A stretch of 57,388 nucleotides of DNA, from the NCBI RefSeq assembly GCF_003013815.1, contig NZ_PRLH01000006.1:1-57388 (forward strand), given 5' to 3'. The stretch comes from Cyanothece sp. BG0011. Lineage in GTDB: Bacteria; Cyanobacteriota; Cyanobacteriia; Cyanobacteriales; Microcystaceae. Below are positions 1-57,388 of this stretch, piece by piece. A program made the translations under genes and the position numbers. The notes below the pieces were generated by a model, which was not told where the DNA came from, made no database searches, and saw only the letters and a list, made by a program, of their open reading frames with translations. The number at the start of each line of letters is the position of its first letter. Position 1 is the first letter of the stretch.

Positions 1-70
1 ACTGAGTTCATCAATTTGCTTTTTTATTAACTCTGATCAGAAATATTATTATCTAGAAAGAGGGTTATTC

Positions 71-604
71 TCACTCGCTTTCATCGTCACTTAAATCGTG
101 GGAATTTTTGTCAGAAATAGCGCGAGTACAAACCCAATTACTAGGAAGAGAAGAAGGCCAACCCATACGAATGGCCTCAGGACAAATAGTCATGACTGTT
201 AATTGACAATCTATCAATTGATAACCTTCTTTATCACACTGCTTTAAACTATGTTTTAAGATAGAATCGTTCTTAAATTCAGTGGTTTTATTACACTGAA
301 TACAAACCATGTGATGATGATGGTTAGGATGAGGATGATTTAATTCATAATGTTTGTGGCCCTCCGCTAATTCTAACTCTCGTAAAATTCCCATACGAGA
401 CATTAACTTAACACTACGATAAATCGTCGATAAACTAATGGTTTCGCCTCGTTCCTCTAATAACTCAAACAATTCCTCAGCACTTAAATGATTCCCTCGT
501 GGGAGGTTTTGGAAGACGTGGAGTATTTTTTCCCTTTGTGGAGTCAAACGCCAACCTCTGGCATTCAATTCAGCTTTTAGGGAATTGGCTGTATAGGGAG
601 ACAT
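71..604 (-). CDS. fur: Fur-family metalloregulator
   Basis: This is a 177-residue Fur-family repressor with an N-terminal winged helix (the recognition-helix signature LSTIYRS lies near residue 58) and a C-terminal dimerisation and metal domain. A His-rich stretch (HPHPNHHHH) and a CIQC motif near residues 100-103 are typical metal-site segments. The expected second CxxC is not present; the sequence reads CPEA there, followed by a tail with one more Cys. From family knowledge it should bind iron-box operators when metal-loaded and control iron uptake. Its strong similarity to cyanobacterial iron-type Fur is my reading; a PerR-like role cannot be excluded. A second, broken Fur-family gene (zur type) lies at 45467-47695. 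Confidence 0.88.
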   Translation of the reverse strand: MSPYTANSLKAELNARGWRLTPQREKILHVFQNLPRGNHLSAEELFELLEERGETISLSTIYRSVKLMSRMGILRELELAEGHKHYELNHPHPNHHHHMVCIQCNKTTEFKNDSILKHSLKQCDKEGYQLIDCQLTVMTICPEAIRMGWPSSLPSNWVCTRAISDKNSHDLSDDESE

Positions 605-718
605 AATAAATTGCTCTATACTAATTCTATTTATTAAATATGATAGTCTTTCTTAAGAGCGATTTGCAACAATTCTTGCTTATTGACAATAATTGGCAAC
701 TGATCTCCATACAGCGTA

Positions 719-1606
719 TTAGTCACAAGGACGGGTGCTACTCAATTGCAGCACGATTTTATCAATAGAAGAGATCATCGAAGAACCAGACACATTGGGA
801 TTGTTCACTAAGATACTAAACACTACCATACCAAAATGGGGGTGTTTCATGTAACCCGATAACGCTCTTACCCCTCGTAATGTGCCGGTTTTAGCAGATA
901 CAGTTCCTTGTGCGGGGGTTCCCTTCATACGGTTGCGCAGGGTACCGGTGACTCCAGCAACTGGTAAAGAACTGTAAAAGACATCTCTGTTAGGGGTATA
1001 ATACATGGCTCTGAGGATTGTCACGAGAGAGCGAGGGGTGGCCACATTGCGACGGGATAACCCGGAACCATCTACTTGACGAAACGCATTCGGAGGCACG
1101 CCTAATTTACCTAAAGCACTTTGAGCGGCTTGTTGTCCTCCAATGTGACGTAAAAGGGTGTCAGCATAATAGTTGTTACTTCTGACATTGGTGACATTAA
1201 CCCAAGATTGTAGGGATTTTGAGCCGATTTTCGATTGAGGGGTTTTTAACTGCAGTGCAGCGGCCGTGGTAAAGATTTTATTATTAGACGCAGGGATAAA
1301 ATGTCTATCCGCATTATGGCTGTATAAAACTGTGCCATCGTCTAATTTTTCCACTAAAACTCCCCAGTGTTTTTGATAGGGACTGATGATATTATCAATA
1401 ACCGGGGTAATTAAAGCCGAGCAACTTCCAGAGGTATTATTTTCTGGGGGGGGAACAAAAATTTCAATGGGACCGTCTGAAACGGGAGCCGGTTCAGGAT
1501 TATTTAAAAGGGGTCTTAAGTTGTTACCGAAACTAGGGTTAATTACGGTTAAGGATGTTGTAGCAACAATGGCTAAAGTTGGGAGCAAAGAACGGGTTAA
1601 TCGCAT
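719..1606 (-). CDS. dacB: Short D-alanyl-D-alanine carboxypeptidase, peptidase S13 (PBP4-like)
   Basis: The protein has an N-terminal signal peptide (about residues 1-27), a Pro-rich linker, and the catalytic motifs of class C penicillin-binding proteins: SNNK (SxxK nucleophile motif, near residue 107), the DGSGLSRRN segment, and KTG in VSAKTGTLRG. It should trim peptidoglycan stem peptides in the periplasm. At 295 residues it is well short of the 400-480 usual for PBP4. Only about 25 residues separate the SxxK helix from the RSNNYYADTLL segment, where classical members carry large insert domains. The remaining motifs are in order and in frame, so it may be a compact functional form rather than a broken gene. 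It is transcribed away from the PEP-CTERM gene. Confidence 0.85.
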   Translation of the reverse strand: MRLTRSLLPTLAIVATTSLTVINPSFGNNLRPLLNNPEPAPVSDGPIEIFVPPPENNTSGSCSALITPVIDNIISPYQKHWGVLVEKLDDGTVLYSHNADRHFIPASNNKIFTTAAALQLKTPQSKIGSKSLQSWVNVTNVRSNNYYADTLLRHIGGQQAAQSALGKLGVPPNAFRQVDGSGLSRRNVATPRSLVTILRAMYYTPNRDVFYSSLPVAGVTGTLRNRMKGTPAQGTVSAKTGTLRGVRALSGYMKHPHFGMVVFSILVNNPNVSGSSMISSIDKIVLQLSSTRPCD

Positions 1607-1746
1607 AGTTGTAATGTTTCTGTCACTACCTCACTGGCTTACTCAAAGGTATAGCTAGTAATAATAGAACTAATAGGAGTAAGACGTTTTACTCCCGAAA
1701 CCTTAGCTTATGTTTTGTGATAAGTCAAGTTCTTTTTTGGTGCTAA

Positions 1747-1773
1747 AAAGATGAGGGTTGAAACCTCATCTTT
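1747..1773 (-). terminator. Rho-independent terminator of the PEP-CTERM gene
   Basis: A perfect 10-bp stem (AAAGATGAGG with CCTCATCTTT, 7-nt loop) lies about 45 bases beyond the PEP-CTERM stop codon. On the minus strand the stem is followed by a short T-run; a T-run also follows on the plus strand, so it could act in both directions. Confidence 0.75.
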
Positions 1774-1816
1774 ATTTTTTAATCAGCATTAAAAAAACTG
1801 GATATTAACTAAATCC

Positions 1817-2515
1817 CTATGATTTGCGACGACGACTGATGAAACCAGCACCAGCAACGCTCGCAAGACCTAACAGCATTCCAGGTTCTGGAACTGATTC
1901 GGTTGCTGCTGGCTCAAATTCATAGAACACTCTTACTGTAACGTCTGCATTCCCGTTGTTACCTGTTAAAACGGAGTTAGGTACAGAACCCCCTTGTGAA
2001 CCAGAAGATGATAATAAAACGCTTACTGCATTAGTTCCACCGATTAATGAAGAAAGATCATTAGCAGGAGAAGAATAGGACTGTGATGCCATCTGATCAG
2101 TGGTCGAAGCCGTACCTACCACATTAACCATTGAGTTATCAGGAACGATTCCATCAAATTCAGGAGTGGTTAGTGAATCAGATACACTTAGACCAAGAGC
2201 TCCTAAAACTGCTGCTGTGATAGTTGCAGTGGCAGTTAGAGGAGTAGGGGTTCCAACATTCTGATCGCCACTACCTGGAGGAAATACGGAAGCTGTATTA
2301 TTCAAAGTGGCATCAAATTCAAGTTCGATGTTGAAACCAATCAATTCTCCTAGACTAGAATCAAAACCATCGAAACTTAGAGTTGTATCACCACCTAAAG
2401 AAGCAAATGAAAAGGATTGTTCTTGAGTAGGGGTAAAGGACGCTGCACTGGCAGCACCAGCCAATATTATTGTGCTTAGGGAACTAGCTGCAACAGTCTT
2501 CAGTATAGATACCAT
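1817..2515 (-). CDS. PEP-CTERM surface/exported protein, choice-of-anchor type
   Basis: A 232-residue exported protein with a signal peptide (hydrophobic to about residue 24, ending ASAASF). It has a Ser/Thr/Gly-rich beta-type body and a C-terminal PEP-CTERM sorting signal: VPEPG, a short hydrophobic helix, then the basic tail SRRRKS. PEP-CTERM proteins are known to be exported and processed by an exosortase-type system, often in organisms making extracellular polysaccharide. The motif FDSSLGELIGFNIELEFDA resembles the choice-of-anchor E class. Its substrate or structural role is not visible. A terminator follows at 1747-1773 and a 14-bp palindrome lies upstream at 2581-2594. Confidence 0.85.
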   Translation of the reverse strand: MVSILKTVAASSLSTIILAGAASAASFTPTQEQSFSFASLGGDTTLSFDGFDSSLGELIGFNIELEFDATLNNTASVFPPGSGDQNVGTPTPLTATATITAAVLGALGLSVSDSLTTPEFDGIVPDNSMVNVVGTASTTDQMASQSYSSPANDLSSLIGGTNAVSVLLSSSGSQGGSVPNSVLTGNNGNADVTVRVFYEFEPAATESVPEPGMLLGLASVAGAGFISRRRKS

Positions 2516-2817
2516 AGGGAACTCCTCATTATGTTAAAAAAATCAAAAAACGATCAGTAAGATTACAGATTTTATGTAAACGTAAAATTTTACGAAAGTC
2601 AAGCTCATGACGATAAAATTTTATTTATGTCCGTAAGAACTCTTAAATTCTCCTTTATACTGTCGTCAAGAATACCTAAATCTTCTCTATACTTAAAATT
2701 ACCTCTACTTGATAAAGTCGTTTTCAGTGACCAGTTATGTTTCTCTACAAGTCAAGGGAGACAACACAGAAGAAATTGTTCACACTGAGTCTGGGTAACG
2801 TTTTTTCTTTTTTTCTT
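2516..2817 (-). promoter_or_regulatory. Upstream region of the PEP-CTERM gene with 14-bp palindrome
   Basis: This non-coding stretch is A+T rich. It contains the perfect palindrome CGTAAAATTTTACG at 2581-2594, 66 bases before the PEP-CTERM start codon, and a related half (ATAAAATTTTAT) about 30 bases further upstream. This is a plausible operator, but I do not recognise the regulator. Nothing else is evident. Confidence 0.35.
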
Positions 2818-3291
2818 TCATTTTTGTTCATTGTCAATTATTTGGTTGACCAGGACAACAAGAGAATTTATTTCTAGATGAATCATCTTTATTTCATTTT
2901 CTATCCTTAAAAGACGTTGAGATAAATTACTAAGCGAAGGTTCTGAGATACTATTGTTCTGGTTTTCAAGCTTAACTTTGGAGTTCAGTTTATCGACTAA
3001 TGACTGCCAACTATTGGCTTTGATTCCTAAAGCTGATTTAGCATTACGTAACTTTTGATATTGTTGCTTTAAGTCATTAATAGTATAAACTATTTGAGTT
3101 TCAGGAGATTCTTTATCTAAATCTTCCATGACTACATCAACAACTTCATCAATTAATTGATCATGATTTTCTGCTATTTGAGCTGCTGCTGCTAAAATAT
3201 GAGAAGTTGCTTTAATTTGAATTTTGGTTTCTTGTTGAAGTTGATCAGCAATTGTTCTTATCGTTTCACTGATTGATGATTTTTTTGTCAT
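2818..3291 (-). CDS. Unknown coiled-coil protein
   Basis: I do not recognise this 157-residue protein. It is Gln/Asn/Ile rich with no signal peptide or membrane segment. Heptad-like hydrophobic spacing occurs in residues 1-45, 65-95 and 120-157, so it is probably a soluble helical or coiled-coil protein. It ends 16 bases from the next unknown gene on the same strand (3308-4081), also a coiled coil, so the two are probably co-transcribed and may interact. In transcription order it comes second. Confidence 0.6.
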   Translation of the reverse strand: MTKKSSISETIRTIADQLQQETKIQIKATSHILAAAAQIAENHDQLIDEVVDVVMEDLDKESPETQIVYTINDLKQQYQKLRNAKSALGIKANSWQSLVDKLNSKVKLENQNNSISEPSLSNLSQRLLRIENEIKMIHLEINSLVVLVNQIIDNEQK

Positions 3292-3307
3292 TTTTGAATT
3301 CCCTTGT

Positions 3308-4081
3308 TTACTCGGCTAAAATTTCTCTAATTGCTAACCAGATTTTTTTTAGTTTATCTAATAAAACAACAGGGGTATGACTTGATTCATTATCCACTGA
3401 ATCAACTAAATTTTGTATTCTTTCCATGCGTTCAGCAACGATATATAAATTATTAATTGCTTGATCTTTTCTTTCGAGAGATTCTTTTAATAATTGTGTC
3501 ATTTTACCAATTTCTTGTTTTAGCTGTTCATTTTCTTTCTTTCTACGGGTACTCCATCCTTTAATCCCTGCTTTTGATCGTCGTTCAAGTTTAAGATCCG
3601 CCTGAGCTTCATGATATAATTTGATATAATTTTCTTTTTGTTGATTCGCTTCTTCATACTTCATTAATAATTCATTTGTTTTATTTTTTTCTTCATTATA
3701 TAGGGCTAAGGTTGTTTGATATTTTTCTTGTTCTTCTAAGAAGAATTTATTATTTTTGTCGGCTCTATTTTTCCAGTTTTCTACCTCAACTATGACTGTA
3801 TTTAACTGTTGTTGCTTCTCTTGGTATTGGTTTAATAATTGGATAGAGTGAACTTTTTCTTGGTCATAAAGAATCACTACTTTTTGATGTTCCTGTTGAA
3901 TATGAACTAATTGTGATTGATTATCTTTTAATTTTTGTTTTAACTCATCCCGTTGACTTTGAATTGTTAAAAAACGTTGTTCTAGTTCACGTCTTGACAT
4001 CGGTTCTTTTTTTTTACTAATAGGATGTCTAATGGCATTATCATCACTAGGTATTTTACGATCTGCTCTTTTCATTGCCAT
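3308..4081 (-). CDS. Unknown long coiled-coil protein
   Basis: A 257-residue protein with a basic start (MAMKRADRKIPS) followed by an almost unbroken coiled coil from about residue 28 to 220, rich in Gln, Glu and Lys. Near the middle is a basic patch (RRSKAGIKGWSTRRKKENE). No catalytic motif is visible. It may be a structural, cytoskeletal or DNA/envelope-associated filament protein, but this is only inferred from shape. It is the first gene of a probable two-gene unit with 2818-3291, and nested inverted repeats lie just upstream at 4123-4184. Confidence 0.6.
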   Translation of the reverse strand: MAMKRADRKIPSDDNAIRHPISKKKEPMSRRELEQRFLTIQSQRDELKQKLKDNQSQLVHIQQEHQKVVILYDQEKVHSIQLLNQYQEKQQQLNTVIVEVENWKNRADKNNKFFLEEQEKYQTTLALYNEEKNKTNELLMKYEEANQQKENYIKLYHEAQADLKLERRSKAGIKGWSTRRKKENEQLKQEIGKMTQLLKESLERKDQAINNLYIVAERMERIQNLVDSVDNESSHTPVVLLDKLKKIWLAIREILAE

Positions 4082-4122
4082 AGTCTTAAATTTCTAATAT
4101 AATAATTGTTAAATATCGAAAA

Positions 4123-4184
4123 ATCCACTGAGGCTCTTTTACTAATATTTTAGCAATATTCTTCAATATTAGTTGTCAGTGGAT
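4123..4184. repeat. Nested inverted repeats
   Basis: Outer arms ATCCACTGA (4123-4131) and TCAGTGGAT (4176-4184) enclose inner arms ACTAATATT (4141-4149) and AATATTAGT (4165-4173). All arms are perfect. The structure sits between the polyphosphate kinase stop codon and the start of the coiled-coil gene, so it could end the former transcript or lie in the leader of the latter. No clear T-run follows it. Confidence 0.5.
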
Positions 4185-4235
4185 CTCCGTATTATTAATT
4201 AATTTTTGTGAAGAATAGTCTTAATAAGCTCAAGA

Positions 4236-5729
4236 CTACCCCCATTTTTTCAACTCAGTTTCGATCCCATGAATCACTGTTTCTAACACATCAACACGGG
4301 CATAATATTTATCATTCCCTGGTACAATAGTCCAAGGGGCATAAGGGGTACTGGTACGGGCAATCATTTGATTAACAGCAACATAATATAATGGCCATTT
4401 TTCGCGATTTCTCCAATCTTCATCGGTTAATTTATAAGCTTTAAAGGGATCATTTTTTCTGTCTTCAAATCGTTTTAACTGTTCTTCAAAGCTGATATGT
4501 AACCAGAACTTAACAACGACGTATCCTGATGCTGTTAACTGTGCTTCAAATTCATTAATTTCTTTATAAGAACGTCGCCAGGCCAACTCCGAAGCTAACC
4601 CTTCTACCCGTTCGACTAACACTCGTCCGTACCAACTTCTATCAAAAATACCAATGCTACCTTGAGAAGGAATTTCTCGCCAAAATCGCCATAAATAATG
4701 ATAGCTTAATTCTTCAGAAGTGGGCGCAGAAAAGGCATGGACTTGATAACTTCTTGGATCTAAAGTATCAGTTAATCGTTTGATGGCTCCCCCTTTTCCG
4801 GCTGCGTCCCATCCTTCAAATAGCACTAAAACAGGAATCTTTTTTTTGAAAATTTGTAACTGTAATTCTCTTAATTTAACCTGTGCTTCTCGTAACCGTT
4901 GTTTATAATCATCCTTGGGGAGATGTAAACCTAAGTCTATTTTGCCTAAAAAATCTGGTTCTGTAGGTTGTAACTCCCTTTGAGGGGGTAAAGAAGGAAT
5001 ATCGGTTTTTGGCAGTCTGAGACGGTCTAAAGCTTGGGTAATGACCGCTACAATCTGAGATAGTACCTTAACCCTTGCCCAACGTTTACAGTCCCCTTCT
5101 ACCAAGGTCCAAGGAGCGTGACCGGTACTGGTATAAGTTAACATTTCCTCGGCAAAACCGGCGTAGCGATCGTATTGTTTGGACTGTTGCCAGTCTTCTG
5201 GACGCACCCGCCATGATTCTAACTCATCGGAAGCATATTTTTTGAGTCGCTTTTTCAGTTCTTTTTGACTCAAATGTATCCAAAATTTGGCTATGGCTAC
5301 GCCATCATCCACTAATTGTCTCTCAAACGCATTAATATCTCGCATTAACAAGGGAATACTGCCGTCGGTTTCTATGTCAAATAAACGATCTTCTAAAACA
5401 TGGGTGTACCAACTATGATAAAAAATACCAATACTGCCTTTTGGGGGCAAATCATGCCAAAATCGCCAAAGAAAAGGATATTTTTTTTCTTGTTCTGTGG
5501 CTGCTAAAATAGGATGAACGTTAAAGCCACGGGGGTCCATATAACCGACGGTTTTCTGTAATAGCTTTCCTTTCCCGGCTGCGGCCCATCCTTCTAAGAC
5601 GATGATGACGGGTAGTTGATGATCCCAACAGTCTTTTTGGAGCGATCGCAACTGTCGCATTAAGGCTTCTATCTCAGTCTGATAGGTTTCTTTATCTAAC
5701 TTTACTTGAAGATCGAGGGTATCTAACAT
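4236..5729 (-). CDS. pap: Polyphosphate:AMP/ADP phosphotransferase with two PPK2 domains
   Basis: Two tandem PPK2 domains make a protein of about 497 residues. The start is taken at the ATG at 5729 (MLDTLDLQVKLDKE); an upstream in-frame start adds 24 non-conserved residues. Each half has a Walker A loop, GWAAAGKGKLL in the first and GWDAAGKGGAIKRL in the second. The second half keeps the FDRSWYGRVLVERVEG segment with the Walker B Asp and Arg, whereas the first reads FYHSWYTHVLEDRL and has lost them. By analogy with two-domain PPK2 proteins, the C-terminal half is probably the catalytic one, using polyphosphate to phosphorylate AMP or ADP in the cytosol. The gene is divergent from galE. Confidence 0.87.
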   Translation of the reverse strand: MLDTLDLQVKLDKETYQTEIEALMRQLRSLQKDCWDHQLPVIIVLEGWAAAGKGKLLQKTVGYMDPRGFNVHPILAATEQEKKYPFLWRFWHDLPPKGSIGIFYHSWYTHVLEDRLFDIETDGSIPLLMRDINAFERQLVDDGVAIAKFWIHLSQKELKKRLKKYASDELESWRVRPEDWQQSKQYDRYAGFAEEMLTYTSTGHAPWTLVEGDCKRWARVKVLSQIVAVITQALDRLRLPKTDIPSLPPQRELQPTEPDFLGKIDLGLHLPKDDYKQRLREAQVKLRELQLQIFKKKIPVLVLFEGWDAAGKGGAIKRLTDTLDPRSYQVHAFSAPTSEELSYHYLWRFWREIPSQGSIGIFDRSWYGRVLVERVEGLASELAWRRSYKEINEFEAQLTASGYVVVKFWLHISFEEQLKRFEDRKNDPFKAYKLTDEDWRNREKWPLYYVAVNQMIARTSTPYAPWTIVPGNDKYYARVDVLETVIHGIETELKKWG

Positions 5730-5910
5730 GGTTAAGTAATAATAAGTATTATGGGATACATTGATAGACTTACCAGTATAGAAGCAATAGAACCAAACCA
5801 TTCTTGATTTTGGCTTTTCTTAAGGGTAAAAATGCCCTATCCTAAGTAAGTAAAACCCATTACGGGCGATCGCTGTAAGGAGCGTCTTTAACCCATGCTC
5901 AGGAGTGCTT

Positions 5911-6915
5911 GTGTCTGACACCAAACCCACCATTTTAGTGACAGGAGGGGCCGGATATATCGGTTCCCATGCTGTTTTATCGTTACAAAAAGCTGGTTAT
6001 AACGTTATTGTCTTTGATAATCTTTCCTATGGCCATCCTGAGATTATAAAAGATGTTTTAAAGGCTGAATTAATTGTGGGAGATACTAATGATCGCCCTC
6101 GGTTAGATGAGCTATTTTCCACTCGAAAAATTGATGCTGTCATGCACTTTGCTGCGTTTATTGCGGTAGGAGAATCGGTCAAAGAGCCGTCCATATATTA
6201 TCAAAATAATGTGGTGGGAACCTTAACTTTATTAGAAGCGATGATAGCGGCTAATATTAACAAGTTTGTCTTTTCTTCTACCTGTGCTATTTATGGGATG
6301 CCTCAAGAAATTCCCATGACAGAAAACCATCCCAATCAGCCATTAAGTCCCTATGCTTCTAGTAAGTATATGGTAGAAAAAATTCTCAAAGATTTTGATC
6401 AAGCCTATGGCTTGAAATCCGTTGTGTTCCGCTATTTTAATGCATCTGGGGCTGATCCTTCTGGTAATTTAGGAGAAGATCATACCCCCGAAACTCATCT
6501 CATTCCTTTAGCTTTATTAACAGCTTTGAAAAAACGGGATCATCTGTTTATTTTTGGCACAGATTATGATACCCCTGATGGTACTGCAGTTCGAGATTAT
6601 ATTCACGTTAATGATCTCGCCTCAGCCCATGTTTTAGGATTAGAATATCTTTTAAATGGGGGTGATAGTGAAATGTTTAATTTAGGGAATGGCAATGGAT
6701 TTTCTGTTAGAGAAGTGATTGACATGGCTAAAAAAGTAACAGGCATTGATTTTCTGGTCAAAGAAAGCGATCGCCGTTCGGGGGATGTGCCTATGTTAGT
6801 GGGAAGTAGCGAAAAAGCACGATCTATTTTAGGATGGAATCCTCAATATTTTGAGCTTGAAACCATTGTTAATCATGCTTGGCAGTGGCATCAAAAACGT
6901 CATGGTAATTCCTAA
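5911..6915 (+). CDS. galE: UDP-glucose 4-epimerase
   Basis: An extended short-chain dehydrogenase of 334 residues that interconverts UDP-glucose and UDP-galactose with bound NAD in the cytosol. It shows the NAD-binding GGAGYIGSH at the N-terminus, the SSTCAIYG catalytic Ser region, and the YASSK catalytic Tyr-Lys pair. The GTG at 5911 is preferred because AGGAG lies five bases before it; a GTG at 5905 would add two residues but overlap that ribosome-binding site. Length and order of motifs are normal for GalE. It supplies sugars for polysaccharide or galactolipid synthesis. Confidence 0.93.
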   Translation: MSDTKPTILVTGGAGYIGSHAVLSLQKAGYNVIVFDNLSYGHPEIIKDVLKAELIVGDTNDRPRLDELFSTRKIDAVMHFAAFIAVGESVKEPSIYYQNNVVGTLTLLEAMIAANINKFVFSSTCAIYGMPQEIPMTENHPNQPLSPYASSKYMVEKILKDFDQAYGLKSVVFRYFNASGADPSGNLGEDHTPETHLIPLALLTALKKRDHLFIFGTDYDTPDGTAVRDYIHVNDLASAHVLGLEYLLNGGDSEMFNLGNGNGFSVREVIDMAKKVTGIDFLVKESDRRSGDVPMLVGSSEKARSILGWNPQYFELETIVNHAWQWHQKRHGNS

Positions 6916-6963
6916 CGATTCGATTTTTATTTTTCAAAATTGAGATAATTTATTGTTATACAA

Positions 6964-7245
6964 ATGATTCATAATACACAAAAAATAGAAACAATTTTAG
7001 AACGCATGGGAGAGACGGTTATTGCTACTACTGAAACCGTGGAAAGTTTAGCGGAAAAAATGGAAAATTTAGTTGAACAAATGCAACAACAAGAACAACA
7101 AATCCAACAACAAGGTTATCAAATTTTTGCCTTAAGTGAATCGATTCAAACCTTAGTGGATGCCCAAACCGAGTCTAGAGAACAACTGACCCAACTAACT
7201 TATTTAATTCATACTTTAGTGAATAGTTTAGCGCAACAAGAATAA
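6964..7245 (+). CDS. Small coiled-coil protein, unknown
   Basis: A 93-residue protein, Gln and Glu rich, with continuous heptad spacing from about residue 5 to 80 and the run MQQQEQQIQQQGYQIF. It has no membrane segment or signal. It starts 48 bases after galE and is followed by a lipoprotein gene, so it may be co-transcribed with them. I do not recognise it, and no function can be given beyond probable helical oligomerisation. Confidence 0.55.
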   Translation: MIHNTQKIETILERMGETVIATTETVESLAEKMENLVEQMQQQEQQIQQQGYQIFALSESIQTLVDAQTESREQLTQLTYLIHTLVNSLAQQE

Positions 7246-7295
7246 AAAAATAACTATTGTATTCAAGCAATTATTATCACAGTGAGGAACATAAA

Positions 7296-7739
7296 ATGAT
7301 TAAATTTTCTACAAAAAAATATCTTTCTTCAACTCTATCTTTAATAACAGTTTTGATGAACTTATTTCTAATAAGTTGCGCTGAAACTAAAGTCTCCCAA
7401 TGCCAAAAAATCATTCTTTTAACCCAAAAAATGTCCGAAGAAAGCGAAAGTTATCGTCAAACCACTGACATTAAAAAAGTTTTACAAGTTGCGGATTTAT
7501 TTGAAGAAACTTCTCAACAAATGAAACAATTAAAAATAGAAGATGAACAATTACAAGAATATCAAAAAGGGTTTGCTGATATTTATCAAGGCAATGCAGA
7601 TACAACCCGTCAATTTGTGGCTGCCTTGAATGATAAAGATATCGATACCGCTAAATTAATACAGCAACAGGTTCAACAACTGGGTAAAAAAGAACAAGAT
7701 TTAGGAACAGAAATGAATGCTTATTGTCAAGAAAATTAG
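7296..7739 (+). CDS. Putative lipoprotein, unknown
   Basis: A 147-residue protein starting at the ATG at 7296, which has GAGG nine bases upstream. A basic N-terminus and hydrophobic stretch lead to the lipobox LISC at about residue 28, so it should be lipid-anchored outside the cytoplasmic membrane. The mature part is helical, Gln/Lys/Glu rich, and has a further Cys near the C-terminus (YCQEN). I do not recognise the family. A C-rich repeat array begins about 50 bases after the stop codon. Confidence 0.65.
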   Translation: MIKFSTKKYLSSTLSLITVLMNLFLISCAETKVSQCQKIILLTQKMSEESESYRQTTDIKKVLQVADLFEETSQQMKQLKIEDEQLQEYQKGFADIYQGNADTTRQFVAALNDKDIDTAKLIQQQVQQLGKKEQDLGTEMNAYCQEN

Positions 7740-7786
7740 CTAGAGTGCTACGCACAAGGCAAGAGGCAAACGCAAGCTGTCATTTC

Positions 7787-7920
7787 TACCCCTACCCCCC
7801 TGCCCCTAACCCCCCTGCCCCTTACCCCCCCTGCCCCTAACCCCCCCTGCCCCTAACCCCCCCTGCCCCCCTTATAAAGGGGGGTGTGGGGGGTGTGGGG
7901 GGTGTGGGGGGTTAGGGGGT
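7787..7920. repeat. C-rich/G-rich tandem repeat with central palindrome
   Basis: Units of the type CCCCCTGCCCCTAAC are repeated across about 80 bases. They turn at the near-palindrome CCCCCCTTATAAAGGGGGG (7866-7884) into runs of six G separated by TGT. The G side can form a G-quadruplex and the whole can fold into a long hairpin. It lies between convergent transcripts, the lipoprotein gene (plus) and acsF (minus). A related array with the same kind of centre is at 32404-32520. Confidence 0.75.
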
Positions 7921-7934
7921 GTAATAAATAAATG

Positions 7935-7956
7935 AAAAAACCCGCCTAAGCGGGTA
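7935..7956 (-). terminator. Rho-independent terminator of acsF
   Basis: The hairpin CCCGC-CTAA-GCGGG (7941-7954) is followed on the minus strand by six T residues, 30 bases past the acsF stop codon. This is a standard intrinsic terminator. Confidence 0.85.
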
Positions 7957-7983
7957 CTCAAAACGTAAACTAACTCAAAACTT

Positions 7984-9060
7984 TTAACGAACAGTTCCTT
8001 CTAAATGATCAACCCGAATGGGTTTAATGAAATACAGTTTCAAGAACTGAACCCCATTAGAAACAAAAGCAGGTAACTTTCTCAAGAACTTAACCGGAGT
8101 TGGACTATTAGAAGCGTCAATTTCCCGTAACTTTTCATTGTTCTTGACACAAGTTTCTAAACTGCCATAAAACTCAGGATTTTCCACGTCTAACACGATC
8201 GGAAAGACTCGACCTGCTGTTTCGTTGGTCTTCTCAATAACATATTTATCATATTCCCGTGCATCAAGTCCAATGGAGGCATAAAAATCAGACCGTTGGA
8301 TATCATTGAGATACATGGTGGCAAACACAGACAACAGGAAGAAACGACACCACAAACGGGCTTTCCAGTCGTTTAAAATGTTGGGGGTTGCCTTCATAAT
8401 GGCATCGAAAAAGTCCCCGTGACGGTTCTCATCTTGACACCAGTTTTCAAAGAAGTTGAAAATAGGATAGATTCTGTCTTCGGGATGTTGTTCTAAATGA
8501 CGATAAATGGTGATATAACGCCAGTAACCAATTTTTTCAGATAAATAGGTGGCATAGAAAATAAACTTAGGTTGGAAGAAGGTATAACTCCGACTCTTGG
8601 TTAAGAAACCTAAGTCCAAAGACATATTAAAATCAGAGAGGGCTTTATTGAGGAACCCGGCATGACGGGCTTCGTCACGGGACATGAGGGTAAAACATTC
8701 AGCTAAAACAGGACTTTTATCCTTTAACCGTCTACCTAATTCCTTATAAAGCAGGAATCCTGAAAATTCCGCCGTGCAAGAACGTTCTAAAAATTCTACA
8801 AACAAGCGACGGGTGTCCCCATCAATATGATCCCAAGTTTGGGCAAATTCTTCACGACGGATAAAATGATGACGGTTATAATCAGTACGAAATTCTTCGA
8901 GAATAGCTTGTAATTCCTCTTCGTTTACTGAAATATCCATTTTGGCCATCGCTTCAAAGTCGGTGGTGTAAAAGCGAGGGGTTAGGATAGTTTCTTTGGC
9001 CGGAACTTTAATTCCTGGACGGAGTTCCTCAAATTCAGGTTTTTGAAGGGTATTGACCAT
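7984..9060 (-). CDS. acsF: Magnesium-protoporphyrin IX monomethyl ester (oxidative) cyclase
   Basis: A 358-residue di-iron cyclase that forms the fifth (isocyclic) ring of chlorophyll, using oxygen, at the membrane. The ferritin-like iron ligands are visible as DEARH (near residue 135) and ENRH (near residue 215), with further Glu residues upstream. Length is normal for the cyanobacterial AcsF/ChlA family. Many cyanobacteria have two forms, one induced at low oxygen; proximity to nif genes could suggest the micro-oxic form, but the sequence alone does not decide this. A 16-bp palindrome lies 55 bases upstream (9115-9130) and a terminator follows. Confidence 0.93.
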
Positions 9061-9687
9061 AGCTTGTTTAAAAGGATTTTTTTTGAATCGATCAAGGACT
9101 CGTTTTACTGTTTTGTAACAAAATTGTTACTTTTTTTAGCAGGCATTTACGAGGCTTGGATCACAGTCTACCAGCCTTAATGCCATTCGTAACCCCTCTT
9201 TTTATTAAGAGTTACAACACATTATAAATTTATGTGAAAAAGATTGTCATTTTTCTAGTTTATGATGTATGCAATATGGAGCTAAAGTTAAGGTTCATGG
9301 GTCTGGTGGCGATCGCACTATACGCAGTATCAGTAGATCACAAAGATCCTAGTTTAGATTGCAAGGGAGAAGGGAGACGAGCGACCCCGGCGGACTCGAA
9401 GAGGGACGAAGTCTATCGAATTCGCCTTGGGAACGCGCGAGTAAGGAGCAGGGGAGAGCAAAAACACCGAGTAAAGTGATTTAAAACTTAGTATTATTTC
9501 GTTTCGATCTAAAAAACTTAATCTGAACATAGACGTTGAACCTGCAGTTGCAAATCTTTATAAAAAAATGGATTCAACTCAACAAAAAAAGATTTATGTA
9601 TTATAAAAAATTAGGGGGACAAAGTATCTAATTATTCTTAATGCTGGAAGAATTAATTGTAATTTTGTCCACCCAACCCTTATTTAT
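9061..9687. other. Intergenic region upstream of acsF
   Basis: This holds the acsF promoter region with the palindrome at 9115-9130. It also holds an unusually G+C-rich stretch at about 9361-9475 with no homology that I recognise, and A+T-rich sequence beyond it. An open frame at 9234-9479 has no ribosome-binding site and improbable composition, so I do not call a gene here. Confidence 0.5.
9115..9130 (-). promoter_or_regulatory. Perfect inverted repeat upstream of acsF, candidate operator
   Basis: The sequence GTAACAAAATTGTTAC has 7-bp arms around a 2-bp centre and lies 55 bases before the acsF start codon. It resembles an NtcA site only in its ends (GTA and TAC are 10 apart, not 8). A MarR-type regulator such as ChlR is a possibility by analogy with low-oxygen chlorophyll genes. 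This is inference. Confidence 0.4.
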
Positions 9688-10113
9688 TTAAACCGTTGTA
9701 CAAGGTTTTTCCTGATGACTACGGGGACAAGTTTCTAAGTCCTCCGTCACGGGATTTTCTGGGTTTAAACCGATCCAAGCCTCAATTTTTTCAGGATCGA
9801 AACCCACCCGATAAACTCCCTCAACTTGAATTAAAGGACGACGAATTAATAAAGGATCAGCTATCATTAATTCTAAGGCTTTTTCCTCAGTTAAATTATC
9901 AGGAATAACCTCGCCCGATTTAATTCTAGGTGCGCTTTTATTGAACCATAAACTAACCGGTAACTCGCCAAAAAATGGGCGTAATGTTTCGGCTGTCCAA
10001 GGTTCAGTTAAGAGACTTTTTGCCTCTAAGTTGTGACCGGCTGCCATTAGCAAGTTTTTCTGTTTGGTGTTATTTTTACACCCTGGTTTTTCGTAAAAAG
10101 TAACGTTAGCCAT
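9688..10113 (-). CDS. ArsC/Spx-like nitrogenase-associated protein
   Basis: A 141-residue thioredoxin-fold protein of the ArsC/Spx class that matches my memory of the nitrogenase-associated family found in nif clusters (NifO-like). The N-terminal KPGCKNN holds the single active-site-type Cys, and RRPLIQVEGVYRVGFD near residues 90-105 is the conserved Arg and beta-hairpin region of ArsC folds. Two more Cys near the end (CPRSHQEKPC) are unusual. The exact reaction is not established; roles in Mo or redox handling have been proposed for such proteins. Its start codon overlaps the stop region of the upstream ferredoxin gene by one base, so the two are translationally coupled. Confidence 0.8.
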   Translation of the reverse strand: MANVTFYEKPGCKNNTKQKNLLMAAGHNLEAKSLLTEPWTAETLRPFFGELPVSLWFNKSAPRIKSGEVIPDNLTEEKALELMIADPLLIRRPLIQVEGVYRVGFDPEKIEAWIGLNPENPVTEDLETCPRSHQEKPCTTV

Positions 10114-10709
10114 TATTTGTTTAAGGAAGTAATATAGTGGTCTTCGAGCAATTCTGCGATGTTTTTGGGATTCGCTTTACTGTGTTTAGCTTTTCCAGGC
10201 ATTAAAATTAAATTAGGAGCTTTTCCACAGCGTTTTTGGCAACTGGTTTTCTCAATGGTAACATGATCTTGAAGCCCTAAATTACAGAGGGTTTGTTCAA
10301 GCATTTGATGTAATTTTTTGCCTCCTCTTTTGGCACAATCAGATTTACCACAGAGTAAAATTTTACCCTTTTTCGGACAAGTTTTACCTCGTGGGTTGAC
10401 GGTAGCATCATTTTCTTTTTCTTGATCGCATTTGACATCACAACTGAGGCGAGTGATCTCATAAGCTTTTAATTTTAATTTAGTAAAATTACCCTTAAAT
10501 TCTTGTTCTCCTGCTATAGAAATCCACTCTCCAGGTAATACATTCAAGGCTTGAGTATCTCGCAAAGTCTTATCAATTTTAATCCTTAATTCTCGTTCTC
10601 CCACTGCTAGAATTAAAGCTTTCGATTGACCATTAGATTTATAAACAAAGCCGACAAACTTGCCTTGTAATTGAAAGGGAATGGTTTGACTAGAATTAAC
10701 TGAACTCAT
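10113..10709 (-). CDS. Thioredoxin-like [2Fe-2S] ferredoxin domain protein
   Basis: A 198-residue protein. Residues 1-90 form a beta-rich domain of unknown role (FVGFVYKSNGQSKALILAVG). Residues 100-198 form a thioredoxin-like 2Fe-2S domain, with Cys ligands in LLCGKSDCAKRGG and KTSCQKRCGKAPN. Such domains also occur in NuoE/HoxE subunits, so an electron-transfer role is likely. It is the promoter-proximal gene of a two-gene unit with the ArsC-like protein, at the outer end of the nif cluster. It may be a low-potential redox partner in nitrogen fixation, but this rests on location. Confidence 0.78.
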   Translation of the reverse strand: MSSVNSSQTIPFQLQGKFVGFVYKSNGQSKALILAVGERELRIKIDKTLRDTQALNVLPGEWISIAGEQEFKGNFTKLKLKAYEITRLSCDVKCDQEKENDATVNPRGKTCPKKGKILLCGKSDCAKRGGKKLHQMLEQTLCNLGLQDHVTIEKTSCQKRCGKAPNLILMPGKAKHSKANPKNIAELLEDHYITSLNK

Positions 10710-11121
10710 GACAACTTTCCTGAAATGATAGAAGGAATTATCAGTTATTGTAAATTTAGAATTTAGAATTTAGAATTTAGAATTAATTAAAGATAAAGAT
10801 TCTGCATTCTACATTCTTCATTCTTCATTTTGTTACACTGTTCACTGACACAATTACCATTTTTTTTGAACTGATGAGAGGTTTTGTCAATTAAAATGAC
10901 AATAAAGTTCCTGTCAGGTTTGGTAAGATAACTTAACCTGTACTCAAACTATAAACTTTCTCAATAAGTAAGAAAAATGATCAGAAAAAACTTGAAGAAA
11001 GGGGCTTAAAAATTTAGAATTTAGAATTTAGAATTTAGAATTAATTAAACATTCTTAATTGTGCCTTCTATCTTCTTAATTCTATTTACTATTTAATTAA
11101 GCCCGAAAAACTGGAGGAAGA
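10710..11121. other. Intergenic region with two heptamer repeat arrays
   Basis: Two arrays of the heptamer TTAGAAT (about 10753-10785 and 11011-11045) are each followed by partly complementary ATTCTTC or ATTCTTA runs and can fold back. Between them lies A+T-rich sequence expected to carry the promoter for the 10709 gene. No NtcA box or gene was seen. Confidence 0.5.
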
Positions 11122-11322
11122 CTAGAGACGTTTTGCGTCCAAGGTTTGGGGTAACTTGGTATCATCAGTGAGGTTAGGAAATTGTAATTCCCAACCATTG
11201 GCTAAGGTTAAAATTTTGCCGTCTCCTTCAATGGTTTCGTTAACCACTGCTTCCTCTAAATCTTTCTTAGGAACGTAAACGGATAAATTTCCGGCATCTT
11301 CTCTGCTTAAGATCACTTTCAT
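11122..11322 (-). CDS. nifT: NifT/FixU protein
   Basis: A 66-residue protein with the NifT hallmark LSVYVPKKDLEE after an MKVILSRE start, and the conserved GWELQFP near residue 48. NifT is a small beta-rich protein found in nif operons; its biochemical role remains unclear and deletion often has little effect. It is the promoter-distal gene of the nifV-nifZ-nifT group. A good ribosome-binding site (AGGAGT) lies just before its ATG. Confidence 0.9.
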   Translation of the reverse strand: MKVILSREDAGNLSVYVPKKDLEEAVVNETIEGDGKILTLANGWELQFPNLTDDTKLPQTLDAKRL

Positions 11323-11501
11323 AGGGTAACTCCTGAAATTAGTTAATTGTTGATAAGGAATAGTTAATAGTTTTCACTATTGCCACCTCCTCTAACTCCC
11401 CCTCACAAAAGGGGGAGAACCCTTGCCTGTTGGCTATTGCCTCTCTTGAAAAGTTGCTCTACTTGGGGAGACCCCAAGACCGCACTTTTCGCTGTTGCCT
11501 T

Positions 11502-11846
11502 CTAAACTTGAGACTCTTGTAAAGAAGGTTCTTCGACAAATTCTTCAATGTCTTCATCATCGGTATCATCGATGAATGTCTCGTCTGCCGGAATTAATTC
11601 CTTACGACGACAACCGACAACGTAACCCTTTTCAAGAAAATGAACTGCGTAGATGTAATAACTTTGCAGATAGGTTCCAATGCCGACAACATAGCCCACA
11701 TCGCCTTTTTTCGCTAAAGTTTCGCCAACTTCTTTCCCAGGAAACGTCCCATCATTGCGAATCATTCTCCGAAGACGAACCTTTGCCTCCATTTCAAAAG
11801 CTGGGGGATCATTAAGTTCAATTTCACCTGGATTATACAATCCCAT
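11502..11846 (-). CDS. nifZ: NifZ, P-cluster assembly protein
   Basis: A 114-residue protein with the NifZ core: EKGYVVGCRRKELIP after GDVGYVVGIGTYLQSYYIYAVHF. NifZ is known to help form the second P-cluster of the NifDK protein. It has an acidic C-terminal tail (FIDDTDDEDIEEFVEE). Its start overlaps the 3' end of nifV by 14 bases, indicating translational coupling. The gap to nifT is 179 bases and includes a small C-rich stretch. Confidence 0.9.
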   Translation of the reverse strand: MGLYNPGEIELNDPPAFEMEAKVRLRRMIRNDGTFPGKEVGETLAKKGDVGYVVGIGTYLQSYYIYAVHFLEKGYVVGCRRKELIPADETFIDDTDDEDIEEFVEEPSLQESQV

Positions 11847-12966
11847 GAGACATACTCCTATTGGTTACAACATCAATTAACTCCTCAACTGTCAGACTGC
11901 GTTTCATCTGTACCGATAAACGACGAACCGAGTCTAACACCACTTGGGACTCTTCATGGTTTAAACTAATGCCATGTTGACTCAATAAATTGGTCAATAA
12001 ATGTCGTCCCGAATGCTTACCTACCACTAAACGGCGTTTCCACCCCACCTCATCTGGGGAAAAGGGTTCATAGGTTTGGGGGTTCTGTAAAACACCGTGG
12101 GCATGAATACCCGACTCGTGGGCAAATACATTGTCCCCGACGATCGCTTTCCAAGGGGGAAGGGCTATTCCAGAAGCCTTAACCACCAGTTGAGATAATT
12201 CTCGCAGACGAGAAGTATCCATTGCTAAATCAACCTGATAGAGTCGTTTAAGAGCCATGATCATCTCTTCTAAGGCGGCATTACCGGCCCTTTCGCCCAA
12301 ACCATTCACCGTAGTATTGACCGAAACGGCTCCAGCTTGTAACCCGGCTAACGCATTGGCTGAAGCTAAGCCAAAATCATTATGGGTGTGCATTTCAATG
12401 GGAATATTGAGGGACTGTACTAATTTTCCCACCTTTTGAGCCGTGGTTAAAGGGTCAAGAATGCCCACGGTATCACAGAAACGGAACCGCGAAGCCCCTA
12501 AACTTTCGGCAAACTGAGCCACTTCGAGTAAAAAGGACTCATCAGCCCGTGAAGCGTCCTCAGCCCCCACAGAAACAAATAAATCATTATCTAGTGCAAA
12601 ATTAATACTATCTCGTAACCGATCCCAAACAAGATTAGTTTTTCCTTTAAATTTTGCCTTAATTTGTATCTCTGATACAGGAACTGAAACATGAACCCTG
12701 GTTAACCCACAGGCGATAGAGGCTTCAATATCCGAACGCACGGCGCGGTTCCAACCTAACAGGGCTGTTGTTAATCCTTTATGGACAATGGCCGTGATGG
12801 CTTCGGCTTCTGAGCCTCCCATCGCAGGGATACCCACTTCCAACTCAGGCACACCGATGGCATCCATGAGAGTGGCGATCGCTATTTTTTCGATGGCACT
12901 AAACACAATGCCGGCCGCTTGTTCCCCATCTCGCAGGGTTGTATCATTAATATGGACATGATTCAT
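11833..12966 (-). CDS. nifV: Homocitrate synthase
   Basis: A 377-residue HMGL-type TIM-barrel enzyme that condenses acetyl-CoA and 2-oxoglutarate to homocitrate, the organic ligand of FeMo-cofactor. Visible are the N-terminal INDTTLRDGEQAAG metal and substrate motif, HTHNDFGLASANALAG with the metal-binding His residues, and GLGERAGNAALEE. GKHSGRH near residue 318 is typical of this subfamily. Its length is normal for NifV. It is read with nifZ and nifT in the minus-strand wing, which is probably driven from the cysE/nifP side. Confidence 0.95.
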   Translation of the reverse strand: MNHVHINDTTLRDGEQAAGIVFSAIEKIAIATLMDAIGVPELEVGIPAMGGSEAEAITAIVHKGLTTALLGWNRAVRSDIEASIACGLTRVHVSVPVSEIQIKAKFKGKTNLVWDRLRDSINFALDNDLFVSVGAEDASRADESFLLEVAQFAESLGASRFRFCDTVGILDPLTTAQKVGKLVQSLNIPIEMHTHNDFGLASANALAGLQAGAVSVNTTVNGLGERAGNAALEEMIMALKRLYQVDLAMDTSRLRELSQLVVKASGIALPPWKAIVGDNVFAHESGIHAHGVLQNPQTYEPFSPDEVGWKRRLVVGKHSGRHLLTNLLSQHGISLNHEESQVVLDSVRRLSVQMKRSLTVEELIDVVTNRSMSHGIV

Positions 12967-12994
12967 GGCTGAAACTCCTCAGATTGACCAATAA

Positions 12995-13207
12995 TTAGGG
13001 AAACTGGAAATAAATTTGAGCATCGAGCCAATCCCAAATTCTTTGTAATTGGGTCACTGAGATTAAGCCATATTGCCATAAGAGCATGGGGATGGGATCG
13101 CCAGGTTGTCGTTGGTTGTTGAGAACAACCGCCAGATCATCCCGTGATAAGGCCATTTCTTGTTGTAAAAATTGACTGAATTCTCTAGAAATTGAATTGT
13201 TTTCCAT
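12995..13207 (-). CDS. DUF2949-type small protein
   Basis: A 70-residue cyanobacterial protein starting at the ATG at 13207; an upstream TTG would add nine residues without support. The core FLQQEMALSRDDLAVVL, then PIPMLLWQYGLISVTQLQRIWDWLD, matches my recollection of the DUF2949 family. It is all-helical and soluble with no known activity. It ends 28 bases before the nifV start, so it is in the same minus-strand transcript. Confidence 0.7.
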   Translation of the reverse strand: MENNSISREFSQFLQQEMALSRDDLAVVLNNQRQPGDPIPMLLWQYGLISVTQLQRIWDWLDAQIYFQFP

Positions 13208-13497
13208 GACAGCACTGAAACGTTCAGTTATCAACAGTATGAGACGGCAGGAGGTAGAAGGCAGGAGGCTTTGAGAATGTCACCCTTGTTTCAAGGCTCT
13301 CGGCTGTCCTAACCCATACCTCGACTGCTGTAACTGAGAAAACCACAAAGAGGCTTAAGAGGAATAAGAAAGCAAACTTTACGAATAATAATTAACCTTA
13401 ATTGAGGGGGAACCCCAGATCAGGGCAACTAATTACTAAATTTTCCCAGTGTAATACAAATGGTCTAGGCTAAGAGAGAAGGCAACGCATCACAGTC

Positions 13498-13785
13498 TTA
13501 GTATTGCCTATTTTGATAAGACTTAATGGACTCAGAATCAACGGTGTCCCAGCATCGTTCCAGCCAGCCTACCAACTCTTGACGAGGAGCGATCGCCCCA
13601 TAGATAGCACTGCGTAGTAAAATAGCATGAAGACCATGTTCTATTTCTACCCATAAAGAGCCATCTTCAGGACACCAGCAGGGAATGGTTAATTCTTGGA
13701 GACGTTGGTAAACACTCCAACGATCGCAACGAGAAACTTTCTCAACTTGACTGATGAGAGCATCAGAATTGTAAGGTTGCATCAT
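13498..13785 (-). CDS. Conserved small cyanobacterial protein, unknown
   Basis: A protein of about 95 residues. The start is taken at one of two adjacent ATG codons (13785 or 13782, giving MQPYNSDALISQVEKVS); an upstream extension overlapping cysE looks non-conserved. It reads like a winged-helix or small helical domain (CDRWSVYQRLQELTIPCWC, then LWVEIEHGLHAILLRSAIYG), with Cys in CDRW, PCWC and ERCWD. I do not know its function. It lies 16 bases after cysE and is likely co-transcribed in the nif wing. Confidence 0.65.
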   Translation of the reverse strand: MMQPYNSDALISQVEKVSRCDRWSVYQRLQELTIPCWCPEDGSLWVEIEHGLHAILLRSAIYGAIAPRQELVGWLERCWDTVDSESIKSYQNRQY

Positions 13786-13801
13786 AATTGTAAGGTATAG
13801 G

Positions 13802-14530
13802 TCAAGGTAGTTTTTGTATCTTTTGTTCCAATTCTTCAATTCGGTCTAATAAAGTCCGAATGACTTGGCCCTCAACATCGGGTAATTTGCCATGTTCTAA
13901 GGGGCAACCCCGACCACTACGGGAGATAACACGGCCAGGAACGCCCACTACCGTGCAATCATGGGGAACATCGTTTAACACGATTGATCCGGCTCCAATA
14001 CGGACATGATTGCCAATTTCGATGTTGCCTAATACTTTTGCCCCGGCTCCCACAATGACCGAATCACCAACGGTGGGATGGCGTTTACCACTTTCTTTAC
14101 CAGTTCCCCCTAGGGTAACATTTTGGTAAATGAGGCAATCATCACCAATAATCGCCGTTTCCCCAATCACTACCCCCATACCATGATCGATAAACACCCC
14201 TTGGCCAATGGTGGCCCCTGGATGAATTTCGATTCCCGTGAGGAAACGGGCAAGATGGGAGAGAAAACGAGGAAAAAAGGGCAACTTGCGATGCCACAAT
14301 TCGTGGGAAAGACGATGGATCGCCAAAGCGTGTAAACCTGGATAGCAACACACCACTTCTAACCAATTACGGGCTGCGGGATCTCTTTCAAAAATGATTT
14401 GAAAATCCTTCCGCAAAAAGCTTAATAGGTTAGGTCGAGAAGTGCGCGGTTCAGAAATAGAGCTTTCTGACGGACTTCCACGACGCTCTCTGACAGGGAG
14501 TGATCCAAACATTAAATTCTGTGTTTGCAC
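13802..14530 (-). CDS. cysE: Serine O-acetyltransferase (nif-linked, NifP type)
   Basis: A 242-residue hexapeptide-repeat acetyltransferase that makes O-acetylserine for cysteine synthesis. It shows the N-terminal helical domain (residues 35-100), then left-handed beta-helix turns with the catalytic [13 protein letters not shown] and the [16 protein letters not shown] loop. A serine acetyltransferase gene inside nif clusters is known elsewhere as nifP and is thought to supply cysteine sulfur for Fe-S clusters. The GTG at 14530 is used; an ATG six codons in is an alternative. It is the first gene of the minus-strand wing, divergent from nifB across a 941-bp control region. Confidence 0.92.
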
Positions 14531-14665
14531 ATAGACTTAGTTGTTATGCTTATACCAAGTCCCCTCTTGTACCCATGCCCGAAGACGGTGAGTCAAATTG
14601 ATCTAATTTATTAATGGTGTCAGGGTTTTGAACAAATGCAGCTATATTAAGCCTTTCAGCGCTTT

Positions 14666-14752
14666 AAAAAATTTTTTTTGGGTCGGGGTCCTAGTATTTT
14701 TCTATGGGGGATAGAGTATTTTTCAGGGGAGGGCTTTGTATTTATGTACTCA
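14666..14752 (-). promoter_or_regulatory. Candidate activator site facing cysE/nifP (22-bp phased octamers)
   Basis: Read on the minus strand toward cysE, this arm is TGAGTAC, then octamers ATAAATAC, AAAAATAC and AAAAATAC exactly 22 bases apart, separated by 14-base spacers each with a run of C. It ends in an A8T6 tract. Plus-strand octamer positions are 14738-14745, 14716-14723 and 14694-14701. The arm ends about 135 bases before the cysE start codon. It mirrors the arm at 15155-15240. Confidence 0.7.
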
Positions 14753-15011
14753 GTCAAATCCCTTATTCTGCAAGACTTTGCTCCCTTTTTGCGACCCATC
14801 ATAGCGCAGATAACTGGCCACTCAAAATTAAAAAACTATAAAGGGGCTACAAGTCTCATCAAATCGACCGTTGAGCTATGTTATCCCTAAAAAACTCGAA
14901 CAGAACTGTTCATAGCAAACCTACCAACGAGAAAATGTTACATTGGATACAGAATTGAATTCCGTGACAGCACTGAGAAGGCAAGAGGAAGCTAACTCGG
15001 TGTTTCTTTTG

Positions 15012-15085
15012 ACAGTGAACAGTGACCAGTGACCAGCGATCAGTAAAAAATAACTGATAACTGGTAACTGGTAACTGGTAACTGA
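15012..15085. repeat. Inverted heptamer arrays (CAGTGAC / TAACTGG)
   Basis: Four or so CAGTGAC-like heptamers are followed, across AAAAAATA, by four TAACTGG-like heptamers that are nearly their reverse complement. They form an imperfect foldback between the two activator-site arms. The type matches cyanobacterial short tandem repeats. Confidence 0.6.
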
Positions 15086-15154
15086 GTATAAAACTAGAGG
15101 AGGAAAAACCCACCAAGAACAGAGCCAAAGCCTTACGTAATAAGACTTAGACCT

Positions 15155-15240
15155 TGAGTACCAAAAAGCTAGAGTCCCCCCGTAAAAATACAGAAGCCTC
15201 CCCTCATAAATACCTGTCCCCCGTACCCCTAAAAAAATTT
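15155..15240 (+). promoter_or_regulatory. Candidate activator site facing nifB (22-bp phased octamers)
   Basis: Read toward nifB, this arm is TGAGTAC (15155-15161), then octamers CAAAAAGC (15162), AAAAATAC (15184) and ATAAATAC (15206) exactly 22 bases apart, with C-runs in the 14-base spacers. A further C-rich spacer leads to AAAAAAATTT (15231-15240). It ends 231 bases before the nifB start codon. The same order and spacing appear in the arm facing cysE. Confidence 0.7.
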
Positions 15241-15471
15241 AATTAGGCTCAAATCCTCGCAACATAAAGGTTTTGAGTCTATGAGTACAGCTTAATAAAT
15301 CCAATGAATCCCAACCCACTCACCCTAACCCGACCCAAAATCAGGGGGGTGGTATAACTGACATAACGCCGAAGACATACAGTTCATTGTTTTACCCTTT
15401 GCTTTTAACTAAGCCTCTGACAATTCCTCTTACAGTCAGGCTTTAGCTCACCCTCTAACTTACGGAATTCA

Positions 15472-16947
15472 ATGTTACAATCTACTGGTCTCATTAATAC
15501 TGACGCATCTACGGCTAATCCCACCACTGCTCCGGGAACCTCATTTATTCCCAAAGCAAAAGGAGATTGTGCTTGTCCTTCTAGTGGGGATAGTACACAA
15601 ACCATAGATGCAAAGATTCAAGAAAGAATTGCCAAACACCCTTGTTACAGTGAAGATGCCCATCATCACTATGCACGGATGCACGTCGCTGTTGCCCCTG
15701 CTTGTAACATTCAATGCAACTATTGTAACCGCAAATACGACTGTGCCAACGAAAGTCGGCCAGGTGTGGTTAGTGAAGTTTTAACCCCAGAAGAAGCAGC
15801 CCATAAAGCTTTAGTAATTGGTGGAAAAATTCCCCAAATGACGGTATTAGGTATTGCAGGTCCTGGTGATCCCTTAGCGAACCCCAAGCAAACCTTTCGC
15901 ACCTTTGAATTAGTAGCAGATAAAGCCCCTGATATTAAACTCTGCTTATCCAGTAACGGATTGATGTTACCGGAATACGTTGATCGCATCAAAGAACTTA
16001 ACATCGATCACGTCACCCTCACCATTAATATGATTGATCCCGAAATTGGGGAAAAAATCTATCCTTGGGTTCGGTATAATCGGAAACGGTATAAAGGCAT
16101 AGAAGGGGTTAAGATACTTCATGAGAAACAAATGGAGTCCCTCGATGCCCTCAAAGAAGCGGATATCCTCTGCAAAGTGAACTCCGTCATGATTCCAGGA
16201 ATCAACGACGAACACTTAGCTGAAGTTAATGAAGTGATTCGTTCTAAAGGTGCATTTCTCCACAATATTATGCCCTTGATCTCCGCCCCTGAACACGGCA
16301 CCCACTTCGGACTCACTGGACAAAGAGGGCCTACCCCCAAAGAGTTAAAAGCTCTACAGGATAAGTGTTCTGGCAACATGAAAATGATGCGCCACTGCCG
16401 TCAATGTCGTGCCGATGCCGTCGGGTTATTAGGAGAAGATCGCTCTCAAGAGTTTACCAAAGAGAAATTCTTAGAAATGGCTCCTGAGTACGATGTCGCC
16501 CAACGTCAAGAAGTTCACGCCAACATCGAAAAATTTAACGCTGAAGTTAAAGCAGCCAAACTGCAGCAAAAAGCACAAAACAAGAAAGCCAATGCACCTA
16601 AGATACTAGTAGCAGTGGCAACCAAAGGAAACCGCTTAGTTAACCAACACTTCGGCCACGCTAAAGAATTCCAAATCTTTGAAGTGGACGGCACTGACGT
16701 TACCTTTGTGGCACACCGCAAAGTCGATCACTACTGTCAAAGTGGTTACGGCGAAGAAGCAACCCTCGATAACATTATTAAATCTATCTCTGATTGTAAA
16801 GGGGTACTTGCTTCAAAAATCGGTCATTGTCCTCAAGAAGAATTACGCAAAGCCGGTTTAGAGCCTTACGAAGCCTACGATGTCATCGATAACGTTGCCA
16901 TCAACTTCTACAAAGACTATATGCAAAAACAAGCATTAGGAGCTTAA
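15472..16947 (+). CDS. nifB: FeMo-cofactor biosynthesis radical SAM protein NifB
   Basis: A 491-residue protein that fuses two Fe-S clusters and inserts carbide and sulfur to give NifB-co, the precursor of FeMo-co. The radical SAM ligands are C78, C82 and C85 in [15 protein letters not shown]. Further Cys near residues 33-35, 58 and about 308-314 (CRQCRAD) can bind the other clusters. A C-terminal NifX/NafY-like domain (residues about 378-485, starting [20 protein letters not shown]) is fused, as in many NifB proteins. It is the first gene of the plus-strand wing, downstream of the phased-octamer site. Confidence 0.97.
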
Positions 16948-16950
16948 TGA

Positions 16951-17151
16951 ATGATTGATACTCTTAGTTATCGTTCTCAATCTTCTTTAGTTTCTTCAAC
17001 CCCAAGTTCTCAAACCCCCGTCATCAACCCCTCGACTTCAAACTCAACTCAAACGGAAAATAACTGTAATACTTGCGTTGATGACTATTCTATTCCTCCC
17101 TGTACAGGGTTTTCCAAAGACTACAGTTGTTTTCCTAACCTAAACAATTAG
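16951..17151 (+). CDS. Small Cys-containing protein between nifB and fdxN, unknown
   Basis: A 66-residue open frame that begins three bases after the nifB stop codon, so it would be translated by coupling. The first two thirds are a low-complexity Ser/Thr/Pro/Gln/Asn stretch. The last third has four Cys (CNTCVDDY, PPCTG, YSCFP). I do not recognise a family. The tight spacing on both sides (18 bases to fdxN) and absence of stop codons argue it is real. It may assist NifB or the ferredoxin, but nothing in the sequence proves that. Confidence 0.5.
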   Translation: MIDTLSYRSQSSLVSSTPSSQTPVINPSTSNSTQTENNCNTCVDDYSIPPCTGFSKDYSCFPNLNN

Positions 17152-17169
17152 ACAAGGAGCGATCGCATC

Positions 17170-17532
17170 ATGAGTTACACTATCACCAACGAATGTATTA
17201 ACTGTTCTCGTTGTCGGACTGCTTGCCCGACGGGGGCCATTACCATACAGGATAATGTATTTCTCATCGATGCGACCCTATGTAACGATTGTCAAGGTTA
17301 TTATGGAACCCCCCAGTGTGCCTCGGTATGTCCTACCAACTCTGCTTGCTTACCTTCCTATCAAGTCACTGGGGGCAGTGAAAACCAAATGGCTGACTAT
17401 TGGGATCTCTGGTTTAACCGTTATCACAACTTAGTGGGCAAACTCAAAGGAAAACAAACGAGTCCATACTGGGAACAGTGGTTTGAGGCTTACTCCCAAG
17501 AAATTTCAACCTTAATGACAGTAAATAGCTAA
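17170..17532 (+). CDS. fdxN: 2[4Fe-4S] ferredoxin FdxN
   Basis: A 120-residue bacterial-type ferredoxin with two cluster motifs: CINCSRCRTACP at residues 9-20, and CNDCQGYYGTPQCASVCP at about residues 38-55 with the widened Cys spacing typical of nif ferredoxins. FdxN is known to supply electrons for NifB activity. A C-terminal helical extension of about 55 residues (YWDLWFNRYHN, YWEQWFEAY) contains two similar aromatic segments. It has a ribosome-binding site AAGGAG overlapping a HIP1 octamer, and follows nifB and the 66-residue gene. Confidence 0.93.
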   Translation: MSYTITNECINCSRCRTACPTGAITIQDNVFLIDATLCNDCQGYYGTPQCASVCPTNSACLPSYQVTGGSENQMADYWDLWFNRYHNLVGKLKGKQTSPYWEQWFEAYSQEISTLMTVNS

Positions 17533-17562
17533 ATAAGATTTTAGTCATCACTTCTGACTTCT

Positions 17563-17590
17563 GTACAGACGTTTCATGAAACGTCTCTAC
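17563..17590. repeat. Dispersed palindrome between fdxN and nifS
   Basis: The core AGACGTTTCATGAAACGTCT (17567-17586) is a perfect 20-bp palindrome, with the flanks GTA and TAC extending it over one mismatch pair. ACTTCTG heptamers surround it. A shorter relative (GACGTTT-CTC-AAACGTC) lies in the nifH leader at 19918-19934. Confidence 0.75.
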
Positions 17591-17625
17591 CACTTCTGAC
17601 TTCATCTGACTTCTGGTACAAACTG

Positions 17626-18831
17626 ATGAGAGACTGTATATATCTAGACAATAACGCAACCACCCAAATAGATGAGGAAGTGCTAGGCACAATGATGCCT
17701 TATCTTACCCTCTACTACGGTAACCCCTCCAGTATGCACACCTTTGGGGGACAAGTCGGAAAAGCCGTTAAAACCGCCAGGGAACAAGTAGCATCTTTAC
17801 TCGGTGCCGAACCTTCAGAAATTGTTTTTACCAGTTGCGGAACCGAAGGAGATAATGCAGCTATCCGTGCAGCCCTCACCGCTCAACCCAATAAACGTCA
17901 TATTATTACAACAGAAGTCGAACATCCTGCGGTTTTAAACCTTTGCAGACATTTAGAAAAACAAGGATATACCGTCACTTATCTCGGCGTTGATAGTCAA
18001 GGCAGATTGGATCTCGATGAAGTGCAAGCATCCTTAACCGGTGGCACCGCCCTCGTTACCATCATGTATGCTAATAACGAAACCGGTGTTGTCTTCCCCA
18101 TCGAACAAGTGGGAGCCATGGCCAAAGAATATGGGGCCCTATTCCATGTCGATGCAGTGCAAGCTGTCGGGAAAATTCCGCTAGACATGAGCAATAGCAC
18201 CATCGATATGCTCACCCTCTCCGGTCATAAAGTTCATGCGCCCAAAGGCATTGGTGCTTTATATGTGCGTAAAGGAACCCGTTTTCGTCCCTTTATGGTG
18301 GGAGGCCATCAAGAAAGGGGCCGCCGTGGAGGAACAGAAAATGTACCCGGTATCGTAGCCTTAGGGAAAGCCTGTGAATTAGCAGAATACCACCTGGCTA
18401 ATATCTCTCACGAAAGACAATTAAGAGATTATTTAGAAACCAGCATTCTCACCCTAATTCCTGATACAGTAGTAAATGGAAGTACAAAAGAAAGATTACC
18501 TAACACCACTAATATCGGTTTTAAATATATCGAAGGGGAAGCCATTTTACTCTCCATGAATCAGTACGGTATCTGTGCCTCTTCTGGTTCGGCTTGCACC
18601 TCTGGTTCCCTTGAACCCTCTCATGTGTTGAGAGCTATGGGACTTCCCTATAGTGTCTTACACGGTTCCATTCGCTTTAGTCTCTCTCGCTATACCACCC
18701 AGGATGAGATCCAGCGTGTGATTGAAGTTTTACCTGATACCATTGCACGTTTGCGATCGCTGTCTCCCTTTAGTAGCGATGACGCAACCTGGTTACAAGA
18801 ACAAGAAAAAGCAACTTTAGCTAAGAATTAA
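17626..18831 (+). CDS. nifS: Cysteine desulfurase NifS
   Basis: A 401-residue PLP enzyme that takes sulfur from cysteine for nitrogenase Fe-S cluster assembly on NifU. The PLP lysine is in LSGHKVHAPKGIGALYV (about residue 202), and the mobile active-site Cys in CASSGSACTSG (about residue 325). The N-terminus YLDNNATTQIDEEVL is typical of the class. The stop codon lies inside the first unit of a heptamer repeat array. It is followed by nifU in the same direction. Confidence 0.96.
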   Translation: MRDCIYLDNNATTQIDEEVLGTMMPYLTLYYGNPSSMHTFGGQVGKAVKTAREQVASLLGAEPSEIVFTSCGTEGDNAAIRAALTAQPNKRHIITTEVEHPAVLNLCRHLEKQGYTVTYLGVDSQGRLDLDEVQASLTGGTALVTIMYANNETGVVFPIEQVGAMAKEYGALFHVDAVQAVGKIPLDMSNSTIDMLTLSGHKVHAPKGIGALYVRKGTRFRPFMVGGHQERGRRGGTENVPGIVALGKACELAEYHLANISHERQLRDYLETSILTLIPDTVVNGSTKERLPNTTNIGFKYIEGEAILLSMNQYGICASSGSACTSGSLEPSHVLRAMGLPYSVLHGSIRFSLSRYTTQDEIQRVIEVLPDTIARLRSLSPFSSDDATWLQEQEKATLAKN

Positions 18832-18901
18832 GAATGAAGAATGAAGAATGAAGAATTAAAACAAAATTGCCTTTTAAATTCTACATTCTTAATTCTAAAT
18901 T
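18824..18901. repeat. Paired heptamer arrays, nifS-nifU spacer
   Basis: Five AGAATTA/AGAATGA heptamers (18824-18858) are followed by ATTCTAC/ATTCTTA/ATTCTAA units (about 18878-18901) that are nearly complementary and can fold back. The first unit supplies the last codons and stop of nifS. Confidence 0.7.
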
Positions 18902-18944
18902 TTCCCCTCAACTATTAACGAAGAATTTTAACTGGTAACTGCTC

Positions 18945-19826
18945 ATGTGGGAATATACAGACAAAGTAATGGATCTCTTCTATAATCCTCGTAATCAAGG
19001 AACGATTACCGAGAAAGGAGAAGGACAAGCGATCACAACGGGAGAAGTCGGTAGTATTGCTTGTGGAGATGCTCTAAGATTACATCTCAAAGTGGATGAA
19101 AAAACAGAAATTATTTTAGATGCACGGTTTCAAACCTTTGGATGTGCTTCTGCGATCGCTTCTTCTTCAGCGTTGACTGAGTTACTGGTTGGCAAAACCT
19201 TAGATGAAGCCTTAAGTCTCACCAATAAAGAGATCGCTGACTTCTTAGGAGGTTTACCAGAAGAGAAAATGCACTGTTCGGTGATGGGACAAGAAGCCTT
19301 AGAAGCTGCTATCTTTAACTACAGAGGCATTCCCCTCGATAACCACGAAGATGATGAAGGAGCCTTAATCTGTCGTTGCTTCGGAGTGACTGATAGTCGT
19401 ATTCGTCGCATTGTCTTAGAAAATGACTTGACCACAGCAGAGCAAGTCACCAACTATGTTAAAGCCGGGGGGGGATGCGGTTCCTGTTTAGCGGATATCG
19501 ATGATATGATCGCAGATATTCTGCAAGAAAAAACCACTGCCGTTGCCGTTGCCACCGAAGTGGTTAAGGCCAAATCAGAAACCAAACCCTTAACTAACTT
19601 ACAAAAAATCACCCTTATTCAACAAGTCTTAGAAGAAGAAATCAAACCCTTCTTAGCCAAAGATGGGGGAGACTTAGAATTAATTGATATCGAAGGAGAC
19701 TTAGTAAAAGTCACCCTAAAAGGAGCCTGTGGTTCTTGTGCCAGTAGCACCGCTACCCTTAAAGGCGGTATTGAAGCCAGACTCAAAGAGAAGGTTTCCC
19801 CAGATTTAACAGTAATTGCAGTGTAA
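18945..19826 (+). CDS. nifU: Fe-S cluster scaffold NifU
   Basis: A 293-residue three-part scaffold. Residues 1-125 form an IscU-like domain with the assembly Cys in SIACGDAL, FGCASA and MHCSVMG. Residues about 133-185 form a BFD-like 2Fe-2S domain (ICRCFGVTDSRIRR, then GGGCGSCLADI). Residues about 215-293 form an Nfu domain with GACGSCASSTATLKGGIE. It receives sulfur from NifS and delivers 4Fe-4S clusters to NifH and to cofactor assembly. The ATG at 18945 begins MWEYTDKVMDLFYNPRNQG, the usual NifU start. Confidence 0.96.
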   Translation: MWEYTDKVMDLFYNPRNQGTITEKGEGQAITTGEVGSIACGDALRLHLKVDEKTEIILDARFQTFGCASAIASSSALTELLVGKTLDEALSLTNKEIADFLGGLPEEKMHCSVMGQEALEAAIFNYRGIPLDNHEDDEGALICRCFGVTDSRIRRIVLENDLTTAEQVTNYVKAGGGCGSCLADIDDMIADILQEKTTAVAVATEVVKAKSETKPLTNLQKITLIQQVLEEEIKPFLAKDGGDLELIDIEGDLVKVTLKGACGSCASSTATLKGGIEARLKEKVSPDLTVIAV

Positions 19827-19859
19827 ATCAATAATCAAGCCAATAACAAGGAGAACACT

Positions 19860-19901
19860 ATGTTAACTCAAAAGAAAGGTAGAGAGCGATCGCCTCCATA
19901 A
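19860..19901 (+). CDS. Putative 13-residue leader peptide upstream of nifH
   Basis: A short frame encodes MLTQKKGRERSPP. It is preceded by the strong ribosome-binding site AAGGAG at 19848-19853, seven bases before the ATG, and contains a HIP1 octamer. It lies 33 bases after nifU and 337 before nifH. The ribosome-binding site is better than those of most genes here, suggesting either a translated leader or a decayed gene start. No database support is available to me. Confidence 0.4.
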   Translation: MLTQKKGRERSPP

Positions 19902-21110
<1,209 letters not shown>

Positions 21111-21163
21111 ACTGAGTCTCGCTTAGTAGGATTGAGGATCATTCTAAGGCAAATACAGTGAAC

Positions 21164-21235
21164 AGAATGAAGAATGCAGAATGCAGAATGCAGAATGTGT
21201 AATTAATTCTAAATTCTAAATTCTAAATTCTAAAT
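21164..21235. repeat. Paired heptamer arrays, nifH-nifD spacer
   Basis: Five AGAATGC-type heptamers (21164-21198) face four ATTCTAA heptamers (21206-21233) across a short loop. The arms are partly complementary and can form a foldback in the nifHDK transcript. Confidence 0.7.
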
Positions 21236-21320
21236 TTTTGAAAACTGATAACTGCTCATTTGCCTTCCCCTCTTTCCCTTTCTCTAATTTTTCTTCTACA
21301 CCAACTTTGAGAGGAACACC

Positions 21321-22763
21321 ATGGCAACAGTTGAAGACAATAAGAAGCTCATTGCCGACGTTCTGTCGACTTATCCCGAAAAAGCTGCTAAAAAACGTGC
21401 AAAACACTTAGGTGTTTACGAAGAAGGCGAAGCTGATTGTGGCGTAAAATCCAATAAACAATCCTTACCTGGGGTTATGACCGCTCGTGGTTGTGCCTAT
21501 GCAGGATCAAAAGGGGTTGTTTGGGGTCCGATTAAGGATATGGTTCACATCTCCCACGGTCCTGTGGGTTGTGGTTACTATTCCTGGTCTGGTCGTCGTA
21601 ACTACTACATCGGAACCACTGGGGTTGATAGCTTCGGTACTATGCAGTTTACCTCCGATTTCCAAGAACGGGACATCGTTTTTGGTGGAGACAAAAAACT
21701 CGCTAAAATCATTGATGAAATTGAAGAATTATTCCCCTTAAACGGTGGTGTTTCTGTTCAGTCAGAATGTCCCGTTGGTTTAATCGGAGATGACATCGAA
21801 TCCGTTGCTCGTACCAAGAGCAAAGAAACCGGTAAATCTGTTGTTCCCGTCCGTTGTGAAGGGTTCCGTGGGGTTTCTCAGTCCTTAGGACACCACATCG
21901 CTAACGACATGATTCGTGACTGGGTTTTCCCCACTGCTGACAAAGAAAACGCAGAAAACGGATTTGAAGGCACTCCTTATGACGTAGCCATCATTGGTGA
22001 CTACAACATCGGTGGAGATGCTTGGTCTAGCCGTATCTTACTTGAAGAAATCGGTCTTCGTGTGGTAGCACAATGGTCTGGTGACGGTACTTTAACCGAG
22101 ATGAAGGCAACCCCCAACGTTAAGTTGAACCTCATCCACTGTTATCGTTCCATGAACTATATCAGTCGTCACATGGAAGAAAAATATGGTATTCCCTGGT
22201 TAGAATACAACTTCTTTGGTCCTACCAAAATTGCTGCTTCTTTAAGAGAAATCGCTTCACGCTTTGATGAGAAAATTCAAGCGAAAGCTGAAGAAGTCAT
22301 CGAGAAGTACAGAAAGCAATCTGAAGAAGTCATTGCTAAGTACCGTCCTCGTTTAGAAGGTAAGTCCGTAATGATGATGGTGGGTGGTTTACGTCCCCGT
22401 CACGTTGTTCCTGCTTTCAAAGACTTAGGCATGGAAATCATCGGAACTGGATATGAATTCGCTCACGGTGATGACTACAAACGTACCACTGGCTACGTTG
22501 AAGATGCTACCCTCATCTATGATGACGTAACTGGTTATGAATTTGAAGAGTTCGTTAAAGAACTTAAGCCTGACTTAGTTGCTGCTGGTATCAAAGAGAA
22601 GTATGTCTTCCAAAAGATGGCTCTTCCCTTCCGTCAAATGCACTCTTGGGATTACTCCGGACCTTACCACGGTTATGATGGCTTCGCTATCTTCGCCCGT
22701 GACATGGACTTAGCCCTCAATAGTCCCACCTGGGGATTAATTGGCACCCCTTGGAATAAATAA
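21321..22763 (+). CDS. nifD: Nitrogenase molybdenum-iron protein alpha chain NifD
   Basis: A 480-residue subunit that holds FeMo-co. P-cluster ligands are seen as C58 ([10 protein letters not shown]), C84 ([10 protein letters not shown]) and the Cys of [11 protein letters not shown] (about residue 150). The cofactor ligands are the Cys in [10 protein letters not shown] (about 270) and the His in [13 protein letters not shown] (about 440). It works with NifK as an alpha2beta2 tetramer. Length and motifs are normal for the Mo-dependent form, and no excision element interrupts the gene. Confidence 0.98.
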
Positions 22764-22800
22764 GAGGGAGGATGATCATGGGGGATCAACTAGATAAGGG

Positions 22801-22866
22801 AGAATTAAGAATTAAGAATTAAGAATTAAGAAACTTCTAAATTCTACATTCTAAATTCTACATTTA
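22801..22866. repeat. Paired heptamer arrays, nifD-nifK spacer
   Basis: Four AGAATTA units (22801-22828) are followed by TTCTAAA/TTCTACA units to 22866. They are opposite in orientation and partly complementary. A pyrimidine-rich tract follows before nifK. Confidence 0.7.
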
Positions 22867-22943
22867 CCTCCCACACCCCCCCTCTCTCCCCTTTTCCAAG
22901 TTCGTTTGTCTGAGATATCCATCCTATACTGGAGTTACCACCA

Positions 22944-24479
22944 ATGGCTCAAAACGTAAACAACATTAAGGATCACGTTGATCTATTCCATCAGCCTGAA
23001 TACCAAGAACTTTTTGAAAATAAGAAACAGTTTGAAGGAATGCCTTCTGCTGAGAAAGTTCAAGAAGTAGCTGAATGGACCAAATCCTGGGAATATCGGG
23101 AAAAGAACTTTGCTCGTGAAGCGTTAACCGTTAACCCTGCTAAAGCTTGTCAACCTTTAGGTGCTTTACTCGCTGCGATCGGCTTTGAAGGAACCTTACC
23201 CTTCGTTCACGGTTCTCAAGGTTGTGTGGCTTACTTCCGTACCCACTTAACCCGTCACTTCAAAGAGCCTGTTAGTGCTGTTTCTTCTTCCATGACTGAA
23301 AACGCTGCGGTTTTCGGTGGATTAAAGAACATGGTTGATGGACTTCAAAACTCCTACGCTCTTTACAAGCCCAAAATGATCGCTGTCTGTACAACTTGTA
23401 TGGCTGAGGTTATTGGGGATGACTTAGGTGCTTTCTTAGGAAATGCTCGTCAAGACGGTGCTATTCCTGACGATTTACCTGTACCTTTTGCTCATACACC
23501 TAGTTTTGTGGGTTCCCACATCACTGGTTATGACAGCATGATGAAATCGATTCTTTCTACCTTAACTGAAGGTAAGAAGAAAGAAACCACCAACGGTAAA
23601 ATCAACTTCATCGCTGGATTTGAAACCTACATCGGTAACGTCCGTGCGTTGAAAAACATCATCTCTGCATTTGACTTAGAAGGTACTCTTTTAAGCGACA
23701 CCGAAATGTACTTAGATTCTCCCAACTTAGGGGAATTCAAAATGTACCATGAAGGAACTTCCTTAGAAGATGCTGCTGATTCTATCAACGCTGAAGCTAC
23801 CGTTACCCTTCAAACCTACACCACTCCTAAAACTCGTGAATACATCGAGAAGAAGTGGGGACAAAAAACCTACACCTATCGTCCTTGGGGTATTAAAGCG
23901 ACTGATGAGTTCTTAATGGGCTTATCTGAGTTAACTGGCAAACCCATTCCTAAAGAGTTTGAAATCGCTCGTGGACGTGCTGTTGACGCAATGACCGATA
24001 CTCAAGCTTGGGTACATGGTAAGCGTGCTGCAGTTTACGGTGATCCTGATCTCGTAATGGGCTTATTACAGTTCATGTTAGAAATGGGTATCGAGCCTGT
24101 TCACGTCTTGGTTAACAACAGCACCAAGGAATTTGAAGAAGAAGCTAAAGCATTATTAGCTGCTAGTCCTTACGGACAACAAGCTACCGTTTGGGGTGGT
24201 AAAGACTTATGGCATATGCGCTCTTTACTCTTCACTGAGCCTGTTGACTTCTTAGTTGGTAATTCCTACGCTAAGTATTTACAGCGTGATACCAAGACTC
24301 CTTTAATCCGTATTGGATATCCTATCTTTGATCGCCATCACTTACACCGTTACTCTACCATCGGTTATGAAGGGGCTATCAACCTACTCAACTGGATCGC
24401 CAATGGACTAATGGATGAATTAGATCGCAAGACAGATACTCCTTCTGTAACGGATATTTCTTTTGACTTAGTTCGTTAA
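22944..24479 (+). CDS. nifK: Nitrogenase molybdenum-iron protein beta chain NifK
   Basis: A 511-residue beta subunit that shares the P-cluster with NifD. P-cluster Cys are C69 (KACQPLGALLA), C94 (GSQGCVAYF) and one of the pair in CTTCMAEVIGDDLG (about residue 150). The N-terminal extension of about 60 residues (FENKKQFEGMPSAEKV) that wraps NifD is present. Codon use is close to that of nifH and nifD, as expected for highly expressed genes. Confidence 0.98.
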   Translation: MAQNVNNIKDHVDLFHQPEYQELFENKKQFEGMPSAEKVQEVAEWTKSWEYREKNFAREALTVNPAKACQPLGALLAAIGFEGTLPFVHGSQGCVAYFRTHLTRHFKEPVSAVSSSMTENAAVFGGLKNMVDGLQNSYALYKPKMIAVCTTCMAEVIGDDLGAFLGNARQDGAIPDDLPVPFAHTPSFVGSHITGYDSMMKSILSTLTEGKKKETTNGKINFIAGFETYIGNVRALKNIISAFDLEGTLLSDTEMYLDSPNLGEFKMYHEGTSLEDAADSINAEATVTLQTYTTPKTREYIEKKWGQKTYTYRPWGIKATDEFLMGLSELTGKPIPKEFEIARGRAVDAMTDTQAWVHGKRAAVYGDPDLVMGLLQFMLEMGIEPVHVLVNNSTKEFEEEAKALLAASPYGQQATVWGGKDLWHMRSLLFTEPVDFLVGNSYAKYLQRDTKTPLIRIGYPIFDRHHLHRYSTIGYEGAINLLNWIANGLMDELDRKTDTPSVTDISFDLVR

Positions 24480-24564
24480 TCCAAGGAAATCTGAATACGA
24501 GGGAGACTAGGAAGATTCAGGGAGTACCTTACTCCCCCCTCTCCTCTCCTCTCCCCTCTTTTTT

Positions 24565-24609
24565 GAAGTTAGAAGTTTGAAGTCAGAAGTCAGAAGTTAG
24601 AAGTTTGAA
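24565..24609. repeat. AGAAGTT heptamer array after nifK
   Basis: Six to seven GAAGTTA/GAAGTCA/GAAGTTT heptamers run in tandem, preceded by a pyrimidine-rich tract (24527-24562). Unlike the neighbouring spacers, no complementary second arm is present. Confidence 0.65.
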
Positions 24610-24695
24610 ATTAATATTCTCCCTGCTCCTGCGCTCCCTACTCCCCTGCTTCACATAAAACTCTCTGCCACTATATTTTAATCAAAGATGAGGAA

Positions 24696-25004
24696 ATGGT
24701 TATGACGAGTCCTACTCCTTATTCTACGGGCAAAAAATTTACACTCGACCCCCTTTTTCCCCTAAAACGCAGGCTTAATCGTATAGAGGTGACAAGTACC
24801 TCTTTTGCTCATTTTATCTGTCGAGTCATTCCTTGTTCTTGTCCCTTTGAAAGAACCATAACTGTGTTAGGACGCCAGTTATTCCACATTCCTCCTCTAT
24901 GTAAATTGAATCCTTTTTATCATGAATTTGTCTCATTACGACTTAAAGCCTTAAGTTATCTATCAGATATTTGTGGTGAAAATGTTGATCATTATATTTG
25001 TTAA
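24696..25004 (+). CDS. Mo-dependent nitrogenase C-terminal-domain protein
   Basis: A 102-residue protein whose second half (FERTITVLGRQLFHIPPLCKL, then NPFYHEFVSLRLKALSYLSD) matches my memory of the cyanobacterial Mo-nitro_C family. The family was named because the domain follows nitrogenase in some sequences. It has Cys in FICRVIPCSCPFE and at the end (YIC). Its function is not known. It sits between nifK and nifE in the same direction, with GAGG before the ATG. Confidence 0.75.
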   Translation: MVMTSPTPYSTGKKFTLDPLFPLKRRLNRIEVTSTSFAHFICRVIPCSCPFERTITVLGRQLFHIPPLCKLNPFYHEFVSLRLKALSYLSDICGENVDHYIC

Positions 25005-25072
25005 GTGATTATTAATTATTAATCATTAATTATTAATTGCTCGGTCATCGGTAATTATTAGGGAATTCAGTC

Positions 25073-26491
25073 ATGAAACTAACGAAGAGCAAAATTAACG
25101 ATCTATTGACACAACCAGGTTGTGAACATAATCAAAATAAGGAAGGTCAAGGTAAAAATAAGTCTTGTACTCAAACCGCTAACCCCGGTTCTGCTCAAGG
25201 AGGTTGTGCGTTTGATGGGGCTTCTATTGCTTTAGTTCCTATCACCGATGCTGCTCATTTAGTTCATGGTCCGATTGGTTGTTCTGGTAATAGTTGGAAC
25301 AGTCGCGGTAGTCTCTCTAGTGGTCCAATGACTTATAAGATGGGTTTCACTACCGATTTATCAGAAAATGATATTATTTTTGGTGGGGAAAAGAAGCTTT
25401 ATAAGGCGATCGCTCAATTAATAAAAAAGTATCATCCGGCTGCTATTTTTGTCTATTCTACCTGTGTAACGGCACTGATTGGTGATGATTTAGATGCGGT
25501 TTGTAAGGCAGCTACAGATAAATATAAAACCCCAGTTATTCCGGTTCATGCTCCGGGGTTTGTGGGAAGTAAAAACTTAGGAAATCGTCTCGGAGGCGAG
25601 GCTTTATTAGATCATGTCGTCGGGACAAAAGAACCGGAATATACCACTGCTTACGACATTAATTTAATCGGTGAATATAATGTTGCCGGTGAAATGTGGG
25701 GGGTTCTTCCTCTGTTTAAAAAGGCGGGAATTCGTGTTTTAGCAAAGATTACAGGGGATGCTCGTTACGAAGAGGTTTGCTCTGCTCATCGGGCAAAACT
25801 AAACGTCATGATTTGCTCTAAGGCCTTAATTAATATGGCCTCTGCCATGAAAGAACGCTACAACATTCCTTATATTGAGGAATCTTTCTATGGTGTCCAA
25901 GACATGAACCGTTGTCTACGCAATATTGCTCAATTTTTTGGGGATAAAGTATTAATAGAACGGGTTGAAGAAATAATCGAAGAAGAAACCAATAAATTAA
26001 ACATTGCTTTAGCCCCTTATCGGGAACGTCTCAAGGGTAAGCGCATGGTCCTCTACACCGGCGGTGTTAAGAGTTGGTCCATTGTTTCGGCAGCCCAAGA
26101 CTTAGGCATGGAAGTGGTAGCCACTAGCACCAAGAAAAGCACAGAAGAAGATAAGGGACGCATTAAGAAACTTTTGGGCAAAGATGGCATTATGCTCGAA
26201 AAAGGAAGCCCAGAGGAGCTTTTACGAGTCATTGAGAAGACAAAAGCTGACCTCTTGGTGGCAGGGGGCAGAAACCAATACACCGCACTCAAAGCGAGAA
26301 TTCCTTTCTTAGATATTAACCAAGAACGTCACCATCCCTACGCTGGTTATATCGGTATGGTGGAAATGGCCAGGGAGTTAAGCGAAGCAGTTTATAGTCC
26401 CATCTGGCAACAGGTTCGTAAACCGGCTCCTTGGGAAATCTGGCAACAGGAACATGAAAGTTTATTGAACTTAGAAGCAGAAGGGGAATAA
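25073..26491 (+). CDS. nifE: Nitrogenase cofactor scaffold NifE
   Basis: A 472-residue NifD paralogue. With NifN it forms the scaffold on which NifB-co matures before transfer to NifDK. The Cys that bind its cluster occur in GGCAFDGAS, IGCSGNSW and STCVTALIGDDL. The Cys-rich N-terminus (PGCEHNQNKEGQGKNKSC) is typical of NifE. The C-terminal half has the ligand-like RHHPYAGYIG. It is probably co-transcribed with nifN, 101 bases downstream. Confidence 0.96.
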   Translation: MKLTKSKINDLLTQPGCEHNQNKEGQGKNKSCTQTANPGSAQGGCAFDGASIALVPITDAAHLVHGPIGCSGNSWNSRGSLSSGPMTYKMGFTTDLSENDIIFGGEKKLYKAIAQLIKKYHPAAIFVYSTCVTALIGDDLDAVCKAATDKYKTPVIPVHAPGFVGSKNLGNRLGGEALLDHVVGTKEPEYTTAYDINLIGEYNVAGEMWGVLPLFKKAGIRVLAKITGDARYEEVCSAHRAKLNVMICSKALINMASAMKERYNIPYIEESFYGVQDMNRCLRNIAQFFGDKVLIERVEEIIEEETNKLNIALAPYRERLKGKRMVLYTGGVKSWSIVSAAQDLGMEVVATSTKKSTEEDKGRIKKLLGKDGIMLEKGSPEELLRVIEKTKADLLVAGGRNQYTALKARIPFLDINQERHHPYAGYIGMVEMARELSEAVYSPIWQQVRKPAPWEIWQQEHESLLNLEAEGE

Positions 26492-26492
26492 T

Positions 26493-26565
26493 GAATTAAG
26501 AATGTAGAATTAAGAATTTAGAAAATATATAATTCTACATTCTACATTCTGCATTTTAAATTTTC
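26493..26565. repeat. Paired heptamer arrays, nifE-nifN spacer
   Basis: GAATTAA/GAATGTA/GAATTTA units (26493-26523) are followed by ATTCTAC/ATTCTGC units (26531-26556). The arms are close to complementary and form a foldback. Confidence 0.7.
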
Positions 26566-26592
26566 CCCTACACCCCACACCCTAACAAAGCA

Positions 26593-27957
26593 ATGACAAC
26601 CATACTCAACCCTCACAAGTCTCTATCAGTCAACCCTTTAAAAATGAGTCAACCCCTAGGGGCAGCCTTAGCGTTTTTGGGGTTGCGGAAAATGATGCCC
26701 CTATTTCATGGCTCCCAAGGATGTACCGCGTTTGCTAAAGTTGTCCTGGTGCGTCATTTTCGTGAGTCTATCCCCCTGTCTACCACTGCCATGACCGAAG
26801 TTAGTACCATTTTGGGGGGGGAAGATAATATAGAACAGGCGATCTTAACCATCTTAGAAAAATATCAGCCTCAAATTATTGGCCTGTTAACCACTGGGTT
26901 AACGGAGACAAGAGGGGATGATATGCCGCGCATCCTTAAAACATTTCGGGAAAAACACCCAGAACTAGATAGTTTTCCTGTTATTTCTGTTTCTACCCCT
27001 GATTATAAGGGATCGTTACAAGATGGTTACACAGCAGCGGTTGAAAGTATTGTTTCTACGGACTACAGTAATGTAGCGGATGATGAACCCCCCACCGTGG
27101 GAATGAAACCCCAAGTGACAGTATTATGTGCTTCCCATTTGTCTCCTGGGGACGTAGAAGAGATCAAAACTATCATTGAAGGGTTTGGTATTACCCCGAT
27201 TATGGTGCCTGACTTATCTCGTTCGTTGGATGGCCATTTAGAGGATGATTATCATACAGTAACCACGGGAGGCACTAGCTTAACTCAATTAAAACAGTTA
27301 AACCGGTCTTGTTTAACGTTAGCGATTGGGGAAAGTATGCGTAAAGCTGCGACAATTTTACAGGAACGTTTCGGCACAAAATACCAAGTATTTTCCCGTT
27401 TAGCTGGTTTAGATGCAGTTGATTCGTTTGTCTGGGAATTGTCGCAAATTTTAACCTCTCGTTGCGATCATCATTTTCCGATTGTGCCAAATGTTCCGGC
27501 TCATTTACAACGACAACGCCGGCAGTTACAAGATGTGATTCTTGATACTCATTTCTATTTTGGGGGTAAGAAAGTTTCTTTAGCTTTAGAACCTGATTTG
27601 CTCTATCAAACTGCTTGGTTATTAACAGAAATGGGAGCAAACATTCAAGCTGCTGTGACCACGACAAAGTCCCCCCTCTTGGAGAATTTACCCATCGATA
27701 CAGTAACCATTGGTGACTTAGAAGATTTAGAAGAATTGGCTGTTGGTTCGGATTTAATTATTACGAATTCTCACGGTACTAGCTTAGCCAAACGTCTCAA
27801 AGCTCCCTTATATAGAATGGGTTATCCTGTGTTTGATCAATTGGGATTAGGTCAACGCTGTTTAGTGGGATATCGTGGCACCATGAAGTTTTTATTTGAT
27901 GTTGGCAATATTCTTATGGAAGAAGAAGCCAAACATAGTCCCGTTGCTCTACATTAA
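26593..27957 (+). CDS. nifN: Nitrogenase cofactor scaffold NifN
   Basis: A 454-residue NifK paralogue, partner of NifE in FeMo-co assembly. The start MTTILNPHKSLSVNPLKMSQ, then FHGSQGCTAFAKVVLVRHFRE, are the usual NifN signatures; the Cys in GSQGC is the likely cluster ligand. TTGLTETRGDD aligns with the region that carries further ligands in NifK but lacks the Cys, as in other NifN proteins. The C-terminus is NifN-like, with no fused NifX domain, and nifX follows separately. Confidence 0.95.
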   Translation: MTTILNPHKSLSVNPLKMSQPLGAALAFLGLRKMMPLFHGSQGCTAFAKVVLVRHFRESIPLSTTAMTEVSTILGGEDNIEQAILTILEKYQPQIIGLLTTGLTETRGDDMPRILKTFREKHPELDSFPVISVSTPDYKGSLQDGYTAAVESIVSTDYSNVADDEPPTVGMKPQVTVLCASHLSPGDVEEIKTIIEGFGITPIMVPDLSRSLDGHLEDDYHTVTTGGTSLTQLKQLNRSCLTLAIGESMRKAATILQERFGTKYQVFSRLAGLDAVDSFVWELSQILTSRCDHHFPIVPNVPAHLQRQRRQLQDVILDTHFYFGGKKVSLALEPDLLYQTAWLLTEMGANIQAAVTTTKSPLLENLPIDTVTIGDLEDLEELAVGSDLIITNSHGTSLAKRLKAPLYRMGYPVFDQLGLGQRCLVGYRGTMKFLFDVGNILMEEEAKHSPVALH

Positions 27958-28011
27958 CACGGGTTTACTGTTTAAACTTTTCCCTTATTTCATTCATCTG
28001 AGAGGAAAAAC

Positions 28012-28428
28012 ATGAAAGTTGCATTTACTACTAGCGATAATGTCCATGTCAACGCTCACTTTGGTTGGGCGAAGAACATCGACTTATATGATGTGTCTCC
28101 TGACGGCTTCAATTTTGTCAATACCCTAGAGTTTGGTGGCGACTTAAAAGAAGACGGTAACGAAGACAAATTAGTACCTAAATTAGAGGCATTAGATGGC
28201 TGTACGTTACTCTATGTTTCTGCCATTGGTGGCAGTGCGGCAGCCCGTTTAATCCGTCAAAATGTGACCCCTATTAAAGCAAGAACTGACCAGGATAAAA
28301 TTGACGAAATTCTAGGGGAATTAGTCAAAACTTTAAAAGGAAATCCTCCTCCTTGGTTACGGAAGGTTCTGCAAAAAGAAGCGGGACTTGAGCCAACGCC
28401 TAACTTTTTATCTGAAGAAGATGAATAA
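28012..28428 (+). CDS. nifX: NifX, cofactor carrier
   Basis: A 138-residue protein of the NifX/NafY/NifB C-terminal fold: MKVAFTTSDNVHVNAHFGWA at the start, then ALDGCTLLYVSAIGGSAAARLI. NifX is known to bind NifB-co and VK-cluster and to pass them between NifB and NifEN. Its domain resembles the C-terminal part of NifB in this window ([10 protein letters not shown]). It starts 54 bases after nifN with AGAGGA before the ATG. Confidence 0.93.
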   Translation: MKVAFTTSDNVHVNAHFGWAKNIDLYDVSPDGFNFVNTLEFGGDLKEDGNEDKLVPKLEALDGCTLLYVSAIGGSAAARLIRQNVTPIKARTDQDKIDEILGELVKTLKGNPPPWLRKVLQKEAGLEPTPNFLSEEDE

Positions 28429-28615
28429 CGGGTAATTAGTGAAAAGTTAGCAGTTACCAGTCATCAATAAATTGAGAATTGATAGCTGCTTTCTGATCGG
28501 TTTATTTCCCTATTTTCCTCTTCTTAATTGTCTTAAAACTTCTATGAATAATTAACAACAAAATAGTGTAAAATTGTTCATAGATAACGGAAATGCTCTC
28601 ATTGTAATTGTTATT

Positions 28616-29092
28616 ATGACAACAACAACAACAAATTCGGAAACCAATACTCTCTTAGTCGAACAAAGTCCTTTTCTACAATCATTAGTTCAGCAAATTC
28701 GGGCTTACGATCACTATGGAGTGTATCGTACGTGGACTGATGAACTTGTTATTGCACCTTATGTTATTCCTAAGAAGAAAAGACGGGAAATTTCATTAGA
28801 AGGGGATATTGATCCGACGACAAAATTAAGAATCCTGTGTTATTTTCGGGCGATCGCAGCTTTAATAGAAAAAGAAACAGGGTTATTATGTCAAGTTGTT
28901 GTTGACCTCAACCATGAAGGCTTTGGCTGGGCTTTAGTTTGGGGCGGAAAATTAATGGTAGTTTCTCGTAGTTTACGGGATGCTCATCGCTTCGGTTTTG
29001 ACACCTTAGAAAAGTTAAACGACCAAGGAACTAAACTGGCCAATGCTGGCATTGAATTAGTTAAAAAGTTTCCTGAAGTTTCGAGACTTTAA
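28616..29092 (+). CDS. NifX-associated protein (DUF269 family)
   Basis: A 158-residue protein starting at the ATG at 28616 (MTTTTTNSETN); an upstream TTG frame is unlikely. It shows the DUF269 pattern: FLQSLVQQIRAYDHYGVYRTWTD split by about 30 residues from LRILCYFRAIAALIEKETG, and GFGWALVWGGKLMVVSRSLRDAHRFGF. The family is almost always beside nifX in Mo-nitrogenase clusters; its biochemical role is not settled. The gap to nifX is 187 bases. Confidence 0.9.
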   Translation: MTTTTTNSETNTLLVEQSPFLQSLVQQIRAYDHYGVYRTWTDELVIAPYVIPKKKRREISLEGDIDPTTKLRILCYFRAIAALIEKETGLLCQVVVDLNHEGFGWALVWGGKLMVVSRSLRDAHRFGFDTLEKLNDQGTKLANAGIELVKKFPEVSRL

Positions 29093-29182
29093 TGTAAGGA
29101 AATAGGGAACCCACCCCTAACCCCTCCCAGGAGGGGAAGGCAAAAGTTTTGAAATAGTCAACCAGAAAACTGAGGTAAAAAG

Positions 29183-29419
29183 ATGACAGTTGCTACTGAT
29201 AATAATCCCACGCCAGAAGCGGTTGCGGATCTCAAAAAAAAGGTTCGTAAACTCAATTCTAAAGCTGGTCAAATGAAGATGGATTTACACGATCTCGCTG
29301 AGGGATTGCCTACCGACTACGAAACCTTAGTCGAAACGGCACAAAAAACTTACGATATATTTCGTGAGTTAGATCAACTAAAGAAAAAACTTAACATCTG
29401 GGAGGAAACCCTAAAATGA
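29183..29419 (+). CDS. DUF683 family nif protein
   Basis: A 78-residue helical hairpin protein (VADLKKKVRKLNSKAGQMKM, then DLHDLAEGLPTDYETLVE). It fits the DUF683 family, which lies between the DUF269 gene and nifW in many diazotrophs and oligomerises through coiled coils. The function is not established. Its last codons overlap the nifW start (ATGA), so translation is coupled. Confidence 0.88.
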   Translation: MTVATDNNPTPEAVADLKKKVRKLNSKAGQMKMDLHDLAEGLPTDYETLVETAQKTYDIFRELDQLKKKLNIWEETLK

Positions 29420-29766
29420 CTTTAACTGCTGATACCCCAAGAACCCTGGCTGAGTTCACCAAACTTATCGACACAGAAGACTATTTAAACTTCTTTGGTA
29501 TTAGTTATGACCCTACTTTTGTTAACGTTAACCGTCTCCATATTCTTAAGCAGTTCTCTTTACTTGTCGCGCAAGTCGACAAAGCCTTCCCCGATCTCAG
29601 TGAAAGTGAAAAATTAGAAAAATACAAATTAGCTTTTTCAGAAGCTTACGAACTGTTTAAAACCTCTAGTCCTCTAGAAACCAAACTGTTTAAAGTCTTT
29701 AAAGACGTTCCGAGTAATGTGGTTTTATTGGATGATTTAACCAAAGAAGCTGGCATTATTCACTAG
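29416..29766 (+). CDS. nifW: Nitrogenase-stabilising/protective protein NifW
   Basis: A 116-residue NifW with the family pattern: LAEFTKLIDTEDYLNFFGIS, YDPTFVNVNRLHILKQF and FKVFKDV. NifW associates with the NifDK precursor and is linked to oxygen protection and maturation. It overlaps the DUF683 gene by four bases. A paired heptamer array follows before hesA. Confidence 0.93.
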   Translation: MTLTADTPRTLAEFTKLIDTEDYLNFFGISYDPTFVNVNRLHILKQFSLLVAQVDKAFPDLSESEKLEKYKLAFSEAYELFKTSSPLETKLFKVFKDVPSNVVLLDDLTKEAGIIH

Positions 29767-29767
29767 G

Positions 29768-29843
29768 AATTAAGAATGTAGAATTAAGAATTTAGAAAAT
29801 ATAAATTCTACATTCTACATCCTACATTCTACATTCTACATTT
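29768..29843. repeat. Paired heptamer arrays, nifW-hesA spacer
   Basis: GAATTAA/GAATGTA/GAATTTA units (29768-29797) face five ATTCTAC-like units (29806-29842). This is the longest of the foldbacks in the nif operon spacers. Confidence 0.7.
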
Positions 29844-29857
29844 ACCTCAAAACGGTC

Positions 29858-30676
29858 ATGAACTTCACCCCTACTGAACTCGAACGTTATTCACGACAAA
29901 TACAACTCCCTGGTTTTGGCGAGGAAGGACAAAAACGCCTGAAGGACACCACTGCTGTGGTCACAGGGGTCGGTGGCCTTGGGGGAACGGTTGCCCTCTA
30001 CTTAGCTGTTGCTGGTGTGGGTAAAATCATTCTCGTTCGGGGGGGTGAGCTTCGCCTCGATGATCTCAACCGTCAAATACTGATGACCAATAGCTGGGTG
30101 GGTCAACCGAGGGTTTATAAAGCCAGAGAAACCCTGCTCAATATTAACCCTGAGATTGAAGTTGAGGCGGTGAATGAGTTCGTCACAGCAGACAATATCG
30201 ATGCGTTGGTACAAAAGGCCGATATTGCTTTTGACTGCGCCTTTGACTTCAAAGAAAGGACTCTGTTAAACAAAGCTTGTGTCCGTTGGGGTGTTCCCAT
30301 GGTGGAAGCCGCCATGAGTGGCATGGATGCGTACTTAACCACCATTATTCCTGGAGAAACCCCTTGCCTATCCTGCATCTTCCCAGAAACCCCTGAATGG
30401 GACCGTTGGGGGTTTGGGGTATTAGGGGCGGTATCTGGCAGTTTAGCCTGTTTAGCGGCCTTAGAAGGCATCAAACTCTTAACCGGACTCGGAGAACCCC
30501 TCACCGGTCAATTATTAACGATGGAGTTAGGCACTGCCACCTTTGCCAAACGTCGTCCTTACCATGACCCTGACTGTCCCGTTTGCGGTAACTTTACCCA
30601 GCAACAGTTAAGTCGTTATGTCGGAAGGCAAGAGGCAAGAGGCAACAAGCAACAGGCAACAGGAATGAAGAATTGA
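29858..30676 (+). CDS. hesA: HesA, E1-like adenylyltransferase of nif cluster
   Basis: A 272-residue ThiF/MoeB/E1-like protein. The ATP-binding GVGGLGG lies near residues 33-39, with YSRQIQLPGFGEEGQ at the start. Zinc-type Cys pairs are CLSCIF (about residue 167) and CPVCGNF (about residue 242). HesA proteins lie with hesB in cyanobacterial nif clusters and may activate a sulfur carrier or assist metal cofactor insertion. The last 16 or so residues (RQEARGNKQQATGMKN) are encoded by a heptamer repeat (30625-30663) and are not part of the fold. Confidence 0.92.
   Translation: MNFTPTELERYSRQIQLPGFGEEGQKRLKDTTAVVTGVGGLGGTVALYLAVAGVGKIILVRGGELRLDDLNRQILMTNSWVGQPRVYKARETLLNINPEIEVEAVNEFVTADNIDALVQKADIAFDCAFDFKERTLLNKACVRWGVPMVEAAMSGMDAYLTTIIPGETPCLSCIFPETPEWDRWGFGVLGAVSGSLACLAALEGIKLLTGLGEPLTGQLLTMELGTATFAKRRPYHDPDCPVCGNFTQQQLSRYVGRQEARGNKQQATGMKN
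30625..30663 (+). repeat. AGGCAAG/AGGCAAC heptamers inside hesA
   Basis: Five heptamer units of the AGGCAAG family end the hesA coding sequence and encode its C-terminal tail. The same family occurs at 20003-20030 and 55968-55997. Confidence 0.75.
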
Positions 30677-30687
30677 ATTAATTTTTC

Positions 30688-30722
30688 ATTCTAAATTCTA
30701 AATTCTAAATTCTAAATTCTTA
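30688..30722. repeat. Five ATTCTAA heptamers before hesB
   Basis: Five tandem copies end three bases before the hesB start codon, so they occupy the ribosome-binding region and no clear Shine-Dalgarno is present. Confidence 0.75.
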
Positions 30723-30725
30723 ACC

Positions 30726-31085
30726 ATGACTGTCACTCTTACTGAAAAAGCTGCCTTGAAACTCCGTACCGTCTTATACGGGAACTCAACCAATATCACT
30801 GGTATTCGTGTTGGTGTTAAAGACGGTGGCTGTAATGGCTACGAATATGCCTTAAATTTAGTCAAAGAAGCCAACAGCGAAGATGTTCGCTTTGAACAGG
30901 ATAATGTGCCTATCTATGTTGACCCGAATAGTGTGTCTTTATTGGATGGGGTGATTATCGATTTTGTCGATAGTTTAACCCAAAGCGGTTTCACTTTTAC
31001 TAACCCCAATGCAACGGATACTTGTGGCTGCGGTAAGTCTTTCTCTACAGCCAACTGCGGCGGCCAAGCTACTTCTTGTAGCTAA
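30726..31085 (+). CDS. hesB: HesB/IscA-type Fe-S assembly protein
   Basis: A 119-residue A-type carrier. The three ligand Cys are in GGCNGYEYALN (near residue 37) and the CGCGKSF pair near residues 99-101. It should carry iron or clusters to nitrogenase proteins. The tail CGGQATSC adds two Cys beyond the usual end. It follows hesA and precedes fdxH, the usual order in cyanobacterial nif clusters. Confidence 0.93.
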   Translation: MTVTLTEKAALKLRTVLYGNSTNITGIRVGVKDGGCNGYEYALNLVKEANSEDVRFEQDNVPIYVDPNSVSLLDGVIIDFVDSLTQSGFTFTNPNATDTCGCGKSFSTANCGGQATSCS

Positions 31086-31184
31086 ATAAAGTTTTGATTT
31101 TTAATGGTTATTTCTTCTGTTTCCAGGGGGAATCAATTGTTAAAAATCAATGGTAAACGTTCCTATATTTTAAGGAGAACACTC

Positions 31185-31526
31185 ATGACTGCTACTTATC
31201 AAGTTCGTCTCATGAAAACCTACAAGAAAAAGAACAAAGAGACGGGCAAAAAAGAAGAGTTTGCTGAAGTTGATGTAACCCTAGAAGTTCCTGAAGATGA
31301 GTATATCTTCGATATTGCTGAAGAAGAAGGGGTTGAACTTCCCTCCTCTTGTCGGTCTGGGGCCTGTTCTAGTTGTGTGGGACGCATCGTTGAAGGAGAG
31401 GTTGATCAAGAAGATCAAAGCTTTCTCGATGATGAACAAGTGGAAAAAGGATGGGTATTACTTTGTGTGGCTTATCCTCGTTCTAACTGCACCATTAAAA
31501 CTCACCAAGAGGCTTATTTGGCGTAA
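31185..31526 (+). CDS. fdxH: Plant-type [2Fe-2S] ferredoxin FdxH
   Basis: A 113-residue ferredoxin with the ligands in [12 protein letters not shown] (about residues 54-62) and the fourth Cys in WVLLCVAYP (about 93). The Lys/Arg-rich insert [14 protein letters not shown] near the N-terminus is typical of FdxH, the specific donor to NifH. The start at 31185 has AAGGAG nine bases before it; the open extension upstream is not used. Confidence 0.95.
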
Positions 31527-31624
31527 ATTCTTGACCTATTTTCCTCTTCCAACTGCTGGGGAAGTCGTGGCCAATGCTACGACTTCCTATCCCTAAATTT
31601 TAGACTGTTCAAGGGAAACATTTT

Positions 31625-32053
31625 ATGAATACTATTAACCAAGACAATAACGTGCTTTCTCTGAGGTATTCGATGAATTTAAAGTGGAGAACATTTGTAT
31701 ATAAAACAGCATTTTGGATGATGGGAGAAATCTTGCTCAATATCCTGGGTTTGGATAATGTTGCTGATTATAGTGAGTTTCTATTTGGTCACGAATTAGA
31801 GTTATCTAAAAAGAATCATCGCACCGTCAAACTCTCTTGTTTGAAGCCAAAGTTTTGTGACAAAGTTCATGAAAATTGTCCAGTGGATGAAGTGGCTTTA
31901 CAATTTTCAGATTCTCCTCTGGAGAATTGTATTACTAATCATGGAGTGTTTTTCAAAAAATGCACCAAAATTAAACATTATTGTATTAAAGCCTCTCTAT
32001 TCTCGGATCTCTCTTACAATTTGAAATGGGAAGACTATCACCGTGATTCGTGA
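31625..32053 (+). CDS. Unknown protein after fdxH
   Basis: A 142-residue protein I do not recognise. It has a hydrophobic helix-like segment at about residues 24-45 (FVYKTAFWMMGEILLNILGL) and seven Cys in the second half (KLSCLKPKFCDKVHENC, ENCITN, KCTKIKHYCIK). The Cys density would suit metal or cluster binding. Its 3' end overlaps the next unknown frame by 11 bases, and it follows fdxH by 98 bases, so it likely belongs to the nif transcript. Confidence 0.6.
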   Translation: MNTINQDNNVLSLRYSMNLKWRTFVYKTAFWMMGEILLNILGLDNVADYSEFLFGHELELSKKNHRTVKLSCLKPKFCDKVHENCPVDEVALQFSDSPLENCITNHGVFFKKCTKIKHYCIKASLFSDLSYNLKWEDYHRDS

Positions 32054-32396
32054 AAAGTTAGTCAACGAGTATCGCTATCTTATTAATGATTCATATCCTT
32101 ATATTAACTCTTTATTAAATAATTGTTATATTAAAATTATTGACGGCTGTCTGAATCCTGTTTCTGCTCCTTACTATTATTTGGGCATTTATTATGCAGG
32201 GAGAAATGGAAAAGAAATTACTTTATATAAAAATGAATTGCGGCAAATTGCCAACAGTTTTGGTATGATTGATATCGTTTTTATCAATGCTAAAAGAATT
32301 ATTCGTGATCCAGCATCAACTTTAAAAAAAGAAAATCCTCGTCTATGGTTAGAACTTTATTGGGTTTCTAGTAAGGTTTCAACTAATTTAGACTAA
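32043..32396 (+). CDS. Unknown protein, second after fdxH
   Basis: A 117-residue protein starting at a GTG that overlaps the upstream gene by 11 bases. It is rich in Tyr, Asn and Ile (YRYLINDSYPYINSLLNNCY), with a central YYYLGIYYAGRNGKEI and an Arg/Lys-rich C-terminal half. No signal peptide or convincing membrane helix is seen. I do not recognise it. The overlap suggests translational coupling and a joint role with the 31625 gene. Confidence 0.55.
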   Translation: MIREKLVNEYRYLINDSYPYINSLLNNCYIKIIDGCLNPVSAPYYYLGIYYAGRNGKEITLYKNELRQIANSFGMIDIVFINAKRIIRDPASTLKKENPRLWLELYWVSSKVSTNLD

Positions 32397-32403
32397 TTAA
32401 ATC

Positions 32404-32520
32404 TTCCCACACCCCCCACACCCCCCACACCCCCCACACCCCCCACACCCCCCACACCCCCCTTTAAAAGGGGGGCCGGGGGGGTCGGGGGCCGGGGGGG
32501 TTATGGGCCGGGGGGGTAGG
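32404..32520. repeat. ACACCCCCC tandem repeat and G-rich palindrome
   Basis: About six 9-base units (ACACCCCCC) lead to the near-palindrome CCCCCCTTTAAAAGGGGGG (32457-32475). Long G-runs separated by CC, TC or TTAT follow to 32520. It resembles the element at 7787-7920. It could form a very stable hairpin or G-quadruplex and would be expected to impede transcription between the fdxH-side genes and feoB. Confidence 0.75.
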
Positions 32521-32735
32521 GTGTCGGGTATGATCAAAGGCGTAATATATGATTGATAATTATTACTAATTACCCTAGCCCAACTGGATGATGACAAGAT
32601 AAAAAACCTATGATAAAGAAAATTTAAATTAATAAAAAATTGGTTGTAAATTAATATTTTTTGTGTTATGTATCTCTAGTTACTGTTTAAAATAGGCGAA
32701 AAAATTACACTAATAACAAGGTACAAAAAAGACCT
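32521..32735 (+). other. Upstream region of feoB
   Basis: An A+T-rich stretch between the G-rich repeat and feoB. It contains TAACAAGG before the ATG at 32736. A promoter for feoB is likely here, but I see no Fur box I could defend. With the repeat, this makes a gene-free stretch of 339 bases. Confidence 0.35.
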
Positions 32736-34790
32736 ATGAAGTGTAATCAATGTCCTGATAGTTGTCAAAACAATTCTCAAACTTATAACAGGTTGTGGCA
32801 AAGTTTCTTACCGAAACCCTTTCAAGGTAAATCCCCAGAAGTAGTTTCTCAAGGAACTATTGCCTTAGTGGGTTCTCCTAACGTAGGTAAAAGCCTTTTA
32901 TTTAATGTATTAACTGGGGCTTATACCACCGTTTCTAACTATCCTGGAACCACTATAGAAGCCTCTCGCAACTATATCACCATTGCGGGAAAAACTATCA
33001 CCCTAATTGATACACCAGGGATGTATTCTCTGATTCCAATGACAGAAGAAGAACGGTTTTCTCGAGAGTTATTATTTAAAGAATCCTTAGATTTAGCTGT
33101 TCATGTCATTGATGCCAAAAATCTCAGTCGAATGTTAAATTTAACCTTTCAACTGATGGAAACTCAAGTGCCAATTATCCTGGCTGTCAACATGATTGAT
33201 GAAGCTGAAAAATTAGGCATTTGGGTCAACGAAAAGCAATTAGAAGCATCTCTGGGTATTCCTGTTGTCACTTTATCTGCAGCCCAACAACGAGGCATCA
33301 AAAGTTTAACCGCTAAGATGGCTAATTATGTCCACATTCCTGCGCTATCCTACAGCTATTGAAGAAGGAATCACTAAAATAGAATGCCTTCTCACCAGCG
33401 ATCATAACGTTGTGAAAGCGGCCATTGAACCGTTGGTTTCTCGGCGTTCTTTAGCTCTTTTATTACTGCAAAAAGATCCCTTACTATGGGAAAAAGTCCG
33501 CCACAGCGAACCTAGATTTGAAGCCATTGAAATGGTGATCGAATCGGTGCAATCTCAATTTAGTGATCCCTTGGTGTTAGTGATAGCCAAAACCCGACAT
33601 CAAGCTGCTAAAAAAATTGAAGAGTCCGCCATTGTCAAAATTAAGAAGAAGTCAACGGAAAGTGAAGAATTTTTTCATCGTTTAACCGTTAATCCTGTCA
33701 CGGGATTTCCCTTACTCTTTTTGATTGCTTATATCGGCATTTATCAATTTGTTGGTGGCTTCGGGTCAGGGGTGTTAGTGAATAATTTAGAAGGGGTGTT
33801 TACTCAACAAATTGATCCCCTCATTAATGGGATCATTAGTCGCTTATTGCCTTGGACAATTTTACAAGATTTACTGGCTAACGAACAGGGAATTCTGACC
33901 TTAGGAATGCGTTACGTCATCGCCATTATTTTTCCGATTACGACTACATTCTTTTTGGTTTTTTCCATTCTTGAAGATAGTGGTTACTTGCCGAGAATTT
34001 CCCTATTAGTTGATCATTTATTCAAACTGATTGGGTTGTCCGGTCGTTCCATTATTCCCTTAATTTTAGGCTTAGGTTGTGGCAGTACAGGTTCATTACT
34101 GACCCGTACCATCGAAAGTAAACGAGAACGGTTTATTGTCTCTTTACTCTTAGCTTTGGTGATTCCATGTTCCGCCCAATTGGGTATTTTTATCGGACTG
34201 CTTTCTCAGAATTTTATGGCCTTAGTGATTTGGGTAATTTGTATTACTTTCATTTTCGCCATTGTTGGGGCCGTAACCACCAAAGCACTACCGAGAAGTT
34301 TGTCCTATTTTTATATGGAAATACCCCCGTTGCGCTTACCTCATCTTCGTTCTATTCTAACGAAAACCTATAGCCGAGTTCGCTGGTATTTAAGTGAAGT
34401 GATTCCTTGGTTTATGTTAGCATCGGTTCTCATTTGGTTCGGAAAATTAAGCGGATTATTACCTTTATTAACCAAAGGCATAGAACCCATAATGCTAAAA
34501 TTAGAACTTCCCCCAGAAGCTTCTATTATGTTTATTTATGGCTTTTTTAGGCGGGACTATGGGCAGCCGGAATGTTTGATTTACATCATTCTGGGGTGTT
34601 AATGGGAAGACAATTAGTGGTTTCTGCTGTTACTTTAACCCTATTTATTCCTTGTTTATCGCAATTTTTATTTATGGTGAGGGAGCGAGGGCTAAAAACA
34701 ACCATTGCTTTGAGTAGTTTGGTTATTGTTTTTGCCTTTTCTATGGGCTATTGCTTGAACAAACTATTGCTAATTTTGGAGATACTCTAA
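32736..34790 (+). pseudogene. feoB: Ferrous iron transporter FeoB, two frame changes
   Basis: The parts together encode a complete FeoB of about 685 residues. An N-terminal GTPase domain carries GSPNVGKS, DTPG and NMID, preceded by CNQCPDSC. The membrane domain includes LGLGCGSTGSLLTRTIESKR and a gating region. The reading frame shifts by one base at about 33345: the conserved continuation IPRYPTAIEE needs one base skipped in CCTGCGC. It shifts back at about 34562: DYGAAGMFDLHHSG needs one more G in TATGGGC. Net frame is restored. This is either a decaying gene or two assembly errors. It lies between nif ferredoxin genes and feoA, so iron supply to nitrogenase is its likely context. Confidence 0.75.
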
Positions 34791-35044
34791 TGATGTTTAC
34801 TCAAACCTTTACCATCGAATCTTCAGCGTTAAACCTTATGAAGGAAAAGGAAAAAGGCGTAATCACGCAATTCCGAAAAAGCGATGAAACCTTACTCAGG
34901 AAACTGATTGCTATTGGCATTATGCCGGGACTTTCTATTACCTTAGAACAAAAAATTCCTTCCTATGTGGTTAAAGTTGAAGGAACGAGAATTGCTTTAG
35001 ATCGCTCCATTGCTAAGGCAATTTATGTCAGAAAAACAAAATAG
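34790..35044 (+). CDS. feoA: FeoA-domain protein
   Basis: An 84-residue SH3-like FeoA protein that starts at an ATG overlapping the feoB stop codon (TAATG). The core is GVITQFRKSDETLLRKLIAI, then GIMPGLSITLEQKI and GTRIALDRSIAKAIYV. FeoA supports FeoB-mediated iron(II) uptake at the cytoplasmic face. The overlap indicates coupled translation with feoB. Its frame is intact even though feoB is disrupted. Confidence 0.88.
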   Translation: MMFTQTFTIESSALNLMKEKEKGVITQFRKSDETLLRKLIAIGIMPGLSITLEQKIPSYVVKVEGTRIALDRSIAKAIYVRKTK

Positions 35045-35211
35045 AATAGGGAAAGTGATGAAAAAAATAAGCTTGAACCCCAAACAAGGTTATTTCTAGA
35101 AACCACTAACCTGTTAAAAATTATCCTAGGTATTATCTTAAAGATTGTAGCGTGGAAAGTGTTGTTACACCGCCAAGCTTAATTGTTTATTTATCAATGT
35201 AAGGAAGTATC

Positions 35212-37167
35212 ATGACATTGGATTGGTCCCCCGTTTGGATATCATTAAAAACCGCAGCTTTAGCAACCCTGATTGCTTTTTTTCTGGGGGCGATCGCAGC
35301 TAGAACGATGTTCAAATATCGGGGGAGAGCCAAAGGGTTAATTGATGGTATTTTCACCGCCCCCTTGGTGCTTCCTCCTACAGTTGTGGGCTTTTTTCTC
35401 CTCTTATTGTTAGGAAAATATGGTCCGGTTGGTCGACTGTTAAGAGTATTTGATGTTACCATCATTTTTACATGGTATGCTGCGGTAATTGCGGCCACCG
35501 TTGTCGCCTTCCCCTTGATGTATAAGACAGCCTTGGGAGCCTTTCAACAGATTGATACGACCCTGCTGTCCTCAGCCAGAACCCTAGGGGCAACAGAATG
35601 GCAAGTCTTCTCAAAAGTCCTTTTACCCCTCGCTAGACCGGGATTAATTGCCGGGGTATTGTTAGCCTTTGCCCGTGCCTTAGGGGAGTTTGGAGCCACC
35701 CTGATGTTAGCCGGGAGTATTCCAGGAAGAACCCAAACCATCCCCATTGCCATCTTTTTTGCAGCGGAAAGTGGGGATATGGCAGAGGCCATGCTCTGGG
35801 TGAGTGTGATGTTAGGGTTATCCCTCTCCATTGTGGTAGCGGTGAACTACTGGAGCGATCGCCGTCCCGAAAAACGGATCAGAAGACGGGCAAAAGAAGG
35901 CCACCTCAGCTTAGTGGACGAAAGCTTACTTCCTTGGGATCATCCGGTGACCCCCTTAACCTGGGAATATAGCCGTACCCATGTGTTACCCACCCCCATC
36001 GAGTTAATTGTCGATATCCAGAAACAATTACCCGGTATTAAGATCAATGTTTCTTTTTCCACCAATCAACTGCCCCTAGGACTCTTAGGCGGTTCTGGTG
36101 CTGGCAAAAGCTTTATTTTACGCTGTATTGCAGGGTTAGAAACCCCGGATCAGGGTTGCATTGTCCTCAACGGGCGAGTGTTATTCGACTCTCGACGGGG
36201 CATTAATGTGCCTATCCGCGATCGCCGAGTTGGTTTCTTGTTTCAAAATTATGCCCTGTTTCCCCACCTTACCGTTGCTCAAAATATCGCCTTTGGCCTG
36301 CCCAAAGGGTTATCTAAGATCGCTATTCGTCAACGGGTGGAAAAACAACTGATCGCCATTCAATTACAGGGATTAGGCGATCGCTATCCACAAGAGTTAT
36401 CAGGAGGACAACAGCAAAGAGTCGCCTTAGCCAGAGCCTTAGCCAGTGAACCGGACATTTTACTGCTGGATGAACCCTTTTCCGCCCTGGACACCTATTT
36501 ACGGGATCAACTCGAAAAACTTCTAAGACTCAGTTTAACCCATTTTCCAGGGGCTACCCTTTTCGTTTCCCATAACCTAGAAGAAGCCTATCGTATTTGT
36601 CCAAACCTCTTGATCTTAGACGAAGGACGGATCATTGCCCAAGGACCCAAACAAGAAATCTTTGACTATCCCCATGACTTCCGAGTGGCGCAACTGACAG
36701 GATGTAAAAACTTCTCCCGTACTCTAGTTACATCAGAAAATGAAATTACCGCCCTTGACTGGGGATGTACCCTGAAAATTTATGAGCCTATCCCCCCCAA
36801 TTTAGCCCATATGGGTATCCGCGCCCATCAATTGGTCTTTCCCGACATTGACGGCATCAAAGATGGCTACAGCGACAATATTTTTACTTGTTGGCTCACC
36901 AGTCAAAGTGAAACCCAACACCGAACAACGTTATACCTGAAGTTAAAGTCTGCCCCCACCAGTCCCTTCGACTATCACCTACAGGCCGAAGTGTTTAAGG
37001 ACAAGTGGAATGAGTTAAAAGAACATCCTCAACCCTGGCGGATACAACTTCATCCCCTGCGCCTCATGTTACTACAGAATTCAAGCGGTTCCGTATCTCT
37101 TGAATATCAACCTAGCCACTCCCCAAGAATGACTAGGGATGATCGATCAAATCAACAACCATCCTAA
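35212..37167 (+). CDS. modBC: Molybdate ABC transporter, fused permease and ATPase
   Basis: A 651-residue fusion. Residues 1-225 are the ModB permease, with several membrane helices and the EAA-type loop ALGATEWQVFSKVLLPLARP. Residues about 265-500 are the ModC ATPase: Walker A LGGSGAGKSF near 292, signature LSGGQQQR near 395 and LLLDEPFSALD. The C-terminal 130 residues are TOBE-like or uncertain. It imports molybdate for FeMo-co. The AAGGAA ribosome-binding site supports the ATG at 35212. No modA is in the window, so the binding protein must be elsewhere. Confidence 0.93.
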   Translation: MTLDWSPVWISLKTAALATLIAFFLGAIAARTMFKYRGRAKGLIDGIFTAPLVLPPTVVGFFLLLLLGKYGPVGRLLRVFDVTIIFTWYAAVIAATVVAFPLMYKTALGAFQQIDTTLLSSARTLGATEWQVFSKVLLPLARPGLIAGVLLAFARALGEFGATLMLAGSIPGRTQTIPIAIFFAAESGDMAEAMLWVSVMLGLSLSIVVAVNYWSDRRPEKRIRRRAKEGHLSLVDESLLPWDHPVTPLTWEYSRTHVLPTPIELIVDIQKQLPGIKINVSFSTNQLPLGLLGGSGAGKSFILRCIAGLETPDQGCIVLNGRVLFDSRRGINVPIRDRRVGFLFQNYALFPHLTVAQNIAFGLPKGLSKIAIRQRVEKQLIAIQLQGLGDRYPQELSGGQQQRVALARALASEPDILLLDEPFSALDTYLRDQLEKLLRLSLTHFPGATLFVSHNLEEAYRICPNLLILDEGRIIAQGPKQEIFDYPHDFRVAQLTGCKNFSRTLVTSENEITALDWGCTLKIYEPIPPNLAHMGIRAHQLVFPDIDGIKDGYSDNIFTCWLTSQSETQHRTTLYLKLKSAPTSPFDYHLQAEVFKDKWNELKEHPQPWRIQLHPLRLMLLQNSSGSVSLEYQPSHSPRMTRDDRSNQQPS

Positions 37168-37185
37168 TACAAGGAGGACACTTAT

Positions 37186-37482
37186 ATGGCAAGTTTAACT
37201 GGCCTTACTTTTGGTAAACTCGAATGGATTCCTAAATTTGTTGAAGCCATCAACAAAGATACCTGCCTCGGTTGCGGACGTTGTTTCAAAGTCTGTGGTC
37301 AAAACGTTTTAACCTTAATGGGGGTTAACGAAGAGGGTGAGTTTGTAGACGAAGACGAAGATGATGACGATATCGAGCGTCAAGTCATGACCATTGCTAA
37401 CAAAGCAAAATGTATTGGTTGTGAAGCTTGCGCCCGCATTTGTCCCAAAAATTGCTACACTCACGCCCCTTTACCTGCGTAA
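37186..37482 (+). CDS. fdxB: nif-specific ferredoxin III FdxB
   Basis: A 98-residue ferredoxin with two cluster motifs, [14 protein letters not shown] (about residues 28-41) and [14 protein letters not shown] (about residues 76-89). They are separated by an acidic insert (EDEDDDDIE). This pattern matches the nif-specific ferredoxin III family. It probably delivers electrons for cofactor assembly or nitrogenase. It lies 18 bases after modBC and is the last gene of the plus-strand nif wing, followed by a UUCG-capped hairpin. Confidence 0.92.
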
Positions 37483-37499
37483 GTCTCTTAGGTTAAGTT

Positions 37500-37520
37500 G
37501 GGTTGCGCTTCGGCGCACCC
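37500..37520 (+). terminator. UUCG-loop hairpin after fdxB
   Basis: The stem GCGC-TTCG-GCGC has the exceptionally stable C(UUCG)G tetraloop. It is extended by GGG/CCC with one bulged base and followed by TTCTTTCTCTT. It is 17 bases past the fdxB stop codon and probably ends the nif transcript. Confidence 0.65.
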
Positions 37521-37593
37521 TTCTTTCTCTTAGAAGATACTTAAATCGTAGGATAAATGATATATACTGATAATATATATCAAAAGAATCCCC

Positions 37594-37830
37594 ATGAAAC
37601 AAAAAACAGCTAAACTCTTTATGAATGGCCGTAGTCAAGCTGTACGGTTGCCTCAAGAATTTCGATTTGAAGGGAAAGAAGTTTATATTCATAGAGTTGG
37701 CAATAAAGTTATTTTATCTCCTAAACCGACTACCTGGGAAGACTTTTTTGAGAAAACCCCTTTACCCTCAGAAGATTTTATGGAACAAAGAATTGATTCC
37801 CCTCCTCAAACTAGAGAGGAACTATTCTAA
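37594..37830 (+). CDS. vapB: VapB-type antitoxin
   Basis: A 78-residue AbrB/SpoVT-type antitoxin. The N-terminal swapped-hairpin DNA-binding domain is [20 protein letters not shown], followed by [19 protein letters not shown]. The C-terminal tail (about 50-78) should wrap the toxin. The stop codon directly abuts the vapC start, so the two are coupled. A TATATA-rich stretch with partial symmetry just upstream (37560-37583) may be the autoregulatory operator. Confidence 0.88.
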
Positions 37831-38226
37831 ATGTATATGTTAGATACGAATATTTGTATCTATATCATTAAAAAGCGTCCATCTACAGTATTAACTCGTT
37901 TTCAAACTATTTCATCTGAAAACTTGTATATTTCTGTGATAACTGTAGCTGAATTACAATACGGTGTAGATAAATCTAATGCTAAAAGTAAGAATCAAGA
38001 GATTTTAGATGATTTTATCTCACGCTTACAAGTTTTACCTTGGGAAGAAACAGCAGCACAATACTATACCAAAATTCGTAATTATTTAGAAACAAAAGGG
38101 ACTCCTATTGGTAATATGGATATGTTGATTGCAGCACATTGTCAAAGTGAGAATTATATCTTAGTTACTAATAATATTCGAGAATTTGAAAGAATTCCTG
38201 AGCTAAAAGTAGAAAACTGGATTTAG
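37831..38226 (+). CDS. vapC: VapC-type PIN-domain ribonuclease toxin
   Basis: A 131-residue PIN nuclease. The acidic residues expected for the metal site are in MLDTNICIYI (Asp), VITVAELQYGV (Glu) and PIGNMDMLIAAHC (Asp), then TNNIREFERIP. The likely start is the ATG at 37831 or the one two codons later. Family members cut tRNA or rRNA when freed from VapB. It is transcribed with vapB and intact, so the module may be active. Confidence 0.9.
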   Translation: MYMLDTNICIYIIKKRPSTVLTRFQTISSENLYISVITVAELQYGVDKSNAKSKNQEILDDFISRLQVLPWEETAAQYYTKIRNYLETKGTPIGNMDMLIAAHCQSENYILVTNNIREFERIPELKVENWI

Positions 38227-38239
38227 GGCGATCTCGTAG

Positions 38240-38264
38240 GTTGGGTTGAGGCACGAAACCCAAC
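38240..38264. repeat. Dispersed hairpin GTTGGGTT-AACCCAAC
   Basis: Perfect 8-bp arms lie either side of a 9-base loop, 14 bases after vapC. It resembles the dispersed hairpins common in cyanobacterial intergenic regions and may also act as a transcript end, though no T-run follows. Confidence 0.55.
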
Positions 38265-38362
38265 AATATGATGAACTATTTCATTACATTAATTTCATCT
38301 AAAATTTTATCAAATTCTCCAATCTTAGAAGATAATATAATTAACTCCTACATCTTAATATT

Positions 38363-38839
38363 ATGAATCAAATTTCTTGGTACGATGCGTCAGAAGAAGT
38401 CAAAGAGTTATTAGTATTAGCGACAGATAACTGGGAAAATAGCAGTTTATCTGAACAATATATTAATCAAGCGTTAGAAAAAGCAGGGGATAATATGGAT
38501 GTTTTAGTGGGTGCTTATCGCTTCTTTTTCTATAAAAATAAACCAGAACTTGCTTTAAAAATTGCCAAAAAAGTCGTAAAAATTATCGAAAAACAGGAAA
38601 ATTTACCCATAGAATGGGAACAACTGCAACCCATCTTATTAAAGCGTCAACAAGAACCAAATATTAGACTTTATCTGAATGCTTATGCGTCTCAAGGCTA
38701 CATTTTAGCGAAAATGGGTGAAATTGAAACAGCAAAATTAATAACGGAAAGGGTTCAAGGAATTGATGAACATCGGGAGTTTTGTGCAACAACCGTATTT
38801 GAGGTATTAACCAAAGACCCCGATGAGGATGATGATTAA
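38363..38839 (+). CDS. Helical (TPR-like) protein, unknown
   Basis: A 158-residue all-helical protein with TPR-like pairs (ELLVLATDNWENSSLSEQYI, ALEKAGDNMDVLVGAYRFFF, then AYASQGYILAKMGEIETAKL) and an acidic end (DPDEDDD). It has no signal or membrane segment. I have the impression that similar proteins occur near cyanobacterial nif genes, but cannot confirm it. It lies after vapBC and converges with the DoxX gene. Confidence 0.6.
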   Translation: MNQISWYDASEEVKELLVLATDNWENSSLSEQYINQALEKAGDNMDVLVGAYRFFFYKNKPELALKIAKKVVKIIEKQENLPIEWEQLQPILLKRQQEPNIRLYLNAYASQGYILAKMGEIETAKLITERVQGIDEHREFCATTVFEVLTKDPDEDDD

Positions 38840-38851
38840 TACAGTTAACAA

Positions 38852-39310
38852 TTAATTACGTCTATTTTTAAGCCAATTATCAACTGAAAATTGGTTAAAA
38901 TTAACCCCTGCTAAAAGAATAAACAGGACAATATTATAAATTAACTGACTACTGGCCCCATCCCAATTCTGAATAATGGTAATACCATACATCAGAATAA
39001 TCATGAGAACAAAACAAGCAATTAAAGCACTTCTGGTCAAAAATCCTACCGTAATTAAAGCCCCCACAATTAACTCAACGGGAGGCACTAACCCCGCATT
39101 CATTCTTACTAAAAATTCAGGAATTCCCGAATCTTGCATGGTACTAACCATTGCATTAATAAAGCTAGGCACATCAAAAATTCTGGTAAATCCGTGGTTA
39201 AAATAGTTTACCCCGACAACAATTCTAAGTAAGGTATAAGCTGCCACAATATCTTTAGTTCTTAAACTAACTTGTGATTTATTATTAATGGTTGGTTTAC
39301 TATCTAACAT
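38852..39310 (-). CDS. DoxX-family membrane protein
   Basis: A 152-residue protein with four membrane helices: YTLLRIVVGVNYFNHGFTRI, a segment around VPPVELIVGALITVGFL, then ALIACFVLMIILMYGITII and LIYNIVLFILLAGVNF. It fits the DoxX/DoxD-like family, whose members have varied and often unknown redox or quinone-linked roles. The start is taken at the ATG at 39310 with AGGA upstream; the GTG at 39343 has none. The gene is 12 bases from the helical protein's stop, converging with it. Confidence 0.8.
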   Translation of the reverse strand: MLDSKPTINNKSQVSLRTKDIVAAYTLLRIVVGVNYFNHGFTRIFDVPSFINAMVSTMQDSGIPEFLVRMNAGLVPPVELIVGALITVGFLTRSALIACFVLMIILMYGITIIQNWDGASSQLIYNIVLFILLAGVNFNQFSVDNWLKNRRN

Positions 39311-39363
39311 AATCCTAATAGTAGATAATTGTTCATTGGTCACTGTTGAGTGATCACTGAAAA

Positions 39364-40911
39364 TTAACTTTTAATAATTGTCACCGTAGTATCATCTTGT
39401 AATCCATCACCGCCTTTAATCACAATCGATTGACCTTTTTTAAGTTGAGGATGACTGATAATAACATTTTCTCCAAGATCCTCAATTAATTGGACTTCTA
39501 ATTGTTCGGCTTGATTATTATCAACGGTAAATAATAACCATTGGTCGCCCCGTCTTGTTAACGCATCTCTGGGAACCGTAAACGTATTTTTATCAATAAT
39601 AGGCATGATTAAATCGGCTTGAATGGCCATCCCTGGTAACAATTGTTCAGGGGGATTATTAAGGCTAACTCTCACTAATTGTCGACGGGAATTTGTATTG
39701 GCCGCTGGTACAACTGCAGTAATTTGGGTTAGTTTTTCCCAGTTAGGTAACGCCCTGGCGAATAAATTCACCTGCATTCCTTCGGTTATTTGTCCACTTA
39801 AACTTTCAGGAATTTCTAAGAAAATATCCAATGAGCGATCGCTAACTAACGTTAAAATCGGGTCATTTACCTCCACATAGTCCCCTGGGTCTGCTTCTCT
39901 CGACTGAACGACCCCGGACACAGAAGCCCTAATTTTCGTCCGTTCTAGGCGCAATTTCGCCTGGTCTACCGCAGCTTGAGCCGCCTTAACCACCCCTTGT
40001 TGTGCGTCAATTTCTTCTTGGGTGGGACCGGCTTGAGCTTCTGCTAAAATAGCGGTGGCTCGAAGGCGATCGCTTTTGGCATTATCCACACGGGTTTGCC
40101 CTTGGGCGATATCTTGACGGGTTGAAGTTTCTTCAGCTTTTAAGGCAGCTTCGGCCCGTAATCTTTGGTTGCGCGTTTCATCGGCCCTCGCTTCGGCTTC
40201 GACTAACGCCCTTTCTGATAACGCCCCTTCTAAGCTTAACCCTTTAATCCGTTGTAAGTTGTCTTGTGCCTCTTTTTCGCGACTTCTGGCTGCTTCGAGT
40301 TCGGCCTGACGTTGCATCATTAAATCAGGTTGTAGGGCGATTAAACGCTTTAAATTATCTAAAGCCTCTTTTTCTCTAGCTTGGGCTGCGGTTAACTCTG
40401 CTTTACGTTGAGCAATAATCTCGGAGCGGGTTCCCACTTCTAACCGTTCTAGGTTACTCTGTTCTTGTACTAATCTGGCTTGAGCTTCCGCTAAGGCTAT
40501 TTGACCATCCGCATCGTCTAAAATAGCAATGATCATCCCTGGGGTCACTTTATCCCCTTCTTTAACTAAAATCTTCTCCACAGTTCCGGCAACTTGAGGA
40601 CTGAGGGTTGCTTTTTCCCCTGCTTCGACTTGGCCCAGTAATCTGACCTGCTGATTCCCCGTTTCTGAGCTTAACATCACCGTTTCTACTGGTTTAGGGG
40701 GTGGGGTTGCATTGTTAGTTTGGGGGGTTGGCATTAATAAAGGACTGAGGATTTGCCAGAGGGTGATTCCTCCCCCTAAAATGACAATACCGATTAACCA
40801 GTAACGAAATTGACCTTTTATCGGTTTATTAGTTTGGTTTTCTTTTTGTTGCTCTTCAACTTCAGGGTTGGAAGTTGATACGTCTTGTGAGGAAATATCA
40901 GGTGATTTCAT
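39364..40911 (-). CDS. HlyD/RND-type periplasmic adaptor protein
   Basis: A protein of about 515 residues that links an inner-membrane exporter to the outer membrane. It has one N-terminal membrane helix (YWLIGIVILGGGITLWQIL, about residues 38-58) and a lipoyl half (GQVEAGEKATLSPQVAGTVE). A very long Ala/Glu/Arg coiled coil follows (about 140-310) with two similar copies of REKEALDNLKRL and REKEAQDNLQRI. It ends with the second lipoyl half and beta-barrel domains. No exporter or outer-membrane gene is adjacent, so the partner is unknown. The start is the ATG at 40911. Confidence 0.85.
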   Translation of the reverse strand: MKSPDISSQDVSTSNPEVEEQQKENQTNKPIKGQFRYWLIGIVILGGGITLWQILSPLLMPTPQTNNATPPPKPVETVMLSSETGNQQVRLLGQVEAGEKATLSPQVAGTVEKILVKEGDKVTPGMIIAILDDADGQIALAEAQARLVQEQSNLERLEVGTRSEIIAQRKAELTAAQAREKEALDNLKRLIALQPDLMMQRQAELEAARSREKEAQDNLQRIKGLSLEGALSERALVEAEARADETRNQRLRAEAALKAEETSTRQDIAQGQTRVDNAKSDRLRATAILAEAQAGPTQEEIDAQQGVVKAAQAAVDQAKLRLERTKIRASVSGVVQSREADPGDYVEVNDPILTLVSDRSLDIFLEIPESLSGQITEGMQVNLFARALPNWEKLTQITAVVPAANTNSRRQLVRVSLNNPPEQLLPGMAIQADLIMPIIDKNTFTVPRDALTRRGDQWLLFTVDNNQAEQLEVQLIEDLGENVIISHPQLKKGQSIVIKGGDGLQDDTTVTIIKS

Positions 40912-41098
40912 GGCCTTACTCAAGATTGGGGGGCAATTTGTCTACAACTTTAATTTATATTAATTTTTATTGACGAATTTTACCAAGCCTTAACCAAGAG
41001 ATTCATGTAGATGACAAACATCCTAGTGAAGATTGTAGGGGAGATCCGGAGACTGGAGCATGGGAGAAATTAACAAAGATGTCAGCAGCAGTTCCCAT

Positions 41099-41189
41099 CT
41101 CCCTGCTCCCTGCTCCCTGCTCCCTACTCCCTACTCCCTGCTCCCTGCTCCCTGCTCCCTGCTCCCTACTCCCTGCTCCCTACTCCCTA
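41099..41189. repeat. Thirteen CTCCCTG/CTCCCTA heptamers
   Basis: Exactly 13 tandem 7-base units (41099-41189) vary only at the last base (G or A). They lie 12 bases beyond the pgm stop codon, in the gap to the adaptor gene. An inverted relative (GGAGCATGGGAG) is about 35 bases to the left. This is the longest uninterrupted heptamer tract in the window and is likely to vary in copy number. Confidence 0.85.
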
Positions 41190-41201
41190 CACCCCTAAAA
41201 T

Positions 41202-42890
<1,689 letters not shown>

Positions 42891-42920
42891 TCATAACCAC
42901 TTTACGTCATTTACGGTCAA

Positions 42921-43353
42921 TCAGAATGTAGAATTTAGAATGTAGAATTTAGAATTACCGCCATCTCAAGTGTTTGTGTAGGGTGGGTTAGACGGGGATA
43001 ATATATGCAACTAATGAGAATTTCATTATCCGTCGTAACCCACCACGATCGCTTCACTCGAAGTTAGAAGTCAGAAGTTGTTTTTTCTAATATAAGTGAG
43101 GGAATGATTAAAAATAGTCAAAAATCAATTAACTCATGTTCTCAAAGATTCTAGAATAAGCAAAACACTGATTTAATTGTGGACAGTTTATCGTTAATTT
43201 AATACAATATGCAAAAACCGAGAATAAGAATGATTGCTTAAAATTCCAACAGTATAGCCAAACATATAGAGAAGCCAATATTGACAGATCATTAATTCTA
43301 TTATTGTTAAACTTGATTACTAACAGTGAGAATAGATATAATAAGAATGATGA
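42921..43353. other. Intergenic repeats upstream of pgm
   Basis: A gene-poor stretch of 961 bases separates pgm from the nucleotidyltransferase gene. It has GAATTTA/GAATGTA heptamers at about 42922-42956, the MITE-like inverted repeat at 42978-43046, AGAAGTC heptamers at 43063-43078, then A+T-rich sequence with a decayed small frame at 43354-43713. Confidence 0.5.
42978..43046. repeat. MITE-like inverted repeat
   Basis: Imperfect arms of about 22 bases, GTAGGGTGGGTTAGACGG and its counterpart CCGTCGTAACCCACCAC, enclose a short A+T-rich centre. The GTAGGGTGGG start is shared with the element at 47748-47815. Confidence 0.6.
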
Positions 43354-43713
43354 CTTAAAAATAAAAATAACATTATTTTATTTAGTAATCTATTGTCTGA
43401 AAATAATCCTTTTTTTCTTGAGTGTATAAAACAAGGTTATTTAACAAATTATAATTTTAGTCAATGGTTGCAACAAGATAAAACCTGGGAAGAAACTATT
43501 CAATTAAATATAAATTCTTCTCTTCCTATTATTACTTATTATCAATATATTTCATTGAGACTAAAAGATTTTTCTAAGATAAAGTTTCCTTAATCAGAGG
43601 ATTATAAATATTTTGAACACATTAAGCAAATGTTAGTCTATAAAAATTCTTTAATGACTGAGTTGAATAATTATAATGATTTTATTGAATGGTTTAAACA
43701 ACATTTTTTCTAA
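43354..43713 (+). pseudogene. Decayed small ORF with internal stop
   Basis: An open frame (SENNPFFLECIKQGYLTNYN, then FSQWLQQDKTWEETIQL) runs to a TAA at 43591-43593. It continues in the same frame for 39 more codons (SEDYKYFEHIKQMLVYKNSL to FIEWFKQHFF). Both parts look protein-like with similar A+T-rich composition. There is no ATG start, only a TTG at 43393. I do not recognise the family. Confidence 0.35.
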
Positions 43714-43797
43714 ATAATTAAAAGAATGCTGACTGATTTATGTTAAAATAATTTATAATAGCTTGATCTTTAAATTTAAAATTTTTAGGGAATTCAA

Positions 43798-44088
43798 ATG
43801 AAACGGGATGAGGTGCTTAAAATCATAGCAGAACATCGAGAACAATTAGAAAAATTGGGGGTCAAATCTTTGTCTTTATTTGGTTCAGTAGCAAGAGAGG
43901 AAGCTGGACCTAACAGTGATGTAGATTTCTTAGTAGAATTTAATCGTCCAGGTGGTTTATTTCAGTTGTTAAGAGTCCAACATTATTTAGAAGACATTTT
44001 AGGCTGTTCCGTTGATTTAGGAACAGAAACGGCGTTAAAAGAACATTTACGAGAACCTGTATTAAAGGATGTAATTCATGCCTTCTAG
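43798..44088 (+). CDS. mntA: MntA-type nucleotidyltransferase (antitoxin)
   Basis: A 96-residue minimal nucleotidyltransferase with the signature LFGSVAREEAGPNSDVDFLV (GS...SDxD), which gives the two metal-binding Asp residues. A third acidic residue is in CSVDLGTE. In MntA/HepT modules this enzyme neutralises the HEPN ribonuclease by adding AMP to it. Its end overlaps the next gene by 11 bases, the usual arrangement. Confidence 0.88.
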   Translation: MKRDEVLKIIAEHREQLEKLGVKSLSLFGSVAREEAGPNSDVDFLVEFNRPGGLFQLLRVQHYLEDILGCSVDLGTETALKEHLREPVLKDVIHAF

Positions 44089-44428
44089 AGAGTGGCAACT
44101 GCGTATTCAAGACATTCTAAACTCTATTTCTGAAATTAATCAACGAACGCAAGTAATGACGTTTGAAGAATTTATTAAAAATCAAACAATTGTTAAATCA
44201 GTTCTCTATGATTTGATTATTATTGGAGAAGCCACTAGAAATGTTCCCCAAGAAATTCAGTCCAAATATCCTCATATTCCCTGGCGTTTAATGGCAGGAA
44301 TGAGAAATATAGCAGCCCATGAATATTTTAGAGTAGATGTGAATAGAGTCTGGTCAACAATAGAAGAAGATTTACCTCTGTTAGTTCCACAATTACAGGA
44401 ACTCTTAGACCAAGAAAATAACCCTTAA
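44078..44428 (+). CDS. hepT: HepT-like HEPN ribonuclease (toxin)
   Basis: A 116-residue HEPN (DUF86) protein. The RX4-6H active motif is in MRNIAAHEYFRVD, where RNIAAHEY provides Arg, His and the Tyr that is the modification target in the family. It overlaps mntA by 11 bases. Both partners look intact. It is the second toxin-antitoxin pair in this part of the window. Confidence 0.88.
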   Translation: MPSREWQLRIQDILNSISEINQRTQVMTFEEFIKNQTIVKSVLYDLIIIGEATRNVPQEIQSKYPHIPWRLMAGMRNIAAHEYFRVDVNRVWSTIEEDLPLLVPQLQELLDQENNP

Positions 44429-44478
44429 CCTCAACATACATACCGTTATGAAAAAAGACCCTAGATAATTTTTACGCC

Positions 44479-45159
44479 TTAAACCAGCAAACCTTCAAAT
44501 AAAATACGCCCCTCTGTTGCCCTGATTAGGGGATCAGAAGCCCTTTCCGGGTGGGGCATCATCCCTAAAATATTGCCCTGTTTATTGCTAATTCCAGCAA
44601 TGTTAGACAAAGAACCATTGGGGTTACTATCTTCGGTTATTTCCCCCAATAAATTGCAGTAACGGAAGACAATTTGATTATTATCCTCTAACCCTTTAAT
44701 GGTGTCTTCATCCCCATAATAACGCCCTTCTCCGTGGGCAACTGGTAGGGTAATAACTTGATTAGAAGTATATTTTTTTGTCCAAGGTAATTGATTATTT
44801 TCGACTCTTACGGCAACGCGATCGCAGATAAAATGTAAATCTCGGTTACGAATGAGGGCCCCTGGTAATAACCCCACTTCCGTTAACACTTGAAACCCAT
44901 TACAGATCCCTAACACTAATTTACCTTGGTTAGCGTGTTCGATGACTGATCGCATCACAGGGGAAAAACGGGCGATCGCCCCACATCGGAGATAGTCCCC
45001 ATAACTAAACCCACCGGGAAGGACAATCGTATCAATATCACTGATATCTGTGTCTTGATGCCAGATCATGCGGGTGGGTTGGTCCAGTAACCCTTGGGTA
45101 ACCGTAGTTAGATCGCGATCGCAGTTTGATCCAGGAAAAACAATGACACCAAATTTCAT
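44479..45159 (-). CDS. purQ: Phosphoribosylformylglycinamidine synthase, glutaminase subunit
   Basis: A 226-residue class I glutamine amidotransferase that feeds ammonia to PurL in purine synthesis. The nucleophile Cys is in [12 protein letters not shown] (about residue 86), and the His and Glu of the triad are in MPHPERAS near the C-terminus. It works with PurS and PurL. It lies two bases from purS on the same strand; purL is not in the window. Confidence 0.95.
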
Positions 45160-45161
45160 AA

Positions 45162-45434
45162 TTAACTCCCAGTGGTTTCTAATGCTGTAATTTCATAACA
45201 ATAATTTTCGATGACGGGGTTTGCCAGAAGGCGATCGCACATTTCGTCCACTTGGGTTTCCGCGTGAGTTTTATCATTTGCTAATATGGTAAGCTCAATA
45301 TACTTACCAATTCTCACTTTTTCGACTCCTTCATATCCTAGCTGATGGAGTCCTGATTGTACGGCAACGCCAGCCGGATCTAAAACCGATGGTCTGAGGG
45401 TAACATAAATGCGACAATGGTATTCTTGAGACAT
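45162..45434 (-). CDS. purS: Phosphoribosylformylglycinamidine synthase subunit PurS
   Basis: A 90-residue small subunit with the PurS pattern: [40 protein letters not shown] and a C-terminal VIENYCYEI. It bridges PurL and PurQ. It is first in the purS-purQ unit and divergent from the disrupted zur-type gene, 32 bases away. Confidence 0.95.
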
Positions 45435-45615
45435 TGGCAGTCAGTGATTAAGCTATATTTTCAATTATGAAACGTACTCGTTCTCAGGCTAACATTGTTC
45501 ATGTCCTAAAATCCTTAACTCATCCTATTTCAGCCCAAGATTTATATATAGAAATGAAAAATCGGGATTTAGGGTTAGGACTAGCTACAGTTTATCGCAG
45601 TGTGACGTTCTCCCT

Positions 45616-45642
45616 CCGTTAACCGCTTGGGCGGTATAACGG
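45616..45642. repeat. Subterminal hairpin near tnpB (element right end)
   Basis: CCGTTA-ACCGC-TTGG-GCGGT-A-TAACGG forms an 11-bp stem with one bulged base, the typical end structure recognised by TnpA. It lies six bases from the tnpB stop codon and may be part of a guide RNA (omegaRNA) for TnpB. Confidence 0.75.
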
Positions 45643-45648
45643 GGGCTT

Positions 45649-46914
45649 CTAAAACAGAGATAACTGCATATACTCAGTTCCAGAAGTTTCCTGCTTCACA
45701 GGCTGTCCACTGACTAAGCCTCCACAGGCAGACGGGATGAGACCCACCCCATGTATTTGCAATGCCTTTTTTATAATATTAACTGCGGCGTTTTCATCCC
45801 TATCCATTGTCAAATTACATTTCGGACATTCATGTAATCTAACTGATAGTGTTTTCGGAACTTTATGACCACAGCTTGAGCAATTTACTGTCGTTCCATG
45901 AGGACTAACTTTGACAAACCAAACGCCGCGTTTTACCGCCACTGCTTCTAATTTTGTTAAGAAATTTCCCCAAGCGACATCTAAAATACTCTTAGCCAAT
46001 TTAGTTTTAGCTAACCCTTTGATGTTTAAGTCTTCACAAGCAATAAAATCATAATTATTGACCAACCAATGTGCTGTTTTGTAGTGCCAGTCTTTTCGAT
46101 ATCTAGCAATTTTTTGATGAGTTAAAGCTATTCTTTTTTGTTGTTTCTCATAGTTTTTTGACCCTTTATTTTTTCTGGCTAATTTACGTTGTTGACGAGC
46201 TAAATGCTTTTGTCGATTGCGATAAATCTTTTTAACAGCAACTGTTTTTCCTTGACTGGTAGTCAAAAACTCTTTTAATCCTACATCAATTCCAACTGCT
46301 GATTTGATATTATCTATGGGAATAACATTCGGAATCGTCTCATCTTCTGCTGTAATACAGACATAGTATCCATCTGCTTTTTTAACGATTGTAGCTGTTT
46401 TAAGAATAAAACTTTCAGGAATCGGACGATGGATTACAACTGGTATAGCTCCCCATTTTTTTGTCCAAAGACAATTATTTTGAAACTTGATAACAGCTTT
46501 GGGATGATTAACTCTCGAAAAACTAAAAGACCTTAATTGACCAGCTTTTTTAAATCTAGGTCGCCCTCCTCTTTTACCTTTTTTATCTGGAACTAACCAT
46601 CTTTTCCAGGCTTTTTCTAATCTTTGAAGATTCATCTGTTGAACTTCGCAGTAGATATTTTTGTAGTCAGGAAAGAGAGTTTTTGTCTGTTTTAAATCTG
46701 ATTGTTGAGTGTAATAATTAACTTTTTCTGGTATTTCTCCTATGGTTTCACTAATTAAACTGCATCTATCAATAGCACATCGAGTCCGTCTTAACCAGTC
46801 CAAACGCTGACCTAGCGCATAGTTCCAGTGACGACGTAAAAGTTCTAACCACTGGTTTATACACTCTGCTTGCTTTTGATTAGGCTTGATTCGGTACTCA
46901 AATGTCAGTATCAT
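45649..46914 (-). CDS. tnpB: TnpB RNA-guided nuclease (IS605 OrfB)
   Basis: A protein of about 421 residues, with the start at the ATG at 46914 (MILTFEYRIKPNQ). The helix-turn-helix-type N-terminus is followed by a RuvC-like nuclease. The three acidic residues are in AVGIDVGLKEF, ACEDLNIKGLA and TMDRDENAAVN, and the zinc ribbon has CSSCGHK and CPKC. All key residues look intact. TnpB proteins are RNA-guided DNA nucleases that favour retention of the element. It is divergent from tnpA with a 31-base gap. Confidence 0.92.
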   Translation of the reverse strand: MILTFEYRIKPNQKQAECINQWLELLRRHWNYALGQRLDWLRRTRCAIDRCSLISETIGEIPEKVNYYTQQSDLKQTKTLFPDYKNIYCEVQQMNLQRLEKAWKRWLVPDKKGKRGGRPRFKKAGQLRSFSFSRVNHPKAVIKFQNNCLWTKKWGAIPVVIHRPIPESFILKTATIVKKADGYYVCITAEDETIPNVIPIDNIKSAVGIDVGLKEFLTTSQGKTVAVKKIYRNRQKHLARQQRKLARKNKGSKNYEKQQKRIALTHQKIARYRKDWHYKTAHWLVNNYDFIACEDLNIKGLAKTKLAKSILDVAWGNFLTKLEAVAVKRGVWFVKVSPHGTTVNCSSCGHKVPKTLSVRLHECPKCNLTMDRDENAAVNIIKKALQIHGVGLIPSACGGLVSGQPVKQETSGTEYMQLSLF

Positions 46915-46945
46915 AATACTATTATTGTAGCACTTATCGTTGTTA

Positions 46946-47359
46946 ATGAACAATAGTTATAGTAAAGAAAATAGGTCAGTTTACTTACTTGCCGTACATA
47001 TTGTCTTAGTGACTAAATATCGGAGAAAAGTCATTACCCCTGACATCCTATCTCGTCTGCAACGAATTTTCACAGATACTTGCAGTAAATGGGATTGTCG
47101 ATTAGTAGAATTTAATGGTGAAACAGACCATGTTCATCTACTTGTTGAGTTTAATCCTAAAGTTCAACTTAGTAAATTTATTGCTAATTTAAAAACTGTT
47201 TCTTCTCGTTTAATCAGAAAAGATTTTTCAGATCATTTAACTCAATTTTATGGACAAAAACCTGTGTTCTGGACTGGTTCTTATTTTATTGCTACTTGCG
47301 GTGGTGTAACGATTGAACAACTTAAACAATATGTTGAAAAACAACAATCTCCTGTTTAA
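46946..47359 (+). CDS. tnpA: TnpA Y1 HUH transposase (IS200/IS605)
   Basis: A 137-residue Y1 transposase, with the start at the ATG at 46946. The HUH motif is in DHVHLLVEF (about residue 65) and the nucleophilic Tyr in EQLKQYVEKQQ near residue 128. It should excise and insert the element as single-stranded DNA. It is full length and shows no stop codons, so the element may still be mobile. Confidence 0.92.
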   Translation: MNNSYSKENRSVYLLAVHIVLVTKYRRKVITPDILSRLQRIFTDTCSKWDCRLVEFNGETDHVHLLVEFNPKVQLSKFIANLKTVSSRLIRKDFSDHLTQFYGQKPVFWTGSYFIATCGGVTIEQLKQYVEKQQSPV

Positions 47360-47390
47360 AAGGACTCCCTATGGTCGGTTTATTTTTTGG

Positions 47391-47441
47391 TCGGTAATTC
47401 CCCTCCCCCTAACATTCGTATAAGGGGAGACCCCTTACCGA
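47391..47441. repeat. Subterminal hairpin near tnpA (element left end)
   Basis: Outer arms TCGGTAA and TTACCGA, with inner C-rich and G-rich arms (CCCCT and AGGGG) around ACATTCGTA, form a long imperfect hairpin just inside the deduced left end of the element. Confidence 0.65.
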
Positions 47442-47747
47442 CATTTAAGTTGGAAGCATTAAAACTAGAGGGTGAGGTACAAGTCAGACAGTTACCCAAT
47501 GGTGAGGCTGTTTATAGTTTAGTCCACGAAGATCAACATCATCTGACTTGTGTTAATTGTGGCCAATCTTTCCCCATTGATCAATGTCCCGTTCATGACT
47601 TAGAAGAAAAGTTAGAAACTTCTCATCACTTTAAAGTGTATTATCATACTTTAGAGTTTTTTGGTTTGTGTCATTTGTGTCAGGTGGGAGATTAGACGGT
47701 GGCAAATTGGTATTAAGTAGGTAGGTATAAGGAAATGAATCAAACTT

Positions 47748-47815
47748 GTAGGGTGGGCAATGTCTCAAATCGTGGTTCAAGTTTGTCAGCTTTTTCTTAG
47801 CATTGCCCACCTTAC
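47748..47815. repeat. MITE-like inverted repeat after zur
   Basis: Arms GTAGGGTGGGCAATG (47748-47762) and CATTGCCCACCTTAC (47801-47815) match at 14 of 15 positions as reverse complements. The element separates the zur 3' end from its partial copy. It shares GTAGGGTGGG with 42978-43046. Confidence 0.65.
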
Positions 47816-47819
47816 GTTT

Positions 47820-47902
47820 TAGAAACTTCCCATCACTTTAAAGTTTATTATCATACTTTAGAGTTTTTTGGCCTGTGTCATTTGTGTCAATTAGAAGAGT
47901 AG
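47820..47902 (+). pseudogene. Partial duplicate of the zur 3' end
   Basis: This stretch encodes ETSHHFKVYYHTLEFFGLCH and LCQLEE before a stop. It is nearly identical over about 70 bases to 47613-47682. The copies are 207 bases apart. With 47696-47747 and the palindrome, this makes up a gene-free gap of 303 bases. Confidence 0.8.
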
Positions 47903-47933
47903 CTATACAGGAGTCAGGAGGAAATCAAAAAAT

Positions 47934-47960
47934 AAAGCTGATTAAGTTTTAATCAGCTTT
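47934..47960 (-). terminator. Rho-independent terminator after the DUF1232 gene
   Basis: A perfect 12-bp stem (AAAGCTGATTAA with TTAATCAGCTTT, 3-base loop) lies 38 bases past the stop codon and is followed on the minus strand by a run of T. Confidence 0.85.
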
Positions 47961-47998
47961 CAAAACCTATATTATTAAGTTACTTATCGATGGTTTAT

Positions 47999-48292
47999 TT
48001 ACGAAACTGGTTCAACATCGATAGTTTGTTCTTTGTTCAGTTTATCTTCTTGGGTAATAGATGATTTATTACCTTTTTGACGATGTTCTAAGAATAAAGC
48101 CGATAATTCACCCACTAATAAAGATAAAATGAGTCCATCATCGATCCATCCCAAAATAGGAATAAAATCCGGTGCAATGTCAAAAGGAAGTAATAAGTAA
48201 GCAACGGTTCCTAAAATAATAAACCAACGATATTGAGGATGTTGAATTTTGGATCGATACCAGTTGTAAAAGGATTTAACAATAGAATCCAT
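47999..48292 (-). CDS. YkvA/DUF1232-type small membrane protein
   Basis: A 97-residue protein with the DUF1232 core: RWFIILGTVAYLLLPFDIAP, then DFIPILGWIDDGLILSLLVG. One or two membrane segments are likely. The family's function is unknown. The tail after residue 70 is charged and variable. A strong terminator follows at 47934-47960. Confidence 0.85.
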   Translation of the reverse strand: MDSIVKSFYNWYRSKIQHPQYRWFIILGTVAYLLLPFDIAPDFIPILGWIDDGLILSLLVGELSALFLEHRQKGNKSSITQEDKLNKEQTIDVEPVS

Positions 48293-48515
48293 GAATGTTT
48301 CCGTAACGTTTTAACTATTATTAGTTTGCCATTTATTGATAGTCATAACCAAGGGTTGATTACCGATCCTTTTTGTAGGGTTTCTCTTTTTTATAAGTGA
48401 CAGTTTGCCAACTGTCCTATTAATTTTTTAAAATTCTGTAGGAATCTATAAAGTTACAAATTCCTACTATTTTTCAGCTTTTTTGACTCAAAATCTCTCT
48501 CTAATGTTATCTTTT

Positions 48516-48938
48516 CTAATCTGCACTAGGAGAGATACGAAAAGCTTGTTTTACATTAGGTTGATAGAGGTAATAAAGAATTAAACCAGCGATTCCTAAA
48601 CTGATCACCGATCCTATCAAATTTTTACCATTTAAAAGACTGGTAATGTAAGTAAGGGCATAAATAAACTGAATAACCACCGCCATGGCCCAGGCCCAAT
48701 TTTTCATGGCAAATAGACCATAACTAACCCCCAATGAGAGAATACTATTCACTAAACCAATAATTGCGGTTATTACCATCACAAAACTGGTTCCTGTAAA
48801 GTCAGCTTGTCCGGCTAAAAATCCCCCTACGGTTCCTAAACTACCGAACAGTAAAAAAAGTAAACTCGAAATAATTCCCAGTATTCCACCTAGTAAGTTA
48901 AGAATAGCAAGAATAATCACACCTTTAGGGCGTTTCAT
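48516..48938 (-). CDS. Small four-helix membrane protein, unknown
   Basis: A 140-residue protein with four hydrophobic stretches (about 8-30, 48-72, 78-100 and 108-128), including VIILAILNLLGGILGIISSL and WAWAMAVVIQFIYAL. The short basic start MKRPKG and a hydrophilic end (RISPSAD) suggest an integral cytoplasmic membrane protein. I do not recognise the family. It is in a stretch of small membrane or secreted genes. Confidence 0.65.
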   Translation of the reverse strand: MKRPKGVIILAILNLLGGILGIISSLLFLLFGSLGTVGGFLAGQADFTGTSFVMVITAIIGLVNSILSLGVSYGLFAMKNWAWAMAVVIQFIYALTYITSLLNGKNLIGSVISLGIAGLILYYLYQPNVKQAFRISPSAD

Positions 48939-49247
48939 CTTTAATTACTCCTTATTAATTAAGATAATACTAATCTATAGTGAATTGTAACGAAATTTTC
49001 TGGATTGAGACAACTTTTTAATTTAATCCCTTATGATAAGAAAACCTAAAAAAGTTGCTAACTTATCTCAACAGTTAAGAGAACTTCTCATACTACATTG
49101 GGTCAAAAACTGCTGTATAAATAGTTCCTATCTGGGTTCATCCTATTGGTTATATTTCTTCACCCCATTGCATGAAGAAATGTTAAGTTAATCATTGTAA
49201 ATTAAATAGTATCTTCTAATTTTTGCAACTTCTAGGAACGAGTCTTC
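48939..49247. promoter_or_regulatory. Divergent intergenic region
   Basis: A 309-base A+T-rich region separates the minus-strand membrane protein from the plus-strand secreted protein and should hold both promoters. No clear operator or hairpin stands out. Confidence 0.4.
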
Positions 49248-49610
49248 ATGATTAAATATATAATTGCTAGTGGTTTTTCTGCTGCTATGTTACTTAATTT
49301 AGCTTCTCCTGCAGTATCTTCTGAAGATGTAGCTGTGAACCTTAATATCGATTCTAATCGTAATTATTACACTACTACTAATAGTTTAGGTGCCACCAGT
49401 CTGGTTCAATTAGCCTATCAAGGATCTTTTAAAACTCAAGGTATTCCTAGTCATGGAGGACTTGTTCGTTCTGTTATGTCTGGCAAAGTTAACGCAGAAA
49501 CCCTCGTAACGGCTGCTATTGCTGAAGGTCGAGTTTCCCCTGATACTTTATCTGATAAAGGTTATCTTGATCTTGTCAATCTCAGACTTAGAAGCTTCCG
49601 TAATTTTTAA
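49248..49610 (+). CDS. Small secreted protein, unknown
   Basis: A 120-residue protein with a cleavable signal peptide (MIKYIIASGFSAAMLLNLAS, cleavage likely near SPAVSS). The mature part contains NSLGATSLVQLAYQGSFKTQ and a helical C-terminal part (VNAETLVTAAIAEGR, SDKGYLDLVNLRLRSF). I do not recognise it. A hairpin follows at 49648-49675, so it is probably a single-gene unit. Confidence 0.65.
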   Translation: MIKYIIASGFSAAMLLNLASPAVSSEDVAVNLNIDSNRNYYTTTNSLGATSLVQLAYQGSFKTQGIPSHGGLVRSVMSGKVNAETLVTAAIAEGRVSPDTLSDKGYLDLVNLRLRSFRNF

Positions 49611-49647
49611 GAGAAAACATCATCAATATAACAATTTAATAGATTAG

Positions 49648-49675
49648 TAGAATGAGGGATCTTTCTCTCATTCTA
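49648..49675 (+). terminator. Terminator after the secreted protein gene
   Basis: Arms TAGAATGAG and CTCATTCTA flank a 10-base loop, followed by TTATTGTTGT. It lies 38 bases past the stop codon. Confidence 0.65.
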
Positions 49676-49696
49676 TTATTGTTGTACTGGGGTTAA

Positions 49697-49717
49697 GGGT
49701 TTAGCATTGCTAAACCC
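49697..49717. terminator. Hairpin between convergent genes
   Basis: GGGTTTAGCA-T-TGCTAAACCC is a perfect 10-bp inverted repeat followed by CTACAATTTTTT on the plus strand. It lies just past the EcfT stop codon and could also be a dispersed repeat. Confidence 0.5.
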
Positions 49718-49727
49718 CTACAATTTT

Positions 49728-50579
49728 TTATGAATAAATTAACCAGGGAAACTGTCCGACACCCCACAGAAAATATAAAATAGTTGCGATGATAAAGAAC
49801 AAAACAAAACCCATCATAAAATTATAATCGGTTTCAGTTAAAATTGATTCGTGTAAATAAGTCCGTTTTGAACTCCCAGAAAAGGCTTTTGATTGTAAGA
49901 CAACTTCTAATTTTTGAGATTTTGCCATGGCGTTTAAAATCAAGGGAACGGCAATAGTAGCATAAACACTAACTTTCTTAAAAATACTCATCTTTTCTAA
50001 TGCTAATCCTCGTAATCTTTGCGCTTCTAAAATCCCTTGAATTTCTTCTAATAATAAGGGAAAAAAGCGCAATGTCGATGAAAAAATAAACACAACTTTA
50101 TAGGGAATATTCGCTTTGACCATTCCCACAACCATATCATTAATATCTGTGGTAAAAATTCCCAAGGGAATAATTAAAACCATCGTCAATGTTTTAAAAA
50201 CAATGTTTAATCCATAAACCATTCCTTCTTGATTCATAGTTAAACCCCCAATCCAAAACCAATCTTCAGGAACGGAAAAAATAGGGGTTAATGTCTCTGT
50301 GTTTAACAAAGTTTGCACTTGAGAAACATTAAAAAATCCCATGACTATAACAATTAAAATATAAAAAGGAATCATTACCTTAAAAACAGTGCTGAGATAG
50401 TCTAATTTTACCCCTGCAAATAGACAAGAAATGCCAACAATTAAGGTTAAGATTCCTCCTGTAACGGGACTTTCCCAGACAAAAGCGATAACAGTAATAA
50501 CCGCCATCATTAACAATTTTGTGCGAAAATCTAGACGAGTAAAAATAGAATCTTTGTCAACGGTTTCAAACTTCATCAT
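49728..50579 (-). CDS. ecfT: ECF transporter transmembrane component EcfT
   Basis: A 283-residue integral membrane protein of energy-coupling-factor vitamin/metal transporters. It has five or six membrane helices and the two short Arg-containing signatures on the cytoplasmic coupling helices, AQRLRG (near 188) and LQSKAFSG (near 230). It links the two ATPase domains of the downstream-encoded protein to the substrate-binding S component. It overlaps the ATPase gene by 14 bases. Confidence 0.88.
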   Translation of the reverse strand: MMKFETVDKDSIFTRLDFRTKLLMMAVITVIAFVWESPVTGGILTLIVGISCLFAGVKLDYLSTVFKVMIPFYILIVIVMGFFNVSQVQTLLNTETLTPIFSVPEDWFWIGGLTMNQEGMVYGLNIVFKTLTMVLIIPLGIFTTDINDMVVGMVKANIPYKVVFIFSSTLRFFPLLLEEIQGILEAQRLRGLALEKMSIFKKVSVYATIAVPLILNAMAKSQKLEVVLQSKAFSGSSKRTYLHESILTETDYNFMMGFVLFFIIATILYFLWGVGQFPWLIYS

Positions 50580-52290
50580 GATAGAAACACTCCGCTAGTT
50601 CATTAGGGGTTAATAAAGGATAATTTTCATGAGTTAATTGACTCAATGTTTTAGATAATAAAACCGCTTGAGGAGGGGTTAAATAAGTGGATTCTAATAA
50701 GTCTGTTTGGTGGTAAGCTTCTCTGATGGGTGCATCTAATAAGACTGTACCTTTACCCATGATAATAACTCTTTCTGTGTACTCTGGCATTAAATATAAA
50801 TGATGAGTAATAACAATAATGGTTTTACCCATTTGATGCAGTTGACGACTCACATCTAAAATAGCACGAGATCCCTTATAATCTTGGCCTGTGGTGGGTT
50901 CATCGAAGATAATAATATCAGGTTCCATGGCTAAAATAGCAGCAATAATTATTCTAGCGCGATCGCCTTTCGGTAAGGATAAAGGATGGTCTTTTTTATA
51001 CTCTAATAACCCCATTTCTTCGAGACTTTGGGTTACTCTTTTTTCTATTTCTTCTTTCTTATATCCCACATTATTTAAAGCAAAAGCGACTTCTTCTCCT
51101 ACTGTCATACTAAAGATTTGATTATCGGGATTTTGGGCGACATAACCGATAGACTTGGCTAAGTCACTAACGGTTAAAATTTTAGTATCTTTTTCTCTTA
51201 TTTTTACAGTTCCTTTAGTGGGTTGTAACAAGTTCAAAAAATGTTTAACTAGGGTACTTTTTCCGGCACCATTTTGTCCAATAATTAAACAATATTCCCC
51301 CTCATAAATGTTTAAAGATATGCCATGTAATGCTTTGGTTCCATCCTCATAAATATGGGTTAAATCTTTTGTGGATAAGACAGGGGTTTGATCTTCTCGA
51401 TAGGGTATGGTTTCAAAGTCAAATTTAGGAGAAATGTGAGCAGTATTTTGTAACTGTTTTAATCCCTTTTTTCCTTCTTCTAAAGTAACAGGTATTTTAG
51501 GGATAGTTAAGCCCCTTTGTTTAATCCCATAAAAGGTTTTTGCCACTTGAGGAGGACGAAGATTATGACGTTCTAATAAATCAATTTCTGAGTAAATTTC
51601 GTGGGGTTTTCCCGTGGCAATAACTTCTCCTTCAGAGAGTAAAATTAAGCGATCGCTAAACTCGGCCATTTCTTCGGCTGAATGGGATACCATAACAATC
51701 GTTACCCCTAATTCTTCGTTTAACTCTTTCACCGTTGAAAACACTTCCATTGTCCCGATAGGATCAAGTTGGGATGTGGGTTCATCTAATATTAATAAAC
51801 GGGGTTGTAAGGCCAAAGCAGCCGCGATCGCTAATCGTTGTTTTTGTCCCCCTGATAATTCTTGAGGGTGTTTATCTTCCGTTCCTTCTAATCTGACGGC
51901 TTCTAAAACATGGGGAATACGTGCTATAATTTCATCGCGATCAACACACAAATTTTCTAGGGCAAAAGCGATCTCATTTTCTACCGAAGTTGAAATTAAT
52001 TGAGTTTCGGGATCTTCAAAAACTGCCCCCACATAACCAGCTAAATGACTAACCGGATGCTTCAAAGTATCCAAACCAGCAACCGTTACATAACCAAAAA
52101 AACGACCCCCATAAAACTGCGGTACAATCCCATTCAACGTTAAACAAAGGGTGGTTTTACCGGCCCCGGTTGGGCCAATAATGCCTAAAAATTCCCCTTC
52201 ATAAATCTCTAAGGAAATATCCCTTAAAACCGGCTGTTTTGAATTGGGATAAAAATAAGAAACTTTATCTAAACCAGCAATAATATCCAT
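50566..52290 (-). CDS. ecfA: ECF transporter ATPase, two fused domains
   Basis: A 574-residue protein with two ABC ATPase domains. Domain 1 has GPTGAGKTT (about residue 37), LSGGQKQR (about 144) and LLILDEPTSQLD. Domain 2 has GQNGAGKST (about 340), and its signature reads LSLPKGDRAR instead of LSGGQ, before IIIFDEPTTGQD. That variant is, to my recollection, common in fused ECF ATPases. It powers vitamin or metal uptake with EcfT and the S component. It overlaps ecfT and follows the S component by 56 bases. Confidence 0.92.
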   Translation of the reverse strand: MDIIAGLDKVSYFYPNSKQPVLRDISLEIYEGEFLGIIGPTGAGKTTLCLTLNGIVPQFYGGRFFGYVTVAGLDTLKHPVSHLAGYVGAVFEDPETQLISTSVENEIAFALENLCVDRDEIIARIPHVLEAVRLEGTEDKHPQELSGGQKQRLAIAAALALQPRLLILDEPTSQLDPIGTMEVFSTVKELNEELGVTIVMVSHSAEEMAEFSDRLILLSEGEVIATGKPHEIYSEIDLLERHNLRPPQVAKTFYGIKQRGLTIPKIPVTLEEGKKGLKQLQNTAHISPKFDFETIPYREDQTPVLSTKDLTHIYEDGTKALHGISLNIYEGEYCLIIGQNGAGKSTLVKHFLNLLQPTKGTVKIREKDTKILTVSDLAKSIGYVAQNPDNQIFSMTVGEEVAFALNNVGYKKEEIEKRVTQSLEEMGLLEYKKDHPLSLPKGDRARIIIAAILAMEPDIIIFDEPTTGQDYKGSRAILDVSRQLHQMGKTIIVITHHLYLMPEYTERVIIMGKGTVLLDAPIREAYHQTDLLESTYLTPPQAVLLSKTLSQLTHENYPLLTPNELAECFYHDEV

Positions 52291-52346
52291 GATTTTTTCA
52301 GTTATCAGTGTTCACTTTTTCTAAATTCTACATTCTAAATTCTAAA

Positions 52347-53174
52347 TTAATAAATAGCTGCTTCCGGTTTCATAATACCAATTGCCCGAAGTCCAGAAAT
52401 AACCCGAACCCCAATAAACGCCCCCACTAAAGAACGAACTAAATTTTCTAATGGCATAATAGGAATTAAAAAGATCCAAATCTCTTCAGGCCAGTTAAAC
52501 ATGGCGTAAGTAATGACAATTTGAGCAATATGATAAACCCCGGCAATGGTCCAACTACCAAAAAATAAACCTAACCAAACTAACCGTAAATTCTGACTAT
52601 TAATCCATTTTGCAAATAAAATCCGAGTGGGTAAAATAAACAATAATAACCCTGACCAATCAATAAAAGATCCCTTAATAATCACAGATAGAGAAACCCC
52701 ATTATTCATGGCACGAGAGATATATAGAAAATAGGCAATCACAAAGACAATGGTCATCCCAAACCACCAATATCGGCGTTTTTTTCCGATCACCATACAA
52801 CCAGCAGCAAAACTGGCCACCATTGCCCCAAAAATAGAAACCGGCGGAATACCGGCCGTATGAGGGGCTAAAAACACCCCCATGAGGGTTCCGATGCCAC
52901 TGGCTAATGCACCCCCCACCGGCCCCAGAATCCAGCCCAGAAGGGGGAAAATACCCTGACTGAGGGGGAAAATACCACCCGAGCCAATGGTAATGGAAAA
53001 AGGAATAAACGCCAGCACTGTGACCACTGCCGACATGACCACAATATAATCTAAAGGGGTTCCATCAATAGAAGCACTTCCTAAAGATTTGATCTCTCGT
53101 TGTTCACCAGAAGGTTGAATCATTATTATATTTTGTCTATCCATATAAAAACTTATTCTATCATTGTCATTCAA
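52347..53174 (-). CDS. ECF transporter substrate-binding (S) component
   Basis: A 275-residue membrane protein with six hydrophobic segments. It begins at about residue 40 (YIVVMSAVVTVLAFIPFSIT) and includes the glycine-rich GPVGGALASGIGTLMGVFLA. The genes that follow are the ATPase and EcfT, so it is the specific S component of a dedicated transporter. The substrate is not clear from the sequence. The start may be the ATG at 53174 or one ten codons later (53144); the upstream divergent gene begins five bases away, so one of the two start sites is probably internal. Confidence 0.85.
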   Translation of the reverse strand: MNDNDRISFYMDRQNIIMIQPSGEQREIKSLGSASIDGTPLDYIVVMSAVVTVLAFIPFSITIGSGGIFPLSQGIFPLLGWILGPVGGALASGIGTLMGVFLAPHTAGIPPVSIFGAMVASFAAGCMVIGKKRRYWWFGMTIVFVIAYFLYISRAMNNGVSLSVIIKGSFIDWSGLLLFILPTRILFAKWINSQNLRLVWLGLFFGSWTIAGVYHIAQIVITYAMFNWPEEIWIFLIPIMPLENLVRSLVGAFIGVRVISGLRAIGIMKPEAAIY

Positions 53175-53179
53175 GTTAA

Positions 53180-55486
53180 ATGATCGGTTGGGGTAAATTT
53201 AGTAATTTTAGTTACATTGTCTACCCAAGCGATCGCTACCTAAATATTATTTACACCTCGGATCAATCAAGCGTGAGAAAACTCTATAACACGGTTAGAT
53301 CGACTTTAGCATTAAAAGTATTAATCGGGTTTATTTTAGGCATATTAACAGGTCTATTTCTAGGGGAAATGGCATCAGTTTTCGGTGGGGTTGGTATTGC
53401 TTATATTCGTTTGTTTCAAATGCCAGTGATTCCCTATATTTTAGTTTCTTTAATTTCAGGTTTAGGTAAATTAGATTTTACAGCAGCTAAAGGAATTTTT
53501 ATTAAAGGGGGAATAGTTTTATTATCGTTATGGATGCTGACTATTGTTGTTTTGATCTTGATTCCTTTTGGTTTTCCCAGTTGGGAGTCAGCTTCTTTTT
53601 TTAGTGCAAGTTTAATCGAACCCCAAAAGAGTATTAACTTTTTAGATTTATTTTTGCCATCTAATCCTTTTTATGCGATGGCTAATACGATTATTCCCTC
53701 TGTGGTAACGTTTAGTATAGCTGTGGGCTTAGCTTTTATTTTTATTCCTGAAAAATCAACAGTTATTGAAGTTTTTAGTAAACTCAGTGATAGTTTAATG
53801 TTAATCACTCGATGGGTTGCAAAATTAGCACCAATTGGTGTTTTTGCTATTGCTGCCAATGCGGCTGGAACCTTAAGATTTGAGGATTTTGAACGATTAC
53901 AAGTTTATATTATCTTACAAGGCTGTATTGCTTTAGTCTTAAGTTTTTGGATTTTACCTAGTTTAGTAACTGTTTTAACCCCGATTAAATACAGAGATAT
54001 TATTAATAGTATAAAAAATCCTTTAGCCACAGCTTTTGCCACGGCCAACCTATTAGTGGTGATTCCGATTTTAGTGGATAATAGTAAAAAACTGATTGCC
54101 AATATTAAAATTAGTGATAGTGGAATAGATGAAGAAGAATCACCCTTGGATGTTATAATCCCTGCTTCTTTTAACTTTCCTAATATGGGAAAATTACTAT
54201 CTTTAGGATTTATTCCTTTTGCGGCTTGGTATGTCGGATCACCTTTATCAGCGACTCAATATCCCAGTTTTTTAGTAACAGGAATTGCTGTTTTTTTTGC
54301 AGATGGAACCTTAGGAACAACTTTTTTATTAAATCTGTTTAAAATACCTACAGATATGTTAACGCTCTATATCACTGTCGAGATTTTTACCGCTCGTTTT
54401 GGGGTATTAGTAGCAGCGATGCAGACAGTTGTGTTAGGCATTTTAGCCACTTGTGCAATACAAGGATTAATTGTCATTAGAAGAAAGAAAATAATTAACT
54501 TTGCTATTAGTTCTATTTTGTTATTAGCATTGATTTTAGGATCGATTCATTTTATTTATACTACTTTTTTTCCGAGTGATTATACTAAAAATCAACTGTT
54601 AAGTAATTTGGAACTATTAAGAGTCAGAGATGCTCAACCTGTGAACGTTTTTAAAACGCCTCCTATGATTAACAATTTAGAGCCAAAAGAACCAGAAGGT
54701 TCTAGATATCAACAAATCAAAACTAATCATCTTTTACGAGCTTGTTATTTACAAGATGATTATCCTTTTTCTTATTTTAATAATCAAGGAAATTTGGTCG
54801 GTTTAGATGTAGAAATGATTCATATTTTAGCCAGAGAATTAGGAGTAAAATTAGAGTTTCTTCCCCTCCAAGAACCTATCAATAAAAAAGAAGATATTGC
54901 TGCTTATCTCAATGGAAATTACTGTGATATATTAATTCCTGCTGTGGCTTTGACACCAGAAACAACGGAAGTCGTTACCTTTACCCAATCTTTTTCTAAA
55001 CGAACGTTATCTTTTGTTTTTAAAGACGATAAAAAAGAACCCTTTACTAATTGGAAAAAACTTCAAAAAAAACATAATTTACAATTAGCCATTCCTGCCG
55101 ATGTTCCTTACTATATTGCGAAATTGAAAGGCTTATTACCTAATGCTGAAGTTGCCATTACTAATCGAACCATTAGAGATTTATTAGGAGTCAACTCAGA
55201 GGAATTTGATGCTATTGTTATACCAGCAGAAAATGCGTCAGCGTGGACGATTCTTTATCCCAATAATGGGGTAGCCGTTCCCCAACCCATCGTATCAATT
55301 CCTGTCGGGTATATGCTACCTAAAAATGCCCACAGTTTAGCCGATATTATTAATCTTTGGTTAGATTTAAAACAAGAAGATAAAACCATACAATCTCTCT
55401 ATGATTACTGGGTTCAAGGAAATATTCAAAGTATCAAAAAACCGCGCTGGTCTATTATTAGAGATGTATTACATTGGATAGAATAA
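53180..55486 (+). CDS. Dicarboxylate/amino acid:cation symporter fused to a solute-binding domain
   Basis: A 768-residue fusion. Residues about 45-435 are a DAACS/SLC1-type symporter with hydrophobic helices, including LFQMPVIPYILVSLISGLG, AKLAPIGVFAIAANAAGTL and TARFGVLVAAMQTVVLG. A further membrane helix (about 438-460) leads to residues about 515-755. These form a family 3 periplasmic solute-binding domain: LLRACYLQDDYPFSYFNNQG, NLVGLDVEMIHILARELGVK and LAIPADVPYYIAK. The combination suggests a carrier with its own external sensor. The start may instead be the GTG at 53273. The stop codon directly abuts that of the convergent gene. Confidence 0.87.
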   Translation: MIGWGKFSNFSYIVYPSDRYLNIIYTSDQSSVRKLYNTVRSTLALKVLIGFILGILTGLFLGEMASVFGGVGIAYIRLFQMPVIPYILVSLISGLGKLDFTAAKGIFIKGGIVLLSLWMLTIVVLILIPFGFPSWESASFFSASLIEPQKSINFLDLFLPSNPFYAMANTIIPSVVTFSIAVGLAFIFIPEKSTVIEVFSKLSDSLMLITRWVAKLAPIGVFAIAANAAGTLRFEDFERLQVYIILQGCIALVLSFWILPSLVTVLTPIKYRDIINSIKNPLATAFATANLLVVIPILVDNSKKLIANIKISDSGIDEEESPLDVIIPASFNFPNMGKLLSLGFIPFAAWYVGSPLSATQYPSFLVTGIAVFFADGTLGTTFLLNLFKIPTDMLTLYITVEIFTARFGVLVAAMQTVVLGILATCAIQGLIVIRRKKIINFAISSILLLALILGSIHFIYTTFFPSDYTKNQLLSNLELLRVRDAQPVNVFKTPPMINNLEPKEPEGSRYQQIKTNHLLRACYLQDDYPFSYFNNQGNLVGLDVEMIHILARELGVKLEFLPLQEPINKKEDIAAYLNGNYCDILIPAVALTPETTEVVTFTQSFSKRTLSFVFKDDKKEPFTNWKKLQKKHNLQLAIPADVPYYIAKLKGLLPNAEVAITNRTIRDLLGVNSEEFDAIVIPAENASAWTILYPNNGVAVPQPIVSIPVGYMLPKNAHSLADIINLWLDLKQEDKTIQSLYDYWVQGNIQSIKKPRWSIIRDVLHWIE

Positions 55487-56047
55487 TTATCGTCTTAAAA
55501 CCCCTGCCCGACAGTCTTTTAACCATAATTTTATCCCTTGTCCGATCGCTCCATTCATGGCATCTTGAGGGGGTAAAGGGAGATCACCCTGTTCTAAATC
55601 AGCTAATTGAGAAAATAATAAAACCAGTCGCCAACCTTCAGAAGTCGGGGTTAAAAATAACCAGTAATAATTCTGTAATAAAATCGCTTCGGTGGGGGTA
55701 TATTGTCGTTCTAACGTAGTAAAAAAAACCTGTTTTGTTTCATCCGGTAACTCAGGTTCATATTGTAAGTTACTCAAGGGTAACGGCTCAAATTCTGGGT
55801 TACCTGCCACTAATATATAATTATAAATCTCCACACTGCGATCGCCAATATTAGAGCGTTGTGCCACTCGGTTGCTGTAACCCGGTAAATCTTTTAACAT
55901 CCGAGTCATTAAGGTTTCAATATCAGAGGGGCAAGCTGTCTCTCGTTTCGGTAACGCTTGTGTGGGTAAGGCAAGAGGCAAGAGGCAAGAGGCAACAGTT
56001 AAAATTGTGATAACCGTTATTCGGCTAACATTACCCCATTTTGTCAT
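55487..56047 (-). CDS. Exported protein, unknown; signal peptide coded by a repeat
   Basis: A 186-residue protein starting at the ATG at 56047 ([17 protein letters not shown]). The signal peptide continues through [14 protein letters not shown] and is partly encoded by a heptamer repeat (55968-55997). The mature part has [20 protein letters not shown] and a C-terminal [13 protein letters not shown] do not recognise it with certainty. It overlaps pyrF by 17 bases and is likely co-transcribed after it. Confidence 0.65.
55968..55997. repeat. AGGCAAG heptamers inside an exported-protein gene
   Basis: Four tandem units of the AGGCAAG family run through the signal-peptide codons of the gene at 55487-56047. 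The same family ends hesA and lies in the nifH leader. Confidence 0.75.
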
Positions 56048-56747
56048 TGTGACTTCTAACTTCATCAATAATACGATTCCAGGCCATAACAGGATCATCT
56101 GCCATTGTAATCGGTCTACCAATCACTAAATAATCAGCCCCTGCCTTTAAAGCTTCTTTTGGCGTCATCACCCTGCTTTGATCTCCCCTTTGAGACCAAG
56201 CCGGACGCACCCCAGGACAGACTAACACAAAATCCTTGCCACACACTTGTCTGAGTTGAGCCACTTCCTGGGGGGAACACACCGCCCCATTAATCCCTGA
56301 ATCCCTGGCTAATAAAGCCATCTGTAAGGCGTATTCTGGGAGTTCTAGGGGGATTTTTAGATCAAATGCGAGATCCCGTGAATTGAGGCTAGTGAGGAGG
56401 GTGATGGCTAATAATTGAGGGGGTGAGGGGCTTTTAGAAATGGCTTCGGTGGCTGCTTTGAGGGCGGTTTTGCCGGCAGTGGCATGAAGGGTCATTAAAT
56501 CAACCCCATACTCACAGGCACTGCCACAGGCTCCGGCGACGGTGTTGGGAATATCATGAAATTTGAGGTCAAGGAAAATCTTTTTTTCTCGCTTTTTAAG
56601 CTCTTTAAGAATAGTCGGACCTGTGGCCACAAATAATTGTAAGCCGACTTTCCAAAACGTCACATCTGGCAAGCGATCGAGTAACGAGATCGCCGCTTCT
56701 TCTGTGGGGACATCTAAGGGAACAATGATTTTATCAGCAATAGACAT
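56031..56747 (-). CDS. pyrF: Orotidine 5'-phosphate decarboxylase
   Basis: A 238-residue TIM-barrel enzyme that makes UMP from OMP. The catalytic Lys-Asp network is in [13 protein letters not shown] (near residue 60), and the phosphate-binding loop is VCPGVRP, then [10 protein letters not shown]. Length and motifs are normal. It is first in a unit with the exported protein, whose start it overlaps. Confidence 0.95.
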
Positions 56748-56774
56748 GGTTTTATCTTAACTCCAATGAAAATT

Positions 56775-56802
56775 GTAGGGGTCAACGGCCGTTGACCCCT
56801 AC
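56775..56802. repeat. Perfect 28-bp palindrome
   Basis: The sequence begins GTAGGGGTCAACGG and ends with its exact reverse complement (CCGTTGACCCCTAC). It lies between psbY and pyrF. It has the same GTA...TAC frame as the fdxN-nifS palindrome and is probably a dispersed repeat. Confidence 0.8.
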
Positions 56803-56851
56803 GGGAATGATGCAGTATTTCACAAATTCAGGATTTGCTCCTGATGTAAAA

Positions 56852-56971
56852 TTACGCTTCTTTATTAAAGAACCCTTGTACTTGTCGAATAGCAGCCGCA
56901 GCAATATTAAAACCTGCCCAGCCGGCTGCAATTAAAATCGGTCCTAACACGACTAAAACACGCCAATCCAT
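56852..56971 (-). CDS. psbY: Photosystem II protein PsbY
   Basis: A 39-residue protein starting [20 protein letters not shown] and ending [12 protein letters not shown]. One membrane helix and the MDWRV start are the PsbY hallmarks. PsbY is a single-span subunit at the edge of photosystem II near cytochrome b559. The short frame is too small to be found by length alone. It is monocistronic, with its own promoter region in the gap to the carbonic-anhydrase-like gene. Confidence 0.88.
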
Positions 56972-57037
56972 TGTTTTTTCCTCTGTGTACTTGTTATGAG
57001 ACTTTAATGAAAAAATTATGTTTCTATTTATAGCTTA

Positions 57038-57388
57038 TCAGGGTTCATTTGTGAATCCCAAATCGGTTCCTTTATCGGCATGAACTAAAGCCAGTTGTTG
57101 GTACCGTTTGGCGTGTTCGATAATTTTGTCTCCTTCTTTTTCCGATAAATCTCGAACCCGTCGCGCCGGAACCCCGACTACCAGCGATCGCGGTGGCACA
57201 TCCTTGTTAACAATGGCACCGGCCCCGATCAAACTGCCGGTTCCCACGCGAATACCATTCAAAATCACTGCCCCGATGCCAATGAGACAAGCTCTTTCAA
57301 TATAAGCTCCGTGAATGACGGCGCGGTGGCCAATGGTAACGTATTCTTCTAAACAGGTTATTTCTCCTGGATCACCGTGTAAAATCGC
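57038..57388 (-). CDS. Gamma-carbonic-anhydrase-like hexapeptide protein (partial)
   Basis: The 3' part (116 codons) of a left-handed beta-helix protein that runs off the window's right edge. It shows hexapeptide turns (TIGHRAVIHGAYIERACLIG, IGAVILNGIRVGTGSLIGAG) and VGVPARRVRDLSEKE, as in the YrdA/PaaY/gamma-CA family. His in GHRAVIHGA is a likely zinc ligand. The family includes carbonic anhydrase-like and acyltransferase-like proteins; the activity is not decided here. Confidence 0.85.
   Translation of the reverse strand, partial: AILHGDPGEITCLEEYVTIGHRAVIHGAYIERACLIGIGAVILNGIRVGTGSLIGAGAIVNKDVPPRSLVVGVPARRVRDLSEKEGDKIIEHAKRYQQLALVHADKGTDLGFTNEP

Follow-up and report, generated by a model that had tools for sequence, protein, structure and literature searches.

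How is a nif cluster switched on from a single gap between two divergent wings, and does that gap control anything besides transcription? The window, meaning the whole stretch of DNA analysed here (57,388 nt of Cyanothece sp. BG0011, GCF_003013815.1, contig NZ_PRLH01000006.1, positions 1-57,388, forward strand), raises this question with nifB and nifP/cysE on either side of such a gap, and nifS and nifV nearby. Among the matches listed, which cover at least 80 loci, its nearest named relative is 'Unicellular cyanobacterium SU3' (NifB 98%). A TnpB-type RNA-guided nuclease gene lies in the right part of the window (45649-46953). CnfR is reported to activate divergent transcription from the nifB and nifP promoters, where conserved motifs are its presumed sites (PMC5943405, PMC8510180). 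The genes referred to below are:

12998-13207, minus strand: DUF2949 gene, 70 aa, in the nifP wing
13802-14530, minus strand: nifP/cysE, open reading frame listed from the GTG at 14530
14510-14530, minus strand: nifP/cysE start region, with a conserved ATG at 14512 versus the GTG at 14530
15472-16947, plus strand: nifB (TIGR01290, 661 bits)

The first-pass annotation gave the gap a length of 941 bp, which holds for the reading frame as listed. The true nifP start is probably the ATG at 14512, not the GTG, and if nifP begins there the gap measures 959 bp.

Two phased arrays in the nifP-nifB gap

The gap contains two arms, each oriented towards its own gene:

14665-14755, minus strand: nifP/cysE arm with TGAGTAC, three 22-bp units and an A/T tract (array model E 2.9e-18)
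15152-15242, plus strand: nifB arm with TGAGTAC, three 22-bp units (one degenerate, two good) and an A/T tract (array model E 2.8e-15)

Both lie where the first-pass annotation had placed two matching arms, each with TGAGTAC and with octamers at 22 bp. On the minus strand, the nifP/cysE arm consists of TGAGTAC (14752-14746), ATAAATAC (14745-14738), AAAAATAC (14723-14716) and AAAAATAC (14701-14694), followed by 14 bp and an A8T6 tract. The nifB arm, on the plus strand, consists of TGAGTAC (15155-15161), CAAAAAGC (15162-15169), AAAAATAC (15184-15191) and ATAAATAC (15206-15213), with 17 bp between the last octamer and an A7T3 tract. The description of three octamers per arm is accurate for nifP/cysE, where all three are exact and 22 bp apart, but has to be relaxed for nifB, whose first octamer is degenerate (3 of 8 letters off); the 14-bp spacer before the A-tract, likewise, belongs to the nifP/cysE arm and not to the other. 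The remainder of the gap had been described as unlike the arms. It does lack octamers, but it also holds a conserved RNA-gene-like element, which is described below.

Chance can be excluded for the arms, since the real gap has three exact octamer pairs at 22 bp and 20,000 first-order resamplings of it produced none at all. The pattern AWAAATAC-N12-16-AWAAATAC occurs four times in the 5.6-Mb genome, three of them inside this gap; its backwards-read version, used as a control, occurs three times in the genome, so that what stands out is the clustering within one gap and not the genome-wide count. Across the same genome, the only strong matches of the array model (see below) are the two arms, the next best having an E-value of 0.02. 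A second TGAGTAC box (15282-15288), followed by TTAATAAATCCAAT, is located between the nifB arm and its promoter; it looks conserved in relatives and may be one of the published motifs.

Conservation of the arrays and co-occurrence with NifB and CnfR

Upstream regions were compared for 93 nifB loci (the 94 cyanobacterial loci minus L032), among which some genomes appear twice, from two collections. In 40 of the 93, one or more exact octamer pairs are spaced at 22 bp. Counting all octamer pairs 9-60 bp apart gave 80, of which 58 are at 22 bp and 15 at 44 bp, while 20-fold resampled sequence yielded three pairs in total and none at 22 bp. The repeat unit is 22 bp long, AWAAATAC plus a 14-bp part that is mostly T-N-G-N-A-C-C-Y and C-rich to the end (87 distinct units). 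Most of 18 aligned arrays have TGAGTRC before the array, and an A/T tract follows. Conservation in relatives had been named as the check on the arms, and it is what we found: nifB is preceded by arrays of the same 22-bp spacing, and several lineages have them on the nifP side too.

A sequence model built from the 18 aligned arrays was searched against 386 cyanobacterial genomes with a cut-off of E <= 0.001 and stricter filters, at which weak matches are lost. It matched 68 genomes, 67 of which have a full NifB match. Put the other way round, the array is present in 67 of the 68 nifB genomes and in one of the 318 others (G113, a weak match, E 7e-4); the one nifB genome without it is G085. Some NifB match is present in 108 genomes; the NifB count comprises the 68 of these in which it is strong, and leaves out five divergent ones of 47-50% identity (G002, G066, G116, G213 and G298).

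The CnfR homologue of this genome is a 532-aa open reading frame at G000:C49 (HTH_3 2.6e-8; Fer4_10 3.3e-4, below the Pfam cut-off), identified from its domains and from the cysteine pattern read directly: 4Fe-4S cysteines at the N-terminus and an XRE helix-turn-helix at the C-terminus. Used as a query, this protein has a homologue in 74 of the 386 genomes, including all 67 that have both array and nifB. A CnfR match without an array is seen in seven genomes. Five of these are f2 genomes (G002, G066, G118, G207 and G298) in which the local match stops before the helix-turn-helix; in G116 the NifB match is divergent, and in G085 the CnfR match is at 38%. In four of the five f2 genomes the NifB matches, too, are no more than divergent or partial. 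Two Nostocales have a third array (L210:3224-3313 and L212:2447-2536), which precedes a gene for a protein of 141 and 137 aa, respectively, without Pfam match; this gene stands back to back with one that, by eye, resembles cysteine synthase.

The earlier suggestion that the arms are sites of CnfR or of an equivalent regulator is strengthened by this conservation, by the co-occurrence of array, NifB and CnfR, and by the reported activation by CnfR (PMC5943405, PMC8510180). We have high confidence that the arms are activator arrays, with CnfR as the presumed binder, and CnfR-type activation of both wings through them appears well supported.

Distance between arrays and promoters

Each arm of the window faces a predicted promoter:

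14550-14557, minus strand: nifP extended -10 TGGTATAA, 144 bp after the start of the last octamer
15350-15357, plus strand: nifB extended -10 TGGTATAA, 144 bp after the start of the last octamer

Both have an extended -10 without a -35, and a sigma-70 consensus scan found no -35/-10 pair at either. The nifB promoter is reported as CnfR-activated, with an extended -10 and no -35, and nifB and nifP as transcribed divergently (PMC8510180, PMC5943405); the reported start of the nifB transcript lies 282 nt before the gene in Anabaena 7120 and 296 nt before it in Nodularia (PMC3141674, PMC3610870). Distances were measured between the first letter of the last good octamer and TGNTATAA. For 43 nifB regions they amount to 141-145 bp in 36, 130-133 bp in five and 163-165 bp in two, the last two being loci in which the last 22-bp unit is decayed. 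Thirteen arrays on the nifP side (minus strand) gave 143-146 bp in five, 131-133 bp in six and 166 bp in one; that of L095 has no promoter of the TGNTATAA type. The two main distance classes, 141-145 and 130-133 bp, thus differ by one helical turn, which lends support to the idea, first drawn from the 22-bp spacing, that a bound protein contacts one face of the DNA.

A conserved RNA-gene-like element between the arms

Between the arms, at 14936-15010, lies the element mentioned above, which the first-pass annotation had missed. It combines an extended -10, a conserved 5' segment and a terminator-like hairpin:

14936-14944, plus strand: predicted extended -10 TGTTACATT, at the same distance in 65 of 68 loci
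14946-15010, plus strand: predicted small RNA with pairing segment (14952-14975), hairpin (about 14969-15004) and T-rich tail to 15010

Judged from the -10, the 5' end of the small RNA is probably at about 14950-14952. Its 18-nt core ATACAGAATTGAATTYCG, with up to three differences, was found upstream of nifB and on the nifB strand in 68 of 94 loci, and in 65 of these TGNTANN[TC][TC] precedes it at one fixed distance (background 0.16 per 100 nt), a promoter-like word judged by its sequence. A hairpin such as CUGGAGUAG...CUACUCCAG and a T-run follow the core in most loci. Of the seven pairs in the consensus stem, six show a double change in at least one sequence; single-sequence z values are -1.7 to -2.0, and a generic terminator scan was negative. 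No match to a known family was found among the 4227 families of Rfam 15, the gap having one weak snoRNA match elsewhere, below the gathering score. The idea that CnfR drives the RNA in the geometry of the arms is not supported: in the window, the strand of the RNA carries no clear array at about 142 bp ahead of the RNA's promoter. In the Nostocales loci compared, plus-strand arrays are on the nifB side of the element, and one loose octamer pair lies further upstream in L065. Just after the element, a short tandem repeat (AACTGGT...) occupies 15011-15085; close relatives have other repeats at the same spot.

A covariance model of the element (R1) was built from 44 sequences, with E <= 1e-5 taken as a strong match. 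Fifteen distinct copies had been held out, and the model recovered every one of them, at E 2.6e-6 or better; it had no match in 16 non-cyanobacterial nifB loci. Strong matches, 53 in total, were found in 50 of the 386 genomes, 43 with nifB and seven without, and in 42 of those 43 the match is about 330-815 nt upstream of the NifB match and on the same strand (Fisher p 6e-32, relatedness ignored). A strong copy is absent from 25 of the 68 nifB genomes. Laboratory strains that have the element include Chlorogloeopsis fritschii PCC 6912 (L045) and Fischerella muscicola PCC 7414 (L047). Weak matches (E 1e-4 to 0.01) occur in 31 further genomes, 26 of them without nifB, and are taken as model background except in G109, where the weak match adjoins nifB.

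Seven genomes of genus code g3, which from their size and the absence of nif appear to be Microcystis-like, have a good element without full NifB, CnfR or array. The pairing segment is intact in the copies L145:2180-2242, L146:1737-1799, L147:2241-2303 and L148:2327-2389, and in the four g3 genomes examined the element is beside a glycosyltransferase-like gene. In three related small genomes of genus code g6 (2.8-3.1 Mb), a second copy (L149:2252-2315, L150:2238-2299 and L151:2289-2350) has peroxiredoxin- and Fur-type genes as neighbours. About 190 bp upstream of this copy lies a weaker array that points the other way, which is the layout of the nifP arm plus the RNA. G129 has a good copy on another contig, away from nif (L152:2322-2387), and a decayed copy at nifB (L021).

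Complementarity to the nifB start

The 5' segment of the element is complementary to positions -10 to +2 of nifB:

15462-15473, plus strand: nifB start-codon region ACGGAATTCAAT(G), perfect complement of 14954-14965

The exact YRCGGAATTYAATG occurs in the genome at the nifB start only. Start-like words with up to two mismatches are no commoner genome-wide than a backward control. Pairing could be aligned for 66 of the 93 loci: all 12 positions pair in 45 (one with a G-U), and at least 11 in 50, G-U counted. The observed pairing count was reached in none of 10,000 partner shufflings, and 89.9% of the cells are paired compared to 24-50% when the segments are slid. Double-change cells number 24, against a shuffled mean of 5.4, while two of five covariation measures are not above the shuffles: pairs with a double change number 4 versus 2.5, a value that 61 of 500 shuffles attain, and further pair types number 10 versus 11.0. 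Joint variation is seen at columns 12 and 15 (U-A/C-G, and C-G/U-A/G-C), and three lineage types match (TTCCGT/ACGGAA, TTTCGC/GCGAAA and TTTCGG/CCGAAA). L010 shows a compensation in one strain (GAATCG versus CGATG), and L069 a changed yet matching pair with a one-base bulge (by reading). On a quick NifB tree of the 66 rows, column 12 has one change on each side and column 15 three on each side, four for the pair; the shuffle figures overstate the case because these co-changes are few, and a test on independent pairs cannot reach significance. In L015-L018, L040, L051 and L052 the pairing has one or two mismatches, and in L030 and L033 the element segment is decayed and the nifB motif retained.

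Further predicted partners

The same 5' segment is complementary to the nifP start CACAGAATTTAATG (14523-14510, minus strand), with one mismatch and one G-U in 13 (by reading). In seven relatives of the family Microcystaceae (L006-L010, L035 and L036) the nifP start is CACGGAATTYAATG; the window copy has one mismatch. In L025 the nifP start matches its own RNA over 14 nt (by reading), whereas in L010 the RNA tracks nifB but has one mismatch to nifP. The nifP start is unmatched in the Nostocales L209 and L211 and in L011, L012, L021, L023, L026, L068 and L077.

The strongest predicted partner in the window is the start region of the DUF2949 gene (about 13217-13194), which ranks first of 257 start regions at -26.4 kcal/mol, followed by a 2Fe-2S-like gene at 10709 (-20.3), nifB in third place (-19.2) and nifP in eighth (-16.0). 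For nifB and nifP, such energies do not by themselves amount to proof, since a reversed-sequence control attained -19.2 kcal/mol, the same as nifB. Across the own genome, with the element itself excluded, the DUF2949 start again leads the listed antisense matches to the second half of the segment, with one mismatch (the next has two). For relatives, the predicted energies of the DUF2949 pairing are -39.9 kcal/mol in L216, -37.4 in L036 (22 pairs in the 28-nt part tested; 24 by reading, one of them a G-U at the AUG), -28.9 to -33.8 in L035, L213, L044, L089, L218 and L219, and about -21 in L215 and L217; the six loci L035, L036, L213, L044, L089 and L216 together span -31 to -40. Six nif-wing DUF2949 copies of Nostocales gave no target (-5.8 to -10.6 kcal/mol), nor did the two Microcystis-like copies tried, and DUF2949 copies outside nif range from -5.9 to -14.3 kcal/mol. 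No perfect target shared by four Microcystis-like genomes was found among the matches listed.

Proposed mechanism and alternative explanations

Taken together, the arrays and their spacing, the co-occurrence, the RNA-like anatomy and the complementarity make it likely that the gap is a master control of nif, in which two CnfR-type arms flank a small-RNA gene; from the same observations we infer CnfR binding, the existence of a transcript, its repressive sign and its timing. Each arm would be a composite activator site, made of the TGAGTAC box, three 22-bp units and the A/T tract, and would stand about 108 bp ahead of an extended -10 promoter that shows no clear -35, always in the same helical phase. 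Such a site would be bound, probably on one face of the DNA, by a protein of the CnfR type, which has 4Fe-4S and XRE helix-turn-helix parts and would activate nifB and nifP divergently. Between the arms, an independent gene is the probable source of a small RNA, some 60 nt long. The 5' segment of this RNA would pair with the start codon and its surroundings in nifB and, within this family, in nifP and in the DUF2949 gene of the nifP wing as well. Blocked translation is the usual effect of pairing over a start codon, so repression is the likelier sign, and the RNA would most likely prevent translation initiation until the nif mRNA outgrows it. It would be either a gate before induction or a brake after it, the sequence being compatible with both. 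With less assurance, we also lean towards a broader statement: that a conserved small RNA of cyanobacterial nif clusters, encoded between the CnfR arms or beside them, pairs with the start codons of nifB (in some lineages also of nifP and DUF2949) and sets a threshold or delay for nitrogenase assembly, and that Microcystis-like lineages without nif have kept it for another target.

The best surviving alternative, which we nevertheless regard as unlikely, accepts the arms as CnfR sites and takes the middle element for a DNA operator, one repressor binding at the nifB start, at the nifP start and at the inverted copy between them. The common word is indeed inverted between the sites, and it would co-vary if the specificity of the binding protein drifted. 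An operator would however not account for the extended -10 at a fixed distance from the middle copy, nor for its hairpin and T-run. The partner word moreover overlaps the start codons in two registers (nifB and nifP versus DUF2949), with a G-U pair where the AUG forbids a perfect complement, and in L010 both sides have changed at one position within a single strain.

Slightly less probable still is that the middle element is a mere terminator or insulator between the divergent units, has no function in trans, and owes its complementarity to an inverted duplication of a gene start. The hairpin and T-run on the nifB strand would fit a terminator, and the long antisense match to the DUF2949 start suggests an origin by duplication. 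What speaks against this is that almost every invariant column falls outside the hairpin, within the unpaired 5' segment, and that the element is kept away from nif in G129 and in the Microcystis-like genomes.

The least probable alternative concerns the arms, which might be bound by another regulator or function chiefly as bent DNA with phased words; curved DNA typically has A-rich words in phase at two helical turns, as the arms do. This is hard to reconcile with the CnfR homologue in every array-bearing nifB genome, with the missing array in the five f2 genomes whose CnfR-like match ends before the helix-turn-helix, and with the reported CnfR activation of both promoters (PMC5943405, PMC8510180).

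Significance and comparison with known systems

If the preferred reading of CnfR-type arms around a small-RNA gene is true, one intergenic region would hold both a transcription switch and its own RNA brake. The nifB product makes the precursor of the nitrogenase cofactor, and transfer of nif clusters into non-fixing hosts is described as an active aim (PMC5943405). Promoter constructs cut from the gap would then carry or lose the brake unknowingly, and poor NifB output could be partly translational. The fixed 22-bp and 11-bp rules, for their part, offer a direct test of how CnfR meets RNA polymerase.

Full-text literature searches, and passages of a 2022 review on nitrogen-related ncRNAs (PMC9170634), gave no RNA for cyanobacterial nifB; an unnamed transcript of the element may already be tabulated, because subscription papers and start-site tables lay outside the search. 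NfiS and NfiR of Pseudomonas stutzeri are described as ncRNAs acting on nitrogenase gene expression (PMC9170634, PMC6606865). Compared by description only, they resemble the element in that role, and differ in belonging to another phylum and, for NfiS, in having nifK mRNA as partner. Closer in kind are the cyanobacterial antisense sRNAs described as acting on mRNA 5' regions, NsiR4 (gifA) and NsrR1 (nblA, all1871) (PMC9170634, PMC7281752). The element is like these in being short, with its own promoter, a 5' pairing segment, a terminator-like hairpin and predicted partner sites at translation starts; it is unlike them, again by description only, in being encoded within the control region of its predicted partners and in its predicted targets in nitrogenase assembly.

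For the arrays, the class is already published, as the CnfR-dependent nifB/nifP promoters of Leptolyngbya boryana (motifs I-IX) and Anabaena variabilis (CS1-CS3). Equating the published CS1 with the RNA gene was considered and dropped; the stated distances are ambiguous. The arms of the window, likened to these motifs by description and not by motif letters, share with them the divergent nifB-nifP gap, the conserved upstream elements, the extended -10 without a -35 and the presence of a CnfR homologue. Beside this published class, the present analysis sets the 22-bp register of the arrays and their distance of 131 or 142 bp to the promoter, both measured here.
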